Source of the DNA: Betaproteobacteria bacterium
GTDB lineage: Bacteria > Pseudomonadota > Gammaproteobacteria > Burkholderiales > JAEUOS01
Direction: 5' to 3'
NCBI GenBank assembly: GCA_028292405.1
Contig: JAQGMJ010000087.1
Span: forward strand, 1-64,000
DNA: 64,000 nucleotides
Part shown: positions 1 to 64,000 of the stretch, piece after piece
Position numbering within the stretch: the stretch's first letter is position 1
How the letters are laid out: each line of letters starts with the position of its first letter
Notes under the pieces: model-generated
Database searches by the model: none
Told to the model about the DNA's origin: nothing
The model's input: only the letters and a program-made list of their open reading frames with translations
Made by a program: the position numbers and the translations under genes

Positions 1-314
1 ACCAGGACTACACCGTCCGCGCCCGCGTTTCTGAACTGATCCTGGCCGGCTCGTCGGCCAAGACCGGTCTGTCCGAAGGCATGCAGACCTACGGCTCCTG
101 GGCCGCCGGCTGGGTTTCCGCCATCACGATCTCCTCCACCGGCATGATCAGCAGCGCCACCGTGAACCTGTCGACCGGCGTCATCACCGTGACCGGCACC
201 GCGCCGACCTCCGGCTCGATCGTCACCATGATTCCGCAAACCACCACCGACAACAAGCTGGTGTGGTCCTGCACCGGTGCTCCGGCCAAGTACATGCCGG
301 CTTCCTGCCGCTAA
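1..314 (+). CDS. pilA: Type IV pilin (PilA-like), 3' part only
   Basis: Major pilin subunit of type IV pili, secreted through the inner membrane and assembled into a surface fibre used for twitching, adhesion and DNA uptake. The reading frame enters at the left edge (first full codon at position 3) and begins QDYTVRARVSE, the segment that follows the hydrophobic N-terminal helix in type IVa pilins (typically AYQDYTxRxxVSE), so roughly the first 50 to 55 residues lie outside the window. The C-terminus has WSC and PASC cysteines spaced like the disulfide-bonded D-region, ending 3 residues before the stop. The Thr/Ser/Gly-rich middle is typical of the variable beta-sheet. Three terminators follow at once, consistent with strong monocistronic expression. 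Confidence 0.9.
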   Translation, partial: QDYTVRARVSELILAGSSAKTGLSEGMQTYGSWAAGWVSAITISSTGMISSATVNLSTGVITVTGTAPTSGSIVTMIPQTTTDNKLVWSCTGAPAKYMPASCR

Positions 315-330
315 GCTGTACTGTTCGCCA

Positions 331-424
331 AAAGCCGCCCTTCGGGGCTGCTTTTTCGTTTCGGCGAGCCGCCCTCCGGGGCGGCTTTTCGTTTTGTGAA
401 CCGCCCTCTGGGGCGGTTTTTGTT
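331..424 (+). terminator. Three tandem intrinsic terminators after the pilin gene
   Basis: Three successive GC-rich hairpins each run into a T-tract: about 331-358 (GCCGCCC/GGGGCTGC, then TTTTT), 366-396 (GAGCCGCC/GGGCGGC, then TTTT) and 399-424 (AACCGCCC/GGGCGGTT, then TTTT). They look like divergent copies of one terminator unit. The first lies 17 nt after the pilin stop codon. Confidence 0.85.
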
Positions 425-511
425 ATCTGGAAGGCCCAATGCCGGAAATACCGCGCTTCGCGGCCGGCACCGGAAAGAGCCGGCGCACAAGGCAAATAGC
501 CGCCGGTGGTT

Positions 512-1528
512 TCAGCCCTGCGGAAAGGACAAGATGCCGCTGAGCGCCGCATCGACCACTTGGGCGGTGTAGGGCTTGGCCATCCAGCCGCTGGCGCCCA
601 GGAGGATCGACTTGGCGATGTCTTCGCGCGAAGGCGCGTCGGCCATCATCACCACCGGCGTCTTGCCCAGGCGCGGGTGCATGCGCAACTTCTCCAGCAC
701 TTTGAAAACGTCGACGTCCTTCGCCCCCAGCTTGAGAAAAATCACCTCGGGCGCCAGCGGCTGGTTGAGCAACAACACCAGTTGCTGGCGCGCGGCGCAT
801 AACTGGGCTTGATAGCCGGCGGCATTGAGCAGGCGGGTGAGCACGGCCGTGTCGGCCGAATCGCTTTCGAACACGATCGCCAGGCCCTTGCGGCGGAGCG
901 GCGGGCGCGCCTCGGGCGAACGCGCCGCTTGCGGCTGGGGCGGCGCCGGCTCTCCGCCCGGGCGCAGCGGCTGCATCAGATTGGCGAAAAAACCGCTGTC
1001 CTGCAGGGTAGCCAGCGCCTGCGTCGATTGCAGGGCGGCGCTCTGGATGGTCTTGCTGAGGTCGGCCTTGGCGACCTTGGTGAAGGATTCGGTATCCTGG
1101 TTGAGCCACTGCTCGACGTTGGCAGCCATTGCAGCGACGTCGAATTCGTCAGCTTCGGCGCCGGCGGCGGGCGCGGAGGCCGGCTTGCCACTCTGGGCCT
1201 TTTTCGGTGGCTGCGCAGCCGGTTTGGCCGTCTTGAGTTCCGGCAGTTCGAACGGGACTTCGGCAAAATCGATCAGCTTGGCGCGCAGCAACTCACCCAG
1301 CCAGGCAGCGACATCCTCCTCGTCGAGGCGCGGAAACTTCTCCCGAAGTTGCTCCACCGTGCGTTTGCCGTCGATCGCCCTGAGCATTTCCCGAAAACCG
1401 GACGATAGGGGACGGGCCGCGTCGTCCATCGCGGCATTGCCCTCGACGGTGCGGGCATAGATATCTTGCGGGCTGATCGGCGTTTCTTCGGCGGGCATCG
1501 GCATTTTCGTTAAACGGGGCTTCGACAT
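512..1528 (-). CDS. Degenerate response-regulator (pseudo-receiver) protein
   Basis: A 338-residue soluble protein. Residues about 40-90 form a small helical, winged-helix-like module (SSGFREML...LDEEDVAAWLGELLRAKLI). Residues 95-210 are an Ala/Pro-rich linker with a helical stretch, and residues 213-336 have the receiver fold. The receiver lacks key phosphorylation residues. The expected aspartate in LLDL is replaced by Lys266 (IFLKLGAKD), the acidic pair is reduced to FESDSAD, and the conserved Thr/Ser is Ala (VVMMADAP). Lys318-Pro (WMAKPY) remains. It therefore probably works as a phosphorylation-independent protein-interaction module. It is transcribed away from the pilin and toward it from the same strand as the downstream chemoreceptor, 86 bp apart. 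A start at Met9 or Met11 is possible. Confidence 0.75.
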   Translation of the reverse strand: MSKPRLTKMPMPAEETPISPQDIYARTVEGNAAMDDAARPLSSGFREMLRAIDGKRTVEQLREKFPRLDEEDVAAWLGELLRAKLIDFAEVPFELPELKTAKPAAQPPKKAQSGKPASAPAAGAEADEFDVAAMAANVEQWLNQDTESFTKVAKADLSKTIQSAALQSTQALATLQDSGFFANLMQPLRPGGEPAPPQPQAARSPEARPPLRRKGLAIVFESDSADTAVLTRLLNAAGYQAQLCAARQQLVLLLNQPLAPEVIFLKLGAKDVDVFKVLEKLRMHPRLGKTPVVMMADAPSREDIAKSILLGASGWMAKPYTAQVVDAALSGILSFPQG

Positions 1529-1614
1529 CGGGGCGGCGTAACCGCCTCGATGCAGCGGCTATGATAGCCGACCTGCCCGCCGCGCGAGCGTACGCCGGCG
1601 CCGGTGGAGGGGCT

Positions 1615-3243
1615 CTAGCGGAACTGGAAGCGGCTGACCGAGGCGCGCAGGCGCGCGGCAAGCTGCTTTAGTTCGGCGGCCGTATCGCGGCCTTGCGCCA
1701 CCGAAGTGCGGTTTTGCTCGGCCGAAGCGGCCACCCGCTCGGTGGTGCCGGCGATCTGCTCGCTGGCGGCGCGCTGTTCGCGGGTGGCATCGGCCAGGTC
1801 GCGCAGGCTCTCGACGGCGCGCGCGGCGCCACTGCCCAGGTCGTTCAGGGGCCGCATCAGTCGCTCCAGGCAGGCGACGCCGGCGGCGGCGCTCTTTTGC
1901 AGCCCTTCGATGCGGCCGCCGGCGCCGGCCACGCTTTCCTGGATCGCGCCGATGGTGCCCTGGATTTCGTTGGTGGCCGCGCCGGTACGCTCGGCCAGCT
2001 TGCGCACCTCGTCGGCAACCACGGCGAAGCCGCGGCCCTGCTCGCCGGCGCGCGCCGCTTCGATCGCGGCATTAAGCGCCAGCAGATTGGTCTGGCCGGC
2101 AATCTCCTTGATCAGCTTGACTACCGAGCCGATCTCGCCGGCGCGGATGGTGAGCTCGGCCATCTGCGCGCCGAACTCGCCGATCGAGCGGTCGATTTCA
2201 CCGATCTCGCGCACCGCCGCCTCGCCCTGCTCGACTCCGAGGGCGGAAACCGCGGCGGTCTGCTCCGCCACCGAGCGCGCCACTTCGGCGCTTTCGGAAA
2301 CCTGGGCGATCGAGGCGGTCAATTCCTGCACCGAGGCCGCTGTCGAGGCCACTGCCCCGGTCTGCGATTCGGCGCTGGCGGAAAGCTCGTCGGCGGCATG
2401 CGCGAGTTCGCCGGAAGACACGGTCACGGCGTCGACGTCGGCATGCAGCTGGCCGATCAGGGTCTTGAGGTTGTCCTGCATCGCGCCCACCGACTGGGTG
2501 AGGGCGCCGATTTCGTCACGGCCCGCCGGTTCGATGCACCCGCGCAGGTCGCCGCCGGCAACGCGATCGGCGATGCTCAGCAGGGCAGCCAGCGGCCGGG
2601 TGATGCTGCGGGTCAGCCAGAAGGCGATGACGATAGCCAGCAGCAGGCTGCCGGCGAGCATGAACAGCAGCAGGCTGCGCACCGCATCGGCGCCGGCGGC
2701 CATCTCGCGCGCGATGGCGTCGATGCGGCCGCGCTCATGGTCGCGCAAATCGGCGGTGGCGCCGCGGTAAGCGTCCAGGTAGCCGGCCATGGTGGAAGAG
2801 GCCATGGCCGCGGCCTTGTCGAACTCGCCCTGTTTTTTCAGGGCGAATACCTTGTCACGTTCCGCCAGATAGGCCTTGCGGCGCTCCGACACCTTGTCGA
2901 ACAGGAGGCGCGCCTGCGGCGTGGCGATCTGCTTTTCCACCATTTTCTGCAGTTCGGAAATCCGCTTGCTGGTGGCGGCGATCTGTTTGGCGTAGAGCTC
3001 GTCGAGGCGCGCATCGTTGGTCATCGCCATGGCCAGCGAACGCGGCGCATTCTGCTGGGTCAGCGATTCCCAGTCCTCGACATTGCGCAACTGGCTCAGC
3101 GTTTGCGAAGTGAGCGTGGTGAACTGCGCGGACATGTCCTGGATGGTAAAAACGGCGTACACCATGGCGCCGGCATTGATCGCCAGGACCAGGGTGAAAG
3201 CAGCCGCCAGGCGCTTGCTGATGGATAAATTTTTCAGAATCAC
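1615..3243 (-). CDS. Methyl-accepting chemotaxis protein
   Basis: Transmembrane chemoreceptor of 542 residues that relays ligand signals to CheA/CheW. The N-terminus has a cytoplasmic start and a first membrane helix (about 10-32). A four-helix-bundle type periplasmic domain follows to about 185, then a second membrane helix (about 188-212, [19 protein letters not shown]) and HAMP (about 213-265). The long coiled-coil signalling domain contains the highly conserved hairpin tip around [20 protein letters not shown] and [11 protein letters not shown]. The periplasmic part contains no obvious PAS or Cache signature, so the ligand cannot be guessed. It diverges from the diguanylate cyclase gene across a 331-bp spacer. 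The C-terminus (SRFQFR) has no CheR-binding pentapeptide. Confidence 0.93.
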
Positions 3244-3574
3244 GACTTGTCTCCGCGCTGACCGCGCACATGGCCCGCCAGCCGGAAGGGATTGGGGGAT
3301 TAGGCATGCTATCGCCGCGGTGCAGCGCCCGATCGGCCGAAAAGCGCGGCTTTTCCACGCCAGTTTTCCAGATCCAGGCCGGCAATGCTGCTTTTTTCGT
3401 ACATAAAACCCGCCAGGTGGCCGAAAAACCCCGCAAATCGGCCAATTCGGCGGAAAATTGCAGGCTAGTATTGTTCGAGCCCTGTCTTGTCAGGTAGTTT
3501 GCGCCCCCTTGACTGTCACGACCCGGGTTGCCGCCCGGCGCGTTGCCGGATTTGCCGATCAATTGCGACCAAGT
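3244..3574. other. 331-bp divergent intergenic region between chemoreceptor and diguanylate cyclase
   Basis: No gene is seen here. On the minus strand a GCCGATCG box (3330-3337) is preceded 11 nt upstream by an A-rich GGAAAAGC. This resembles, weakly, the -10 and -35 parts of a flagellar sigma-28 promoter for the chemoreceptor; the -35 part matches poorly. The cyclase side is AT-richer (about 3455-3500) but has no convincing promoter. Confidence 0.3.
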
Positions 3575-6500
3575 ATGCCCCGCCCCCTGCCCAAACGCCC
3601 GCTCCTGATGCTGCTGCTGCCGCTGTTCGCGCTGCTGCTGCTGGGAACGCTTTGGGCGCTGGCCTTGCACCGCATCAACGAAGAGCGCGGCGAAGCGCAG
3701 CGCCAGGCGCTGGCCGAAAGCCAGGCCTTCGTGCAGATTTACGAGGAACACGCCGCGCGCCTGCTGCACCAGGTGGAGCAGCTGGCGCAGTTCCTGAAAA
3801 TGCAATTCGAGACCGACGGCTATGCCGATGTGCGCGCCTTCGCACGCCGCAAGGGCTTGCTGCCGCCCGGGGTGACGGCACTGGTGGCGATCATCGACAG
3901 CCGCGGCAACATACTGTCGAGCACGCTACCGGAATCCGCCGCGACGCCGAACCTGCGCTCGCGCGACTATTTCCAGGCCCACGTCGAGTTCAATTCCAGC
4001 GAAATGTTCATCGCCAAGCCGCTGGTGGGCGAGTTCAGCGGCCAATGGGCGCTGCCGACCAGCCTGCGCCTGAACAACCCGAACGGTTCGTTCGCCGGGG
4101 TGGTGATGGTCGCGCTCAACCCGCAGACCCTGTACACCGATTACGACGCGCCCTTCCTCGGCCGGCACGGCTCGGTCGGGCTGCTCGGCAACGACGACGT
4201 GTTCCGCATCCGCCGCTCCGGCACCAGCACCCAGTACGGCGAGGCTGTCGATTTCACCGCGTTCCGCCGCGGCGTCGAGGTACTGGCGCAGAACTCGTTC
4301 GTGCGCGCCAGCCCGTTCGACCACACCCGGCGCATCTACAGCTACCGCCAGATGAAGGACTTTCCACTCATCGCCATCGCCGGCCTGGCGGAGGACGATG
4401 CCTATGCCAAGTTCTACCGCAGCCGCGCCAATTACCTCTGGGGTTCGGGTCTGGGCTCGCTGTTCATCATCGCCTTCACCGCGTTCATGATGCTGCAGGG
4501 GCGGCAACTGGAACACAGCCGCCGCGCCGCCAGCCACGCGCAGGCGATCTACCGCGCCGCCGCCGAGGGCAGCCTGGATGCCTTCTATATTCTCGAGGCC
4601 ATACGGGGCACGGGTGGCGGCGTCAGCGATTTCCGCCTGGTCGAAGTGAACCGTCTGGGCGCGGCGCTGATCGGCCTGCCGGTGGAGCAGATCGTCGGCC
4701 GGCCGCTGTGCGAATTGCTGCCCGAGAGCCGGGCGAACGGCTTTTTCGACAAATACGTGCGCGTGCTGGAGAGCGGCTCGTCCCTGGAGGAGGAGTTCGA
4801 GACCGACACCCCGACCGCCCAGGCGCGCTGGCTGCGCCACCAGGTGGTGCCGGTGGAAGGCGGTATCGCCGTCACCAGCCGCGACATTACCGCGCGCAAG
4901 CGCGCCGAAGCCGAACAGCGCAACAGCCGCAAGTTCCTGCAGACCCTGATCGACTACCTGCCGGTGATGATTTTCGCCAAGAGCGTGCGCCCGAACGATT
5001 ATGGCCGCTACATCGTGTGGAACGAAGCCGCCGAGGTGATCACCGGCTACACCGCCGAGCGGGTGCTGGGCAAAAGCGGCCCCGAGGTCTTTCCGCCCGA
5101 GATGGCACAGGAATACGAGGCCGAAGACAGCCTGATGCTGGCCGACCCGATGGTGCGCAACACCCCGGAATACGAATTGCGCCGCGCCGACGGCAGCTCG
5201 CGGACCTTGAGCCGCGTCACCCTTCCGATATTCGACGACAACGACAAGCCCGAATACATCCTCGGCGTGATCGAGGACATCACCAAGCGCAAGCGCCAGG
5301 AGTTCCTGTTGCGCGCGCAGCGGGCCGAATTGCAGGCGGTCAACGATGCCTCGCCGCTGGGCCTGTTCCGCGCCGACCTGCAGGGCCACTTCACCTACGC
5401 CAACCGCACCTACGAGCAGATCGCAGGCCTGCCCTCCGGCGGCGCCGTCGGCCGCGCCTGGATCGACGCGATCCACCCGGAAGACCGGGAGCGCGTTCTC
5501 ACCGCCGCGCGGCTGCTGGTCGGCGAGGGCGCACCTTTCGACCTGACCCACCGCATCGCGCGCGCGGACGGCGGCGAGGCCTGGGTCGAGGCAAAAGCGG
5601 CGCCGATCCTGGTCGACGGCCAGGTGACCGGCTACGTCGGCAGCCTGAACGACATCACCGAGCACCGTGCCACCCGGCAGTCGCGCAAGATGCTGGCGGC
5701 GATCATCGAGGCCAGCGCCGACTTCGTCGCCACCAGCACGCCCGACGGCAGCATCACCTACCTCAATCCGGCTGCGCGCCGCCACGCCGGACTGAAAGCG
5801 GACGACGACATCTCGCGCGCCCGGGTGGAAGATTACTACCCGCGCGCGGCGCTGCGGCGCATCCAGGGCGAGGCGATACCTGCGGCGCTGCGCGACGGCC
5901 TGTGGATCGGCGAAACCGCGGTATACGACCGCGACCGGCGCGAGACGCCGGTGGCCCACATGATCATCGCCCATCGCGGCGCGGAAGGCGAGCTGGAATA
6001 TTTTTCCAGCATCATGCACGACATCTCCGCCGACAAGGAGGCCGAGCAGGCGCTGCGCGACAGCGAGTCGCGCCTGCGCATCGTCACCGACACGCTGCCG
6101 GCGATGGTGTCCTTCGTCGACACCGGCGAGCGCTACCGCTTCGTCAACAAGGCCTACGAACGAAAGTTCGGGCGGCCGCGCGCCGAGATCATCGGCATGA
6201 CCATCCGCGAGCTGCATGGCGAGACCAACTACGCGCTGATGGAAAGCTACGTGCGCCGCGCGCTCAAGGGCGAAACCCTGGCCTTCGAACGCGACGAGCA
6301 GAGCGAGGGCCAGTACCGCTGTTTCGAGACCACCTATATTCCGCAGGCGCGCGCCGGCGCCGCCGACGGCGCGGTGGTCGGCTTTCACGTCACGGTGCAG
6401 GACATCACGGCGCGCAAGCTCGAGGAAAAGCGCCTGATCCAGCTGGCCCACGTCGACAGCATGACCGGCCTGGCCAACCGCGCCGGCTTCCAGTTGCGCC

Positions 6501-6958
6501 TGGCCGAACTGATGGCGCGCAGCCGCGCCGACAAGTCCCTGCTGGCGCTGATGTACCTCGACATCGATCATTTCAAGGGCGTCAACGACACTTACGGCCA
6601 CCTGGCCGGCGACGGCCTGCTGAAGGCCTTCGCCGGGCGGCTGATCCGTTCATTACGCGATTCCGACGTGGTGGCGCGGCTCGGCGGCGACGAGTTCACC
6701 ATCATCCTGCCGGCCTTGCGCAAACCGGAGGACGCCACCGCCGTCGCCGGCAAGATCGTCCAGGCGATCCGCCCGACCTTCTCGCTCAACCAGCAGTCGA
6801 TCAACGTCACCACCAGCATCGGCCTGGCTTTCTACCAAGGCGGCGAGATGAGCGCCGAAGCCCTGATCCAGCGCGCCGACGAGATGCTCTACCAGTCGAA
6901 AGGGGCCGGCCGCGATACCTACAACGTCGCGCCTTTGCTGCGGATACAGAACGGCTAA
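3575..6958 (+). CDS. Membrane diguanylate cyclase with Cache-like sensor and five PAS domains
   Basis: Makes the second messenger c-di-GMP from two GTP. With the ATG at 3575 (chosen because a Leu-rich membrane anchor LLMLLLPLFALLLLGTL follows almost at once) the protein has 1127 residues. A first membrane helix is at about 10-30 and a periplasmic double-Cache/PDC-like sensor (ALVAIIDSRGNILSS, RDYFQAH) at about 35-285. A second helix is at about 290-310. Five PAS units each end in a DIT/DIS-type boundary (about 315-440, 445-570, 575-700, 705-820, 825-950). The C-terminal GGDEF domain has an intact GGDEF motif at 1037-1041 and an RDSD product-inhibition I-site five residues before it. Both point to an active, feedback-inhibited enzyme. 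Its stop codon overlaps that of the convergent AraC gene by 4 bp. Confidence 0.92.
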   Translation: MPRPLPKRPLLMLLLPLFALLLLGTLWALALHRINEERGEAQRQALAESQAFVQIYEEHAARLLHQVEQLAQFLKMQFETDGYADVRAFARRKGLLPPGVTALVAIIDSRGNILSSTLPESAATPNLRSRDYFQAHVEFNSSEMFIAKPLVGEFSGQWALPTSLRLNNPNGSFAGVVMVALNPQTLYTDYDAPFLGRHGSVGLLGNDDVFRIRRSGTSTQYGEAVDFTAFRRGVEVLAQNSFVRASPFDHTRRIYSYRQMKDFPLIAIAGLAEDDAYAKFYRSRANYLWGSGLGSLFIIAFTAFMMLQGRQLEHSRRAASHAQAIYRAAAEGSLDAFYILEAIRGTGGGVSDFRLVEVNRLGAALIGLPVEQIVGRPLCELLPESRANGFFDKYVRVLESGSSLEEEFETDTPTAQARWLRHQVVPVEGGIAVTSRDITARKRAEAEQRNSRKFLQTLIDYLPVMIFAKSVRPNDYGRYIVWNEAAEVITGYTAERVLGKSGPEVFPPEMAQEYEAEDSLMLADPMVRNTPEYELRRADGSSRTLSRVTLPIFDDNDKPEYILGVIEDITKRKRQEFLLRAQRAELQAVNDASPLGLFRADLQGHFTYANRTYEQIAGLPSGGAVGRAWIDAIHPEDRERVLTAARLLVGEGAPFDLTHRIARADGGEAWVEAKAAPILVDGQVTGYVGSLNDITEHRATRQSRKMLAAIIEASADFVATSTPDGSITYLNPAARRHAGLKADDDISRARVEDYYPRAALRRIQGEAIPAALRDGLWIGETAVYDRDRRETPVAHMIIAHRGAEGELEYFSSIMHDISADKEAEQALRDSESRLRIVTDTLPAMVSFVDTGERYRFVNKAYERKFGRPRAEIIGMTIRELHGETNYALMESYVRRALKGETLAFERDEQSEGQYRCFETTYIPQARAGAADGAVVGFHVTVQDITARKLEEKRLIQLAHVDSMTGLANRAGFQLRLAELMARSRADKSLLALMYLDIDHFKGVNDTYGHLAGDGLLKAFAGRLIRSLRDSDVVARLGGDEFTIILPALRKPEDATAVAGKIVQAIRPTFSLNQQSINVTTSIGLAFYQGGEMSAEALIQRADEMLYQSKGAGRDTYNVAPLLRIQNG

Positions 6959-7983
6959 AAGTCCTGGAGCGCGGTCGCCGCCGCCGCGCCGCGCCCGCCA
7001 CGCAGCCTGGCCCACGTCTCCGAGGGTTTTTCGCCGAACAGGCCGCGATAATCGCGGGCAAAACGCCCGAGGTCGAAAAATTCGTAACGCATCGCCGCCT
7101 CGGTGACGGAGGCGATCAGCCCCTGTGGATTGAGCAGCAATCCGTGCACCTGATTCAAGCGGCGGATCCGCAGGTAGCGCATCGGTCCCATGCCGAAGGC
7201 CTCATTGAAGGCATTGCGCAAGGTACGCTCGCTGACCTTGGCCGCGCTGGACAAATCGGCCACATGCAGCAGCAGCATTTCCGGGTTGGCGTGCAGGAAA
7301 TCCTCGGCAGCCTTGACCACGCGGCCATGCAAAAAACCCGGCACCGGCGTAGCCGCCCCGAGTTCGGCCTGCAAGGCTGCGCGGGCGAACGCCTGCACCA
7401 GGCTCTGCCTGATGGTCTGGCGGATTTGCGGCATCTCGGCTAAGCGCGGATAGTCGCGCAGCAGCGCGATGGCGTCGCGCAGTGCCTGATGCAGGACACG
7501 CCGCGGCGCCGGCGCCAGCCTCACCATTTCCATGTTGCCGCGGCGCCGCACCGGATCGGGCGCGCCGAATTCATCCGTCATGCATTCCCAGGCCGGCGCG
7601 GGTACCTGCAGGGCCGCCCAGCGCACCTGCCCGTCGGTAAAGGCGAAGGTCTCGGCCCCCGGGCGAAATACCGCAAGATCGCCTGGCTCGCATGACAAGC
7701 CGTTCAGATACCAGGCACCGGCCTTTTGCAAAGGCGCGATCAACAGCACCGAATGGCCCAGAACCGCGCCCGCCGCGGTGACGGACGCGCCTACTTCGCC
7801 GACATCCAGCACGCACTCGCCCAGTTGCGCACTAAGCAATCCGTAGGGGAAGAATCCGTCGCGCAGGACGTTGATCTCGATCTCCAGCCCATGCATGGCG
7901 CGCGACATCTCGTCGGCGCTGGAAAAAAGCAAACGCCGAACCTGTAGCCCTGCCTCGGGCATGTCACACAAGGTCCCGTCCAT
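6955..7983 (-). CDS. AraC-family transcriptional regulator
   Basis: DNA-binding regulator of about 342 residues from the chosen ATG at 7983; an upstream extension to 8085 is open but lacks family support. The N-terminal half is a cupin-like sensor region (ALLSAQLGECVLDVGEVGASV, then GDLAVFRPGAE). The C-terminal 100 residues hold two helix-turn-helix motifs of the AraC type (LHVADLSSAAKVSERTLRNA and EAAMRYEFFDLGRFARDYR), followed by the conserved FGEKPSETW tail. No ligand can be inferred. The 3' end overlaps the cyclase stop by 4 bp, and the gene is divergent from the CHASE3 kinase gene. Confidence 0.9.
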   Translation of the reverse strand: MDGTLCDMPEAGLQVRRLLFSSADEMSRAMHGLEIEINVLRDGFFPYGLLSAQLGECVLDVGEVGASVTAAGAVLGHSVLLIAPLQKAGAWYLNGLSCEPGDLAVFRPGAETFAFTDGQVRWAALQVPAPAWECMTDEFGAPDPVRRRGNMEMVRLAPAPRRVLHQALRDAIALLRDYPRLAEMPQIRQTIRQSLVQAFARAALQAELGAATPVPGFLHGRVVKAAEDFLHANPEMLLLHVADLSSAAKVSERTLRNAFNEAFGMGPMRYLRIRRLNQVHGLLLNPQGLIASVTEAAMRYEFFDLGRFARDYRGLFGEKPSETWARLRGGRGAAAATALQDF

Positions 7984-8330
7984 TGCCTCGTTTGCCTCGC
8001 ACGGTGGCCGGCGCGACCGGAGAAGGTTTCCCCCGGGCTTGCCGTTTCTACGTTGTTGGGTACAGGCAAAGAACTTAATGTTCAATCGCGCCTGTGTTTG
8101 CCGCTCGCGTCGTCTGGTTATTATTCTGCATCAATCCATGGTCGTGTGGAAGGAATAAAACGCTCCGGGCGCGAACGACGCGATCACCACGGTTAAAGCG
8201 CGCTACACTGGCGCCGCGTCAAACCCCCGCTCCGCGGGGACAAAAATCAACAGCAAAAGATCTGGGTTCTTTCACCGTGACACCCGTGACATCCGCAACA
8301 ACCCTGAAGGCGGCCTCCCGTACCGATTCG
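7984..8330. other. 347-bp divergent region upstream of AraC regulator and CHASE3 kinase
   Basis: No gene is supported here. For the minus-strand regulator, TTGAAC (8085-8080) and TACCCA (8062-8057) with a 17-bp spacer form a weak sigma-70-like pair. For the kinase, TACACT near 8200 could serve as a -10 box, without a convincing -35. A small GC hairpin (CCCCCGCTCCGCGGGG, about 8225-8240) lies in the kinase leader. Confidence 0.3.
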
Positions 8331-9761
8331 ATGCACTTCCGCCCGGTCAGCCGGAAGTGGCTGATCGGTAGCGGCTTCGCCTTGGCGGCGGTGATCCTGT
8401 TTCTGGTCGGCGCCGTTTCCTTCCAGAGCGCGCGGACCGCGCATCAGCGGGCGCTTTCCGTTGCCCATACGCACCAGGTGCTGCAGGCCATCCAGGAAAC
8501 CTTAGCCCTGATGACCGAGGCGGAGACCGGCCAGCGCGGCTTCCTGGTCACCGGGCGCGACGAATACCTGGAGCCGTTCGTGCGGGCGAAAAGCCGGATG
8601 CCGCAGGCGCTCGCGCATTTGCGCGATCTGACCGCCGACAATCCGGACCAGCGCGCCCGCATCGACCGGCTGGAGCGTTACGGCAACGACAAGCTGGCCA
8701 TCCTGGCGCAGACACCCAGCCTGCGCGCCGATGCGGAAAAGCTGCGCGAGGCGATCCAGGGCGGCGCCGGCAAACGCCTGATGGACATGTTCCGCGCCGA
8801 GACCGTCGCGATGACGCGCATCGAGCAGGCGCTGCTGGAGCAACGCGGACAGGAGTCGGAGGAAAGCGCCGCCTTCACCAAGCAGATCACCATCGCCGGC
8901 TTCATCCTGAGCCTGGCCCTGATCGGCCTGTCCTACCTGCTGCTGCGCCAGGAGGGCGAGGAGCGCGTGCGCGCGGAGGGCCAGGTGCGCGCGCTCAACA
9001 GCCGGCTGGCGCGCCGCGCCGCGCAACTGGAGGTTTCCAACCGCGAACTGGAGGGCTTCAGCTATTCGGTGTCGCACGACCTGCGCATCCCGCTGCGCGC
9101 GGTGTCGGGCTATGCGCAGATCATGGAAGAGGACTACGGCGCGCGCCTGGACGACGAAGGGCGGCGCCTGCTGGCCCTGGTGCGCGGCAACGCCAACATG
9201 ATGAACACCCTGATCGACGATCTTCTGACCTTCTCGCGCCTGGGCAACAAGAGGCTGAAAAAGGCGGAGGTGGACATGGAGCAGCTGGCGCACGCGGCGC
9301 TCCTGCAATGCGGCGCGGCCGAAGCGGGCGGCGCCGCGGCGACGGCGGAAGTCCGCATCGGCAGCCTGCCGAAGGCGCCGGGCGACGCGGCCCTGTTGCG
9401 CCAGGTATGGACCAACCTGATCGCCAATGCCATCAAGTACTCGGCGGCACGCTCGCCCGCGCGCATCGAGGTCAGCGGCGAACTGCAGGGCGAAGAAGCA
9501 GTCTACCGGGTACGCGACAACGGCGTCGGCTTCGACATGCGCTATGCCCACAAGCTGTTCGGCGTATTCCAGCGCCTGCACGGCGTCGACGAATATCCGG
9601 GCACCGGCGTCGGCCTGGCCATCGTGCAGCGCGTGGTGATGCGCCACGGCGGCCGGGTCTGGGCCGAGGCCAAGCCCGAGCAGGGCGCGACCTTCAGTTT
9701 CACTCTGCCACTGACCGAAACCGAACCGGGAGAAGACGATGCAAGACCTGCGGGAGATTGA
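8331..9761 (+). CDS. CHASE3-domain sensor histidine kinase
   Basis: Membrane sensor kinase of 476 residues if it starts at ATG 8331, just before the first membrane helix (GSGFALAAVILFLVGAVSF); a GTG at 8277 is an alternative start. The extracytoplasmic CHASE3 domain is recognised by the motif TEAETGQRGFLVTGRDEYL. A second membrane helix (ITIAGFILSLALIGLSYLLL) and a short coiled coil follow. The HisKA box FSYSVSHDLRIPLRAV carries the phospho-accepting His. The ATPase domain shows an N-box (WTNLIANAIKYSA), G1 (DNGVGFD) and G2 (GTGVGLAIVQ). The layout resembles kinases of the bacteriophytochrome/Rcp1 pathway. The stop overlaps the next receiver gene by 23 bp, so the two are translationally coupled partners. 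Confidence 0.92.
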   Translation: MHFRPVSRKWLIGSGFALAAVILFLVGAVSFQSARTAHQRALSVAHTHQVLQAIQETLALMTEAETGQRGFLVTGRDEYLEPFVRAKSRMPQALAHLRDLTADNPDQRARIDRLERYGNDKLAILAQTPSLRADAEKLREAIQGGAGKRLMDMFRAETVAMTRIEQALLEQRGQESEESAAFTKQITIAGFILSLALIGLSYLLLRQEGEERVRAEGQVRALNSRLARRAAQLEVSNRELEGFSYSVSHDLRIPLRAVSGYAQIMEEDYGARLDDEGRRLLALVRGNANMMNTLIDDLLTFSRLGNKRLKKAEVDMEQLAHAALLQCGAAEAGGAAATAEVRIGSLPKAPGDAALLRQVWTNLIANAIKYSAARSPARIEVSGELQGEEAVYRVRDNGVGFDMRYAHKLFGVFQRLHGVDEYPGTGVGLAIVQRVVMRHGGRVWAEAKPEQGATFSFTLPLTETEPGEDDARPAGD

Positions 9762-10182
9762 GATCCTGCTCGCCGAGGACAGCGCCAGCGACGCCGAAAT
9801 GACGCTGCGGGCGCTGAAAAAGAGCAACCTCGCCAACAGCGTCACCTGGGTCAGGGACGGCGTCGAGGCGCTCGAATTCGTTTTCAGCACGGGCAAATTC
9901 AGCGGGCGCAGCGGCCATCCGAAACTGGTGCTGCTCGACATCAAGATGCCCAGGGTGGACGGCATCGAAGTGCTGCGCCAGATGCGCGCGGACGAAAGGA
10001 CGAAGCTGATCCCGGTAGTGATCCTGACTTCTTCCGCCGAGGAGCGCGACGTCATGGAAAGCTACAAGCTAGGCGTCAACAGCTACATCGTCAAGCCGGT
10101 CGATTTCTCGCAGTTCGCCCAGGTGATCGTCCAGGTGGGACTCTACTGGGCGATAGTGAACCGCACCCCGGGCTCGATCTAG
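9739..10182 (+). CDS. Rcp1-type single-domain response regulator
   Basis: Stand-alone receiver of 147 residues without an output domain. The phosphorylation site is complete: acidic pair Glu13/Asp14 (LLAEDS), phospho-accepting Asp67 (LVLLDIKMP), Thr97 (VILTSS) and Lys119 (IVKPV). The insertion between beta-2 and beta-3 (FVFSTGKFSGRSGHPK) and the C-terminal aromatic helix are typical of Rcp1-like regulators paired with phytochrome-type or CHASE3 kinases. It overlaps the upstream kinase gene by 23 bp and is almost certainly that kinase's phosphotransfer target. Its output is presumably through protein contacts. Confidence 0.92.
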   Translation: MQDLREIEILLAEDSASDAEMTLRALKKSNLANSVTWVRDGVEALEFVFSTGKFSGRSGHPKLVLLDIKMPRVDGIEVLRQMRADERTKLIPVVILTSSAEERDVMESYKLGVNSYIVKPVDFSQFAQVIVQVGLYWAIVNRTPGSI

Positions 10183-10199
10183 CCCTAATTTCCCCTCGA

Positions 10200-10225
10200 G
10201 CGGGGCCGGCGCGCGCCGGCCCCGC
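10200..10225. terminator. 26-bp perfect GC palindrome between convergent genes
   Basis: Each 13-nt arm reads GCGGGGCCGGCGC and the two arms are exact inverted repeats with no loop bases left over. It lies between the convergent receiver gene and the TRAP binding-protein gene, 11 bp from the stop of the latter. There is no T-run directly after it (a looser TTATTTCTTCTT follows), so it may act as a bidirectional 3'-end barrier rather than a classic terminator. Confidence 0.55.
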
Positions 10226-10235
10226 CGCAGGCCCC

Positions 10236-11330
10236 TTATTTCTTCTTCGCCCCGCGCGTCGACATGTAGTTGTCGAAAGTGCCTTCGGCGACGCGGAACC
10301 ATGCCAGCTCGTCCTCCAGGTATTTGAAGTACGAATCCGCGAGCTTTTTGAACTCGGCATTCTTCGCGCCCCATTCCGCGTACTGCTCGTGGGCCGCCTT
10401 GTAGCTGGCGTCCATGATTTCGCGGCTGAACACGCGCAGCTGCGTGCCACCGGCCAGCAGCTTTTTCATCGCCGTCGGGTTGAGGTGGTCGTAACGCGCG
10501 GTGGCCACGGTATTGGACTCGCCGCAGGCCGCGGTGAACACCGCCTGGTATTCCTTGGGCAGCGCCTCCCAAGCCTTGTTGCCCACCAGCATTACCGAGG
10601 CGGCGTTGCCTTCCCACCAGCCCGGCGTGTAGTAGTACTTGGCAATCTTGTAGAAGCCCAGCTTCTCGTCGTCGTAGGGGCCGACCCACTCGGCGGCGTC
10701 GATGGTGCCCTTTTCCAGCGCAGGGTAGATGTCGCCGCCGGCCAGCTGTTGCGGCACCACGCCCAGGCGCTGCAGCACCGCCCCGGCGATGCCGCCGACG
10801 CGGAACTTCAGGCCCTTCAGGTCGGCCAGCGTCTTGATCTCCTTGCGGAACCAGCCGCCCATCTGGGTGCCGGTGTTCAGGCAGGGAAAGGCGGTGCAGC
10901 CATAGCTCTTTTGCAGGAAGGCGTTGTACAGCTGTTCGCCGCCGCCCTGGTACCACCAGGCGTTGTGCTGGCGCACGTTCATGCCGAAGGGAAAGATGGC
11001 GCCGAAGCCCAGCGCCGGGTCCTTGCCCGAGTAGTAGTACATGATGGTCTGGCCGCATTCGACGGTGGCGTTTTGCACGGCGTCGAGCACCTGCAGGCCG
11101 GGCACGATCTCGCCGGCGGCGAACACCTGGATCTGGAACTTGTTGGAAGTCGCGTCGGCTACCCGCTTGGCAATGTTCTCAGCCGCGCCCACCAAAGTAT
11201 CCAGGCTCTTCGGATAGCTCGAAGTAAGGCGCCATTTGGTCACCGGCTGGCTTTGCGCCAGCGCCGGCGCGGACCCGGCCGCAAGGATGCCCGCAACTCC
11301 GCCGTGCTTGATGAAATCCCGTCTTTGCAT
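10236..11330 (-). CDS. TRAP transporter substrate-binding protein (DctP/TakP-like), orphan
   Basis: Periplasmic binding protein of 364 residues. The start at 11330 is supported by a GGAG ribosome-binding site about 10 nt upstream. The N-terminus MQRRDFIKHGG followed by a hydrophobic stretch and APALAQ is a twin-arginine (Tat) signal peptide. The mature protein has the DctP-family fold features ITKWRLTSSYPKSLDT-like start, a GLKFRVGG segment containing the substrate carboxylate-binding Arg, and GGDIYPALEKGTIDAAEWVGP. The subfamily resembles those that bind 2-oxo acids. No DctQ or DctM membrane gene lies beside it, so its membrane partner must be elsewhere. Confidence 0.88.
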   Translation of the reverse strand: MQRRDFIKHGGVAGILAAGSAPALAQSQPVTKWRLTSSYPKSLDTLVGAAENIAKRVADATSNKFQIQVFAAGEIVPGLQVLDAVQNATVECGQTIMYYYSGKDPALGFGAIFPFGMNVRQHNAWWYQGGGEQLYNAFLQKSYGCTAFPCLNTGTQMGGWFRKEIKTLADLKGLKFRVGGIAGAVLQRLGVVPQQLAGGDIYPALEKGTIDAAEWVGPYDDEKLGFYKIAKYYYTPGWWEGNAASVMLVGNKAWEALPKEYQAVFTAACGESNTVATARYDHLNPTAMKKLLAGGTQLRVFSREIMDASYKAAHEQYAEWGAKNAEFKKLADSYFKYLEDELAWFRVAEGTFDNYMSTRGAKKK

Positions 11331-11493
11331 GGTGCTTTGTCTCCGGTAGTTGATTTTGATTACCTGGTGAGTGCCGCGACACCTGCATCCGACCTTTCGC
11401 GGACAAACGATTATGCGCGCAAATCCGCCGCCGCAGCAGCCGCAGGATTGCGCTAATATATTTTTATACAGCCAACCTTCGTAAGGAGACGCC

Positions 11494-11895
11494 GTGACGA
11501 GATTCAAGCAAGTGCGACACCTGTCGATCGCCATCGAACGCACGCCGCGGGACGTGTATGCCTATGCCAGCAATCCGGAAAACATGCCCGCCTGGGCCGC
11601 CGGCCTGGGCCACGGCATCAGCCGCGCCGGTGAACATTGGGAAGTGCATACGCCGCAAGGCACGCTGGCGATGCGCTTCGCACCGCAAAACGATTACGGC
11701 GTGCTCGACCACACGGTGACCCTGCCCGACGGCGCCGAGGTCTACGTGCCGTTGCGCGTGCTGGCCAACGGCGGCGGCAGCGAAGTGATATTCACCCTGT
11801 ACCGCCAGCCGGAGATGGATGACGCCGCTTTCGCCCGCGACGCCGGCATGGTGGAGAAGGACCTAGCCGCCCTCAAAACACATCTGGAAAAATAA
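11494..11895 (+). CDS. SRPBCC (START-like) small protein
   Basis: A 133-residue cytosolic protein starting at GTG 11494, preceded by a good AAGGAG site. The opening [32 protein letters not shown] is the characteristic first strand and helix of the polyketide-cyclase/START superfamily, which forms a hydrophobic pocket. A C-terminal helix ([19 protein letters not shown]) closes it. The ligand is unknown. It is the first gene of a forward run and ends 10 bp before the Gdx exporter gene. Confidence 0.8.
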
Positions 11896-11905
11896 GGACG
11901 CCCCG

Positions 11906-12226
11906 ATGGCCTGGACCCTGTTGATACTCGCCGGCCTGTTCGAGATGGCCTGGGCGATCGGCCTGAAATACACCGAAGGCTTCACCCGGCCCTGGCCCAC
12001 GGCCGGCACCGTGCTGACCATGGTGACCAGCGTCGCCCTGCTCGGCCTGGCCGTGCGCAGCCTGCCGGTGGGCACCGCCTACGCGGTGTGGACCGGTATC
12101 GGCGCAGCCGGCACGGTAATCCTCGGCATTGCGCTGCTGAACGAGCCGGCAGGCACCGCGCGCCTGGCCTGCGTGGGGCTGATCCTGGCCGGGGTAGTCG
12201 GGCTGAAGCTGGTCACGCCGGACTGA
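11906..12226 (+). CDS. sugE: Small multidrug-resistance family exporter, Gdx/SugE type
   Basis: A 106-residue four-helix inner-membrane protein that works as an antiparallel dimer exchanging protons for guanidinium-like cations. The essential Glu13 lies in [17 protein letters not shown]. The residues LKYTEGFTR and [23 protein letters not shown] match the SugE/Gdx branch rather than the EmrE drug-export branch. No guanidine riboswitch is visible: the upstream gene ends only 10 bp away, and transcription probably reads through from it. Confidence 0.92.
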
Positions 12227-12281
12227 GAACCGACCGCCGATCCGCCGGTCAGAACACGTCAAGCCCATCAAGGAGAGTGCC

Positions 12282-12727
12282 ATGTCCCTGCAGATCAAGG
12301 AAGTCGTTCCCTACCTGCGCTGCAAGCCTGCTGCCGCCGCCATCGAGTTCTACAAAACGGTACTCGGCGCCGAAGAGATCTTCCGCCTGGACGAAAAATC
12401 CACCGGGCGCATCGGCCACGCCGAACTGAAAGTCGGCAACACGATGCTCAAGCTCTCCGACGAGTACCCCGAAATCGGCCTGCTCGGCCCGCTGTCCACC
12501 GGCGGCAGCGGCACGGCGATTTATCTGCAGGTGGACGATGCGGACGCCTTGGCCGCGCGCGCCGTCGCCGCCGGCGCGACCATGCTGCGCGAACCGGCCG
12601 ACCAGTTCTACGGCCAGCGCTCCTGCAAAGTGCGCGACCCCTTCGCCACGAATGGATGTTCAGCCACGAGATCGAACAGGTCAGCTACGCCGAAATGCAG
12701 CGCCGCTACGACGCCATGTTCGAATAA
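12282..12727 (+). pseudogene. VOC-family (PhnB/glyoxalase-like) protein, one-base frameshift
   Basis: The reading frame from ATG 12282 (GGAG site upstream) encodes a vicinal-oxygen-chelate protein: LQIKEVVPYLRCKPAAAAIEFYKTVLGAEE, then GTAIYLQVDDADALAARAVAAGA and VRDPF at 12642-12644. At this point one base is missing. Restoring a G gives the family-typical (G)HEWMFSHEIEQVSYAEM and RRYDAMFE, ending at TAA 12725-12727, about 148 residues. As written, the frame instead runs into a long unrelated tail. The family normally has DPFGHxW at this point. Either the gene is broken in its last sixth or the consensus has a deletion. The substrate is unknown. Confidence 0.85.
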
Positions 12728-12780
12728 AGCACCGCCGCGAGTCGGCGTATCATCCAATCCTCATTTACGGAGACAAGAGC

Positions 12781-13281
12781 ATGAGCCATACCCTGCAAGG
12801 TTTCGCCGCTGCCTGCCACGACCTGCTCAAAGCCACCCCGGGCCCGCAAGGCCGCGAGAAGGTGCGCGACCTGGTGCGTGAAGTGCTGCAAGACCGCGAG
12901 TTCGTCGAAACGACGATCACCGCCGACATGCCCGAACGCAAGATCATTTACCAGGACCCGGAGCTGGGCTTTTGCATCCTCGCCCACGTCTATCACGGCG
13001 CCAAGACTTCGCCGCCGCACGACCACGGCCCCTCCTGGGCAATCTACGGCCAGGCCGCCGGCGAAACGCACATGAGCGACTATGAACTGGTCGAGCCGCC
13101 CGCTCCCGGCAAGCCGGGCAAGGCACGCGAAACGGCCTCCTACTCGCTCACCCCCGGCAGCGCCCACCTGTACAACGAAGGCGACCTGCACTCGCCGCGC
13201 CGTGACGGCCCCACCCGCCTGCTGCGCCTGGAGGGGCTGGACATGTCCACCATCAAGCGCGACAAGTTCGAAGCGGTCTAG
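12781..13281 (+). CDS. Cupin-fold protein resembling cysteine dioxygenase
   Basis: A 166-residue protein starting at ATG 12781 after a GGAGAC site. An N-terminal helical part is followed by a cupin core with the metal-binding pattern PPHDHGPSWAIYGQAAGETHMSDY (two His, then a further His) and a later His in PGSAHLYNEGDLHSP. This resembles the single-domain thiol dioxygenase/cysteine dioxygenase-like cupins, which bind iron. The exact reaction cannot be assigned. It lies in the forward run between the broken VOC gene and nhaA. Confidence 0.65.
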   Translation: MSHTLQGFAAACHDLLKATPGPQGREKVRDLVREVLQDREFVETTITADMPERKIIYQDPELGFCILAHVYHGAKTSPPHDHGPSWAIYGQAAGETHMSDYELVEPPAPGKPGKARETASYSLTPGSAHLYNEGDLHSPRRDGPTRLLRLEGLDMSTIKRDKFEAV

Positions 13282-13302
13282 GCCCTCAGCGCCGCGCGCC
13301 GC

Positions 13303-14463
13303 ATGTTCCGCCGCTTTTTCGCGCTGGAATCGGCCAGCGGCTTCGTGCTGTTCGGCGCCGCTTTGCTGGCGGTGGCGCTGTCCAACTCCCCGCTCGGGCC
13401 GGGATTTTTGCACGCGTTGCATGCGCCCTATGGGGCGACGCTCGGCCCCCTGACCGTCAACACCTCGATTGAACTGGCCGTCAACGACGGCCTGATGGTG
13501 GTGTTTTTCCTGCTCGTCGGCCTGGAGATCAAGCGCGAGATCGTCGCCGGCGAATTGTCCACGCGCGCGAAGATCGCCCTGCCGGCCGTCGCAGCCCTGG
13601 GCGGCATGGCGGCCCCGGCGTTGATTTACATCGCCTGCAACTGGGGGCATGCCGATGCCTTGCGCGGCTGGGCCATTCCATCGGCCACCGACATCGCCTT
13701 TTCACTCGGCGTGCTGACCCTGCTGGGAAAACGCGTACCGCTGTCGCTCAAGATATTCCTCACCGCGCTGGCGATCATCGACGATCTCGGGGCCATCGTG
13801 GTGATCGCGCTGTTCTACACCGACCACCTGTCGCTGCCCATGCTGGGCGGCGCGCTGCTGACGGCAGGCGCGCTGGCCATGCTGAACCGCGCGGGCACCA
13901 CGGCGCTCGCACCCTACCTCCTGCTCGGCGTGCTGCTCTGGGTCTTCGTGCTGATGTCGGGCGTGCATGCGACCCTGGCGGGCGTGGCGCTGGCTTTGAC
14001 GATTCCCCTGCGGGTGAACCGGCCGCAGGGACCGGCGCCCCTGCTGCGCCTGGAGCACGCGCTGCATCCCTGGGTGGCCTTCGGTATCCTGCCGATGTTC
14101 GCGCTGGCCAACGCCGGGGTTTCCTTCGCCGGCATGAGCGCATCCACCCTGCTGCTCCCGATTCCGCTGGGCATCGCCGCCGGGTTGCTCATCGGCAAGG
14201 CGCTGGGCATCTCCGGCAGTTGCTGGCTGCTGCTCAAACTCACGCACGCGCCGCTGCCGGCGGGCACCACCTGGGCAAGCCTGTGCGGCATCGCCCTGTT
14301 GGGCGGCATCGGCTTCACCATGAGCCTGTTCATCGGCAACCTGGCGTTCCCGGGCGTGGCCGAATTCGAGGCCGAAGTGCGCCTGGGCGTGATCGCCGGC
14401 TCACTCCTGTCCGCTGTCGCCGGCTACCTGGTGCTGCGCGCCGCGCCGGCTGCGGATTCGTAA
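13303..14463 (+). CDS. nhaA: Na+/H+ antiporter NhaA
   Basis: Inner-membrane electrogenic antiporter of 386 residues (family about 380-400) that exports Na+ in exchange for protons. The transport-site aspartates are present: Asp160 and Asp161 in LTALAIIDDLGAIVVIALFYT, and Asp130 in AIPSATDIAFSLG. The N-terminal FFALESASGFVLFGAALLA and the GLEIKREIVAGEL loop are family signatures. About 11-12 membrane helices are evident. It starts 21 bp after the cupin gene and ends 21 bp before the next gene, suggesting an operon. Confidence 0.97.
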   Translation: MFRRFFALESASGFVLFGAALLAVALSNSPLGPGFLHALHAPYGATLGPLTVNTSIELAVNDGLMVVFFLLVGLEIKREIVAGELSTRAKIALPAVAALGGMAAPALIYIACNWGHADALRGWAIPSATDIAFSLGVLTLLGKRVPLSLKIFLTALAIIDDLGAIVVIALFYTDHLSLPMLGGALLTAGALAMLNRAGTTALAPYLLLGVLLWVFVLMSGVHATLAGVALALTIPLRVNRPQGPAPLLRLEHALHPWVAFGILPMFALANAGVSFAGMSASTLLLPIPLGIAAGLLIGKALGISGSCWLLLKLTHAPLPAGTTWASLCGIALLGGIGFTMSLFIGNLAFPGVAEFEAEVRLGVIAGSLLSAVAGYLVLRAAPAADS

Positions 14464-14484
14464 TGAACTCCGTATCATTGCCCC

Positions 14485-15621
14485 ATGCGACTGACTGAAC
14501 TTGAAACTCCCGCCCTGGTGCTCGACCAGGCGAAAATGGACCGCAACATCGCGCGCATGCGCGAGCATCTCGCGCGCCTGGGCGTCGCCTTTCGCCCGCA
14601 CGTGAAGACGCCGAAGGCGATCGACGTGGTGCGGCGCATGATCAGCAACCCGGCCGGGCCGATCACCGTCTCGACGCTGAAGGAGGCGGATTATTTTTTC
14701 GGCCACGGCATCAGCGACATCCTCTATGCGGTGGGCATCACGCCGAACAAGCTGGACCACGTCGCGCGCCTGATGGGCGCGGGGGCGAGGCTGAAGATCA
14801 TTCTCGACAATGAAGAGGCGGCGCATGCTGTCGTCGCGTATGGACGCGACAACGGCGTGAAGTTCGAAGTGTTGATCGAAATCGATTGCGACGGCCACCG
14901 CTCCGGCGTCAAGCCCGATGCGCCCGAGCTCATCACCATCGGCCGCGTCCTGCATGAAGGCGGCACTACCCTCACCGGTGTGATGACCCACGCCGGCAGC
15001 TCGTACAACTGCACTTCCGTCGAAGGCATCCGCGCGATGGCCAAGCAGGAGCGCAGCCTCGCCGTGCATTGCGCCGAGCGCCTGCGCGCTGCCGGCCTGC
15101 CCTGCCCGGTGGTCAGCATCGGCTCCTCGCCCACCGCCACCTACGCGCAGGATTTGAGCGGCGTCACCGAAGTGCGCGCCGGGGTTTTCGTCTTCTTCGA
15201 CCTGGTGATGGCCGGCATCGACGTATGCAAACAGGACGACATCGCCCTCTCGGTGCTCACCACCGTGATCGGCCACCAGCGCGACCGCGGCTGGATCATC
15301 ACCGACGCCGGCTGGATGGCCATGTCGCGCGACCGCGGCACCGCCGCGCAAAAAGTCGATCAGGGCTACGGCGTGGTGTGCGATGTGCAAGGCAGCCCGA
15401 TCAAGGATTTGATCATGGCCCAGGCCAACCAGGAGCACGGCGTACTCGCGCACCGCTCCGGCGACCCTGCACAAACGCCCAAGCTACCGGTCGGCACGCT
15501 GCTGCGCATCCTACCGAATCACGCCTGCGCCACCGGTGCGCAGCATGACCGCTATCACGTGCTGGAGAGCAGCGGCGCTGAGGATATAGCGGCGGTCTGG
15601 CCACGCTTCTCTGGCTGGTAA
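14485..15621 (+). CDS. DSD1-type PLP enzyme (D-serine dehydratase / D-threonine aldolase family)
   Basis: A fold-type III PLP enzyme of 378 residues. The N-terminal alanine-racemase-like barrel carries the PLP lysine Lys41 in RPHVKTPKAID. The C-terminal domain has LPNHACATGAQHD, giving His346 and Cys348. An HxC pair binds zinc in DSD1-type D-serine dehydratases, whereas D-threonine aldolases use HxD, so D-serine dehydratase activity (D-serine to pyruvate and ammonia) is the better guess. GVMTHAGSSYNC and SIGSSPT bind the cofactor phosphate in the family. It follows nhaA closely in the same direction. Confidence 0.85.
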   Translation: MRLTELETPALVLDQAKMDRNIARMREHLARLGVAFRPHVKTPKAIDVVRRMISNPAGPITVSTLKEADYFFGHGISDILYAVGITPNKLDHVARLMGAGARLKIILDNEEAAHAVVAYGRDNGVKFEVLIEIDCDGHRSGVKPDAPELITIGRVLHEGGTTLTGVMTHAGSSYNCTSVEGIRAMAKQERSLAVHCAERLRAAGLPCPVVSIGSSPTATYAQDLSGVTEVRAGVFVFFDLVMAGIDVCKQDDIALSVLTTVIGHQRDRGWIITDAGWMAMSRDRGTAAQKVDQGYGVVCDVQGSPIKDLIMAQANQEHGVLAHRSGDPAQTPKLPVGTLLRILPNHACATGAQHDRYHVLESSGAEDIAAVWPRFSGW

Positions 15622-15644
15622 GCAGCTACGAAGGCTGTTTGAAA

Positions 15645-15676
15645 ACAAAAACGCGGGGCAACCTCCGCGTTTTTGT
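15645..15676. terminator. Bidirectional intrinsic terminator
   Basis: A perfect 12-bp stem (ACAAAAACGCGG paired with CCGCGTTTTTGT) with an 8-nt loop. It has T-runs on both strands, so it can end the forward DSD1-type gene and also stop transcripts reading leftward past nadV. Confidence 0.8.
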
Positions 15677-15696
15677 TCGTGGCTTTTAAGTCCCAA

Positions 15697-15780
15697 AAAA
15701 TCGTCCGCGCGTCTACGTAAATGCGGCCGGCGATTTTGCCTGGCCAGCCCAGCAAAGGCAGGTTTTTACTTTTGCCTGCC
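15697..15780 (-). repeat. Bipartite 3'-end palindrome, copy 1 (A1+B1), after nadV
   Basis: Read in the direction of nadV. Unit A1 (15780-15757) begins 2 nt after the stop codon and has the shared core CAAAAGTAAAAACC with a degenerate right arm. GGCAGG/CCTGCC form its stem. Unit B1 (15737-15697) pairs AAAATCG with CGATTTT around a long GC-containing loop. It belongs to the same family as the copies at 48.8, 51.8, 54.4, 60.6 and 60.8 kb. Confidence 0.55.
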
Positions 15781-15782
15781 GC

Positions 15783-17216
15783 TTACAGCGGCAGGAACGA
15801 CTCCGGCACCGCCCGCATACCGCTGTCGGCGCGGCTGCGCACGTCGGCAAAGCTGGCGTTGCGCGTGATCACGCCGTCTTCGAACACCGTCTCCAGCGCC
15901 GACACTGCATCGCTCTTGCCCACCGGCTCGGTGCGATAGCTGTCGCGGTCGCGCACCAGGTCCAGCCGGCCGCGCTTGGAGCGCTTGCCGGCATCGGTGA
16001 CGGGGTCCTTGTAGACGTCGCGCCATTCGCCTTCCACCTCGATGGCCGAGCACTTCATCGCCCAGTTCATGGTGTCGCGGTTGACCTGCTGCAACAGGCC
16101 CCCGCCCATGCCGAAAGCCAGGTTCTCGGCGGAGTAACCGTTGTGGTACAGGTTGGACAGGCACAGGCGCATGCTGTCGAGGTTCATGCCGTCGCCCTGG
16201 ATGATGCGCACGTGGTTGAGCACCAGGAAGCCCTTTTTGTTCGGCGTGGCGCCGAACTTGGCAGCGAGGATGTTCGCCACTTTCAGGATGGTCTCGGCAG
16301 GGTCGCCGGAGTCGGGGCGGATCACCAGGGTGGCACCGCTTTTTTTCACCTCTTCGCGCAACTCGCCGCCCCAGAGGTTTTCGCAGGCGTTGAAGATATC
16401 GTAGCTGTCGGAGACCACCGCGAAGATCGCGCCGGGCTTGCCGAACCGCGTGAGCATGTTGCGATAGGCCCCAACCTCGTTCTCGCGGCCCCAGGCGGTA
16501 ATGGTGGAATGCTCCGCGGCGGGAATCGAAAAGCCCGCCATCTCGCAGTCGTAATACTGGTTGGCCGCCAGCACGCCGGTGACGGTGTCCGAGCCCATGA
16601 AATTGACCAGGTGGGCCATGCCGCCCAGTGCCGCCGACTCCAGGCTGGAGACGCCGCGCGCGCCGAAGTCGTGCAGCTTGAAGGGCAACTCGGCTTCCGG
16701 GTTGTCGCAGGTGGCCTCGAGGTAGCGGCGGATGGTCTTCTTGGCGTGCGCCGAGATGGTGGCCACCGTGGTCGGGTACCACACCGCGCGCAGCAATTCG
16801 GTTTCCAGGTAGCTGGTGAGCCAGAAGAATTCCGGGTCGGTGTTCTCGACCGTGACCAGCACGTTGGACACCGGCACCACCGCACCCTCCGGCACCGCGC
16901 GGATGCGCAGCGGCAGGCGGCCGCCATGTTTAGCGACGAGGTCGCGCCAGCCGGCCTCGTTGAACGGCTCGCCGTGCGGCTTGAAAAAGGCCGCCGCGGC
17001 ATCGATCTGCGCGGCCGTCACCGGCTGGCTCAGGTATTCCGCCAGATAGGCCTGCAAACCGAAAAACAGGCTGTGGGTGAAGAGGCCGCCGCGCGCCTCG
17101 ATATAGCTGAACACCCGCTGCGTACCGGGCGGGTATTGCAGCCAGTGCGAAGCCTTATAGCTATCGGTACGGAGAAGGAGATTGCCGGCGAGCGCGGCGA
17201 GTTGGGGTTTGCGCAT
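15783..17216 (-). CDS. nadV: Nicotinamide phosphoribosyltransferase (NAMPT/NadV)
   Basis: Converts nicotinamide and PRPP to nicotinamide mononucleotide, the first step of the short NAD salvage route that bypasses deamidation. The chosen start at ATG 17216 gives 477 residues, the usual family length; an in-frame extension to 17297 lacks support. Family landmarks are LLLRTDSYKASHWLQYPPGTQRV at the N-terminus, KLHDFGARGVSSLESAALGG, AAEHSTITAWGRE, VSDSYDIFNAC, VIRPDSGDP, IQGDGMN and GMGGGLLQQVNRDTM, which cover the PRPP- and nicotinamide-binding sites. It stands alone, divergent from the Tyr/Pro-rich gene, with a bipartite palindrome just after the stop. Confidence 0.95.
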   Translation of the reverse strand: MRKPQLAALAGNLLLRTDSYKASHWLQYPPGTQRVFSYIEARGGLFTHSLFFGLQAYLAEYLSQPVTAAQIDAAAAFFKPHGEPFNEAGWRDLVAKHGGRLPLRIRAVPEGAVVPVSNVLVTVENTDPEFFWLTSYLETELLRAVWYPTTVATISAHAKKTIRRYLEATCDNPEAELPFKLHDFGARGVSSLESAALGGMAHLVNFMGSDTVTGVLAANQYYDCEMAGFSIPAAEHSTITAWGRENEVGAYRNMLTRFGKPGAIFAVVSDSYDIFNACENLWGGELREEVKKSGATLVIRPDSGDPAETILKVANILAAKFGATPNKKGFLVLNHVRIIQGDGMNLDSMRLCLSNLYHNGYSAENLAFGMGGGLLQQVNRDTMNWAMKCSAIEVEGEWRDVYKDPVTDAGKRSKRGRLDLVRDRDSYRTEPVGKSDAVSALETVFEDGVITRNASFADVRSRADSGMRAVPESFLPL

Positions 17217-17310
17217 GAAGAAGAGCGAAATGTCAAAGTTACACGTCCGAAAGGGACGGGCAAATGTTGCGTTGCCGAAACGTGACATATTGCACAATTT
17301 TTGGCTGTCG

Positions 17311-17329
17311 GTGTAACAACGCGTTACAA
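17311..17329. promoter_or_regulatory. Inverted repeat, candidate operator between nadV and the Tyr/Pro-rich gene
   Basis: GTGTAAC and GTTACAA half-sites separated by AACGC form an exact TGTAAC-N5-GTTACA palindrome. Further partial sites lie nearby: TTACAC at 17343-17348 and CCGTTAC just after it, and GTTACAC on the nadV side near 17237. This suggests a dimeric regulator acting on one or both divergent genes; its identity is unknown. Confidence 0.4.
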
Positions 17330-17451
17330 CTCTGTCAAATGCTTACACACCGTTACTGGCGTTGTTGTCGTCGCAAGCGCAAACTGTACGTTATGGAGAT
17401 ACGGGCACTCAAGCCAACAGCCCGTCAACCCGAAAGCCAAGGAGACCCACC

Positions 17452-17760
17452 ATGAAAACCATCACCAAAATTCTTGCCGCCACCGGCCTCGCCTTGGCGG
17501 CAGTAAGCGGCAGCGCAATGGCGCGCCCGCACATCGGCATCTCGATCGGCGTGCCCGGCCCGTACTACGCGCCGCGTCCCTACTACGCGCCCGCTCCCTA
17601 CTACGGCGCTCCCGCGTACTACAGCGCGCCGGCTCCGTACTATGCCCCGGCCCCGGTCTATGGGCCGCCAGCGGTGGTATATGGCGGCGGCTACGGCTAC
17701 TACGGCCCGCGTTACTACGGCCGCGGCTACTACGGCCCGCACGGCCACTGGCACCGCTAA
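17452..17760 (+). CDS. Secreted Tyr/Pro/Gly-rich repeat protein
   Basis: A 102-residue exported protein starting at ATG 17452 after AAGGAGA. A Sec signal peptide (ITKILAATGLALAAVSGSAMA) is followed by a low-complexity mature part. That part is built from PYYAP units (PYYAPRPYYAPAPYYGAPAYY...), then a Gly/Tyr segment, and ends in HGHWHR, which could bind metal. Such small proteins are common in Burkholderiales envelopes, but no function is established that I can name. A terminator follows. It lies divergent from nadV. Confidence 0.8.
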   Translation: MKTITKILAATGLALAAVSGSAMARPHIGISIGVPGPYYAPRPYYAPAPYYGAPAYYSAPAPYYAPAPVYGPPAVVYGGGYGYYGPRYYGRGYYGPHGHWHR

Positions 17761-17797
17761 GCAGGTCGCGGCGGCACCGCCGCCGCCTTCGAAACGC

Positions 17798-17834
17798 AAG
17801 GCCCCGGAACGCAAGTTCCGGGGCCTTGTCTTTT
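17798..17834 (+). terminator. Intrinsic terminator after the Tyr/Pro-rich gene
   Basis: A 13-bp stem (AAGGCCCCGGAAC with GTTCCGGGGCCTT), GCAA loop, followed by GTCTTTT. It ends the upstream gene and separates it from the kinase gene. Confidence 0.85.
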
Positions 17835-17963
17835 GCAGCGGGCGCGCCGCACGGTTAAGGCTACAATCCGGATCAAGAAGTAAAAAACCGCGCACCCTGC
17901 TCTCCCGTCGGAAGGGGGCGTGCCCACTCCTCGCTCCGCGCCGCCGCTTTTGTCCGTTTGAAA

Positions 17964-20033
17964 ATGATTCCGCAAACCTTAGGCCGATATCAGATCATCG
18001 CGGAACTCGGCCGGGGCGCGATGGGTACGGTATATCACGGCATGGACCCGACCATCGAGCGGCCGGTAGCGCTCAAGGTGCTCAACGCCGACCTGCCGGA
18101 CGAATCCCTGGAAGAGGTGAAAACCCGCTTTCTGCGCGAAGCGAAATCGGCCGGGCGCCTGAACCACCCGAATATCGTCACCATCTACGAATTCGGCGAG
18201 GCGAACGGCACCGCTTTCATCGCGATGGAGTTCCTCGAAGGCCGCTCGCTGTTGCAATTGCTGCGCGGCAAGGGCCCATCCTTCGCCGCCATCGCCGCCC
18301 TGATCGCGCAGATCGCCGACGCGCTCGACTACGCGCACCGCTTCGGCGTGGTTCATCGCGACGTCAAGCCGGCCAACATCATGGTTTCACCCCAGGGCGT
18401 GGCGAAGATCACCGATTTCGGCATCGCCCACCTGCAGTCTTCCGCGATGACCAACGCCGGCGCCATGCTGGGCTCGCCGCGCTACATGGCGCCCGAGCAC
18501 GTGCTGGGCCAAAAGATCGATGGGCGCGCCGACATTTTTTCACTCGGCACCGTGCTCTACGAATTGCTCGCCAAGCGTACACCCTTCGAAGCGGGTGAGT
18601 CGTCGACCATTTTTTCGCTGATGCAGCGCATCGTCACCGACCCCGCGCCGCCGCTGGCCGAAACCGCGCCGGAGGCACCGCCGGCGTTCCAGCATATCCT
18701 GTCGCGCGCGCTGGCGAAAAAGCCGGAAGAGCGCTATCAGCGTGCCGGCGAAATGGCCGAGGACCTGCGCAATTTCAAGTCGCTGCGCCCATCCGTCGCG
18801 GTGCCCGCGACAATTGCCGCATCCATACCGGTAACCGCCGCGCCCATGCCCGCGGCCACGGCGCAGGCGCCTGTCGCGGCTGCGCCACAGTCCGCCGTGA
18901 CGACCAGTTCGCAAACCGCATGGAGCCGTGCTGCCGCTTTTCTTGGCAAGAAAACGCCCACGCCGGCGATCACTCCGCCGGCAGCGTTGCGAAGCGCGCC
19001 GGTCCCGGCGACGCCCGCCGCTGTTCCGCCCACGCCCACGCCCACGCCGCCACCCCCGGCTACTGTGCCTGCGGCCGCTGCGCCACAGCCGGCTTCACGC
19101 TTCGCCGCGGCGCATGAAAAGAGTGCCGACGCCGGCGACACCCTGCTCGGCGACCTCGAAAGCGTCGGGCGCAACCTTGACGCGATGCAGCAGCAGTTCG
19201 CCGAGGAGGAAGCCCTGGCAATGGCCAAGCTGCGCAAAAACGCGCCGCGCGCCAAGGACTGGGACGACATTGCCTCGGGCATCGAAGGCCAGCTGGACGC
19301 CGCGCAGGGCCCGGCCCTGCGCGGTATGGACGTCGAAACCACTGCGCCGGGCAGCGGCGAGCGCAAGAGCAGCGTCTTCGGCCTGCTGCGCCAGCAATCG
19401 GCGCCCGACCTGAAAAGCCAGGCCAACGCGCGCCGCGATGCCGAGGCCGAAACGATGCTGCGTTTCGACGCCAGGTTGCGCGCAGGCTACAACTTCCTGC
19501 TCGAGCTGTGCCGCGAAATCAACGAGGCGGCGCCGCTGTATGCCGGCGAGCACAGCCTGCTGTTCGTCGGCCCCTGCCCGCCGCTGGTGTTCCATGAAGC
19601 GACGGTGAACGCGCGGATGAAGCGCATCGACGACCGCAACAAGATCAGGGACGTGGTCGATCACATGCTGGTCTCCTACTACCTCACCTCGCCCGACCCC
19701 GGCAGCGCCACGGTCAGCGCCGTCGAACTGCCGAAATTCCGCGCCCTGCTGGACTCGCAGGAGGTGAAGTACGAATTCCAGGAAGTGAAAAGCGACTTCA
19801 ACGAAACCCTGCGCGCCACCTTTCAGTTCGAATTCAAGTTCATCTGCTCCTTCACGCTGAAGGCGGATTACGCTGCCGGCAACGTCGACATCACCTGCCG
19901 CAACATCGGCCCGCTGGGCCGCTCGCGCTACCTGGTGCCGGCGGACAAGTTGGAGGTCGAATTTTTCGAAGAGCTGTCCAAGCTGATGCTGGGCTTTCCG
20001 AGTACCGCGTCGCGCTACGCCATCGACGGCTGA
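17964..20033 (+). CDS. Hanks-type Ser/Thr protein kinase with unknown C-terminal domain
   Basis: Cytosolic protein kinase of 689 residues (ATG 17964; TTG 17958 also possible). The kinase domain spans about 8-275 with all catalytic parts. These are the Gly loop (GRGAMGTVY), Lys38 (VALKVLN), the HRDVKPANIMV catalytic loop, ITDFG, and an APE-type MAPEHV. A Pro/Ala-rich linker (about 280-385) follows. The C-terminal region (about 385-689), with a charged helix and a mixed alpha/beta part (ELCREINEAAPLY...), is not recognised. No membrane helix or PASTA repeat is visible. A M20 peptidase gene starts 5 bp after the stop. Confidence 0.92.
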   Translation: MIPQTLGRYQIIAELGRGAMGTVYHGMDPTIERPVALKVLNADLPDESLEEVKTRFLREAKSAGRLNHPNIVTIYEFGEANGTAFIAMEFLEGRSLLQLLRGKGPSFAAIAALIAQIADALDYAHRFGVVHRDVKPANIMVSPQGVAKITDFGIAHLQSSAMTNAGAMLGSPRYMAPEHVLGQKIDGRADIFSLGTVLYELLAKRTPFEAGESSTIFSLMQRIVTDPAPPLAETAPEAPPAFQHILSRALAKKPEERYQRAGEMAEDLRNFKSLRPSVAVPATIAASIPVTAAPMPAATAQAPVAAAPQSAVTTSSQTAWSRAAAFLGKKTPTPAITPPAALRSAPVPATPAAVPPTPTPTPPPPATVPAAAAPQPASRFAAAHEKSADAGDTLLGDLESVGRNLDAMQQQFAEEEALAMAKLRKNAPRAKDWDDIASGIEGQLDAAQGPALRGMDVETTAPGSGERKSSVFGLLRQQSAPDLKSQANARRDAEAETMLRFDARLRAGYNFLLELCREINEAAPLYAGEHSLLFVGPCPPLVFHEATVNARMKRIDDRNKIRDVVDHMLVSYYLTSPDPGSATVSAVELPKFRALLDSQEVKYEFQEVKSDFNETLRATFQFEFKFICSFTLKADYAAGNVDITCRNIGPLGRSRYLVPADKLEVEFFEELSKLMLGFPSTASRYAIDG

Positions 20034-20038
20034 CCGCC

Positions 20039-21427
20039 ATGAACCGCGATTCAGCCCTGGCGCGCGCCGCGCTTCATTTCGACGACGGTACCTTCATCGC
20101 CGACCTGGCGCGCCGCGTCGCCGTACGCAGCGAAAGCCAGAACCCGCAGCAGCGTCCCCCGCTCGCGCAATACCTGCAAACCGAAATGGCCCCGGCGCTG
20201 GAGCGCATGGGCTTTGCCGTCGCCGTGCTCGACAATCCCGCGCCCGCCGGCGGCCCCTTCCTGGTGGCCGAGCGGATCGAAGACCCGCTGCTGCCGACCA
20301 TGCTTTCCTACGGCCACGCCGACGTAATCCGCGGCCTTGATGAGCAATGGCGCGCTGGCCTGTCGCCGTGGGAACTGAAGCGCGAGGGCGAGCGCTACTA
20401 CGGCCGCGGCAGCGCCGACAACAAGGGCCAGCATTCGATCAACCTGGCGGCGCTTTCCGCCGTGCTGGCCGAGCGCGGGCGCCTGGGTTTCAACGCCAAA
20501 TTCCTGATCGAGACCGGCGAGGAGATCGGCTCGCCCGGCCTGGCCGAATTCTGCGCGCGGGAGAAGCAACGCCTCAAAGCCGACGTGCTGATCGCCTCCG
20601 ACGGCCCGCGCCTGTCGGCGGCGCGGCCCACGCTCTACCTCGGCTCGCGCGGCGCCATCAACATGGACTTTCGCGTCGACCTGCGCGACGGCGCGCACCA
20701 TTCCGGCAACTGGGGCGGCCTGCTCGCCAACCCGGGCGTGATGCTGGCGCATGCACTGGCCAGCATCATCGGCCGCGACGGACGCGTGCTGGTGCCCGAG
20801 CTGCTGCCGCAAAACATGCCGGCCTCGGTGCGCCGCGCGCTGGCCGATTGCGCCGTGGAGCCCGGGGCGGATGAGCCGGCGGTCAACGACTGGTGGGGCG
20901 AGCCGGGCTTTTCGCGCGCCGAGAAGGTCTACGGCTGGAACACCTTCGAGGTGCTGGCTTTCAAGACAGGCAATCCGGAAAACCCGGTGAACGCGATTCC
21001 CGGCGCCGCCTCGGCGCATTGCCAGGTGCGCTATGTCGCCGGCTGCGATCCTTTGACTTTCGTGCCGGCGCTGCGCCGCCATCTAGATGCCTGCGGCTTC
21101 GGCATGGTGACGGTGACGCAAGCGGCCAAGGGCCTGTTCCACGCCACCCGCCTCGACCCGGACACGCCCTGGGTGCACTGGGCGGTCGATTCGATCACCC
21201 GCACGCTCGGCACCAAGCCGGCGGTGCTGCCGAACATCGGCGGCTCGCTGCCCAACGAATGCTTCGCCGACATCCTCGGCCTGCCCACGCTGTGGGTGCC
21301 CCACTCCTACGCCGGCTGCTCGCAGCACGCCCCCGACGAGCACGTGCTGGAACCGATCCTGCGCGAGGGCCTGGCGATGATGACCGGCCTGTTCTGGGAT
21401 TTGGGCGACAAGGCCCCGGCGCGCTAG
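20039..21427 (+). CDS. M20-family metallopeptidase/deacylase
   Basis: A 462-residue di-zinc hydrolase that releases terminal residues or acyl groups. Metal ligands of the M20 family are visible: His in SYGHADVIRG, Asp in GRGSADNKGQH, the catalytic Glu and metal Glu in IETGEEIGSPG, a later Asp in IASDGPRL, and the last His in HSYAGCSQHAPDEH. The middle part (about 200-330) is the dimerisation domain with the bridging His (RDGAHHSGNWGG). The substrate is not predictable. It is coupled to the kinase gene (5-bp gap) and followed 34 bp later by the first pseudopilin gene. Confidence 0.9.
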   Translation: MNRDSALARAALHFDDGTFIADLARRVAVRSESQNPQQRPPLAQYLQTEMAPALERMGFAVAVLDNPAPAGGPFLVAERIEDPLLPTMLSYGHADVIRGLDEQWRAGLSPWELKREGERYYGRGSADNKGQHSINLAALSAVLAERGRLGFNAKFLIETGEEIGSPGLAEFCAREKQRLKADVLIASDGPRLSAARPTLYLGSRGAINMDFRVDLRDGAHHSGNWGGLLANPGVMLAHALASIIGRDGRVLVPELLPQNMPASVRRALADCAVEPGADEPAVNDWWGEPGFSRAEKVYGWNTFEVLAFKTGNPENPVNAIPGAASAHCQVRYVAGCDPLTFVPALRRHLDACGFGMVTVTQAAKGLFHATRLDPDTPWVHWAVDSITRTLGTKPAVLPNIGGSLPNECFADILGLPTLWVPHSYAGCSQHAPDEHVLEPILREGLAMMTGLFWDLGDKAPAR

Positions 21428-21461
21428 CGCCGGGCGCGCGGCGGCCTGGCTGGAATTACGC

Positions 21462-21976
21462 ATGCGCCCTCTTACGTCCTTCTTCAAGCCCGCGCGGCGT
21501 CGGCGTTTGCCCATGCGCGGTGCCGGCTTTACCCTGCTCGAAATGATGGTGGGCCTGGCGATCCTCGTCATCCTCTTGCTGGCGGTGGAACACCTCTCGG
21601 CGATCATGGCCACGCGTGACCGCGAGCAGCAACTCTACTCGGCGGTGCGCGCCCTGCGCGGTGCCATCGATTCGTACAAGCGCGCCTATGACGAAGGCCA
21701 CATCGCGCAGGAACCCGATGCCAGCGGCTACCCAAAGACCCTGCAGGTGCTGGTCGACGGCGTCGAAGACCAGCAAGACCCGCAGCACCGCAAGATGCAT
21801 TTCCTCGACCGCCTGCCGCGCGACCCGATGCTGCGCAACGACGCGGTCCCGGCCGCAGACACCTGGGCCCTGCGCGCCTATGCCAGCGACCCTGCCTCAC
21901 CCGCGCCGGGCGTTGACATCTACGACGTGCATTCGAAATCCACCGGCATCGGCCTGAACGGCGCGCCCTACTCACA

Positions 21977-21983
<7 letters not shown>
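21462..21983 (+). CDS. GspG-like pseudopilin
   Basis: A 173-residue protein with a type III (prepilin peptidase) signal. A basic leader KPARRRRLPMRGA is cut before the Phe in GAG|FTLLEMMVGLAILVIL, with the conserved Glu at position 5 of the mature protein. The rest resembles GspG-type minor pilins: a long helix (LSAIMATRDREQQLYSAVRALRGAIDSYKR), then DPMLR and a C-terminal GVDIYDVHSKSTGIGLNGAPYSQW loop like that of GspG. It overlaps the next pseudopilin-like gene by 7 bp. No secretion ATPase or secretin lies nearby, so this pair presumably serves machinery encoded elsewhere. Confidence 0.88.
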
Positions 21984-22711
<728 letters not shown>

Positions 22712-23072
22712 CTGCGCAGGCACCGATAGCGGTGTGCCCATGCTGCCCAAACACCTATTGCGCCGCTGCCTCTTCATCACGCAATGGTCTGCGGCGATCA
22801 GCGGTAGCCCGGCACACGCGTGGCGGCGATATATGAAGAATTGACAAATTCCGGCCGCCGGCATTCTCCTGGCATACGCCGGCGCACCAGGTCCGGGCGC
22901 GATGCCACATAACGGCGCGGTGGTCACCGCCCTAGGCAATAGGGAAAATACGGCGCACGGGCGAGTTCCATTTTGTGAACTTTTGCAAATCCCCCCCGGC
23001 ATGCATTGGCCTCGGGAGAGCTTTGCCGATACACTTTGCTGGATAGATAATCTTGAGGTGTCCGAGGTGTAC
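22712..23072. other. 361-bp region between pseudopilin gene and hypothetical gene
   Basis: No convincing gene. An open frame from 22902 runs into the next gene but its upstream part looks non-coding. The region carries the promoter candidate listed at 23023-23051 and a stray TTGACA at 22840-22845 without a clear -10 partner. Confidence 0.4.
23023..23051 (+). promoter_or_regulatory. Sigma-70-like promoter for the hypothetical gene
   Basis: TTGCCG (23023-23028) and GATAAT (23046-23051) are separated by 17 bp. This gives a start near 23058 and a very short leader before ATG 23073, with GAGGTG as ribosome-binding site. Confidence 0.4.
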
Positions 23073-23468
23073 ATGAGTTTGCAAAACAACAATGGCCCAT
23101 CCGGCATCCACACTCAGGCCCTCGACGCCGCCGGCCCGATTACCGAGACCTCGGCCACCGAGGGCGAGCGCCGCACCTTCGTGCAGGGCACGGGCCACGT
23201 GCGCCTGTCCGGACGCGACGCCACCTTGCTGTCGCAGATGCGCAACCAGTATCGCAAGGTGTTCGGCATCTTTTTCGATCCGTTCGAATTCACCGGCAAC
23301 GATCTTTACGCGCGCGCCACCCTGCTGCAGTGCCTGAGTTCCGGCAATCGCGAACTGATGGACCAGGCGCTGCAGTTTCTCGACGGCAAGGGCAAGCCGC
23401 GGTTGCACCGGCGCGCCGGACGCGCCGACCTGGAATTCGACCCGCAGACGCCGAATGGCACGAAGTGA
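23073..23468 (+). CDS. Hypothetical protein, 131 residues
   Basis: Not recognised. The start ATG 23073 was chosen for a GAGGTG site about 6 nt upstream and a promoter just before it. The N-terminal 45 residues are polar and probably disordered (SLQNNNGPSGIHTQALDAAG). Residues about 45-105 look like a folded helical unit (LLSQMRNQYRKVFGIFFDPFEF, then LYARATLLQCLSSGNRELMDQALQFL). The C-terminus is basic. It has no signal peptide and no membrane helix. It converges with the receiver gene. Confidence 0.65.
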   Translation: MSLQNNNGPSGIHTQALDAAGPITETSATEGERRTFVQGTGHVRLSGRDATLLSQMRNQYRKVFGIFFDPFEFTGNDLYARATLLQCLSSGNRELMDQALQFLDGKGKPRLHRRAGRADLEFDPQTPNGTK

Positions 23469-23551
23469 GATGCCCCGGACCGCCGCCCGGCCGACGTATA
23501 TGCGGGGCAGCCCGCCATGCCGCTACCCGGGTTGACGCGCCGGTTGCGGCG

Positions 23552-24028
23552 TCAGTTGCTTCGCTGCGGATTGATGTTCAGCACCATCCAGTAAAGCTGC
23601 AGCTGCGCCAGCGCGGCGATAAAGGCTTCGAGCTCTACGGGCTTGCGCACGTAGCTGTTGGCGCCGTTGAGGTAGGAGCGCAGCACGTCTTCGTCCTGCG
23701 CCGAGGAAGTCAGCACCACCACCGGCTGGGCCGCCGTCAGCGGGTGGGCGCGGATTTGCTCCAGCACCTCGAAGCCGGAGAGCATCGGCATGTTCAGATC
23801 AAGCAGCACCAGGGCCGGCATGCCGGCCGGATCACGCGCGGCATAAGCGCCGCGGCACCACAGGTAGTCGAGCGCGGCCACGCCGTCGTCGACCACCACC
23901 AGCTCATTCTCCAGCCGCGCTTTCTCGAAGGCGATGCGGGTGAGCAACTGGTCGTCCGGGTTGTCCTCCACCAGCAGGATCGGGCGGCGGTCCACCGTAG
24001 ATTCGGTTTCCATGGTCATTCCCGGCAT
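23552..24028 (-). CDS. Rcp1-like single-domain response regulator
   Basis: Stand-alone receiver of 158 residues (start at 24028; internal Met5 or Met7 also possible). The phosphorylation site is complete: LLVEDNPDD acidic residues, the Asp in ALVLLDLNMPMLSG, Thr in VVVLTSS and Lys in YVRKPVE. The extended loop before the phospho-Asp and the C-terminal LQLYWMVLN resemble the receiver at 9.7 kb, so both belong to the Rcp1-like class. Its kinase is not adjacent. It is divergent from the EAL phosphodiesterase gene, which suggests a link to c-di-GMP turnover. Confidence 0.92.
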   Translation of the reverse strand: MPGMTMETESTVDRRPILLVEDNPDDQLLTRIAFEKARLENELVVVDDGVAALDYLWCRGAYAARDPAGMPALVLLDLNMPMLSGFEVLEQIRAHPLTAAQPVVVLTSSAQDEDVLRSYLNGANSYVRKPVELEAFIAALAQLQLYWMVLNINPQRSN

Positions 24029-24146
24029 CCTGGTTTCGCATCAAGGCACTCAAGTATATCCGCGCCCGACATGCCGATGAGCGCGTCGCGCCCCAAAGTC
24101 CGTGCATTATCCATGCAACAGGCGTTTTGCGTGGCCGCGCCGAAAA

Positions 24147-24176
24147 TTGCTGTTAACATGGATGCAGTACTGTATT
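24147..24176 (+). promoter_or_regulatory. Weak promoter candidate for the EAL gene
   Basis: TTGCTG and TGTATT with an 18-bp spacer lie 108 bp upstream of ATG 24285 in the divergent spacer (24029-24284). Only the sequence match supports it. Confidence 0.25.
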
Positions 24177-24284
24177 CCTCAGGCCTAGAGACAAGGGTAC
24201 CGCGTCCATCGTGCAACCCCCGGCGGTCGGCTTGCTTATCCGCTTCTTCCGCTCTGAATATGTTTTCGCCGGCGGTCTACGGGC

Positions 24285-25160
24285 ATGGCTAAGAACAGCG
24301 ACGAATTAGGCTTCACTTCGGTATTCCGCACCCTGCTCAAGAGCGAGCAGGAGGAAGCGCCGCACGTCGATCCAACCGAGCCGCACGCCTCGCCGCTGAT
24401 CATCCCGGGCGATGTCGAGCGCGCGTTCGAGAACGGCGAGTTCCGCGTCTACTACCAGCCCAAAGTGCTGGCCACCACTGCCGAGATTGTCGGCGCCGAG
24501 GCGCTGCTGCGCTGGCAGCATCCCGAGTTCGGCGTGCTGACGCCGAACTATTTCATCCCCGGCATGGAGAAGTCCGGCCTGATCCACGAGGTCGGCGCCT
24601 GGGTGCTGCGCCGGGTCAGCGAACTCAACCTGGCGATCTCCAGCCGCATCACCAATCCGAGCTGGAACATCGCCGTCAACGTCTCGCCGGTGCAGTTTGG
24701 CAACCCGGCCTACCTGCGCGCGCTGTTGCGCGCCGCCAAGTCGCTCAACCTGCCGAACCAGCTGCTGGAAATCGAGCTGACGGAGACCGCGGTGCTGGAA
24801 AGCTTCAACCAGGCCGCCGAGCTGATGGCGCTGATCCGCGAATACGGCGTGACGATCGCCATCGACGACTTCGGCGTCGGGTTCAACTCGATCAGCCACC
24901 TGGCGCGCCTGCCGATCTCGGCGGTGAAAATCGACGCCAGCTTCGTCGGCCGCCTGGAGCACTCCGAAGTCGACCGCAAGATCGTCTCCGCGCTGATCCG
25001 CCTCTCCCACGACCTCGGCATGAAGACCGTCGCCGAGGGCGTGGAGACGATGCCGCAAGCGCAATTCCTGCTGGAGCAAAACTGCCAGTTGCTGCAGGGG
25101 TTTTTCTTCGGTCGCCCGGTACCGCAGGAAGAGTTCGTCGCCAAGCTGCCGGCGATCTGA
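24285..25160 (+). CDS. EAL-domain c-di-GMP phosphodiesterase
   Basis: Stand-alone EAL protein of 291 residues that hydrolyses c-di-GMP to pGpG. Active-site residues appear intact: the EAL motif (IVGAEALLRWQHP), the metal-binding Asn in NVSPVQF, Glu in LEIELTETAVL, the Asp pair in AIDDFGVGFNS, Lys in ISAVKIDASF, Glu in VAEGVET and QGFFFGRP. A 45-residue polar N-terminal extension has no recognised domain. It is divergent from a receiver gene and could be controlled by it. It opposes the diguanylate cyclase at 3.6 kb. Confidence 0.93.
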   Translation: MAKNSDELGFTSVFRTLLKSEQEEAPHVDPTEPHASPLIIPGDVERAFENGEFRVYYQPKVLATTAEIVGAEALLRWQHPEFGVLTPNYFIPGMEKSGLIHEVGAWVLRRVSELNLAISSRITNPSWNIAVNVSPVQFGNPAYLRALLRAAKSLNLPNQLLEIELTETAVLESFNQAAELMALIREYGVTIAIDDFGVGFNSISHLARLPISAVKIDASFVGRLEHSEVDRKIVSALIRLSHDLGMKTVAEGVETMPQAQFLLEQNCQLLQGFFFGRPVPQEEFVAKLPAI

Positions 25161-25302
25161 GCACCGCGGTTTACATAACCGCGCAACCGCCCGCGTCACT
25201 TTCATTTCCGCTGCCGTTTTCCTGTCTGCATCGGTCTCCGCCGCGCCGCTCTTGTATATTCGGCGCTTTGCATGCCACCGCCTGCCGCAATCCGGAGACC
25301 GC

Positions 25303-26190
25303 ATGAGCACAGCACAACCAGGCATCCTGGCCGAGCCCGTACCGGCCGGCCGCTACCTAAGCTTCACCCTGACCAGCATCGGTGACACCGAACTGAAGCA
25401 GACCCTCGCGCGCCTGGCCGAAGCCGCCGACGGCGACCACCTGGTGCTGGGCATCGGCCGCTCCCTGGCGCAGCGCCTGAACGCCGAAGTGCCGGGCCTG
25501 CGCACCATGCCTTCCTACGTCGGGCGCGGCATCGACACGCCTTCGACCCCGGCGGCCCTGCTGCTCTGGCTGCGCGGCACCGACTTGGGCGAGATCACCG
25601 GCCGCGCCCGCAAGCTCGAAGCCCTGCTCAAGCCCGCCTTTCGCGTGATGCATCGCCTCGACGGCTTTCGCCACGACGGCGGCCGCGACTTGACCGGGTA
25701 CGAAGATGGCACCGAGAACCCGCACGACAACCACGCCACCGGCGTGGTCTGCGTCACCGGCCAGGGAGCAGCAATGGAAGGCTCGACCTTTCTCGCCATC
25801 CAGCAGTGGGAGCACGACTTCGAATGCTTCGAAGCCTTCGACGCCGACACCCGCGACAACATCATCGGCCGGCGCCAAAGCGACAACGAGGAACTGGAAG
25901 ACGCGCCCGAGTCGGCGCATGTGAAGCGCACCGCGCAGGAAAGCTTCGAGCCAGAGGCCTTCATGCTGCGCCGCTCGCTGCCGTGGATCGAGGGCAACCG
26001 CGGCGGCCTGATGTTCTCCTCCTTCTGCAACACGCTGAATGCCTTCGAGGCGCAGATGGACCGCATGACCGGCGCCGAGGACGGCATCGCCGACGGCCTG
26101 TTCCAGTTCAGCCGGGTGCTCACCGGCGCCTACTTCTGGTGTCCCGGCATGCGCGGCGGCAAGCTCAACCTTGACCTGCTCGGGCTCTGA
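25303..26190 (+). CDS. DyP-type heme peroxidase
   Basis: Dye-decolorising peroxidase of 295 residues, starting at ATG 25303 after GGAGAC. The family GxxDG motif is GYEDG (132-136) with catalytic Asp135. The proximal heme ligand is His206 (ESAHVKRT), and the distal Arg is in MLRRSLPW (223/224). No Tat signal is present, so unlike EfeB-type enzymes it should be cytoplasmic. It may be loaded into an encapsulin or deal with peroxide inside the cell; no encapsulin gene is next to it. The iron uptake genes follow 113 bp later. Confidence 0.92.
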   Translation: MSTAQPGILAEPVPAGRYLSFTLTSIGDTELKQTLARLAEAADGDHLVLGIGRSLAQRLNAEVPGLRTMPSYVGRGIDTPSTPAALLLWLRGTDLGEITGRARKLEALLKPAFRVMHRLDGFRHDGGRDLTGYEDGTENPHDNHATGVVCVTGQGAAMEGSTFLAIQQWEHDFECFEAFDADTRDNIIGRRQSDNEELEDAPESAHVKRTAQESFEPEAFMLRRSLPWIEGNRGGLMFSSFCNTLNAFEAQMDRMTGAEDGIADGLFQFSRVLTGAYFWCPGMRGGKLNLDLLGL

Positions 26191-26239
26191 CGCGCCTGGG
26201 AGCGAGCGCCGCGCATCCAATTCGGCTACAATGCCGTAT

Positions 26240-26254
26240 TGATAGTAATTCTCA
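26240..26254 (+). promoter_or_regulatory. Fur box upstream of feoAB
   Basis: TGATAGTAATTCTCA matches the 7-1-7 Fur core TGATAATNATTATCA at 12 of 14 defined positions. It lies 50 bp before the feoA start. Iron-bound Fur would repress feoAB when iron is ample. Confidence 0.75.
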
Positions 26255-26303
26255 TTTAAATGCAGCACTCGGTATTTGTGATGAGCTGCCGCAACCATAA
26301 GCT

Positions 26304-26576
26304 GTGACCACGCCCGCTCCAATTCCTCCCGTGCGCCTGACCGACCTGGCGCCGGGCCAGCACGCCCAGGTGGCGGCGGTGCATTCCACCGAACACCTGG
26401 CGCATCGCCTGGCCGCGCTCGGCTTTCGCGCCGGAAAGCTCCTGCAGATCATGCGCCACGGCGCGCTTTCCGGCCCCCTGCACGTGCGCCTGGGCACCAC
26501 CGACGTGATCCTGCGCCGCTCCGAAGCCGCGCAGATCGAGGTACTGCCGCTCGCCGACGAAGCCGCTCCCGCATGA
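26304..26576 (+). CDS. feoA: Ferrous iron transport protein A
   Basis: A 90-residue SH3-like cytosolic partner of FeoB, starting at GTG 26304. VRLTDLAPGQHAQVAAV, then HRLAALGFRAGKLLQIMRHG and PLHVRLGTTDVILRRSEAAQIEVL is the standard FeoA pattern. Its stop overlaps the feoB start (ATGA), so translation is coupled. A Fur box lies upstream. Confidence 0.93.
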   Translation: MTTPAPIPPVRLTDLAPGQHAQVAAVHSTEHLAHRLAALGFRAGKLLQIMRHGALSGPLHVRLGTTDVILRRSEAAQIEVLPLADEAAPA

Positions 26577-28360
26577 AACGCATCGCCCTGATCGGCATGC
26601 CCAACACGGGCAAGTCGACGCTCTTCAACCGCGTCACCGGCGCCTCCGCGCGCGTCGGCAACTGGCCCGGCATCACGGTCGACTTGATGACCGCGAAAAT
26701 CCTGGTCGGCGCCCACATGGCCGAAGTGGTCGACCTGCCGGGCATCTATGACCTGCACGGCTATTCGGACGACGAGGCCGTGGTGCGCCGGTTCCTCGAG
26801 ACCACGCCTACCGACCTGGTGCTGTTGATCGTCAACGCGGTGCAGATCGAGCGCCAGATGACCCTGGCCCTGCAGGTGCGCGCGCTCGGCCTGCCCTGCA
26901 TGCTGCTGCTCAACATGGCCGACGAGGCGCGCAAGTTCGGCATCACCATCGACACCGAAAAGCTCTCCGAGGCGCTGGCCATGCCGGTGGCCCTGATCTC
27001 CGCCAAGTACGGCGAAGGCCAGCCGGCAGCGCTGAAAAAAATCGGCCATGCCCTCGACACCCCGCGCGAGGCAGGCACCGCGAAACTCGACGCACTGATC
27101 ACGCCCGAGCAGATCGAGCGCGAGACCACGGCCGCCCTGCACCAGGCCGTACACGTGCCGGCGCGCCTGCCCGAGCACCTGAGCGACAAGCTGGACCGCG
27201 TGGTGCTGCACCCCGCCTTCGGCCTGCCGCTTTTCTTCCTCTGCATGCTGCTGCTGTTCCAGGCGGTGTTCCTGCTTGGCACGCCGCTGCAAAGCGCGAT
27301 GACCTGGCTGTTCGACCACGCCAGGACGCTGGTGGTCGAGCCGGCGGTGCATCCCCTGCCGGAATTCGTCCAGGGCTTTTTGCTCGACGGCATCTGGTCG
27401 GGTTTGTCCACTGTCGCCGCCTTCGTGCCGCTGATCGTGCTGTTCTTCCTGTTCATGGCGCTGGTGGAAGACTCCGGCTATCTCTCGCGCGCGGCGTTCC
27501 TGACCGACGCGCTGATGTCGCGCCTGGGGCTGGACGGGCGCAGCTTCGTGATGATCCTGATGGGTTTCGGCTGCAATGTGCCGGCCATCATGGGAACGCG
27601 GGTGATGCGCTCGCGCCCGCACCGTTTGCTGTCGATGCTGGTGATCCCGCTGTCGCTGTGCTCGGCGCGCCTGCAGGTGTTCCTGTTTTTGATCGCGGCG
27701 ATGTTCAGCCCGCGCAACGCGCCCTGGGTATTGTTTTCGCTCTACCTGATGAGCTTCGTCACCGCCATCCTGACGGCGCTGATCTTCAAGAGGAAGTATC
27801 ACAGCACCGAGCCCTTCGTGATCGAACTGCCGCCCTACCGCCTGCCCACGCTGATGCAAATATGGCTGCGCGGCTGGATGGAGGTGCGCCACTTCTTGCA
27901 CCGGGCGACGAAGATGATCGTCATCGGCGTGGTGTGCGTATGGATTCTTACCCACGTGCCGTTCAACGCAGTCCCGGCCGGGCCGGACACCCTGGCCGGC
28001 ATGCTGGGCCGCGCGCTGCAGCCCCTCCTCGCCCCGATCGGCATCGACACCAAGTTGACGGTGGCGCTGATGTTCGGCTTCATCGCCAAGGAAATCGTCA
28101 TCGGCGCTTTCGCCGTGATCTACGGCATGCAGGGCGATACATTGGCCAGCCACATGGCGACGCAAATGGACTGGGTGCAGGCGGTGAGCTTCATGCTCTT
28201 CACCCTGATCTACACGCCCTGCGTTTCCACCATCGCGGCCATCCGCGCCGAATCCAAGAGCGCCAGATTCACCCTGCTCTCGGTCGCCTGGCCGCTGGTG
28301 CTGGCGTGGCTGGTGTCGTTCATCTTCTACCAGTCGGCGCGCTTTCTGCTGGGGCACTGA
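26573..28360 (+). CDS. feoB: Ferrous iron transporter FeoB
   Basis: Inner-membrane Fe(II) importer with an N-terminal G-protein domain; 595 residues, shorter than the about 770 of E. coli FeoB. GTPase motifs: G1 GMPNTGKST (8-16), G3 DLPGIYDL, G4 NMAD, G5 SAKYGEG. The helical GDI part (about 165-210) is short, which explains much of the length difference. The membrane part has the paired Gate regions (EDSGYLSRAAFLTDALM with GFGCNVPAIMGTR, and a C-terminal repeat around TLIYTPCVSTIAA). No feoC follows. It is regulated with feoA by the upstream Fur box. Confidence 0.95.
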   Translation: MKRIALIGMPNTGKSTLFNRVTGASARVGNWPGITVDLMTAKILVGAHMAEVVDLPGIYDLHGYSDDEAVVRRFLETTPTDLVLLIVNAVQIERQMTLALQVRALGLPCMLLLNMADEARKFGITIDTEKLSEALAMPVALISAKYGEGQPAALKKIGHALDTPREAGTAKLDALITPEQIERETTAALHQAVHVPARLPEHLSDKLDRVVLHPAFGLPLFFLCMLLLFQAVFLLGTPLQSAMTWLFDHARTLVVEPAVHPLPEFVQGFLLDGIWSGLSTVAAFVPLIVLFFLFMALVEDSGYLSRAAFLTDALMSRLGLDGRSFVMILMGFGCNVPAIMGTRVMRSRPHRLLSMLVIPLSLCSARLQVFLFLIAAMFSPRNAPWVLFSLYLMSFVTAILTALIFKRKYHSTEPFVIELPPYRLPTLMQIWLRGWMEVRHFLHRATKMIVIGVVCVWILTHVPFNAVPAGPDTLAGMLGRALQPLLAPIGIDTKLTVALMFGFIAKEIVIGAFAVIYGMQGDTLASHMATQMDWVQAVSFMLFTLIYTPCVSTIAAIRAESKSARFTLLSVAWPLVLAWLVSFIFYQSARFLLGH

Positions 28361-28370
28361 AGGCCGCGGC

Positions 28371-28389
28371 GATTACCCGCCGGGTAATC
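28371..28389. promoter_or_regulatory. 19-bp perfect palindrome, operator for the XRE regulator
   Basis: GATTACCCGCCGGGTAATC is an exact inverted repeat around a central C, placed 22 bp before the -10 candidate TATAGT (28411-28416). That position overlaps or adjoins the -35 region, as expected for autorepression by the downstream XRE protein. Confidence 0.65.
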
Positions 28390-28423
28390 GCACCATCGCG
28401 AACGCCGCGCTATAGTGCGCCGG

Positions 28424-29299
28424 ATGAACCGCACCGCCGCCGCGCCACATCAACCCGCCGTCACCGCGCTGGATTCTTTCGGCGACTTGTTGCGCTATTG
28501 GCGCGCCAAGCGCGGCCTCTCGCAACTTGATCTGGCGGGCGAGGCCGCGATCTCGCAGCGCCACCTGAGCTTTCTCGAATCCGGCCGCTCCCAGCCCAGC
28601 CGCGAAATGGTGCTGAAGCTCGGCCTGGTGCTGGATGTTCCGCTGCGCCAGAGGAATATGATGCTGGGTGCCGCCGGCTTCGCCGCTGCCTACAGCGAGC
28701 GCAACCTCACCGACCCGGAACTGCGCGAAGTGAAGCAGGCGCTGGACTTCATGCTGGCGCAGGCCGAGCCCTTTCCCGCCATCGTGGTCGACCGCCTGTG
28801 GAACCTGGTGATGACCAACGAGGCCGCCGGCGTGATGATGCAGTGGCTCGCCGGCGCACCGTCACCGGCAACAAAAAACGCGACGAACCATGGCGAAGGC
28901 GAGATCAACATCATCCAGCTGCTGCTGCACCCGCAGGGCGTGCGCAACCACGTCGTCAACTGGCGCGAGGTGGCGGGCGACGTGATCCACTGGATCCACC
29001 GCGAAGCCATCGCCGAAGGGCCGGCCGGCCCGGCGCATGCGCTGCTCGACGAGTTGTTAAAGATCGACGGCATTCCGGCCGACTGGCGCACCCCCTACCT
29101 GGAGTCGCGCGTCGTGCCCTTCCTGCCGCTGGTGCTCAGGCGCGACAGCGTCGAGCTGAGACTCTTCACCACCATCACCACTCTGGGCACGCCGCACGAC
29201 GTCACCCTGCACGAACTGAGGATGGAAAGTTTCTTCCCCGCCGACGAAGCGACCGCGGCGTGGTTTCGCGCGCGGCGCAAGCCGGCCAAAAATGGCTGA
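28424..29299 (+). CDS. XRE-family regulator with MmyB-like ligand-binding domain
   Basis: A 291-residue DNA-binding protein. A helix-turn-helix domain spans about 20-78 (LRYWRAKRGLSQLDLAGEAAISQRHLSFLESGRSQPS). A MmyB-type PAS-like ligand domain (about 105-280, PFPAIVVDRLWNLVMTNEAAG...) is common in actinobacterial and proteobacterial single-gene repressors. The start ATG 28424 lies about 8 nt after a TATAGT -10 box, so the mRNA may be leaderless. A 19-bp palindrome sits just upstream. These regulators usually control a neighbouring oxidoreductase; here none is adjacent in the expected divergent position. Confidence 0.88.
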   Translation: MNRTAAAPHQPAVTALDSFGDLLRYWRAKRGLSQLDLAGEAAISQRHLSFLESGRSQPSREMVLKLGLVLDVPLRQRNMMLGAAGFAAAYSERNLTDPELREVKQALDFMLAQAEPFPAIVVDRLWNLVMTNEAAGVMMQWLAGAPSPATKNATNHGEGEINIIQLLLHPQGVRNHVVNWREVAGDVIHWIHREAIAEGPAGPAHALLDELLKIDGIPADWRTPYLESRVVPFLPLVLRRDSVELRLFTTITTLGTPHDVTLHELRMESFFPADEATAAWFRARRKPAKNG

Positions 29300-29654
29300 T
29301 GCGCCTCGCGGCGGCTCCGACAACGTCTGTGGTCATCGCGCAAAAAAGACGGTAAATGATGGTGTTTTTTTAGAAAACGCCGAGTGCGATTCGCCAAACA
29401 ACAGTAAACAACAGGTTTTTTCGCAAACTCGCGCCGCTATCAACACAGACGTTGTAGCACCGCTTCGCGGGATTTTTTCGGGCATGCAGGCAAAGGCGGC
29501 AGGCTGGAAACCCTGGGCACCAAGCCAGGCAAGCACGGCTCATCGACTATCCTGCCGGCGCATAAATAGCGCCAGCCCTGGTTACCAAGATACGCGAAAC
29601 CAGTCGCGTGTCAAGCGACGGCGCCGCCTTGCACGGCGCCGTTTTTCGCTACGT
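29300..29654. other. 355-bp convergent intergenic region with two hairpins
   Basis: No gene. Two hairpins followed by T-runs face the forward strand: a weak CCGC-TTC-GCGG then GATTTTTT (29460-29478), and a stronger ACGGCGCC/GGCGCCGT stem with T-run at 29618-29646. Both could stop transcription from the XRE gene; the second is 9 bp from the stop of the convergent LivK-like gene. Confidence 0.6.
29618..29646 (+). terminator. Intrinsic terminator
   Basis: 8-bp all-GC-rich stem ACGGCGCC/GGCGCCGT with 9-nt loop and following TTTT. Confidence 0.65.
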
Positions 29655-30782
29655 CTAGCGCAGGAACTTGCCGTCGCGCCCGACGATGGTCAGCTCGACA
29701 TAGCGCCGCCCGACGTGGTCCGGGCCGAAGTTGACGACTTCGCCGCCGAGGTCGTAGTCGTGCATGTTCTCAAGCGCGGCGATCAGCTTGTCGCGTGTCA
29801 GGTCGCGGCCGGCGCGGCGCAGGCCCTCGACCAGCACGCGCGCCGAGATGTAGCCTTCGATGCCGGAGTAGCCGCCGTCGGCCAGGCCGGCTTTTTTCAG
29901 CATCGCCTGGTAGTCGCGCGTCAGGCCCATGGTCTTGTCCAGCGGCGAAGGGACGATCTGCGCCACCACCAGGCCGTAGGCCTTCTCGCCGACTTCCTTG
30001 TAGATGCCTTCGACCACCATGATCGACCAGGTGAACACCTGCGGCCGCACCGGGAGCTTGACGAACTCCTTGTAGAACTCGGCGCCGGGACCTGCTACAG
30101 AGGTGAGGATCACCACCTGCGGGTCGGCCTTCGCCAGCTTGTCCACCGCGCCTTTGGCCTCGCCCGGCTTGAAGCCGATCTGCGCGACAGACTTGATGCC
30201 CTGCTTGCCCAGTGCGGCTTCGGCCAGGTCGCGGCCTTCGCGGCCGGCGCCCTCGTCGCTGTAGACGATGGCGACGCGGCTGAGACCAGTGATCTTCATG
30301 TGCTCGGCCATCTTGGCGAATTCGTCGGTGTAGCTGGCCTTGAGGTGGAACATGTATTTGTTCGGCTTACGCAAACTGTCGGCGCCCGAGGTGGTGCCCA
30401 GCAGCGGCACTTGCGCGGCGGTGATCACAGGCAGCACGGCCTGGGTCTGCGGCCCGCCGGACTGCGAGAACATGACGAACACGTGCTCGTCGTTGATCAG
30501 CCGGTTGGCGTTGGCCACGGCCTTCTTCGGGTCGAAACCGTCGTCCAGGTTGACCAGCTTGATGCGCCGGCCGTTGATGCCGCCGGCGGCGTTGACCTGG
30601 TCGATGTAGGTGGTCATGCCCTCGGTGGCCGGCTTCATGCGGGTGGCGATCGGGCCGGTCATGGCGGCGCTGCGGCCGATGACGATCGTGTCGGCGCTGA
30701 CGCCGGGAACAGCCTCGGCGGCTGCGTGACCCATGATTGTCCAGGCCAGCAGGCCGCAGACCAAGGTGGCGAACTTGCGCAT
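29655..30782 (-). CDS. LivK-like ABC-transporter substrate-binding protein, orphan
   Basis: Periplasmic binding protein of 375 residues with a Sec signal peptide (MRKFATLVCGLLAWTIMGHAAAEA). The mature part has the type I binding-protein fold of the branched-chain amino acid/amide family: VIGRSAAMTGPIATRMKPATEGMTTYIDQVNAAGGINGR, DPKKAVANANRLI, and LGTTSGADSLRKPNKYMFHLKASY near the hinge. The ligand cannot be read from sequence. No permease or ATPase genes of the Liv type are adjacent, so it may borrow a transporter encoded elsewhere or act as a sensor. Confidence 0.9.
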   Translation of the reverse strand: MRKFATLVCGLLAWTIMGHAAAEAVPGVSADTIVIGRSAAMTGPIATRMKPATEGMTTYIDQVNAAGGINGRRIKLVNLDDGFDPKKAVANANRLINDEHVFVMFSQSGGPQTQAVLPVITAAQVPLLGTTSGADSLRKPNKYMFHLKASYTDEFAKMAEHMKITGLSRVAIVYSDEGAGREGRDLAEAALGKQGIKSVAQIGFKPGEAKGAVDKLAKADPQVVILTSVAGPGAEFYKEFVKLPVRPQVFTWSIMVVEGIYKEVGEKAYGLVVAQIVPSPLDKTMGLTRDYQAMLKKAGLADGGYSGIEGYISARVLVEGLRRAGRDLTRDKLIAALENMHDYDLGGEVVNFGPDHVGRRYVELTIVGRDGKFLR

Positions 30783-31165
30783 TCTTGTTACCCTTTTTTG
30801 GCGCGCGGACGCCCCTGCTCAAGGCCGCCGCGGCATTTTCCCTAAAAACAAATACATTCCCTCTCGTTATATAGTAATTGACGCGCCCACAGGAGCCCGT
30901 AACTTTTTTCAACTAGTACGGACAAGATAGCCTGTGTTTTCAATAACCTGCCTATTTTTTGAGCATGCCATAGGCATTTTCGTCCTAGCCAACTCATCCG
31001 AAAAGACAAGACGCTGGAGCGTGCGCGGACAGTGTCAGGCGCCACGTGGCCATGACCGCGGTTTTCGACTTTTTAGTGCTGCGGGACGCGCAAACCATGC
31101 GTCGCTTGAAGCCACGCCATGCGCAACCCGGCGGACGGGTCGCGCGTGGCGGGGACCGCCGGGCC
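30783..31165. other. 383-bp region upstream of the LivK-like gene
   Basis: No gene is supported. The first 150 bp are markedly AT-richer than the surroundings and include TATATAG (around 30869-30875), consistent with the promoter of the leftward gene. No clear hexamer pair was found. No repeat was recognised. Confidence 0.35.
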
Positions 31166-32155
31166 CTACTCCGGCTCGACGCCGGCGGCCTTGAGGACCC
31201 TGCCCATCTCGGGCGCTTCGGCTTTGGCGCGGGCCAGCACGTCTTCCGGCTTGGAAGACACCGCGACGATGCCCAGGCCGAGGTAGCGGTCCTGCACCTC
31301 TTTGGTCTGCAGCACCTTGGCGATGTCCGCGTTCAGGCGGTTGACGATGGCCGGCGGCGTGCCCTTGGGCGCGAGGATGGCCCACCAGCCCTGCGGCATC
31401 GGCTTGGAGACGCCGGCCTCGACGAAGGTCGGCACGTCGGGCAGGATAGGCGAGCGCTTCTCGGTGGTGACGGCCAGCGCGCGCAGCTTGCCGCCCTTGA
31501 TCTGCGGCACCGCCGGGACCATGTCGGAGAACACGATGTCGACCTGGCCGGCCACCAGGTCGGTGACGGCCTGGATGGTGCCCTTGTAGGGCACGTGGAC
31601 GATGTTCACGCCGGTGATCGACTTGAACACCTCGCCCAGCACGTGGGCCGGGGTGCCACGGCCCCCTGAGCCGAAGTTAAGGGTGCCGGGTTTTGCTTTG
31701 GCCAGCGCGATCAGCTCGTTCAGGCTATTGGCCGGCACCTTGGGGTTGACCACCACCACGCTGCCGGCCGAGGCCACCAGCGAGATGGGGGCGTAATCGT
31801 TGAACGGGTCGTAGCCCAGGCGCTTGTAGAGAAACTGGTTGGTCTGCAGCGCCGGGTTGGCGGTGAGCACCAGGGTATAGCCGTCGGGGGCGGACTTGGC
31901 GGCCAGTTCCTGGCCGATGTTGCCGCCGGCGCCGGGGTGGTTTTCCACCGCCAGCGTCTGGCCCAGGGTCTCGCCCAGCTTTTGCGCCAGCACGCGCGCC
32001 AGCACGTCGGTAGTGCCGCCGGGCGGATAGGGGGCGATGAACTTGATTGTCTTGACCGGATAGTTCTGCGCCAGGGCCGGTGCGGCGCCAAGGGTCAGCG
32101 CGGCGCCCAGCGTGACGGAAAGCGCCGCGCCGAGGGAGCGGAATTCGAGGGCCAT
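31166..32155 (-). CDS. Bug-family (TctC-like) periplasmic binding protein
   Basis: A 329-residue exported receptor; the start at ATG 32155 has an AAGAGA site. A signal peptide ending GAAPALAQ is followed by NYPVKTIKFIAPYPPGGTTDVLARVLAQKL, the hallmark of Bug proteins (tripartite tricarboxylate transporter receptors), which bind carboxylic acids. VPYKGTIQAVTDLVAGQVDIVFSD and VPTFVEAG are further family signatures. Burkholderiales carry many such genes without the TctAB membrane pair, as is the case here. Confidence 0.93.
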   Translation of the reverse strand: MALEFRSLGAALSVTLGAALTLGAAPALAQNYPVKTIKFIAPYPPGGTTDVLARVLAQKLGETLGQTLAVENHPGAGGNIGQELAAKSAPDGYTLVLTANPALQTNQFLYKRLGYDPFNDYAPISLVASAGSVVVVNPKVPANSLNELIALAKAKPGTLNFGSGGRGTPAHVLGEVFKSITGVNIVHVPYKGTIQAVTDLVAGQVDIVFSDMVPAVPQIKGGKLRALAVTTEKRSPILPDVPTFVEAGVSKPMPQGWWAILAPKGTPPAIVNRLNADIAKVLQTKEVQDRYLGLGIVAVSSKPEDVLARAKAEAPEMGRVLKAAGVEPE

Positions 32156-32276
32156 GTTTGTCTCTTCCCTATGGATTCTGAAAGCGGGTTTCAAAAGCCC
32201 GCGAAGCTTACCCGAAAACGCCGAAAAATCGGCCTTTTTGCACTGATGGGCGGCATCACCGATGCCGCGCGCGGCT

Positions 32277-32783
32277 TCAGGCGGGCGGCCGGCGAAAGCG
32301 CAGCATCAGCGTGCCGGCCCAGGCAGCCATGCCGATGCCGAACAGGCCCATGGTCCAGGCAAAGCTGCCGTTGTCCAGGCGCTGCGCGGCATCGCCCATG
32401 TTGGCGGCAACCACCAGCCGGTGCACCCCGGACATCAACAGCAGCAGCAGGCAGCCGAGCCAGAAACCGTGGCCACTCAAAAAGGCCAGGCTTTGCGCAC
32501 GCCGCTCCGGCGCCATCCAGTAGTCCTTGTTCGGCAGGTTGACGCGGGTGGGGATCAGCGCCGGCAGGACGGCGACGATCAGCGCCGTGCCCAGCGGCAC
32601 GCCGAGGCCGAATTCGAGCAGGAACTGGCGATAGCCTTCGCGCGTCATGAAGCCGTTGGCGCTGCCGTCGGCGGCGAAGTGCACGGCTATGCGGTCCGGC
32701 ATGACGCCGGTGCCGGAAAAAAAGTAGGCCGCGGTGGCCACCAGCAAGGCGGCAAACACCAGCAGGGGAACCCAGAATTTCAT
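32277..32783 (-). CDS. DUF1648/SdpI-like membrane protein
   Basis: A 168-residue inner-membrane protein with an N-terminal helix (FWVPLLVFAALLVATAAYFF), then the DUF1648 signature GVMPDRIAVHFAADGSANGFM, and three further helices. The SdpI immunity family of Bacillus contains this domain, but here the role is unknown. The start at ATG 32783 follows a GGGAGACGG site; an upstream extension to 32873 is unlikely to be translated. It is divergent from the TPR/glycosyltransferase-like gene. Confidence 0.75.
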   Translation of the reverse strand: MKFWVPLLVFAALLVATAAYFFSGTGVMPDRIAVHFAADGSANGFMTREGYRQFLLEFGLGVPLGTALIVAVLPALIPTRVNLPNKDYWMAPERRAQSLAFLSGHGFWLGCLLLLLMSGVHRLVVAANMGDAAQRLDNGSFAWTMGLFGIGMAAWAGTLMLRFRRPPA

Positions 32784-33051
32784 CACCGTCTCCCAACAGT
32801 TTTCTTTGGCGCAGCATACGCCGGCGGCGCGGCGCCTGCACGCGCGCCGCGGGCCGCCATGGACCAATGGCATTGGACGCGCGGGATCTCCGCGGCGCGC
32901 GAATGATCTGCGCTAGAATCGGCGCGTGGGTGTCCGGCGATCCGGCCGCGCGCGGCGGCCTTGCCTGGTCACGCCGCGAAGCCGGGCAAAAGCCGCACCG
33001 GCCCGCGCAAACCGCGCCCGACACGGCCCTGCAATCATTCCATTCCCGTTC

Positions 33052-34455
33052 ATGCTCCGTTCGCTGTTCAAGTCGTCGAAGACGCCTGCCCCAGAGGCGG
33101 CGGCGCAGCCCGAATTGTCGCCGCCCGAGCTGCCGCAAAGCGCCCCGGCGGGTACGATGACGCAATCGTTGACCGTGGCGGCGGCGGTGATGGCGGTAAA
33201 CGCCTTGGTCCAGGCCACCGGCGGCGACGCCTGGCCCACGGCACTGGCGCAGGCCCGGGAGGCTCACCTGGCGAACCCCGACGATCTGCAGGCCCTGCTG
33301 CTGCTCGCCGGCCTGCTGCTGCCGGAACAGCCGGCGCAGGCCGGCGAGCTGTATGCGCGCGCGGTGGCGCGGTACCCGGCATCGTCCCTGCTGCTCTATT
33401 CGCTGAGCATGGCCCTGCAGCGCCAGCAGCGCATCGAAGAGGCGACCGCGGCGATGCGCCTGGTGGTGGCGGCCGAGCCGCAGATCGCGGAGTACCGCTT
33501 TGCCCTGTCGATGCAATTGTTTCTCGGCGGCAAGTATCGCGAGGGGTTTTTCCACTTTCGCGCCCGCAAGGACGCACGTGCGCAGCCCTGGGCCAGCCTG
33601 TTGCCGGCATGGGGCGGCGAATCGCTTGAAGGCCGGCGCCTGGTGGTGTGGACCGACTGGGGCGGGCTGGGCGACGAACTGCTGTTCGCGCGCTATATCA
33701 CGGAGGTGCATCGCCGCTACCGGCCGGCCGCGCTCTACGTCAGTTGCACCACGCAGGACCGGCGCCTGTTCAGCCGCATCGAAGGCGTCACCGAGGCCTT
33801 CGACCAGGGCGGGGTGTTCGAACTGGATTGCCATGCGGCCCTGCTCGACCTGCCGTGCATTTTCGGCACCGACCTCGACAGCATTCCGGCGCCGCTGCCC
33901 TACCTGCACCCCGACCCCGAGGATGTCGCGCGCTGGGCCGCGCGTCTGAAGGATATGCGCGGGCTGAAGGTGGGTTTGTGCTGGGGCGCCGGTTTTCACC
34001 GCGATACGGAGTTGTTCGACGCGGCGCGCCGCATCAAGTCTCTGCAGATCGAAATGCTGGCCGGGATGTGCGCCATCGAGGGCGTTACCCTGATCAGCCT
34101 GCAAAAGGGCGTGGCCCTGCCGCAACTGGCGGCCTCGAAATTGCCGGTCCACGACTTCGACGCCGACTTGCGGGACATGGCCGATACAGCGGCGCTGGCG
34201 GCGAACCTGGATTTGATCGTCACGGTGGACACCTCGGTGGCGCACCTGGCGGGCGGCCTGAACCGGCCGGCGCTGGTGCTGTTGCCCTACAGCAGCGGCA
34301 GCTTCTGGCTGATGCACACCGAGCGCTCGCCCTGGTACCCCGGCGTTCGCCTGATCCGCCAGCAAAGCGAGGGCAACTGGGCCGGGGTGGCGGCGCGCGC
34401 CACCGCCCTGCTGCGCGGCTACGCGGCGCGCGGCGCGGTGGACCTGTTTGCCTGA
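33052..34455 (+). CDS. TPR protein with glycosyltransferase-like C-terminal domain
   Basis: A 467-residue soluble protein starting at ATG 33052. Residues about 40-175 form tetratricopeptide-like helix pairs (AREAHLANPDDLQALLLLAGLLL, ARYPASSLLLYSLSMALQRQQRIEEATAAMRLVV). The C-terminal domain (about 190-460) has WTDWGGLGDELLFARYI and VDTSVAHLAGGLNRPALVLLPY, the pattern of the heptosyltransferase-like half in TPR-glycosyltransferases. It may add a sugar to a protein or envelope component. The HAD-like gene follows 4 bp after the stop. Confidence 0.8.
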   Translation: MLRSLFKSSKTPAPEAAAQPELSPPELPQSAPAGTMTQSLTVAAAVMAVNALVQATGGDAWPTALAQAREAHLANPDDLQALLLLAGLLLPEQPAQAGELYARAVARYPASSLLLYSLSMALQRQQRIEEATAAMRLVVAAEPQIAEYRFALSMQLFLGGKYREGFFHFRARKDARAQPWASLLPAWGGESLEGRRLVVWTDWGGLGDELLFARYITEVHRRYRPAALYVSCTTQDRRLFSRIEGVTEAFDQGGVFELDCHAALLDLPCIFGTDLDSIPAPLPYLHPDPEDVARWAARLKDMRGLKVGLCWGAGFHRDTELFDAARRIKSLQIEMLAGMCAIEGVTLISLQKGVALPQLAASKLPVHDFDADLRDMADTAALAANLDLIVTVDTSVAHLAGGLNRPALVLLPYSSGSFWLMHTERSPWYPGVRLIRQQSEGNWAGVAARATALLRGYAARGAVDLFA

Positions 34456-34459
34456 AGGC

Positions 34460-34927
34460 ATGCGCGAATTTCCGGTGATCCTGTTCCTCGATTTCGACGG
34501 CGTGCTGCATCCGGTGGGCGGCGTGCCCGAGCGCCAGCGCATGGGCAAGCTGCCGCTGCTGGAGGCGCTGCTGCGCGAGCCGGGGCTGGAGGGGGTGGGC
34601 ATCGTCATCTCTTCCACCTGGCGGGTGATCCATACGGCGGCGCAACTGCGCAGCCTGTTCGCCCCCGACATGCGCGAGCGGGTGCTGGGCTGCACGCCGC
34701 AGCTGGAGCAGCACCGCACGCCGCATCGCCGCTACGAGGACATCAGCGCCTGGCTGCGGGCGCATCCGGCGATCCGCGAGTGGGTCGCGCTGGACGACGA
34801 CTTCCACGGCTTTGCGCCGGAGGCGCATGCGCGCACGGTGTTCACCAATTCCGATACCGGGCTGACGCCGCGCGATATCGACGTACTGCGCGCACGCCTC
34901 TTGCAGGCGGCGGGCGCGGACGCATGA
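34460..34927 (+). CDS. HAD-like hydrolase domain protein
   Basis: A 155-residue protein beginning MREFPVILFLDFDGVLHPVGG, with the HAD nucleophile pair DFDG at its start, then ISSTWR (second motif) and VALDDDFHGF (acidic motif). This compact form without a cap matches the HAD domain found in Swiss-Army-Knife RNA-repair proteins, but here it stands alone. The start ATG 34460 lies 4 bp after the TPR/glycosyltransferase gene, so the two are probably coupled. The substrate is unknown. Confidence 0.8.
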   Translation: MREFPVILFLDFDGVLHPVGGVPERQRMGKLPLLEALLREPGLEGVGIVISSTWRVIHTAAQLRSLFAPDMRERVLGCTPQLEQHRTPHRRYEDISAWLRAHPAIREWVALDDDFHGFAPEAHARTVFTNSDTGLTPRDIDVLRARLLQAAGADA

Positions 34928-34934
34928 GCAGACG

Positions 34935-35831
34935 ATGAAGGCGCTGCGCTGGCTGTGGGCGCATCCGCTTTACCTGGTGTGGACCGCGCCGCTCCTGTGG
35001 GCGACCAACATCACCATGGGGCGGGCGGTGGCAGCGACGTTTCCGCCGGTCTCCCTCACGCTATTGCGCTGGTTCGTCGCCATCGCGGTGCTGCTGCCCT
35101 TTATCTGGCCGCGGGTGCGGGCGCAGGCGCCGCTGCTGCTACGCCATTGGAAGCTGATCGGCTTTACCGGCGCCCTGGGCATGGCGGGCTACAGCGCGCT
35201 GGCCTACCTGGCGCTGCGCACCACCACGGCGGCCAATGTCGCCTTCATCAACTCGGTGGTGCCGCTGCTGGTGCCGCTGTTCATGTATTTCATCGCGCGC
35301 GAGCCGATGCCTGCGCGCGCCTACGCCGGCATCGCCGTGTCGTTTTGCGGGGTGGGCTGGATCATCGCGCGCGGCGACCCGGCCAACCTGGCGCAGCTTT
35401 CGTTCACGCGCGGCGACCTGATCACCCTGCTGGCGGTGGCGATGTACGCGCTGTATTCGGTGCTGATCCGCAAGAAGCCGCGCGAGCTCGACCTGCTGGT
35501 GTACCTGTTCGGCGGCATGATCGGCGCGATCGTCTCGCTGCTGCCTTTTGTCGCGCTGGAGCTGGCGCTGGGCGCGCGCATCCCCACTGACGCGAAGTCG
35601 CTGGCGGCGCTGCTGTACATCGGCGTGGTGATTTCGCTGGGCTCCTACCTGATGTGGAACTATTGCGTGGTGACCCTGGGGCCGGCGGTGACCGGGCCGG
35701 CGTATCACCTGGTGGCGGTGTTCACGCCGGTGGTCGCGTATGTGTTTCTCGGCGAGAGGCTGATGGATTACCACTACGCCGGCATCGCGCTGATTCTCAC
35801 CGGCGTATTCATCGCGACGCGGCCGAGGTAG
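34935..35831 (+). CDS. EamA/DMT-family transporter
   Basis: Ten-helix inner-membrane exporter of 298 residues with two EamA repeats (about 12-140 and 155-296): LLWATNITMGRAVAATFPPVSLTLLRW in the first, and GDLITLLAVAMYALYSVLIRK in the second. Such proteins usually export amino acids or other metabolites; the substrate is not predictable. It follows the HAD-like gene after 7 bp and is the last gene of a forward trio. Confidence 0.92.
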   Translation: MKALRWLWAHPLYLVWTAPLLWATNITMGRAVAATFPPVSLTLLRWFVAIAVLLPFIWPRVRAQAPLLLRHWKLIGFTGALGMAGYSALAYLALRTTTAANVAFINSVVPLLVPLFMYFIAREPMPARAYAGIAVSFCGVGWIIARGDPANLAQLSFTRGDLITLLAVAMYALYSVLIRKKPRELDLLVYLFGGMIGAIVSLLPFVALELALGARIPTDAKSLAALLYIGVVISLGSYLMWNYCVVTLGPAVTGPAYHLVAVFTPVVAYVFLGERLMDYHYAGIALILTGVFIATRPR

Positions 35832-35873
35832 CAACCCGAGCGGCCGGGGTCAAGCCGGCCACCTGAGCCGCGC

Positions 35874-35904
35874 TGCGTGCTTATTTGCGTGCTTATTTGC
35901 GTGC
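35874..35904. repeat. 12-bp tandem repeat spanning the esterase stop codon
   Basis: TGCGTGCTTATT occurs twice in tandem plus a partial third copy. On the minus strand this duplicates the last codons and stop of the esterase (Ala-Arg-Lys-stop, again Ala-Arg-Lys-stop), as if by replication slippage. Confidence 0.85.
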
Positions 35905-37224
35905 GGGGCTGCGTGCCGGGTCGCGCGGCAGGAGGGACGGAATGTCGATCGCCGCGCCCATTGCCTGGTAGCCCATGCGGTTGGGGTGCAGCTTGTCGCC
36001 GGCGCCGCCGGTGGTGCTCTCGGGCACGAAGGCGGGCTTCATGCTGCCGCTGGCGGTGTCGAGGGTGACGGCGTCGAAGTCGGTGATGGCATCAAACAGG
36101 CCGCCGGTGCGGATGAAGTCGTTGAGCTGCTTGCGCTTGAGGTCTTCTTCCGGGTGGCCGTGGGCGGCGTTGCTGCTGCCGAGCGCGGAGGTGACGGTGG
36201 CCCCGACCACGCGCACGCCGGGAATCTTGGCGCGAATGCGACCGACCACGTCTTTCATGCCGGCGATCACCTGCTCGACGCTGGTATTGCCGTTCTTGCT
36301 GAAGTCGTTGATGCCTTCGAGCCAGATCACCGCGCCGACATTCGACAGGCTCAGCACGTCGCGCTCCAGGCGGCTGACCGCCGAGGGGCCGCCGGGGATC
36401 GGCTTTTGCGGCGTGTACTCGGGCGGGCCGGCAACCTGGTTGCCGCCGATGCCGGCGTTGACCACGGAATAACGTTCGCCGTGCAGGGCGTGGATGCGCC
36501 GCGACAGCACGTCGGGCCAGCGGTCGTCGCCGTTCATGGTGGAGGCGGTGCCGTCGGTGATGGAGTCGCCGAAGGCGACGATGGCGCGGGTGCCGGGCGC
36601 GCGCATGTCGACGGCATCAAGGAAGAACCAGGAGGCGGTGGAAGCGGGAAAGCCGGCTTCGCCCTCCTCCGCGCCGTGCGCGCCGGTACCGGGCAGGCTG
36701 ACGTAGGAGGAAGTGAGCGACTTGGCGTGCCAGGTCATCGGGCCGCTTTCGCCAGCGACGTGAAAGCTCACCGCGAGTTTGCGGCCGGCCATGGCGCGCG
36801 GGTCTTTCGCATAGGGCAAGGCGACGGCGTCGCTCCATGCCGATGCGCCCGGGGCGACGGTGACGCTGTCCTTGCCGCCGAATTTCAGCGGCCGGTTGCT
36901 GCCGGGGATCAGCGCGGAGCCCGAGAGCTGCAGGCCGACGTAGGCGCCATCGAAGGTGACTGGTTTGGTGCCGAAGGCGTTGGACAGGCGCACGCGCGCG
37001 GCGCCGCCCCAGATATCGGGCCGCACGATCAGGCGAAAGCTCTGGTCGCGCGCGCCGCTTTCGGGCGCGGGAAACACCAGCTTCATGTCGGGCTGGGCGG
37101 AGGGATTGCCGATCGGGTAAGGGCCGTGCACCGAGGCGGCCCAGGCAGTGGTCCATGGGGCGGCGTGCGCGGATGCGGCAAATACGGACAGGCTCAGGAT
37201 GGCAGCGGCTAGCAGGGCGCGCAT
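35893..37224 (-). CDS. Secreted SGNH/GDSL hydrolase
   Basis: Exported esterase-like protein of 443 residues with a Sec signal peptide (ILSLSVFAASAHA). The first half (about 25-200) is a beta-rich module (PDIWGGAARVRLSNAFGTKPVTFDGAYVGLQ) often seen before SGNH domains. The catalytic domain has block I IVAFGDSITDG with the nucleophile Ser, block II GIGGNQV, block III WLEGINDF and block V DKLHPNRMGY with the catalytic Asp and His. It is probably active on acyl or acetyl esters of carbohydrate. The start at 37224 follows GGAGAT. The stop lies within a tandem repeat. Confidence 0.92.
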   Translation of the reverse strand: MRALLAAAILSLSVFAASAHAAPWTTAWAASVHGPYPIGNPSAQPDMKLVFPAPESGARDQSFRLIVRPDIWGGAARVRLSNAFGTKPVTFDGAYVGLQLSGSALIPGSNRPLKFGGKDSVTVAPGASAWSDAVALPYAKDPRAMAGRKLAVSFHVAGESGPMTWHAKSLTSSYVSLPGTGAHGAEEGEAGFPASTASWFFLDAVDMRAPGTRAIVAFGDSITDGTASTMNGDDRWPDVLSRRIHALHGERYSVVNAGIGGNQVAGPPEYTPQKPIPGGPSAVSRLERDVLSLSNVGAVIWLEGINDFSKNGNTSVEQVIAGMKDVVGRIRAKIPGVRVVGATVTSALGSSNAAHGHPEEDLKRKQLNDFIRTGGLFDAITDFDAVTLDTASGSMKPAFVPESTTGGAGDKLHPNRMGYQAMGAAIDIPSLLPRDPARSPARK

Positions 37225-37522
37225 TTTTTATCTCCTCTGGTTTTGGCGGCGCCGGGAAAAATGCCGCTGGTTTTGCGGGCATCTTAGCACCGGGGCAAAA
37301 ACCCGCTGCAGGAAACGGCGGATGGCGAACGCGTCGCGCCGGGTCAGGCGCCGGCGCCGGCGTTCGGCGTGTCGGCCGGCAGTTGCGCTGTGTCGCGGCG
37401 GGAAAAGACATTTCCCAGCACCTGCCTGATAAAACTCATTATTCCGATCTACTGGCAACGTTGCATGAGCCGGCATCGTAGCGCCTCTGCCGCCCGGCAT
37501 GTGACCGGGCGGGCAGCAATGC

Positions 37523-38596
37523 TCAGGGCACGCCAGCCAGTCTGGTGCGAATCTTGTAGATGCTGGAGCGTGCTGCGATGTAGAGGGTCTTGTAGTCCGG
37601 GTCGCCGAAGGCGACATTGCCGCCGAGTTCCGGCAGCGGGATCAGGCCGAGGCGCTTGCCTTCGGGCGAGATGATCCAGACGCCGCCGGGGCCGGTGGTG
37701 TAGATGTTGCCTTTCACATCCACCTTCATGCCGTCGGTGATGCCGGGGGCCTTGTCGTCGTTGAGGTCGACCAGCAGGCGGCCGTTTTTCACCGTGCCGT
37801 CGGGGTTGACGTCGTAGGCGTTGATGTAGCGCTTGCCGCCGCCGTTGGCGTAGAGGATTTTTTCGTCGGGCGAGAACACCAGGCCGTTGGGCACCGGAAT
37901 GTCGTCGATGATCTGCGTCACCTCACCGCCCTTCGGGCTGACGCGGAAGATGCCGACGGTGTCGATGCCGCGCTTCGGATCCTTGCAGCGGCCGCGCAGG
38001 CCGTCGCAGGTGTCGGTGAAGTAAATCATGCCGTCGCGCTTGACCACCACGTCGTTGGTGCCGTTGAACTGCTTGCCGTGGAAGGTGGAGGCCAGCACAG
38101 TGCGCTTGCCGTTTTTCTCGATGCGGTCGATCGAGCGCCCGGCCCAGGCGGCGATGATCAGGCGGCCCTGGCGGTCCATGGTCAGCCCGTTGGAGCCGTT
38201 CATGAAGAATTTTTCGAATTTCGGGTCAGTGGCTTCGCGGCCGTTGTGGAACTCGAAGCCGGCGCGCCAGCTGTCCGGTTTCTGGTAACCGGCTTTTTCG
38301 AGATAGACGCTGACCTTGCCGTCCGGGGTCCACTTGTAGACCACGTTGGCGGGAATGTCGGAGAACAGCAGGTAGCCCTTGTACTTTTTGTCTTTCTTGT
38401 TTTCGACCCAGATGTTGCCTTCGGTGAAACCGAAGCCGGTGACCACCATTTCGAGTTTGGCTTCCGGCGCCAGCAAGGCGTCGAGCGCGGGATCGAGCCG
38501 GCTGATCTGTTGTTCGGCTGCGGGCTCGGCGTGGGCGCCTTGCGCCAGAGCGATACAGAATATGGCGGCGAGCGCCGTCGCGATGCGTTTCATCAT
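37523..38596 (-). CDS. SMP-30/gluconolactonase-like exported protein
   Basis: A 357-residue six-bladed beta-propeller protein with a Sec signal peptide (ATALAAIFCIALAQGAHA). Family motifs include GFTEGNIWVE near the start, GRLIIAAWAGRSIDRIE, FTDTCDG and IPVPNGLVFSPDEKILYANGG, which contribute calcium-binding Glu, Asn and Asp residues. It probably hydrolyses a sugar lactone or related ester in the periplasm. AGGAGG lies 3 nt before the first ATG and 6 nt before the second (38593), so the second is an equally good start. It is divergent from the NDH-2 gene. Confidence 0.88.
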   Translation of the reverse strand: MMKRIATALAAIFCIALAQGAHAEPAAEQQISRLDPALDALLAPEAKLEMVVTGFGFTEGNIWVENKKDKKYKGYLLFSDIPANVVYKWTPDGKVSVYLEKAGYQKPDSWRAGFEFHNGREATDPKFEKFFMNGSNGLTMDRQGRLIIAAWAGRSIDRIEKNGKRTVLASTFHGKQFNGTNDVVVKRDGMIYFTDTCDGLRGRCKDPKRGIDTVGIFRVSPKGGEVTQIIDDIPVPNGLVFSPDEKILYANGGGKRYINAYDVNPDGTVKNGRLLVDLNDDKAPGITDGMKVDVKGNIYTTGPGGVWIISPEGKRLGLIPLPELGGNVAFGDPDYKTLYIAARSSIYKIRTRLAGVP

Positions 38597-38791
38597 GCGC
38601 CTCCTTGTTTTGGGACTGGTTTGTCTCGAACAGCCTTTTTTGCGCTGGGCGCTGTTTTGCGGGCTGTCCGGACAAATGGTACCCCGGCTTCGCCATCCGG
38701 CGACAGCCGTGCTTTGCTGATGTGCCGCATAGGCGCAACCAGCGGCCCTATACTGTGGTCAGAGAATCAGAACGTCATTCGTCTTGACTAT

Positions 38792-40090
38792 ATGAATACC
38801 AACCTGTCCCTCCCCCATGTGCTGATCCTCGGCTGCGGCTTCGGCGGCCTGGCGGTGGCGCGCAAGCTGGCCAGCGCGCCGGTGCGCATCACCATGATCG
38901 ACAAGAGCAACCACCACCTGTTCCAGCCGCTGCTCTACCAGGTGGCTACCGCCGGCCTGGCGGCGCCGGCGATCGCCGCGCCGGTGCGCTCCCTGCTGGC
39001 GGACCAGCGCAACGCCACTTCGCTGATGGCCGATGCGGTGGCGGTGGACGCGGCGCGGCGCGTGGTGACCCTGGACGACGGCAGCGAGGTGACCTACGAC
39101 TATCTGGTGATGGCCACCGGCACCACCCACAGCTATTTCGGCAACGACGCCTGGGAGCCGTATGCGCCGGGGCTGAAGAATCTGTCGGACGCCTTCATCA
39201 TCCGCAAGCGCATCCTGCTGGCCTATGAGCATGCGGAGCGCGAGCTGGACCCGGTCAAGCGCGTGCCGTGGCTGACCTTCGCGGTGATCGGCGCGGGGCC
39301 GACCGGCGTGGAACTGGCGGGCACACTGGCCGAGATCGGCCGCCATACGCTGCGGCACGACTTTCGCCGCATCGATACGCGCCAGGTGCGCGTGATGCTG
39401 CTGGAGGGCAATGATCGGGTGCTCGGCACCTACCCGGAGGAGCTGTCGCAAAAGGCGCGCGAGCAGCTCGAGCGCATCGGCGTCGAGCTGCACACCGGCA
39501 GCCGCGTTACCCACATCGACGCGCAGGGGCTGAAATACCAAACAGCGAGCGGCGAACAAACACTGGAGGCACGCACGGTTGTATGGGCCGCGGGGGTGGC
39601 GGCTTCACCGCTGGCGAAGACGCTCGGCCTGCCCGCTGAAAAATACGACCGCGCCGGGCGCGTGCTGGTCGAGCCCGACCTGTCGGCGCCGGGGCATCCG
39701 GAAATCTTCGTCATCGGCGATCTCGCCGGCATCCAGAGCGACGGCAAGCCGGTACCGGGGCTGGGCGCCTCGGCGAAACAAATGGGCTGGTGCGCGGCGG
39801 CCAACCTGAAGCGCCGCCTGGCCGGCGAAGCAACCCGGCCGTTTCACTATGCCGACTACGGCACGCTGTCGCCGATCGGACGCAAGGCGGCGGTGGCGCA
39901 GATCGGCAAGTTCAAGCTCTCGGGCACCATCGCCTGGCTGCTCTGGCTGTTTGCCCACATCTACTTTTTGATTGGCTTTCGCAACCGCCTGATGGTGATG
40001 ATCGACTGGGCGGCCGCCTATTTCAGCTTCACCCGGCCGGCGCGCATCGTCGCCGGCGGCGACGAGCGGGCGACTGAGGACAGCGCCTAA
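38792..40090 (+). CDS. ndh: Type II NADH dehydrogenase (NDH-2)
   Basis: Membrane-bound, non-proton-pumping NADH:quinone oxidoreductase of 432 residues with FAD. The FAD Rossmann motif is LILGCGFGGLAVARKL at the N-terminus and the NADH motif is VIGAGPTGVELAGTLAE near 170. PLLYQVATAGL is the quinone-side signature of the family and VIGDLAGI the second FAD contact. The C-terminus has a hydrophobic segment (IAWLLWLFAHIYFLIGF) for membrane attachment. The start ATG 38792 was chosen for the Rossmann fold right after. Its stop overlaps the convergent PPOX gene by 4 bp. Confidence 0.93.
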   Translation: MNTNLSLPHVLILGCGFGGLAVARKLASAPVRITMIDKSNHHLFQPLLYQVATAGLAAPAIAAPVRSLLADQRNATSLMADAVAVDAARRVVTLDDGSEVTYDYLVMATGTTHSYFGNDAWEPYAPGLKNLSDAFIIRKRILLAYEHAERELDPVKRVPWLTFAVIGAGPTGVELAGTLAEIGRHTLRHDFRRIDTRQVRVMLLEGNDRVLGTYPEELSQKAREQLERIGVELHTGSRVTHIDAQGLKYQTASGEQTLEARTVVWAAGVAASPLAKTLGLPAEKYDRAGRVLVEPDLSAPGHPEIFVIGDLAGIQSDGKPVPGLGASAKQMGWCAAANLKRRLAGEATRPFHYADYGTLSPIGRKAAVAQIGKFKLSGTIAWLLWLFAHIYFLIGFRNRLMVMIDWAAAYFSFTRPARIVAGGDERATEDSA

Positions 40091-40728
40091 TAGAGTTCGT
40101 TGACGATGCGCAGGGGCAATTCGCGGTCGTATTTTTCGCCGTCGAAGCGCTGCTGCGTCAGGTCGGAGAGGATCTGCCCGTTGCTGGGCAAGCTCTTGCG
40201 CTCCACCTGCACCGCGGGGTCCCACAGGCGCGAGCGCAGCACGGCGCGCGAGCACTGGAAAAACACCGTCTCGACCTCCACCACCAGCACGCAGCGCGGC
40301 GCCTTTTCTTCGTGGGCGAAGGAGGCGAGCAGTTCAGGATCGACCGAAATCTTCGCCCGGCCATTGACCCGGAAGGTTTCCCCAACACCGGGAATGAGGA
40401 ACAGGAGAGCGACACGGGAATCGTGCATCAGATTGCGCAGGCTGTCGATGCGGTTGTTGCCGCGCCGGTCCGGAATCATCAGCGTCTTTTCATCGACCAC
40501 CCGCACAAAGCCCGGCGCGTCGCCGCGCGGCGAGCAGTCCATGCCTTCGGGGCCGACGGTGGCAAGCGCGAAAAACGGCGCGGCCTCGATGAACTTGCGG
40601 TAGTGCGCGGTGATGACCGGCGTTTCCTTGTCGATCGAGGCACCCTTCGCCTCGCCGTACAAAGTCTGGAGTTGTTCGAGGTTGCTGACGACGAACTCGT
40701 CACGCAACGCTGCGTTCGGGCTGCTCAC
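40087..40728 (-). CDS. PPOX-type FMN-dependent flavoprotein
   Basis: A 213-residue split-barrel flavoprotein of the pyridoxamine-phosphate-oxidase class. FFALATVGPEGMDCSPRGDAPGFVRVVDEKTLMIPDRRGNNRIDSL and VALLFLIPGVGETFRVNGRAKI match the MSMEG_1061-like group, which includes reductases of unclear substrate. It is likely a dimer binding FMN between subunits. The 3' end overlaps the ndh stop by 4 bp. It starts 129 bp before the amidohydrolase stop. Confidence 0.85.
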   Translation of the reverse strand: MSSPNAALRDEFVVSNLEQLQTLYGEAKGASIDKETPVITAHYRKFIEAAPFFALATVGPEGMDCSPRGDAPGFVRVVDEKTLMIPDRRGNNRIDSLRNLMHDSRVALLFLIPGVGETFRVNGRAKISVDPELLASFAHEEKAPRCVLVVEVETVFFQCSRAVLRSRLWDPAVQVERKSLPSNGQILSDLTQQRFDGEKYDRELPLRIVNELY

Positions 40729-40856
40729 GGCTTTCTCCTCGGACCCTCATTTCCGTTATGGCAAGGGTCTCATGACGGGCTCAGCCGGCATCATACTCCG
40801 CCGCCGCGGCGCCTTCCGTGAGCGCCTCCCGGCGCTCACGGATTTGCTGCTTGCGG

Positions 40857-41948
40857 CTAGCGCGCGGTCTTGCGCGGCTTCTTGACCTTCAGCAGGCGGG
40901 CGGCATTGCCGCCCATCACGTAGGCCTTTTCATCGTCGCTGAGCATGGCGCCGTCGATGAAGCCGACCGGATCGACTTCCGCCATGTCGTAGGGGTAGTC
41001 GGTGCCGAGCAGGACGTGCTCGCGGCCGAATTCGGCGACCAGGTATTCGAGCTGGTGGCGGTTGAACACCACGGTGTCGAAGTACACCTGCTTCTTCAGG
41101 TAGCTGGAAGGCTTTTTGGTGATGCAGGTGCGGCAGTCTTCGCGCGCGCCGTGGGCGTGGTCCATGCGGCCGGTGTAGTAAGGCAGGTAGCCGCCGCCAT
41201 GGGCAACGCAGATCTTGAGCTTCGGATGCTTGTCGAGCACGCCGCCGAAGATCAGGTGGCTGATCGCCAGGCTCGATTCCACCGGATGGCCGATGACGTT
41301 GGCGAAGTAGTGCTCGGTCATGCGGCGGCCTTCGCTGGTGCCGATCGGGTGCATGAAAATCAGCGTGCCCAGCTCTTCGGCCTTGGCGAAGAACTTGGCG
41401 AACTTCTTGTCCGACAGTTCGACGCCGCCGACGTTGGTGGCGATCTCGACGCCGCGGAAGTCGAGCTTTTTCACCATGCGCTCAAGTTCCTTCACCGCTA
41501 GCTCGGGCGATTGCAGCGGCACGGTGCCGATGCCGACGAAACGGTCCGGGTGCTTGGCCACCATGTCGGCGATGTGGTCGTTGCTCGCCTGCGAGGCCTT
41601 GCGGCCGATGTCGGGCTCGGTCCAGTAGTAGTACTGGTGCGGTGCGGGCGAGACGGCCTGCACATCGATGCCGGCCCGGTCCATGTCCTTCAGGCGCACG
41701 TCGAGTTCGGTCAGCTTGGGCAGCAGGCCGGCCATCTGGCGCTGGTTGACGTCGCGGGTGAAGTCGTTGGAGAAAATCCAGATCGGGTCGGTCTTCGGGT
41801 CGTACAGGCTGCCGACTTCCTTGTGCGCGGCTTCCGACAGGGTGTGGCAGTGGATGTCGACGGTGAAGTGTTTTTTCTTGCCTGCCTTCTTGCCTTTGGC
41901 GGAGGTGGCGTGCGAGCCGGCGGGGCCGCAGGAGTACATCGAGGTCAT
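40857..41948 (-). CDS. Amidohydrolase-2 family decarboxylase/hydrolase (ACMSD-like)
   Basis: A 363-residue TIM-barrel metal enzyme. Metal ligands are seen in FTVDIHCHT (HxH), LIFMHPIG, ISHLIFGG, VAHGGGYLPYY and GTDYPYD. The region with PAPHQYYYWTEP resembles decarboxylases of the aminocarboxymuconate-semialdehyde/gamma-resorcylate group, so a nonoxidative decarboxylation of an aromatic-derived acid is likely. The first 25 residues are polar and Lys-rich. The start at ATG 41948 follows AAAGGAAT; the open frame further upstream to 42131 is not supported. Confidence 0.85.
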   Translation of the reverse strand: MTSMYSCGPAGSHATSAKGKKAGKKKHFTVDIHCHTLSEAAHKEVGSLYDPKTDPIWIFSNDFTRDVNQRQMAGLLPKLTELDVRLKDMDRAGIDVQAVSPAPHQYYYWTEPDIGRKASQASNDHIADMVAKHPDRFVGIGTVPLQSPELAVKELERMVKKLDFRGVEIATNVGGVELSDKKFAKFFAKAEELGTLIFMHPIGTSEGRRMTEHYFANVIGHPVESSLAISHLIFGGVLDKHPKLKICVAHGGGYLPYYTGRMDHAHGAREDCRTCITKKPSSYLKKQVYFDTVVFNRHQLEYLVAEFGREHVLLGTDYPYDMAEVDPVGFIDGAMLSDDEKAYVMGGNAARLLKVKKPRKTAR

Positions 41949-42246
41949 GGGATTCCTTTCGAGGGATGAGTGCCGGGGTAGGCGCGTATAGGAGACGCAG
42001 CTGTCCGCATGCCTGCAGGGGCATGCTTGCACGAACCTCTTGTCTCCGATTGTCAGGCGGCGGCGGCTTGTAAACCGCTTGCGCGTCCGGCCTTGCACCG
42101 GACGCGGGGCTGCGCATTTACCCTGGATCAACCATGGCTGCTTCCGCGTTGCGCACTGTACACCGCGCGCGCGGCGGATGGCGCGGCGGATCGTTTATGC
42201 AGCGTATTGAGGCGCGCTAGTGGCGCGGCCCATTGCCGCAAGCACT

Positions 42247-42870
42247 TCAGGTCAGCGGCAGCATCACGTGTTCGCGGAACGCCGGGCGGGCGGCGAGGCG
42301 CTCGTACCAGTCGCGCAGATGCGGCCACTCGGCCCGTTCGATCGGCAGGCCGTACCAGCGGTAGACAAAGCAGCCGATCGGGATGTCGCCCATGGTCGGC
42401 GTATCGCCGCAAAGCCAGGCGCGGCCGTCGGCCAGGCGCGCATCGAGCACGCCGGCGAGGCGGTCCATCTCCTTGCGGTGGGCTTCCAGCGCTACCGGGT
42501 CGCGCTTCTCCACCGGGGTGCGGATCAGGCCCCAGAACAGCGGCGTCATCACCGGGGCGATGGTGGTGGTGCACCAGTCCATCCAGCGGTCGGCATCGGC
42601 GCGCACCTGCATGTCTTGCGGCCACCAGCTGCCGGCGGCGTGCTTGCCGGCGATGTAGCGCACGACGGCGTTCGACTCCCACAGGATGAAGCCCTCGTCG
42701 TCGATGGTCGGCACGCGGCCGTTCGGGTTCATCGCGCGATACCACTCTTCGTTGACCGTGCCAAATTGCAGCCCGGCGTCGGTGCGCGTGTGCGGCAGTT
42801 GCAGCTCGGTGACCAGCCACATCACCTTTTGCACATTGATCGAATTGGACCGGCCCCAGATTTTCAGCAT
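42247..42870 (-). CDS. Glutathione S-transferase
   Basis: A 207-residue cytosolic GST. The N-terminal thioredoxin-like domain begins LKIWGRSNSINVQKVMWLVTEL, and NPNGRVPTIDDEGFILWESNAVVRYIA contains the glutathione-binding cis-Pro and the ES motif. The C-terminal helical domain has TMGDIPIGCFVYRW, the family's conserved folding motif around Asp. The RSNSxNVQK start resembles theta/beta-like bacterial GSTs. The start at 42870 follows CGGAGAC. No partner pathway gene is adjacent. Confidence 0.93.
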   Translation of the reverse strand: MLKIWGRSNSINVQKVMWLVTELQLPHTRTDAGLQFGTVNEEWYRAMNPNGRVPTIDDEGFILWESNAVVRYIAGKHAAGSWWPQDMQVRADADRWMDWCTTTIAPVMTPLFWGLIRTPVEKRDPVALEAHRKEMDRLAGVLDARLADGRAWLCGDTPTMGDIPIGCFVYRWYGLPIERAEWPHLRDWYERLAARPAFREHVMLPLT

Positions 42871-42955
42871 GCAGTCTCCGTGTTGCTTGTTGTTGGCGCG
42901 TTTGCGTTGCAGCGTTTGCATTGCAGCGGTTACGCGCAGTCATATTGCGGCCGCC

Positions 42956-43579
42956 CTACCCCGGCTCGCCCTTGCCCCATAGCGCACGCCAGCCCGCCGG
43001 GCCGAGGCGCTTCAGGGTTTCGATATTGTTCTCGTAGATGCTGTCGGTGTCCGGCATCGTTTCGACCGCGCGCTCGATGCTTTCCTCGCGCAGCAGGTGC
43101 AGGGTGGGATAGGGCGAGCGGTTGCTGTAGTTCTCGACGTCGTCCGGCGCGGTGCCGGCGAACTGGTATTGCGGATGAAAGCTCGCCACCTGCAGTTCGC
43201 CGGTATAACCCAGCGCTTCGACGGTGGCGTCGGCGATGTCGAGAAAGTCGTTATAGTCGAGAAAGTCACCCATCACATACGGGTGGATCAGCAGGGTGGT
43301 TTCGCACTCTTCGGGATCGGCCGCCATCAAGGCGCTGATCTCATGGGCCAGGTCGGCTACCAGCGCATCGGCGTCGCGCGCGGCGCTGACATGATAGCGA
43401 ATGCGCCCGCCAATGTGCACGGCGCGGGCGAAGGGGCAGAGATTGAGGCCGACCACCGCCTTTTCGACCCAGGCGCGGGTGGCGGCGACGGCTTCGTCCT
43501 CGCCGGGTGCTTGCGTATTTTCGGTTGCTGCCACTGCGGCCCTTGTAAGTTGAAAGCGGAGGGCGCTATTGTCCCGCAT
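42956..43579 (-). CDS. DUF1415 family protein
   Basis: A 207-residue cytosolic protein of a family of unknown function widespread in proteobacteria. The conserved pieces are VEKAVVGLNLCPFARAV, DPEECETTLLIHPYVMGDFLDYNDFLDIAD and the GELQVASFHPQYQFAGTAPDDVENYSNRSPYPTLHLLREESI stretch, rich in conserved His, Asp and Asn. The first 25 residues (MRDNSALRF...) are less conserved and the true start may be internal. Next to it lies an unknown 190-residue gene on the same strand. Confidence 0.85.
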   Translation of the reverse strand: MRDNSALRFQLTRAAVAATENTQAPGEDEAVAATRAWVEKAVVGLNLCPFARAVHIGGRIRYHVSAARDADALVADLAHEISALMAADPEECETTLLIHPYVMGDFLDYNDFLDIADATVEALGYTGELQVASFHPQYQFAGTAPDDVENYSNRSPYPTLHLLREESIERAVETMPDTDSIYENNIETLKRLGPAGWRALWGKGEPG

Positions 43580-43612
43580 TCCGCCGCGCTTACGATTCAG
43601 GGTGAACAGGTC

Positions 43613-44185
43613 CTAATGGCTGGCCTGTTCCTCGGCGACGGCGAACAGCGCCTGCACCTTGTGGGTGAAGCGCTCCACAGTGGCCTCGCTGTGCGACAGG
43701 CGCGCGATCTCGGCCATGGCGCGGGCGACGCCGCGCATTTCGTTCAGGCTGCGGGCGGCGGCGATTTTCTGCTCCAGCGGCGCGCTCTTGTCGGCCAGCA
43801 GTTCGCGCGCGGCGTGGCTGAGGTAGGCACGCAGCGACTCGATGCGCTCGCCGGGCGATTGCTGCTTCAGCGCGGTATAGGTTTCCTGGGTGCCGAAACG
43901 GGTTTGCGGGCCGCTCAGGTCGGAAGTGTCCGACGGCGCCTGCGAGATCGGCATGCTGGGCGGATCCTCCATCACCGTGGTCTTGCCGAAAATCGCGTCG
44001 AGTTCGCCGTTCCAGCGGTCGCCAAAACGCTTGCCCAGCAGGTCGCGCAGATTGGTGCTGAGCAGGCGCAATTCGGTAGGCGAGCCGGCCCGCGCGACTT
44101 GCTTGCGCTCGCGGCTCGAACTATCCAACCCGACCTTGGAGAGCAATTCTTCCAGCCGGTGCTTGAGTTGATCTACAGAAGGCAT
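43613..44185 (-). CDS. Hypothetical protein, helical, 190 residues
   Basis: Not recognised. It is predicted to be mostly alpha-helical and soluble: an N-terminal amphipathic region (QLKHRLEELLSKVGL), LRLLSTNLRDLLGKRFGDRW, and a C-terminal helical stretch (LEQKIAAARSLNEMRGVARAMAEIARLSHSEATVERFTHKVQALFAVAEE). No signal peptide, membrane helix or metal motif is visible. It is followed after 33 bp by the DUF1415 gene on the same strand. Confidence 0.7.
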   Translation of the reverse strand: MPSVDQLKHRLEELLSKVGLDSSSRERKQVARAGSPTELRLLSTNLRDLLGKRFGDRWNGELDAIFGKTTVMEDPPSMPISQAPSDTSDLSGPQTRFGTQETYTALKQQSPGERIESLRAYLSHAARELLADKSAPLEQKIAAARSLNEMRGVARAMAEIARLSHSEATVERFTHKVQALFAVAEEQASH

Positions 44186-44586
44186 TCAGTGACGCTGGGT
44201 TAGACCCTTAGGCTGCGTCCGCACAGGCGAAAACAAGACCGGGATTTTATCAACTTACAGAAGGTAATAGTATTCTTACGGGAAGATTGGTGGAATATCG
44301 CTTCCATTCCCCTTTTGTTCCTCTTCACCTTGATTGTAGTAGCAGCAAATATGCCGCCGACCCGGCGAAGTGCCAGACAATCCCGAAAAAGCGCTTTATC
44401 CGAGTGGAATCAACACCCGCGCCTGTAACAAAACGGCGTCGCGAGCTGCGCAGGCAGGGTCGCCGCACCCGGCAAAGTGGCAAACTACGCGCATAAGTGA
44501 CAACTTGCGTTACCAATGCGTGACGAACATGCCAGCGCCGACCTGAATCCGGCGCAGAGGGTTACACGTACGAGCCCGGGCAGTGG
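44186..44586. other. 401-bp intergenic region
   Basis: No gene is supported; short frames here are chance ones. The part near 44230-44290 is AT-richer and holds GATAAAAT on the minus strand, a possible -10 box for the hypothetical gene, without a matching -35. The remainder carries no recognisable repeat or terminator for the VanW gene. Confidence 0.35.
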
Positions 44587-46395
44587 TCAGGCAGCGGCAC
44601 GCGCCAGGGCTGCGATCAACTCGGGCAAGACGCCGGCGCGTACCTGGTGTAATCCGGGCAAGCCGGCGGGCAGTCCGCAGTCGCTTGAGCACACCACCGG
44701 CAGGCCGCGCGCCTGCGCCTGCAACAGCAGGCGCGGCCGGTGCTCGACAAAAGCCGGCAGCGCCACGCAGGCAACGTCGCTCCAGAACGCACGACGGTCC
44801 ACCGCGCGCATCTCGATACCGCGCCAGAAGGCAGCCTCTTCGCTGGCCTGGCCCAGCACCCGCACCGGCAGGCGCAACTCGCGGCAGGCCTCGCGCAGCT
44901 CGTAAGCGCCTTTGCGCCCGAGCGCCGAGGCCGGAAACAACACGCTGCCGCCGCGCCCTGCCGCCTGTACCGGCGCGGGCGCCAGCCATTCCAGTTGTTC
45001 CACTGCAGCGGCATAGCGCGCAGCGGCGAACTGCGCCACCGCGCGGTGCGGGGTGATCAGCGCGGCCGCCTCATGCAGCGCGGCTTCCTCGGCTTCCACC
45101 AGCGCGGCGTCGGCGCGAAAGTCGCCCAGGGTGGGCGATTGCGGGTGCAGGGCGCAGGCGCGGTCGAGCTGCGCGTGCAGCAGCGCCAGGGGCGAGCGGT
45201 TGAGCAGCACGCTGACGCGCCGCCCGGCCAGCACGCCGCTGCGCCACAGGTGCGGCAGCAGGTTCAGCGAGACCACCACGTGATCGACGGCGGGCGCCAG
45301 GCTGCGCGCGCAAGCCTGCGCCAGCAGCGCGTCCAGGCACAGCAAGGCGGCCTGGCGCACCGCACCCTGCGCCGACAGCAGGCGCGTGGCCAGGCCGCGT
45401 GTGGCGGTGAGCAGCGCATGCTCGGTCACTTGCATGCCGCGATCGGCCACGGTCCAGGCGTAGGCGGGGCGGGCGCGGCGGGCGCCGTCCAGCGGCAGCG
45501 AAACCATGTCGCCGGGGCGGGCATTCGCGGCCAGCCAGCGGTCGAATTCCGGCCACATCTCGTCGAGCAGCCAGGCGGTGCGCGCGGCGTGGTGGCGCGG
45601 CGCGATGTAGTCGATGCAGTCCTGCTGGCTGCAGGCGATGCAGTCGTGGGCGGTGTCGGCGGCGGCAGCTTTCAGCTGCAGGGGAGAACGCGCCGGCGTG
45701 CGCGCGGGCAACGCCTGGCGGCTGCGCAGGCGCACTTCGAGGTGGCTGGCGCTGAGCCTGACTTCGAGCCGGTAATCCACCGGGCCGCGAAAGCGCAGGT
45801 CGATGTAGTTCCAGAACACGGTGGCGTCCAGCCCGCGCTCGGCCAGCGAGCCGGGGACGATTTTCGAGTGGGCGTGGCGCTCGACGATCTGCATGCCGGC
45901 TTCGAGCGCGGCGGCATACAGCGCGTTGGACAACTGGCACAGGCCGCCGCCGACGGAAGCCACCATGCAGCCTTCGCGCAGCTCGCGCCCGGCGGCGTAG
46001 CCGCGCCGGCGCGTCGGCCGGCCCAATGCGCGCCAGAAACTGAATTCGGCGCCCTGCGGAATTACCAGGCCGTGCAGGCGGCGCGCCGCCACCCGCAGGT
46101 TTTGCACCTTGCCGGCGGTGAGCAGCCATTCGGCGCCGTTGGGCGCGCCACCGGCGCTCCACAAGGGCGTGCGCGAGAAGCCGGCCTGCACCGGCCAGCC
46201 GCCCGCTGTCGCACTGCCGCGGGAGCGCGAAGACAGCGGGCGGACAGACCGGCGATCGCCGAGGTTGCGTGCCCCGCGCGCCAGTTGCAGGCCGCCGGCG
46301 CGTACGCCGAACCAGGCGGCGCGCAGGCGCGAGCGCAGGGCGTCCTGATGGACCGGCCCGGCGGGCAACGCGGCTTCACGCGATGAGGTTTGCAT
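44587..46395 (-). CDS. VanW-domain protein with glycosyltransferase-like C-terminal half
   Basis: A 602-residue protein from ATG 46395 (ATG 46431 or TTG 46542 are alternatives; none has a good ribosome-binding site). Residues about 90-230 hold the VanW domain: NLRVAARRLHGLVIPQGAEFSFWRALGRPTRRRGYAAGRE, then SVGGGLCQLSNALYAAALEAGM. VanW is linked to vancomycin clusters but has no settled activity. From about 245 a Cys-containing part (DCIACSQQDC) leads to a region resembling family-4-type glycosyltransferases (VVSLNLLPHLWRSGV, SVLFPASALGRKGAYELREAC and a late GLPVVCSSDCGLPAGLPG nucleotide-binding stretch). Such a fusion would fit cell-wall or glycan work. Confidence 0.75.
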   Translation of the reverse strand: MQTSSREAALPAGPVHQDALRSRLRAAWFGVRAGGLQLARGARNLGDRRSVRPLSSRSRGSATAGGWPVQAGFSRTPLWSAGGAPNGAEWLLTAGKVQNLRVAARRLHGLVIPQGAEFSFWRALGRPTRRRGYAAGRELREGCMVASVGGGLCQLSNALYAAALEAGMQIVERHAHSKIVPGSLAERGLDATVFWNYIDLRFRGPVDYRLEVRLSASHLEVRLRSRQALPARTPARSPLQLKAAAADTAHDCIACSQQDCIDYIAPRHHAARTAWLLDEMWPEFDRWLAANARPGDMVSLPLDGARRARPAYAWTVADRGMQVTEHALLTATRGLATRLLSAQGAVRQAALLCLDALLAQACARSLAPAVDHVVVSLNLLPHLWRSGVLAGRRVSVLLNRSPLALLHAQLDRACALHPQSPTLGDFRADAALVEAEEAALHEAAALITPHRAVAQFAAARYAAAVEQLEWLAPAPVQAAGRGGSVLFPASALGRKGAYELREACRELRLPVRVLGQASEEAAFWRGIEMRAVDRRAFWSDVACVALPAFVEHRPRLLLQAQARGLPVVCSSDCGLPAGLPGLHQVRAGVLPELIAALARAAA

Positions 46396-46777
46396 GAAAA
46401 ATCTTGTCAAATCCGGAGGCAATAGTTGCATTTGACCAACACCGGGGCCACCGGTCAAACGGGAGGCATACAATTTTTTCCAAATCATGTATACACTACC
46501 CGATATACCGCGATGAAGCATTGAAATTGCGTGGCAAATCAAGTCTTTATTATGGCTTTCGCGACTGCGCCTTTAGTTGGCGCAGGGGCCGCGTGGCCGT
46601 CAAAGCGGTCGGTCCATGCGATAATGTGACACACCTGTGTCGCGGGATCGGCGTCAGGGTTCAGTAAAACTTGGTTCAGAAAATCGGGAGGCCACGGGGC
46701 ATCGCAGCGCCGTCGCCGAGGGTAACGGGTCCGTGGCACGCGTGCAGCGCTGCACGGCGGGAAGGTCTGGGGGAGCA
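46396..46777. other. 382-bp divergent region between VanW-like and dynamin-like genes
   Basis: No gene. GATAAT (46620-46625) is a good -10 box for the rightward GTPase gene, with only a weak -35 about 18 bp upstream. An imperfect inverted repeat GTGACAC/GTGTCGC lies right after it (46626-46642). The mRNA leader to GTG 46778 would be about 145 nt. Confidence 0.4.
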
Positions 46778-48754
46778 GTGAACAGCGTCAACCTGGTCGA
46801 AAGGTTCCAGCTCTATAGCTCGTGGCGCTTCGCCGTCGGGCAGGCGGTGACGCGCTTTCGCGACTGGATCAGCGAGGCCGGCCTGATCGATACCGCTTCG
46901 GCTTCGCGCATCAACCGCGTGCTGGAGCGCCTGTCCGAAGACAAGCTGTCGATCGCCTTTGTCGCCGAGTTTTCGCGCGGCAAGTCGGAGCTGATCAACT
47001 CGATCTTTTTCGCCGACTACGGCAAGCGCATCCTGCCCTCCTCCGCCGGGCGCACCACCATGTGCCCGACCGAGCTGATGTACACGGAGGGCGAGAGCCC
47101 GGCGCTGCGCCTGCTGCCGATCGAAACCCGAGCCAAGACCGCTAGCGTTTCCGAATACAAGCAATACCCCGAAGAGTGGGTCAGCCATCCGCTCGACACC
47201 AGTTCAGGCGACGCCATGCTGGCGGCCTTCAAGCATGTGAGCCAGGTCAAGCGGGTGACGGTGGAAGAAGCCACGCAACTGGCGCTGTACGATGCCAAGG
47301 ACCCGGACCAGCAAAGCTCGGTGGGCGCCGACGGCCTGCTGGAGATTCCCTGCTGGCGCCATGCGGTGATCAACTTCCCGCACCCGCTGCTGGCGCAGGG
47401 CCTGGTGATCCTCGACACCCCGGGCTTGAACGCGATCGGCGCCGAGCCGGAACTGACGCTGAACCTGATTCCCTCCGCGCACGCGGTGCTGTTCGTGCTG
47501 GCGGCCGACACCGGCGTGACCAAGTCGGACATCCAGGTGTGGCGCGAGCACATCGGCGGCGGCGAGGCGACCAAGCGCGCGCGCATGGTGGTGCTCAACA
47601 AGATCGACGGCCTGTGGGACGAACTGAAGACCCAGGTGGAGATCGACGCCGAGATCGACAAGCAGGCCGCGCAGGTGGCCTCGATGCTGGCGCTGGACGT
47701 GAAGAATGTGTTCCCCATTTCGGCCCAGAAGGGCCTGGTGGCGAAGGTGCACAACGACGCCAGGCTGCTGGCCAAGAGCCGCCTGCCGCGCCTGGAAGCG
47801 GCGCTGTCGCAGGAGCTGATCCCGGCCAAGCAGGACATCGTGCGCGACTTCGTTTCCGCGGAGATGCGCGACGTGGTGAGCTCCAGCCAGTCGCTGCTGG
47901 CCTCGCGCATGAACAACATCAAGGACCAGTTGCGCGAGCTGGAAGACCTGCAGGGCAAGAACGAGGACGTGATGCAGCACATGCTGCAGCGGGTGCGCAC
48001 GGAGAAGGAAACCTTCGAGAAAAGCCTGCTGCAGTTCGCCGCCACCCGCAGCGTGCTGGCGCGCAGCACCAACACGCTGTTCCAGCACCTGGGGATGGAA
48101 GCCTATCGCGACGAGGTGAAGGCGACCCACGCGGCTATCGACAGCGCCGTCTTCTCCGCCGGGGTGCTCGACGCGATGCGGCGCTTTTTCAAGGACAACC
48201 GCGAGTTGTTCGAGCGCACCAACACCGTGGTCGGTGAAATCTCCACCATGATGGAGTCGATGTACAAGAAGTTCAGCGGCGAGTTCGGCCTGCGCCTGGC
48301 CGCGCCGGCGCAGTTTTCGATGCTGCGCTACATGAAGGAAGTCGACCGCGTCGAGGAGAGCTTCAACAAGCGCTTCGGCGCGATGAGCATGATCACCGAG
48401 TACAAGAAGGGCATCGCCTCGCGCTTTTTCGGCGTCGTGGCCTCGCGCATCCAGACCGCCTTCGAAGTCGCCAACCGCGACGCAGAGGCCTGGCTGAAGG
48501 CGGTGATGAACCCGCTGGAGGCGCAGATCAAGGAGCGCCAGCAGCAGTTGCGCCGCCGCCTGGATTCGATCAAGCGCATCCACGACGCCACCGACACCCT
48601 GGAAGACCGGGTGCAGGAACTGCACGACACCGAGAAGTCGATGACCGCGGAGGTGATCGCGCTGGACCACCTGCGCGAGGAACTCGCTGCCATGCTGGCG
48701 CAGGAGATGATCAACTCGGTGGATGCGGAGCAGGGGTTCGATCTCACTTTGTAG
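46778..48754 (+). CDS. Dynamin-like GTPase
   Basis: A 658-residue GTPase starting at GTG 46778, which is preceded by GGGGAG. The N-terminal G-domain has G1 AEFSRGKSELINS (about 65-77), a G2 region GRTTMCPTELMY, G3 ILDTPGLNA and G4 VVLNKIDGLWDEL, then PISAQKG. After it come long helical stretches (about 350-658; KDQLRELEDLQGKNEDVMQHMLQRV, DTLEDRVQELHDTEKSM) typical of the dynamin stalk and assembly region. No membrane helix is seen, so any membrane action would be by peripheral binding. It stands alone in its transcription unit; its cellular role in this genus is not known to me. A bipartite palindrome begins 1 nt after the stop. Confidence 0.88.
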   Translation: MNSVNLVERFQLYSSWRFAVGQAVTRFRDWISEAGLIDTASASRINRVLERLSEDKLSIAFVAEFSRGKSELINSIFFADYGKRILPSSAGRTTMCPTELMYTEGESPALRLLPIETRAKTASVSEYKQYPEEWVSHPLDTSSGDAMLAAFKHVSQVKRVTVEEATQLALYDAKDPDQQSSVGADGLLEIPCWRHAVINFPHPLLAQGLVILDTPGLNAIGAEPELTLNLIPSAHAVLFVLAADTGVTKSDIQVWREHIGGGEATKRARMVVLNKIDGLWDELKTQVEIDAEIDKQAAQVASMLALDVKNVFPISAQKGLVAKVHNDARLLAKSRLPRLEAALSQELIPAKQDIVRDFVSAEMRDVVSSSQSLLASRMNNIKDQLRELEDLQGKNEDVMQHMLQRVRTEKETFEKSLLQFAATRSVLARSTNTLFQHLGMEAYRDEVKATHAAIDSAVFSAGVLDAMRRFFKDNRELFERTNTVVGEISTMMESMYKKFSGEFGLRLAAPAQFSMLRYMKEVDRVEESFNKRFGAMSMITEYKKGIASRFFGVVASRIQTAFEVANRDAEAWLKAVMNPLEAQIKERQQQLRRRLDSIKRIHDATDTLEDRVQELHDTEKSMTAEVIALDHLREELAAMLAQEMINSVDAEQGFDLTL

Positions 48755-48755
48755 G

Positions 48756-48828
48756 CACGCAAAAGTACAATCCTACTTTTGCGTGGTGATTGCTAAAAAA
48801 TCGCTGGCGAAGCCAGCCGATTTTTTAG
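48756..48828 (+). repeat. Bipartite 3'-end palindrome, copy 2 (A2+B2), after the dynamin-like gene
   Basis: A2 (48756-48785): exact 12-nt arms CACGCAAAAGTA and TACTTTTGCGTG with a 6-nt loop, starting 1 nt after the stop. B2 (48793-48828): left arm CTAAAAAATCGCTGGC, loop GAA, right arm GCCAGCCGATTTTTTAG, with one unpaired base. A conventional terminator follows. Confidence 0.8.
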
Positions 48829-48843
48829 AGGAAGTGCTACGAG

Positions 48844-48872
48844 AAAAATGGGCGCCTTTGGCGCCATTTTTT
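48844..48872 (+). terminator. Intrinsic terminator after the dynamin-like gene
   Basis: Stem AAAAATGGGCGCC with GGCGCCATTTTT (one G bulged), loop TTT. The T-run faces the forward strand and the mirrored A-run also allows termination of the leftward ferredoxin gene, whose stop is at 48895. Confidence 0.8.
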
Positions 48873-48894
48873 ATTTGAGCTTGTGGCTGTGTGC

Positions 48895-49173
<279 letters not shown>

Positions 49174-49176
49174 TCA

Positions 49177-49749
<573 letters not shown>

Positions 49750-49781
49750 TTATATGCCGGCGATACGGTGAACTTCAACTG

Positions 49782-50387
49782 CTACAAGACCGCTTCAATC
49801 AAGTGGTAATGCACCGCGCCCGCGCGCCCGCTTTTGCGCACCCGCCAGGGAGCAGGCGGGGCCAGCGGCGCCTCGCTCTCCGCATAGACTACGCCGCCTT
49901 CAGCCAGCACGCCGGCCAGCGGCGCCCACAGCTTGGGAAACCAGTCCTGCTTGAAGGGCGGGTCGCAAAACACCACGTCGTACGCTACGTCAAGGCGCTG
50001 ATTGTTGGAATTCTCGGGTCCTGCGGCAGGTTCACCGCGAGACTCGTTGCGTTGCAGCAAAAATTGTAACGCATCGGCGCCGAGAATATCGAGGCGGCCC
50101 TGCGCATTCAATAGATTCGCCGATTGTGACAGGCCGGCGCGGGCGCGGGCGTCGCGCTCGATCATGGTCACATGCTTCGCATTGCGCGACAGCGCCTCGA
50201 AGCCTAGCACGCCGCTGCCGGCGAACAGGTCGAGGCAGCGGCTGCCGGTGAGGTCCTGGCCCAGCCAGTTGAACAGGGTGCCGCGCACCCGGTCGGCGGT
50301 GGGCCTAAGGCCCGGCACGTCGGGAAAGGCGATCAGGCGGCTGCGCCATTCGCCGCCGATGATGCGGACCTTGTTGGAGGTGGTCAA
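49782..50387 (-). CDS. rsmD: 16S rRNA (guanine(966)-N2)-methyltransferase
   Basis: Methylates G966 of 16S rRNA in the small subunit. The chosen TTG start at 50387 gives 201 residues and begins shortly before VRIIGGEWRSRLIAFP, as in the family; ATG 50450 would overlap the upstream M16 gene and gives an unusual Trp/Arg-rich start. The SAM-binding motif is CLDLFAGSGVLGFEALSR, and VVFCDPPFKQDW is the catalytic NPPY-like motif, here DPPF. It follows the M16 pair on the same strand. Confidence 0.9.
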   Translation of the reverse strand: MTTSNKVRIIGGEWRSRLIAFPDVPGLRPTADRVRGTLFNWLGQDLTGSRCLDLFAGSGVLGFEALSRNAKHVTMIERDARARAGLSQSANLLNAQGRLDILGADALQFLLQRNESRGEPAAGPENSNNQRLDVAYDVVFCDPPFKQDWFPKLWAPLAGVLAEGGVVYAESEAPLAPPAPWRVRKSGRAGAVHYHLIEAVL

Positions 50388-50412
50388 GATGCGGCGCGGA
50401 CTGGACGCGACC

Positions 50413-51711
50413 TTACTGGGGCGCGCCCACCACCACCGACGCCAGCGCATCAGGGTGCACGCGCTTGGCGAAGTCGGCTTTCACCTCGGCGACGGTAACG
50501 CGCTCGACATTGGCGGTCCAGGTGTCGAGGTAGTCCAGCGGCAGGTTGTAGAAACCGATCACCGCGAGGTTGTCGAGCAGTTTGCGGTTGTTGTCGATGC
50601 GCAGCGGAAAGCCGCCGATCAGGTTGTCTTTCGCCGCCTGCAACTCCTTTGCAGTGGGGCCGTTGGCGACATAGTCGGCGACCACGCGCTTGACGATGTC
50701 CAGCGCCTCGGGCACCTGCTCCTTCTTGGTCTGCAGGCCGATCTGGAATGGGCCTTCGTCCTTCAGGGGCATGAAGTAGCTGTAGACGCTGTAGGCCAGG
50801 CCGCGCTTTTCGCGCACCTCGCGCATCAGGCGCGAGACGAAGCCGCCGCCGCCCAGCACGTAGTTGCCGACCATCAGCGGGAAATAGTCGGGGTCGCCGC
50901 GCTTGAGCGTGGGTGCCCCGATCATGATGTGCGCCTGGCTGGCGGGGTGCGGAATGCGGATCGGCGTGGTGTCGGGCGCGCCGACCGGCGGCAGCAGCGG
51001 CGGCGGCGCGCCGGCGGGGAGTTTGACGGTGATCTGTTCGGCAATCGCCTCGGCTTCGGCGCGCGAGATGTCGCCGATCATCGTCACCACCGCGCGTTTC
51101 GCGCTGTAGTTGTCGTGATAGAACTTTTCGATGTCGGCACGGCTGATCGCGGTGACGCTTTGCTCGGTGGGGTCGAAGGCATAGGGGTGGTTGCCGTACA
51201 TCGCCTTCGAAAAGGCACGGTCGGCAATCGCCTCCGGTTTGGTCTCGGCTTCCTTCAGGCCGGCGATGCTGCGCTGCTTTTCGCGCACCAGTACGGGTTC
51301 GGGAAAGGTCGGGGTCTGGATCACATTGGCGAACAGCTTGAGCGCCGCTTCGCGCTCCGGCGCGGAGGAAAGCGTGCGCAGCGAAGCGCCGGCGCGGTCG
51401 TTGTCGGCCGAGCCGCCGCGCTGCGCGCCGACGTCGGCAAAACCGTTGGCAACGCTCTCTTCGTCCATGCCCTCGGCGCCCAGGCCGAGCATGCCGTTGG
51501 TCATCGACGCCAGGCCGCTTTTGGCCAGCGTGTCGTAGCGCGCGCCGGCGTCGAAGTCGATGTTCACGTCGAGCATCGGAATGCTGCGGCTTTCGACAAA
51601 CAGCACCTTGGCGCCGCTTTTCGCGGTCCAGGTCTGCACCGGCAGCGCGGCTTGCGCTGTACCCACGGCAGCGAACAACGCCACTGCCCAGAAATTTTGT
51701 ATCAGCTTCAT
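50413..51711 (-). CDS. M16-family peptidase homologue, non-catalytic partner
   Basis: A 432-residue exported protein with a Sec signal peptide (MKLIQNFWAVALFAAVGTAQA). It has the M16 fold in two halves (PMLDVNIDFDAGARYDTLAKSGLASMTNGML; GGGGFVSRLMREVREKRGLAYSVYSYF) but the zinc motif HxxEH is absent: SMTNG occupies that place. The second half keeps the R/Y pair (KRGLAYSV) that binds substrate in M16B partners. It is therefore likely the inactive subunit pairing with the upstream M16 enzyme, as in the two-gene periplasmic M16 systems. Confidence 0.9.
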   Translation of the reverse strand: MKLIQNFWAVALFAAVGTAQAALPVQTWTAKSGAKVLFVESRSIPMLDVNIDFDAGARYDTLAKSGLASMTNGMLGLGAEGMDEESVANGFADVGAQRGGSADNDRAGASLRTLSSAPEREAALKLFANVIQTPTFPEPVLVREKQRSIAGLKEAETKPEAIADRAFSKAMYGNHPYAFDPTEQSVTAISRADIEKFYHDNYSAKRAVVTMIGDISRAEAEAIAEQITVKLPAGAPPPLLPPVGAPDTTPIRIPHPASQAHIMIGAPTLKRGDPDYFPLMVGNYVLGGGGFVSRLMREVREKRGLAYSVYSYFMPLKDEGPFQIGLQTKKEQVPEALDIVKRVVADYVANGPTAKELQAAKDNLIGGFPLRIDNNRKLLDNLAVIGFYNLPLDYLDTWTANVERVTVAEVKADFAKRVHPDALASVVVGAPQ

Positions 51712-51749
51712 GACTTGCCGCCTTTTGATTTTTCGTCGCTTTTACTTTT

Positions 51750-51853
51750 AAAAAATCATCTGCCATTTACAAAAACCCGGCCAGTGATCTTTACAACTTG
51801 GTTCCACCCAAAAGCGCCAGCTTTCTTTTAAAAGAAAGCTGCGCTTTTGGGTG
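51750..51853 (-). repeat. Bipartite 3'-end palindrome, copy 3 (A3+B3), between the M16 genes
   Basis: Read in the direction of the upstream M16 gene. A3 (51853-51805) begins 1 nt after the stop, with the outer arms CACCCAAAAGCG and CGCTTTTGGGTG and an additional inner stem AGCTTTCTTTT/AAAAGAAAGCT; one base is unpaired. B3 (51792-51750) is a long-loop form with AAATCA/TGATCTT arms and TCTGCC/GGCCAG. It lies within an operon. Confidence 0.65.
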
Positions 51854-51854
51854 T

Positions 51855-53288
51855 TCAATCGGCGCGCATCCCCTTCGGCGGTCCCCGCGGCTTGTCGGTG
51901 ATCGGCAGCGGCGTCAGGGTGGCGATGGTCAGCGTGTCGTCGCCGAAATAGGTTTTCGCCGCCGCCTGCACCTGCTCGGCCGTCACGGCCTTGAGCTTTT
52001 CCAGGATGCGGTCGATATTCTTGTGCGAGATGCCGACCATTTCGTACTGCGCGATTTCCATCGCCTGGCCGAAGATCGAGTCGCGCTTGTATACCTGGGA
52101 GGCAATCACCTGCGCCTTGACGCGCTTGAGCTCCGCTTCGGTCACGCCGCTGTCAGCAATCTTTTTCACCTCGCCGCGCAGCGCCGCTTCCAGGTCGGCC
52201 ACCGTCTTGCCATCGGCCGGCACGCCTTCAAGGGAGAAGCTGGTGGGGCCGCGCGAGGTGCTGTCGTAGCCGGCGCCGGCTTCGTGGGCGATGCGCTGCT
52301 CGCGGATCAGGTTTTTGGTGATGCGCGCGCCATCGTGGCCGTCGAGCACACCGGCCAGCACTTCCAGCGCGTAGGGGTCGCTGTCCTTCTCGACATCGAG
52401 GAGCTTGGGCACCCGCCAGCTCATGATGAGATAGGGCAGCTCGGCCGGCGCCTTGACGTTGACGCGGCGGATGCCGCGCTGCGCCGGCTCGTCCTGCGGC
52501 TTGCGCTCGGGCAAGGCCTTGGCCTTGATCCCGCCATAGTATTTCTTCGCCAACGCCACCACCTGCGCGGCCTGGACGTCGCCGATGACGATCAGCACGG
52601 CGTTGTTCGGCGCGTACCAAGTGTTGTACCACTTGCGCGCGTCGGCGCCGGTCATGGTTTCGAGATCGCGCATCCAACCGATCACCGGGTGATGGTAAGG
52701 GTGCGCGGTGAATTGCGCCGCCTGCGCGGCCTCATACAGCAGCGCGCGCGGCTGGTCGTCGGTGCGCCAGCGCCGCTCTTCCATCACCACCTTAATCTCC
52801 TTGGCGAACTCGGCGTCGGTGAGATTCAGGTTGGCCATGCGGTCTGACTCGAGCTTCATCACCAGTTCGAGCTTCGACTTGTGGATCTGCTGGAAATACG
52901 CCGTGTAGTCGCGGTTGGTGAAGGCATTCTCGCGCCCGCCGGCAGCCGCCACGCGGTTGGAAAACTCGCCCGGCGGCACCGACTTCGTGCCCTTGAACAT
53001 CATGTGCTCGAGGATGTGCGCCACCCCTGTGGTGCCATTGAATTCGTCCATGCTGCCGGCGCGGTACCACACCATGTGGGCGATGGTCGGCGCGCGATGG
53101 TCTTCCTTGACGATGATCTTCAGGCCGTTGGGCAGCGTGGTCTCGAAGGTGCCGCCGTGGCCCGCTGACGCCGCCGCGGGGGCCGCGGCAGGCGGAGCGG
53201 CCAGCGCCCCATTGGCAACCAGCCCTGCCGCCAGGGTGCCGAAAAGCACAACCTGGATCAAGGCTTTGAAACGGGGAAATTTTTTCAT
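51855..53288 (-). CDS. M16-family zinc peptidase, catalytic subunit
   Basis: A 477-residue exported peptidase with an N-terminal signal (FKALIQVVLFGTLAAGLVANGALA). The inverted zinc motif HxxEH is GVAHILEHMMFKG with His91, Glu94 and His95, and the downstream ligand Glu is in KVVMEERRWRTDDQP. It forms a chamber-type enzyme, probably with the HxxEH-less M16 protein encoded next. Substrates are probably short or unfolded peptides in the periplasm. It is divergent from ftsY, with a 13-bp palindrome between the two starts. Confidence 0.94.
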   Translation of the reverse strand: MKKFPRFKALIQVVLFGTLAAGLVANGALAAPPAAAPAAASAGHGGTFETTLPNGLKIIVKEDHRAPTIAHMVWYRAGSMDEFNGTTGVAHILEHMMFKGTKSVPPGEFSNRVAAAGGRENAFTNRDYTAYFQQIHKSKLELVMKLESDRMANLNLTDAEFAKEIKVVMEERRWRTDDQPRALLYEAAQAAQFTAHPYHHPVIGWMRDLETMTGADARKWYNTWYAPNNAVLIVIGDVQAAQVVALAKKYYGGIKAKALPERKPQDEPAQRGIRRVNVKAPAELPYLIMSWRVPKLLDVEKDSDPYALEVLAGVLDGHDGARITKNLIREQRIAHEAGAGYDSTSRGPTSFSLEGVPADGKTVADLEAALRGEVKKIADSGVTEAELKRVKAQVIASQVYKRDSIFGQAMEIAQYEMVGISHKNIDRILEKLKAVTAEQVQAAAKTYFGDDTLTIATLTPLPITDKPRGPPKGMRAD

Positions 53289-53313
53289 TATTGGGGCGGT
53301 GGGAACTTGCAGA

Positions 53314-53326
53314 GGTCAATTTGACC
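53314..53326. promoter_or_regulatory. 13-bp palindrome between divergent M16 and ftsY genes
   Basis: GGTCAATTTGACC is an exact inverted repeat around a central T. The TTGACC right half could also act as a -35 element for ftsY, with TTTACG 17 bp downstream. It could be a regulator site or chance. Confidence 0.4.
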
Positions 53327-53424
53327 ATATACGGGCAGGTAAGTTTACGGGATGCCCAATCAGCACCCGGTCTTCCCTGTAAAATCACTGTCAAATTCTA
53401 CGCGTCCGCGCCCTGATCGCCACC

Positions 53425-54438
53425 ATGTTTTCGATGTTCAAACCCAAGCCTCCCAAAGAGGCAGCCCCGGTGGCCGAAGCAAGCGAGAAACCCGCAGCCG
53501 CCGCGGTAGCGGCGGAAGAGGCGCCGGAACCGGCCAAGGCCTCCTGGGGCGACCGCCTGAAGGCGGGGTTATCGAAGACCCGTTTTCAGCTCAATTCGCT
53601 GTTTACCGGCATCAAGGTCGATGAGGCCCTGTTCGAAGACCTGGAAGCCGCGCTGATCAGTGCTGACTGCGGCGTGCCCGCAGCGCAAACCCTGATCGAG
53701 CAACTGCGCGCCCGCGCCAAGCGCGACAAGATCGAGGACGGCGAGACCCTGAAGCGCGCCTTGGCCGACCTGATCACCGACATGCTGCGTCCACTGGAGC
53801 GAGCGATGAACCTGGACCGCCCCAAGCCCTTGGTGGTGATGATCAGCGGGGTCAACGGCGTCGGCAAGACCACCAGCATCGGCAAGCTCGCCAAATATTT
53901 CCAGTCACGCGGCAAGAGCGTGCTGCTGGCCGCCGGCGACACCTTTCGCGCCGCCGCACGCGAGCAGCTCGTCACTTGGGGCGAGCGCAACAACATCGCG
54001 GTCATCACACAGGAAAGCGGCGACGCCGCCGCGGTGATTTTCGATGCCACCCAGGCGGCAAAGGCGCGCGGCATCGACATCCTGATGGCCGACACCGCCG
54101 GCCGTCTGCCGACCCAGCTGAACCTGATGGAAGAGATCAAGAAGGTCAAGCGCGTGATCGCCAAGGTGGACGCCAAAGCGCCGCACGAAGTGCTGCTGGT
54201 GATCGACGCCAACACCGGGCAAAACGCGGTGGCCCAGGTGAAGGCTTTCGACGATGCGCTCGGCCTTACAGGTCTTGTCGTCACCAAGCTCGACGGTACC
54301 GCCAAGGGCGGCGTGCTGTGCGCGATTGCCAATGCGCGGCCCAAGCCGGTGTATTTCATCGGCATCGGCGAAGGCATCGAAGACCTGCGGCCGTTCAAGG
54401 CGCACGAGTTCGCCAACGCGATGCTCGGACTGGATTGA
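53425..54438 (+). CDS. ftsY: Signal recognition particle receptor FtsY
   Basis: GTPase docking SRP-ribosome complexes at the inner membrane. 337 residues with a short Ala/Glu/Lys-rich acidic A-domain (about 1-45) and the NG domain. GTP motifs: GVNGVGKTTSIGKLAKYF (P-loop), AGDTFRAAAREQL, ADTAGRLPTQLNLMEE (Walker B-type DTAGR), and TKLDGTAKGG. Gly-Ile-Gly-Glu (FIGIGEGIEDLRPF) ends the fold. It heads the ftsY-ftsE-ftsX run; a bipartite palindrome begins 2 nt after the stop, before ftsE. Confidence 0.97.
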   Translation: MFSMFKPKPPKEAAPVAEASEKPAAAAVAAEEAPEPAKASWGDRLKAGLSKTRFQLNSLFTGIKVDEALFEDLEAALISADCGVPAAQTLIEQLRARAKRDKIEDGETLKRALADLITDMLRPLERAMNLDRPKPLVVMISGVNGVGKTTSIGKLAKYFQSRGKSVLLAAGDTFRAAAREQLVTWGERNNIAVITQESGDAAAVIFDATQAAKARGIDILMADTAGRLPTQLNLMEEIKKVKRVIAKVDAKAPHEVLLVIDANTGQNAVAQVKAFDDALGLTGLVVTKLDGTAKGGVLCAIANARPKPVYFIGIGEGIEDLRPFKAHEFANAMLGLD

Positions 54439-54440
54439 GG

Positions 54441-54514
54441 CCGACAAAAGTGCAAACTTACTTTTGTCGGGGATTATCCTGCATTAAATCGCTGGCGGAG
54501 CCAGTCGATTTCAT
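54441..54514 (+). repeat. Bipartite 3'-end palindrome, copy 4 (A4+B4), between ftsY and ftsE
   Basis: A4 (54441-54470) starts 2 nt after the ftsY stop with arms CCGACAAAAGT and ACTTTTGTCGG around an 8-nt loop. B4 (54483-54514) has ATTAAATCGCTGGC, loop GGA, and GCCAGTCGATTTCAT, again with one extra base on the right arm. No T-run follows, so read-through into ftsE is likely. Confidence 0.75.
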
Positions 54515-54569
54515 GAATCAACGGCAAGAAAAACCCAAGGTGCGGCGCGTTCAGGCTGCCTTCAAATAA
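54513..54569 (+). CDS. Possible 18-codon leader peptide before ftsE
   Basis: ATG 54513, which uses the last bases of the B4 palindrome, opens MNQRQEKPKVRRVQAAFK and ends with TAA overlapping an ATG of the ftsE frame (TAATG). The peptide is strongly basic and resembles no known family. There is no Shine-Dalgarno match directly upstream. It may be a chance frame, or a translational coupler between ftsY and ftsE. Confidence 0.2.
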   Translation: MNQRQEKPKVRRVQAAFK

Positions 54570-54601
54570 TGAGTGCTGCCGCAAAAGAAAAGTCGGGCGC
54601 G

Positions 54602-55279
54602 ATGATCGAGTTTTCGGCGGTCCACAAGCGCTATCCCGGCGGCTATGAGGCGCTGAAGAATGTTTCCTTCAGCGTCGCCGAGGGCGAGTTGGTGTTCCTG
54701 CTCGGCCACTCCGGCGCGGGCAAGAGCACGCTGCTCAAGCTGATTCCGCTGATCGAACGCGTCAACTCCGGCAGCGTGATCGTCGGCGGGCAGAACGTAT
54801 CGAAAATGCGCCCGCAGGCGATTCCCTTCCTGCGGCGCAACGTCGGCCAGATTTTTCAGGACCAGAAGCTGCTCTACGACCGCAGCGTGTTCGACAATGT
54901 GATGCTGCCGCTCAACGTCACCGGCGTGCACCCGCGCGACGGCGCGCGACGCGCGCGCGCAGCGCTCGACAAGGTGGGCCTGTTGCCGCGCGAGAAGTCG
55001 AACCCGATCGCCTTGTCCGGCGGCGAGCAGCAGCGCCTGGCGATCGCGCGGGCCATCGTCAACCGCCCGTCGATCCTGATCGCCGACGAGCCTACCGCCA
55101 ATCTCGACGCCGGTTACGCCGCCGAGATCATCGACCTGTTCGCCGCTTTCAGCCAGGTCGGCGTCACCGCGCTGATCGCCACCCACGATGCCAATGCGGT
55201 GGCGCGCGCGGCGGCCAAGGTGAAGACCCGCACCATCGAGCTGCGTGCCGGAGAACTCGTCGCAGGGGCCCCTGCATGA
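54602..55279 (+). CDS. ftsE: Cell-division ATP-binding protein FtsE
   Basis: ABC-type ATPase that with FtsX controls peptidoglycan hydrolases at the division site. The start ATG 54602 aligns with E. coli FtsE (IEFSAVHKRYPGG) and gives 225 residues; an ATG at 54569 adds 11 residues and would overlap the leader-peptide stop. Motifs: Walker A GHSGAGKST, LSGGEQQRLAIARA signature, LIADEPTANLD Walker B, and ATHDA switch His. It overlaps ftsX by 4 bp. Confidence 0.95.
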   Translation: MIEFSAVHKRYPGGYEALKNVSFSVAEGELVFLLGHSGAGKSTLLKLIPLIERVNSGSVIVGGQNVSKMRPQAIPFLRRNVGQIFQDQKLLYDRSVFDNVMLPLNVTGVHPRDGARRARAALDKVGLLPREKSNPIALSGGEQQRLAIARAIVNRPSILIADEPTANLDAGYAAEIIDLFAAFSQVGVTALIATHDANAVARAAAKVKTRTIELRAGELVAGAPA

Positions 55280-56184
55280 AGGCCTGGTTGCGCCTGCACG
55301 GCATGGCCTTCGGCGCCACCCTGGGGCGCCTGGCGCACACGCCCTTCGCCACCCTGCTCAACGTGCTGGTGATCGGCATTGCCCTGGCCTTGCCGGCCGG
55401 CGCCTATGCGCTGCTGATGAATCTGCAGCAGGCAGCGCGCGGCGTCTCCGGCGACCCCGAGCTTTCGGTGTTCATGGCGCTGGACGCGAAAAAGGACGAA
55501 GTGGCCGCCATCGGCCCGCGCCTGAAGGCCGAGGCCCTGGTGGCGCGGGTGGAGTTTAAGCCGCGCGAAGCCGCGCTGGAAGACCTGAAGAAGAATCCGG
55601 CGATGGGCGACGTGCTGGTGGCGCTGAACCAGAACCCGCTGCCCGATGCCTATGTGGTGCGCCTGAAATCCAATGACGGCGACGCGCTGGAAAAACTCGC
55701 CGCCGGAATCCGTGGCTGGCCCAAGGTCGAGTCCGTGCAGATCGACTCCGCCTGGGTGCGCCGCGTCGCCGCTGCCATCGACCTCGGGCGCATGGCGGTA
55801 CTGGTACTGGCGGGCCTGCTCTCGTTCGCGCTGCTGGCAGTGACCTTCAACACCATCCGCCTGCAGATCCTCACCCAGCGCGAGGAAATCGAGGTTTCCA
55901 AATTGCTGGGCGCCACCGACAGCACCATCCGCCGGCCTTTTTATTACTACGGTGCGCTACTCGGGCTGCTGGGCGGCGGCGCGGCCGGGCTGATCGTCTA
56001 CGCCGCGCTGCAGTTCATGAACCGCGGCGTGGCGGAGTTCTCCAGGCTCTACGCTTCAGACTTTCGCCTGGAGTTTTTGCCGGCGGGCGACCTGGGCGCC
56101 ATCCTGGCGTTCGCCGCCATCCTCGGCTGGATGGGTGCGTGGCTGTCGGTGACGCGGCACCTGCGGGAATTTGAGCCGCGGTAA
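55276..56184 (+). CDS. ftsX: Cell-division membrane protein FtsX
   Basis: Inner-membrane partner of FtsE, 302 residues. A first helix (FATLLNVLVIGIALALPAGAYALLM) is followed by the periplasmic loop (about 55-165), which in the family contacts a hydrolase activator. Three C-terminal helices are MAVLVLAGLLSFALLAVTFN, YYYGALLGLLGGGAAGLIVYA and LGAILAFAAILGWMGAWLSV. LGATDSTIRRPFYYYG is the family signature. The ATGA overlap with ftsE marks coupled translation. Confidence 0.96.
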   Translation: MKAWLRLHGMAFGATLGRLAHTPFATLLNVLVIGIALALPAGAYALLMNLQQAARGVSGDPELSVFMALDAKKDEVAAIGPRLKAEALVARVEFKPREAALEDLKKNPAMGDVLVALNQNPLPDAYVVRLKSNDGDALEKLAAGIRGWPKVESVQIDSAWVRRVAAAIDLGRMAVLVLAGLLSFALLAVTFNTIRLQILTQREEIEVSKLLGATDSTIRRPFYYYGALLGLLGGGAAGLIVYAALQFMNRGVAEFSRLYASDFRLEFLPAGDLGAILAFAAILGWMGAWLSVTRHLREFEPR

Positions 56185-56210
56185 CTGCGGCCTCAAGACT
56201 TGCGCTTTTG

Positions 56211-56241
56211 AACCCTGTTGCAGCCCTTCGACGGGTTTTTT
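56211..56241 (+). terminator. Terminator after ftsX
   Basis: AACCC pairs with GGGTT around a GC-containing loop, followed by TTTTTT. Stem is short, so it is moderately supported. It stands between the convergent ftsX and SCO1 genes. Confidence 0.55.
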
Positions 56242-56249
56242 GCGCCGCG

Positions 56250-56858
56250 CTACTTCCCTGCCAGCAGCAACTTGATGTCGTGCACCTGGCGCTCAATCGA
56301 GACCTTCGCATCGTCGCCCGGCCCACCGTGCGACACGAACAGGCGCAACCGCCCCTGCGGATCGTAGACGTAGGAGCCGGCGGTGTGGTTCATCGAATAG
56401 CTGCCCGGGGTCTTGCCCGGCACCTTTTCGTAGAACACCTTGTAGTCTTTCGCCGTCTGCGCCGTGGTGGCGGCATCACCGCGCAGGCCGATGAAGGAAG
56501 GGTCGAAGGCCGGCACGTATTGCGTCAGCAGAGCCTGGGTGTCGCGTTCCGGATCGACGGTAATGAACAGCACCTGCACTTTCGCGGCGTCTTCGGGCCC
56601 AAGCTTTTGCAGCACGGTGTGCATTTCCGCCATGGTGGTCGGGCAAACGTCCGGGCACTGGGTGTAGCCGAAAAAGATCGACACCACGCGGCCCTTGAAG
56701 TCGGCCATGCTGCGCGGCTTGCCGTTCTGGTCGGTGAGGTGGAAGTCGCGCGCATACTCGACCCCGGTGATGTCGGTGTCCTTAAAACCGTCCTGGCTGC
56801 AACCGGCGAGCAGGGCCAGGCCTAGGGCGAACAGGGGCAGGAAGAGGCGGCGTTTCAT
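56250..56858 (-). CDS. SCO1/SenC copper chaperone
   Basis: Lipid-anchored thioredoxin-like protein of 202 residues that delivers copper to, or reduces, the CuA site of cytochrome oxidase. Signal and lipobox LALLAGC put the lipid on Cys20. The copper motif is [11 protein letters not shown] with Cys68 and Cys72, and the third ligand His158 is in [11 protein letters not shown]. The start ATG 56858 overlaps the ctaB stop by 4 bp. It is the last gene of the leftward oxidase cluster. Confidence 0.95.
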
Positions 56859-57766
56859 GACAGGAACAATACAAGATAATGGTCGAACAGCAGCGCGGCG
56901 AACAGCGCGGCCAGGTACCACAGGGAATAGGCGAAGGTCTTGCGGGCGCGCGCGTCGCTATAGTCGCGACGCAAGCCCCAGGCGTGGCGGATGAAGCCGG
57001 CGCCAAGCACCAGCGCACTCACCAGATAGAGCCAGCCGCTCATCTTGATGACGAACGGCAGTATTGTCACGGCGATCAGCAGGAAGGTGTAGAGCAGAAT
57101 CTGCAAACGCGTGAACTCGGAGCCGTGCGTTACCGGCAGCATCGGCAGGCCGGACTTTTTATAGTCCTCGACGCGGTACAGCGCCAGCGCCCAGAAATGC
57201 GGCGGCGTCCAGACGAAAATGATCAGCACCAGCAGCGCCGATTCCGAACTCACCTCACCTGTCACCGCGGCCCAGCCGAGCATCGGCGGCATCGCACCGG
57301 AGAGACCGCCGATGACGATGTTTTGCGGCGTGGTGGGCTTCAGCAGCACGGTGTAGATGAAGGCATAGCCGAAGAAGGTGGCTATCGTCAGCCACATGGT
57401 CAGCGGGTTGACGAAAAAATAGAGCAGCGCGCTGCCGATCAGCGCCAGCAGCAAGGCAAACACCAGCGCCTGCGTCGAGCTCAATTCGCCGCGTGCCATC
57501 GGCCGGCCGCTGGTGCGTGCCATTTGCGCGTCGATGCGCTGCTCGATCAGGCAGTTCACGGCAAAGGCGCCGCCGGCCAGTATCCAGATGCCGGCAGTGC
57601 CGGCGATCAGCACCACCGGGTGCACCATGCCCGGGGTGGCGAGGAACATGCCGATGACCGCGCAAAATACCGCCAGCATGGTGACGCGCGGTTTGGTGAG
57701 GTCGGCGAACTGGCGCACGCGCGTGCCCATGGTCACCGCCGGTTCGCTGGCTGAGCCTGGTTGCAT
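56855..57766 (-). CDS. ctaB: Protoheme IX farnesyltransferase (heme O synthase)
   Basis: Integral membrane prenyltransferase of 303 residues from ATG 57766, just before [25 protein letters not shown]. It attaches a farnesyl group to heme b, giving heme o for CtaA. The Asp-rich prenyl-diphosphate region is [23 protein letters not shown], and a second conserved segment is [28 protein letters not shown]. About eight or nine helices are visible. It starts 2 bp after the ctaA stop and overlaps the SCO1 start. Confidence 0.96.
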
Positions 57767-57768
57767 GG

Positions 57769-58950
57769 TCAGCCCGCCTGCGAAGAAAAGGCAACGCGGC
57801 CTTGCTCCGCGCCCTGCGCCCGCCGCGCGCCCGCTTGTTCGTGCGCTTGCAGAGCGAGGCGCGAAGCCAGCATGGCCATGGTCAGCGCGAGAGCAGCGGC
57901 GCCGCCGTTGTGCGCCACCGCTACGGCCAGCGGCCAGGAGAACAGCACGTTGGAAATACCGCTGGCCAGTTGCAGCAGCAGCACCCAACTGAGCACGCGC
58001 GAAAGTTTGCGCTCATAACTTGCCTCCATGCCCGCGCGCTTGCAGGCGGCGCTGAACATGCCGGCGAAGGCGCCCGCGACGACGAACACCACCAGCGCAC
58101 CGATGCGGTGGGTCCAGTGGATCGCGGTGAGCGCGGCGGCCGGCAGCAGATCGCCGTTCGGCAGCACGCCCAGCGGACGCCACAGGGTGAAGCCGCTGGC
58201 AAAGTCCGCATCGGGGATCACTTGCCCGCGGCACAGGGGCAGATCGGGACAGGCCAGCACCGCATAGTTGGTGCTGACCCAGCCGCCGAGGGCGATTTGC
58301 ATGAACAGCAGCGCGAGGGTGGCCAGCGCAAAACCTCGGAAGCGGCGCGCCAGGGTCGGAGGGAATGGCGTGTCGAGATGCCCGATACGCGCAGCCCGCC
58401 AACCGATGGCGCAAAGAAAAGTGATCGCCAGCAGCAGGTGGGTGGTGACGATCGCCGGCATCAGCTTCAGGGTCACGGTCCAGGCGCCGAATGCGCCTTG
58501 CACGCAGATCAGCGCCAGCAGGGCCGCCGTCGGCCAGACCGCCGGCGCGGGCCGCCCGTCGCGCCGGGCGGTGATGCGTTGGGCGATGGCGATGACCAAG
58601 AGGGCGATGGTGAGCACGCCCACGCCGCCGGCAAGGTAGCGATGCAGCATCTCGATCCACGCCTTCGCCACCGTCACCGGCCCGCTGGGCATGGCGGCCT
58701 CGGCGGCGGAGATGTGCGCGTGCGCGGCCACCGGGTTGGACAGGCCGTAGCAGCCCGGCCAGTCCGGGCAGCCCAGCCCCGAGTCGGTGAGGCGGGTGAA
58801 AGCGCCGAACAAGATCAGGTCGAAGGTGAGGAACAGCAGCACCCAGAGGAGCTTGCGGTAGACGTCGCCCTTGACCAGCACATAGGCAAGCGGGCCGCCG
58901 GCCACCAGCAGGCCGACGGCGCACAGTTGCAGGAAGCTTGTGAGATTCAC
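57769..58950 (-). CDS. ctaA: Heme A synthase (COX15/CtaA)
   Basis: Oxidises the methyl group of heme o to a formyl, giving heme a. 393 residues with about eight helices in two four-helix halves. Heme-ligand histidines sit in [20 protein letters not shown] and [13 protein letters not shown]. The pair CPDLPLCRG and the earlier [12 protein letters not shown] carry the conserved loop cysteines. It precedes ctaB by 2 bp and follows an accessory gene after 8 bp. Confidence 0.95.
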
Positions 58951-58958
58951 AACCGCCC

Positions 58959-59576
58959 CTAGCCTATGCCCGAATATTTGAGCAGGCGCTCAAGGTCTTT
59001 TTTCATCTTCTCCGGAATCGCGTCTTTCGGGAAGCGCAGCACCAGGTTGCCCAGCGGGTCGATCAGGTAGATGTGGTCGCGCAGCGCGCCGCCGGGTGCG
59101 GGCGGCAGCGCGGACAGCAGGGGCGCGCCGGAAGCGCGCAGCATGTGGGTGGCGTCGTAGGCGCGGATGACGCGGGTTTCCAGTTGCGCTTCGTCGTCGA
59201 TCAGCCAGGCGAGTTCGACGCGGTCGGCGTCCTTGCCCTGGGTGGCGCGCACCTGGCGCATCTTGTAGAGCTTTTTCACGCAGGTGTTTTCGGGGCAGGC
59301 GCCGCCGTCCACCGTCAGCATCACCCACTTGCCCTGCAGGGCGGCGAAGTCGTAGGGCTTGCCGTCGAGGGTGCGCAATTGCGCGGCCGGCACCGGCTTG
59401 ACCGGCATCACCAGTTCGCCATAGTTGGTGCGGCCCTGCGGCTTGAGAAAGTAGTAGGTGACGTAGGAAGCAATGATCGGCGCTGCGCATACCAGCAGGA
59501 TCAGGAGCATCTTGATGCGACCCGTGCGGATCACATCGCGGTAGGCGTCTTCACGCGTCTCTAGCGGCGTTGTCAT
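58959..59576 (-). CDS. Membrane-anchored thioredoxin-fold-like protein of the oxidase cluster
   Basis: A 205-residue protein with one N-terminal membrane helix (MLLILLVCAAPIIASYVTYYFL) and a periplasmic domain like a SCO/thioredoxin fold: LDGKPYDFAALQGKWVMLTVDGGACPENTCVKKLYKMRQVR. The cysteines are in CPENTC (CX4C) instead of the CX3C of SCO1, and the family His is not obvious. It is co-located with SURF1 and ctaA in many Burkholderiales, so a part in oxidase assembly is inferred. The start at 59576 overlaps the SURF1 stop by 26 bp. Confidence 0.75.
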   Translation of the reverse strand: MTTPLETREDAYRDVIRTGRIKMLLILLVCAAPIIASYVTYYFLKPQGRTNYGELVMPVKPVPAAQLRTLDGKPYDFAALQGKWVMLTVDGGACPENTCVKKLYKMRQVRATQGKDADRVELAWLIDDEAQLETRVIRAYDATHMLRASGAPLLSALPPAPGGALRDHIYLIDPLGNLVLRFPKDAIPEKMKKDLERLLKYSGIG

Positions 59577-60297
59577 AGTCGAGGAAAGTGAACAGCAGGA
59601 ACAGCAGTGCCGCGAGGGCCGCCAGGGAGTACCACTGGAAGGCATAACCACGGTGGCGCGCGGCGGTCATGCCGGTTTCCGCGGGCGGACCGCCATTATC
59701 CGTCATGCGCGCCAGGCCCGCTGGCGCGGGACCGGTTTCGCGCATGATGAAATCATGCAGGTCGAGCTTGTAGGTGCTTGCAAATTTCGCCGGCGACAGG
59801 TTTTCCCACACCTGGCCACGGTCCACGCCCTGTTGCAGTTCCATGGTGCGCTTGGGCGCATAGTAGGCGCGGCCATGCAGTTCCACCTCGCCGGCGGGCG
59901 CGGGAATGCCGGCGAGATTCGACCGGTCCCCGGTGGCGGGCAGCAGGCCGCGGTCGACCAGTACGCGCTTCTCCGACCCCGCCAGCTTGAACGGCACGAT
60001 GATGGCGAAGCCGGGCACGTGGTTGACGATCTGGTTGTCCCAGTAGATGGTGAGGCCGGGCTCGAACCGGCCGCGCGCCGATACGCGGCGGCCGTCGACT
60101 TCATCCAGGGTCAGCGGGTCTTTCGTGAGGGCCAGTTCGGCGGCGTCGCGGGTCTGCGCGTGGCGCGCCTCGATCACGTCCTTTTCCAGCGCGCGCCGGC
60201 TTTGCCAGTTGCCCAGGCCGACGGTCAGCGCGATCAGCCCGGCGGCGGCAAGCGCCGGAACCAGGCTGAATTTGGGGCGGGCGCGCAGGCGCAGCAT
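59551..60297 (-). CDS. SURF1-family oxidase assembly protein
   Basis: Assembly factor for heme-copper oxidase, implicated in heme a delivery. 248 residues from ATG 60297 (an extension to 60372 is open). Typical architecture: N-terminal helix (LVPALAAAGLIALTVGLGNWQSRRALEK), a large periplasmic loop with VSARGRFEPGLTIYWDNQIVNHVPGFAIIVPFKL and VDRGLLP, and a C-terminal helix (YAFQWYSLAALAALLFLLFTF). HRGYAFQWYSLA is the signature. It overlaps the downstream gene by 26 bp and is divergent from the DUF2909 gene. Confidence 0.93.
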   Translation of the reverse strand: MLRLRARPKFSLVPALAAAGLIALTVGLGNWQSRRALEKDVIEARHAQTRDAAELALTKDPLTLDEVDGRRVSARGRFEPGLTIYWDNQIVNHVPGFAIIVPFKLAGSEKRVLVDRGLLPATGDRSNLAGIPAPAGEVELHGRAYYAPKRTMELQQGVDRGQVWENLSPAKFASTYKLDLHDFIMRETGPAPAGLARMTDNGGPPAETGMTAARHRGYAFQWYSLAALAALLFLLFTFLDYDNAARDA

Positions 60298-60378
60298 GGC
60301 CGGTCCGATCAATCGCAAAAGTCGAAAGCGGGCACAATAGAGGTCAAGCAATTGCGCCAACCCGCGGGACATGCAGCC

Positions 60379-60582
60379 ATGAAAATCCTCGTCGTCGTCA
60401 TTCTCGTCGCCATTCTGGTCAGCCTCGGTTCCGCCCTGGTATTCCTGGTCAAGGACGGCGGCAAGACCAAACGCACGGTCAATGCCCTCACCGTACGTAT
60501 CAGCCTTTCGCTGGCTTTATTCCTGTTCCTGATGTTTGGCTACTACATGGGCTGGTTCGTTCCCAACCACGGCCCCGTGTAG
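60379..60582 (+). CDS. DUF2909 twin-transmembrane protein
   Basis: A 67-residue membrane protein with two helices (LVVVILVAILVSLGSALVFLV and ISLSLALFLFLMFGYYMGWF) separated by the KDGGKTKRTVNALTVR loop, the DUF2909 pattern. It is a usual companion of cytochrome oxidase genes in betaproteobacteria. It is the only forward gene in the cluster. A bipartite palindrome follows its stop. Confidence 0.9.
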   Translation: MKILVVVILVAILVSLGSALVFLVKDGGKTKRTVNALTVRISLSLALFLFLMFGYYMGWFVPNHGPV

Positions 60583-60586
60583 GGGA

Positions 60587-60661
60587 CACCCAAAAGTAAA
60601 AACCTACTTTTGGGTGGTTCCAGCTAGCTTGCAATTGCCGGCAAAGCCGGCCAATTGCAAG
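60587..60661 (+). repeat. Bipartite 3'-end palindrome, copy 5 (A5+B5), after the DUF2909 gene
   Basis: A5 (60587-60616): arms CACCCAAAAGTA and TACTTTTGGGTG, loop AAAACC; it starts 4 nt after the stop. B5 (60628-60661): CTTGCAATTGCCGGC, loop AAA, GCCGGCCAATTGCAAG, with one base unpaired. It mirrors copy 6 across the terminator. Confidence 0.85.
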
Positions 60662-60682
60662 AATCAAAGGCTACAAAAAAAC

Positions 60683-60708
60683 AAAACGCCGCTTCGAAGC
60701 GGCGTTTT
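60683..60708. terminator. Bidirectional terminator between the DUF2909 gene and ctaE
   Basis: Exact 26-bp palindrome with AAAACGCCGCTTC left arm and a T-run on both strands. It stops the forward DUF2909 transcript and the leftward ctaE transcript. Confidence 0.85.
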
Positions 60709-60731
60709 TGCATTTTCGTGGCCTTTGATGC

Positions 60732-60803
60732 TTGAGAATCGTGCGGCTTTGCCGTCGATTCTCAAACTGATCAGTCCGGCCAAAAGTAGGTTTTTACTTT
60801 TGG
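60732..60803 (-). repeat. Bipartite 3'-end palindrome, copy 6 (A6+B6), after ctaE
   Basis: Read in the ctaE direction: A6 (60803-60780) has CCAAAAGTA/TACTTTTGG arms and AAAAACC loop, starting about 6 nt after the ctaE stop. B6 (60765-60732) has TTGAGAATCG/CGATTCTCAA outer arms, CGGC/GCCG inner stem and an AAA loop. It is the mirror image of copy 5. Confidence 0.8.
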
Positions 60804-60809
60804 ACGAAC

Positions 60810-61673
60810 CTATAACCAGTAGACCACGATAAACAGGCCCAGCCACACCACGTCGACAAAGTGCCAGTACCAGGCAGCGGCTTCGAAGGCGAAATGATGG
60901 TCGGGCGTGAAATGCCCCTTGGCACAGCGGAACGCGATCACCGTCAGCATGATCGCGCCGATGGTCACGTGAAAGCCATGGAATCCGGTGAGCAGGAAGA
61001 ATGTCGAACCGTAGATGCCGCTGGTCAGCTTCAGGCCAAGTTCGGTATAGGCCTCGTGGTACTCGTAGGCCTGCAGGCAGAGGAACAGCGCGCCCAGGGC
61101 GATGGTGAGGATCATGAACAGCAGCAGCACGCCGCGCTTGTTGTCCTTTAGCGCGTGGTGGGCGATGGTCAGCGTAACGCCGGAAGTCAGCAGCAGCAGG
61201 GTGTTGATCGCGGGGATCGGGAACGGCGACATCTTGCCGAACTTGTCGAAAGCTTCCGGGCCGGCGGTGGGCCATTGGCCGGCGAAGTCGGGCCACAGCA
61301 GCTTGTTGTCGAGGTCGGAAAGCCACGGCAGCGCGATGTTGCGGGCGTAGAACAGGGCGCCGAAAAAAGCCGCGAAGAACATCACTTCGGAGAAGATGAA
61401 CCAGCTCATGCTCCAGCGGAAGGAGACGTCGACCTTGTGCGAATACTGCCCGCTTTCGGACTCGCCGATCACCGTGCCGAACCAGCCGAACAGCATGTAG
61501 ACCAGCATGGCGAAGCCGAAAATCACCAGCCAGTAGCCGGGCGGCAGGTCGTTGAACCAGGTGGCCGCGCCGATGGCCATGCAGAACAGGGCGAACGAGC
61601 CCTTGATCGGCCACGACGAGGGGGCGGGGATGAAATAGGCCGGCGTGGTGCCGGGTGCGTGCGATGCGCTCAT
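60810..61673 (-). CDS. ctaE: Cytochrome c oxidase subunit III
   Basis: Seven-helix structural subunit of the aa3-type oxidase, 287 residues, starting at ATG 61673 after GGAGAGAGG. WSMSWFIFSEVMFFAAFFGALFYAR carries the conserved Glu of helix III, and the C-terminal YWHFVDVVWLGLFIVVYWL is the signature of helix VII. PIPAINTLLLLTSGVTLTIAHHAL and FFLLTGFHGFHVTIGAIML also match. It follows the DUF2970 gene on the same strand. Confidence 0.97.
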   Translation of the reverse strand: MSASHAPGTTPAYFIPAPSSWPIKGSFALFCMAIGAATWFNDLPPGYWLVIFGFAMLVYMLFGWFGTVIGESESGQYSHKVDVSFRWSMSWFIFSEVMFFAAFFGALFYARNIALPWLSDLDNKLLWPDFAGQWPTAGPEAFDKFGKMSPFPIPAINTLLLLTSGVTLTIAHHALKDNKRGVLLLFMILTIALGALFLCLQAYEYHEAYTELGLKLTSGIYGSTFFLLTGFHGFHVTIGAIMLTVIAFRCAKGHFTPDHHFAFEAAAWYWHFVDVVWLGLFIVVYWL

Positions 61674-61729
61674 TGACCTCTCTCCTTGCGCCATCTTGTC
61701 AGGGATGGCGTAACCAAATTTGCTTGAAC

Positions 61730-61978
61730 CTACTTCGCCGTCAAAAACTTTACCAGAACCACCAGGCTGCCGACAAACAGCGCCGCGACGAACAGCCCGG
61801 CGACGATCGCCTGCACCGGCTTGATCTTCGCCACGTCGTCGGCATAACCCGAACCCTTGCGAATGCCGATGAACGACCACAGCACCGCCCTTACCACCTG
61901 CAGGGGCGATGCGCCGCCGCCCGCCTTTTCAGCTTTATCCGTCCCGTCCTGCCCTGGCTCAAGCCCAGGCCCGCTCAT
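61730..61978 (-). CDS. DUF2970 small membrane protein
   Basis: An 82-residue protein with a polar N-terminus and two hydrophobic parts. The typical DUF2970 pattern is SPLQVVRAVLWSFIGIRKGSGYADDVAKIKPVQAIVAGLFVAALFVGSLVVLVKFL. It is found next to ctaG in many betaproteobacteria; its role in the oxidase is unknown. It overlaps the ctaG stop by 4 bp and ends 57 bp before ctaE. Confidence 0.88.
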   Translation of the reverse strand: MSGPGLEPGQDGTDKAEKAGGGASPLQVVRAVLWSFIGIRKGSGYADDVAKIKPVQAIVAGLFVAALFVGSLVVLVKFLTAK

Positions 61979-62541
61979 GACGGCGCCCGAACCGTCCCGG
62001 TGCCGGCGACATCGAAGAACGTATACGACAGGGTGATGGTCTCGATGCCCTTGTACAGCTTGGTGTCGATCACGAACACCACCGGAAACATCTTGGTTTC
62101 ATGTGCCTGCAAAGTCTGCTGGGTGAAACAAAAGCACTCCAGCTTCTTGAAATAAGCCGCCGACTCCTTCGGCGCATAGCTCGGTATCGCCTGGCCGGTC
62201 ACCGCGTGGTCCATGGTGTTGGTCACCTGGTACATCACGGTGGTCAGCTCGCCCGGGTGAATCGCCAGCCCGCGGGTCATCGGCTTGAACTGCCAGGCCA
62301 GGTGATTGGCGTTGGCGTCGAACTCCACGGTCACCTTGCGCGTCAGGTCCACCTGGGTATTGGCCGTCGTCGGCGTACCGGAGCCGTCCAGGTTGTTGAC
62401 CCCGGTGACTTCGCAAATCTTCTTGTAGAAGGGCACCAGCGCAAACCCGAAACCGAACATCAACAGCGTGATCACCAGCAGCTTTTTCAGTGTGTCGCGG
62501 TTGTTCGCGCGGGCATCCAGAATTTGCACGGCTTCGCTCAT
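61975..62541 (-). CDS. ctaG: Cytochrome c oxidase assembly protein CtaG (Cox11)
   Basis: Membrane-anchored copper chaperone for the CuB site of subunit I, 188 residues. A short cytosolic part and one helix (LLVITLLMFGFGFALVPFY) precede the periplasmic immunoglobulin-like domain. The copper-binding CFCF motif is in KKLECFCFTQQTLQAHE, together with MPVVFVID. KKICEVTGVN is the family's membrane-proximal Cys site. It overlaps the next gene by 4 bp. Confidence 0.96.
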   Translation of the reverse strand: MSEAVQILDARANNRDTLKKLLVITLLMFGFGFALVPFYKKICEVTGVNNLDGSGTPTTANTQVDLTRKVTVEFDANANHLAWQFKPMTRGLAIHPGELTTVMYQVTNTMDHAVTGQAIPSYAPKESAAYFKKLECFCFTQQTLQAHETKMFPVVFVIDTKLYKGIETITLSYTFFDVAGTGTVRAPS

Positions 62542-62548
62542 CTCAGCC

Positions 62549-62654
62549 TCACCCGATCACACGGCGCACGATCACGGCCATGAAAAACGCGAACGCGACC
62601 AATGCCAGGATCAATCCGGTCCTGAGGTTGCTGCGCTGGTTCTTCTGTTCCATG
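62549..62654 (-). pseudogene. Cytochrome oxidase small assembly protein, frameshifted start
   Basis: One frame ending at TGA 62549 reads NQRSNLRTGLILALVAFA, then FFMAVIVRRVIG: a basic start and single membrane helix of the size and place of the small oxidase assembly peptide normally found between ctaD and ctaG. This frame has no ATG. The ATG at 62654 begins MEQK in another frame; removing one A from the AAA at about 62643-62645 joins both frames into MEQKNQRSNLR and so on, 34 residues. Thus a one-base insertion in a short A-run splits the gene, either as a true mutation or a consensus error. A GTG or TTG start further upstream is also possible. Confidence 0.6.
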
Positions 62655-62707
62655 GCCGTTGCGATTCACTTCGCCGCCCGCGCACCAGCGCAAGCGGCGT
62701 CAAAGTC

Positions 62708-64000
62708 CTACTTCACCTGCGGCGGGGTTTCGAAGGTATGGTACGGCGCCGGCGAAGGCACGGTCCACTCCAGGCCTTCGGCGCCTTCCCACGGCTTGTC
62801 GGCCGCCTTCGGGCCGCCCTTGACGCACTTGATGACGGCGGCCAGGAAAATCAGCTGCGACAGGCCGAAGCAGAAGGCGCCGATCGAGGCCACCGCGTTG
62901 AAGTCGGCGAACTGGGCGGCGTAGTCCGGAATCCGGCGCGGCATGCCGGCGAGACCCAGGAAGTGCATCGGGAAGAAGGTGAGGTTGAAGAACACCACCG
63001 AGCACCAGAAGTGCAGCTTGCCGAGGAATTCGTCATACATGTGGCCGGTCCATTTCGGCAGCCAGTAATAGACGCCGGCGAACATGGCGAACAGGGAGCC
63101 GGCCACCAGCACGTAATGGAAGTGCGCCACCACGTAATAGGTGTCCTGCAGCTGGATGTCGATCGGGGTGACGGCCAGGATCAGGCCTGTAAAGCCGCCC
63201 ATGGTGAACACGAAGATGAAGCCGATGGCGAACAGCATCGGCGTCTCGAAGGTCATCGAGCCCTTCCACATCGTGGCGATCCAGTTGAACACCTTCACGC
63301 CCGTGGGCACGGCGATCAGCATGGTCGCGTACATGAAGAACAGCTGGCCCGCCGCCGGCATGCCCGTGGTGAACATGTGGTGCGCCCAGACGATGAAGGA
63401 GAGGATCGCGATCGAGGAGGTGGCGTACACCATCGAGGCATAGCCGAACAGCGGCTTGCGCGCGAAGGCCGGGATGATCTGCGAGACGATGCCGAAGGCC
63501 GGCAGGATCATGATGTAGACCTCGGGGTGGCCGAAGAACCAGAAAATGTGCTGGTACATCACCGGGTCGCCGCCGCCGGCGGCGTTGAAGAAGGAGGTGC
63601 CGAAGTGGCGGTCGGTCAGCGTCATGGTGATGGCGCCGGCCAGCACGGGCATGACGGCGATCAGCATGTAGGAGGTGATCAGCCAGGTCCAGCAGAACAT
63701 CGGCATCTTCATCAGCGTCATGCCGGGCGCGCGCATGTTCAGGATGGTGGTGATGATGTTGATCGAGCCCATGATGGAGGAGGCGCCCATGATGTGCAGG
63801 GCGAAGATCGCCAAGTCCTGGCCGATACCCATCTGCGAGGAAAGCGGCGCGTACATGGTCCAACCGGCGGCGGTGGCGCCGCCCGGCACGAAGAAGGAGA
63901 TGATCAGCAGGCTGGCGGCGGGCACCAGCAGCCAGAACGACCAGTTGTTCATCCGCGCGAAAGCCATGTCGGGCGCGCCGATCATCAGCGGAATCTGCCA
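62708..64000 (-). CDS. ctaD: Cytochrome c oxidase subunit I, 5' end outside the window
   Basis: Catalytic subunit of the aa3-type proton-pumping oxidase; the C-terminal 430 residues are present and the frame runs off the right edge at [14 protein letters not shown]. The binuclear-centre ligands are visible: [16 protein letters not shown] with CuB His and the His-Tyr cross-link, [11 protein letters not shown] with two more CuB His, and the pair of heme ligands in [27 protein letters not shown] is a family C-terminal signature. It lies first in this part of the cluster; ctaC is expected further right. Confidence 0.97.

Follow-up and report, generated by a model that had tools for sequence, protein, structure and literature searches.

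An apparently unnamed family of dispersed two-hairpin elements, REP-like in habit, found mainly behind stop codons in a betaproteobacterial genome

ERIC, NEMIS/Correia, RUP and other MITE-like repeats are dispersed palindromic intergenic repeats, as is the element described here, and some of them carry the terminal inverted repeats of an insertion sequence together with target duplications. REP, REPIN and BIME sequences (GTAG and CGTC superfamilies) also resemble it, since they are described as occurring in many short palindromic copies in spacers near the 3' ends of upstream ORFs, with bulges or mismatches, dimers and a patchy distribution (PMC3733652, PMC12306157). In an earlier study cited in PMC12306157, 260 of the 496 REPs counted in E. 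coli lay no more than 15 nt from a stop codon, where they can stall ribosomes. A further relative in habit is BRE from Bordetella and its relatives, which is ~90 bp long, dispersed, present in several Betaproteobacteria and endowed with mobile-element features (PMC3110155).

The initial annotation of the window (the whole 64,000-nt stretch of DNA analysed) described a recurrent two-part palindrome in six copies. A covariance model built from 38 copies finds 101 of them in the genome at E ≤ 0.1 (5.53 Mb in 89 contigs, 92.9% complete and 4.1% contaminated), which disposes of the concern that few or no further copies would exist. With up to three mismatches, the hairpin-A pattern matches five times in the window against 0.03 expected in shuffles, and genome-wide it has 39 exact matches (reversed control pattern, 0) and 85 near ones (control, 6). 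Alignment on the A core gives a conserved unit of ~98 nt, made up of two distinct hairpins whose order does not vary; conservation starts ~6 nt 5' of the A core and stops at the tail motif. Hairpin A has the consensus CAAAAGTA-mAAACC-TACTTTTG within a variable 4-bp outer arm; its inner stem is invariant, its loop (A/C)AAACC is asymmetric, and positions -4 to -1 vary among copies yet pair with +1 to +4. A linker of ~14 nt leads to hairpin B, which consists of a variable outer arm around AATCRCYGGC-RRA-GCCRG-(one bulged base)-YGATT, with a purine-rich tri-loop that is replaced by a longer loop in a minority of copies, and is followed by the consensus tail GCNACGAAAA / TNAAANGCNACGAAAA. The single unpaired base noted initially in B stems is nearly constant: 80 of the 81 short-loop copies of this genome have it, as 1 nt on the 3' side, and it recurs in 61 of 67 diverse copies. 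B is located on the CC side of the A loop in the copies read. The copies have 35–54% GC, with an AT-rich core, within a genome of 64% GC. Their mean pairwise identity is 61%, with a median of 80% and a best value of 91% to the nearest neighbour, and they form subfamilies. As there are no near-identical copies, there is no sign of recent movement and, judged by their sequences, the copies in this genome are old.

All six copies in the window lie where they had been placed, the six host genes are those named initially (Pfam: NAMPT/NAPRTase, Dynamin_N, Peptidase_M16, SRP54 for FtsY, DUF2909 and COX3), and hairpin A starts 1–4 nt past the stop codon in every one. Copy 1 (15673..15782, minus strand; R1 model match of 47.1 bits), 3' of the nadV-like gene, has its hairpin A core at 15753–15774, while in copy 3 (51729..51857, minus strand, 46.5 bits; 51750–51853 as first annotated), 3' of the M16 peptidase gene, the A loop is replaced by an extra inner perfect hairpin, CAGCTTTCTTTTAAAAGAAAGCTG. 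Both possess the long-loop form of hairpin B and the other four the short GGC-RRA-GCC form, in agreement with the first description. Copy 2 (48752..48846, plus strand, 88.2 bits) follows the dynamin-like GTPase gene, whose stop ends at 48754, and contains hairpin A at 48756–48785 with the outer arms CACG/CGTG. Copy 4 (54437..54534, plus strand, 85.1 bits; A at 54441–54470) is situated between ftsY and an ABC ATPase gene, which is ftsE-like (54569–55279). Copy 5 (60583..60680, plus strand, 94.3 bits) belongs to the DUF2909 gene, where by direct reading the stop ends at 60582 and the arm starts at 60587; it comprises A at 60587–60616 (CACC/GGTG), B at 60628–60661 and the tail GGCTACAAAAA, and its folding z is -6.6 as RNA and -6.2 as DNA. 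Copy 6 (60712..60810, minus strand, 89.9 bits), 3' of ctaE (COX3), comprises A at 60777–60806 (CGTC/GCCG, with one mismatch), B at 60732–60765 and the tail GGCCACGAAAA. These two convergent gene ends thus each have their own copy, flanking a shared bidirectional intrinsic terminator, AAAACGCCGCTTC/GAAGCGGCGTTTT (60683..60708, no strand; inverted repeat I22), which has orthologous terminators in relatives that lack the elements.

Hairpins after stop codons would suit a transcription terminator or a DNA-uptake signal, the latter of which can lie in terminators, but we regard either as extremely improbable. Separate terminators follow the element and many copies lie between co-directional genes, so the initial opinion that it is not a normal terminator stands; moreover, same-family relatives keep one terminator between ctaE and a convergent DUF2909-like gene without any element. 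Instead of a GC stem with an unpaired U-run, hairpin A is followed by NNNGG, and in B the T-rich ends take part in pairing. As to an uptake signal, 220 kb of sequence contain the half-site CAAAAGTA 2 times where 2.0 are expected, so it is not enriched.

Nearly all of the 101 copies are outside genes, and the genes preceding them are diverse (by eye, with a few checked by Pfam). The A side starts 0–6 nt past a stop codon in 65 of 72 scorable copies, against 12.4 expected from random placement in the same spacer and at most 26 in 100,000 simulations; these counts are approximate, since genes were called with a simple home-made ORF finder, which missed at least DUF2909 and ignores tRNA genes. The link to stop codons seen in the window is thus retained genome-wide. 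The tail side has no such effect (2 of 48 against 8.0 expected), and in most of the copies that are not stop-flush hairpin A abuts the start-codon region. Only 2 copies lie in divergent spacers, compared with 34 of 173 background gene pairs. Co-directional spacers contain 42 forward and 18 reversed copies, the latter having the A side near the start codon, typically 7–14 nt off. The rule that orientation follows the upstream gene, proposed initially, therefore holds within the window and fails genome-wide, where about one fifth of the copies are reversed with A at the start region of the next gene; it is a bias and not an absolute. The possibility that the element supplies new stop codons was rejected, as the stops of ctaE and ftsY coincide in alignment with the stops in relatives.

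This placement directly behind stops, the avoidance of promoter spacers and the forward bias of 42:18 would be expected of a cis-acting RNA element (a 3'-end stabiliser, an intercistronic insulator or a ribosome-proximal roadblock) selected at each gene end, with dispersal being incidental, and the ribosome stalling reported for REPs ≤15 nt from a stop (earlier work cited in PMC12306157) points the same way. The 18 reversed co-directional copies speak against it, and on all the evidence, including that presented below, we consider it unlikely.

Orthologous sites in relatives are found both empty and occupied, and several sites that have a copy here (ftsY, ctaE-DUF2909 and atpG-atpD) are empty in same-family genera. 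Nine relatives with the same gene order possess only a short spacer at the ftsY site; in the same-family genomes G001–G004 the ftsE-like gene comes directly after ftsY with a spacer of ~15–20 nt, which is filled by the element here. The element is also absent 3' of ctaE in ten relatives and from atpG-atpD in four. Comparison with these empty sites revealed no target duplication at the ftsY and ctaE sites, unlike some MITE-like repeats. On the other hand, three genera of the family have the element 3' of groEL and three genera have it at a second site (L164, L275 and L287); three species belonging to one genus, together with a genome of a different family (G297), have it at atpD-atpC, and three species of genus g61 at iscS-iscU. 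At the retained sites the layout is unchanged, with both sides of the arms having diverged. That copies stayed at groEL and atpD-atpC over genus and family boundaries would suit the cis-acting RNA element. The iscS-iscU spacer of G003 contains a diverged element (L284) in which A is rewritten around GGTGCGGATCCGCACC and B and the tail are kept, suggesting that further copies are missed by both search models.

Pairing is maintained while the arms change. Of the cells in this genome 96% are paired, and 146 carry a change on both sides, against 44 in shuffles; across lineages double changes occur in 20 of 26 pairs, with 310 double-changed cells against 80. These totals were reached in 0 of 500 shuffles, a control that keeps relatedness in, and slid controls fall to ≤59. 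The compensatory changes from which selection on pairing had been proposed are accordingly real, as the product of selection or of another pair-preserving process. One-sided intermediates are rare. For the outer A arms the ratio of G-U to A-C is 7:7 in this genome and 13:13 in others; for inner B it is 4:17. Selection on one RNA strand would predict G-U clearly above A-C; as the two are equal and both rare in the variable A arms, what is kept appears to be Watson-Crick pairing and not single-strand RNA pairing, which counts against the cis-acting RNA element. The A core does have a G-U excess (26:12, P=0.03), which across lineages comes mostly from one loop-closing pair (12 cells), and the excess in outer B (19:10) is not significant. 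Hairpins formed in DNA, a structure that both strands require, or template switching would each suit the pattern. Between RNA and a cruciform, the two settings suggested initially, it does not decide, and the variable arms, having no excess of G-U over A-C, argue only against one RNA strand acting alone.

Template switching during replication is a published route to compensatory changes (PMC8794818) and could keep the arms complementary in a purely selfish, functionless repeat, for which one-sided intermediates should be nearly absent, as they are here. It should also erase the B bulge and invert the A loop; 80 of 81 copies nevertheless keep the bulge and, in those read, the loop has its CC side towards B, neither of which is expected of template switching alone. 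As the retention across genera also opposes it, a functionless repeat is decidedly unlikely. The Watson-Crick pairing, the AT-rich core in a 64% GC genome and the 3'-end position might alternatively indicate that a nucleoid or topology protein binds the element, as double-stranded DNA or as a cruciform, at the ends of transcription units; this is very improbable, as the asymmetric loop and the bulge point to a hairpin and not to a duplex site, and the element occurs in few genera of the order.

Exact matching against the genomes of 84,980 species yielded 71 stretches, all in betaproteobacterial records. By model, the element is present within Burkholderiales in 17 of 399 genomes and 8 of 159 sampled genera, and in 0 of 368 other genomes of the class; since ~10 candidates per genome were scored in these scans, the copy numbers obtained are lower bounds. 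The same-family genomes G001–G004 contain 3–7 copies each (101 candidates scored). The distribution within Burkholderiales is thus patchy, even among relatives, which is a further point against an RNA element selected at each gene end.

The forms found elsewhere are diverse, and in some genomes the copies are dense and partly nested or inverted tail to tail. Tail-to-tail pairs ~20 nt apart (L111, L123, L120, L083 and L074) have tails that can pair, giving a five-hairpin palindrome. A long form in the Massilia MAG RYN_587 (JAQGNM; L097, L103, L105 and L109) has an extra linker domain of ~45 nt with foldable stems and a recurring ACCGGCTTAnnnGCGCAAAGCCAGTCAG-like sequence. Multi-copy matches in G076 and G315 were pursued as a transposon lead, which was rejected because they are copies of one ~5.5-kb repeat, apparently rRNA operons; the element adjoins a tRNA gene in all copies of this repeat that were fetched (L237, L238, L239, L240 and L248). 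The only two exact matches to the A core in viral contigs are in two putatively viral collection entries (L309 and L310), and a plasmid search with one element copy as query gave no match.

The statement in the initial annotation that no named family has this arrangement is upheld. Rfam gave no match in the window at the gathering score and sub-threshold matches in four loci only at relaxed thresholds, and literature searches by the core word, and for double-hairpin elements and beta repeats, turned up no description of it. As a high-copy intergenic palindromic repeat, with 101 copies nearly all outside genes, it shares the habit of REPs, which lie near the 3' ends of upstream ORFs (PMC3733652). 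However, it is ~98 nt long with two stems, whereas a REP unit is 20–40 bp with a single stem, and it has no unpaired GTAG or CGTC tag at a fixed end position: CGTC is one arm variant only, and the tail is GCNAC and not a fixed CTAC. Unlike GTAG-superfamily REPs it has no flanking RAYT, although CGTC REPs are not flanked by RAYT either (PMC3733652). Since tag, length and RAYT flanking all disagree, it does not belong to the REPs; its stop placement is also much tighter than theirs, and near-identical copies are missing. No element was found by the R1 model near Y1 transposase (PF01797) loci, 3 here and 26 elsewhere, and a Y1 match is absent in 7 of 22 searched genomes, many of which are incomplete MAGs. 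BRE is set apart by its description and not by sequence: it has 63.7–78.9% GC in Bordetella, is often tandem and sometimes lies inside coding sequence (PMC3110155), whereas the present copies are of lower GC and almost all outside genes. No exact A core was found in contigs titled Bordetella, Polaromonas or Delftia. The element is thus best read as an apparently unnamed, old, dispersed REP-like family with its own anatomy, whose spread and function are putative.

Among the three roles initially suggested (3'-end stabiliser, pausing or attenuation device, and REP-like mobile repeat), the last fits best, given the empty sites in relatives and the subfamilies, yet without REP tags and a flanking RAYT. 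These are probably non-coding DNA elements of two hairpins, dispersed and comparable to REP/BIME in habit, spreading as follows. The element would be recognised as a single-stranded DNA hairpin, with the A loop, the B tri-loop and the bulged base as recognition features, and would spread as a non-autonomous element by an enzyme acting in trans. Copies would lodge in the interval from the stop codon to the terminator or the following gene, where they spare promoters and reading frames. The transcript would then bear two stable hairpins right behind the terminating ribosome, which, by analogy with REPs, may shield the mRNA end or intercistronic junction or slow that ribosome. At some sites, such as groEL and atpD-atpC, copies have persisted over genus- or family-level divergence with their arms rewritten in complementary pairs. 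Several observations stand against this reading: no mobilising gene was found (none of the 29 Y1 loci has an element nearby), near-identical copies that would indicate recent movement are missing here, a random mobile element is not expected so exactly at stop codons, and some excess of G-U is seen in the A core. The least understood finding is the near-zero distance to the stop, for which either targeted insertion or survival of flush copies only may account. A combined account, in which a hairpin-recognised mobile element is placed precisely at ORF ends by its insertion machinery or by the cell and is then long kept by pair-preserving change, is unlikely.

The family offers a clean natural test case for the question of why REP-like repeats are located at gene ends. 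Its placement ≤6 nt from stops is far sharper than has been reported for the E. coli REPs overall, orthologous sites with and without the element are available side by side, and the arms provide dozens of paired changes, which could tell apart RNA-level, DNA-level and purely mutational explanations.
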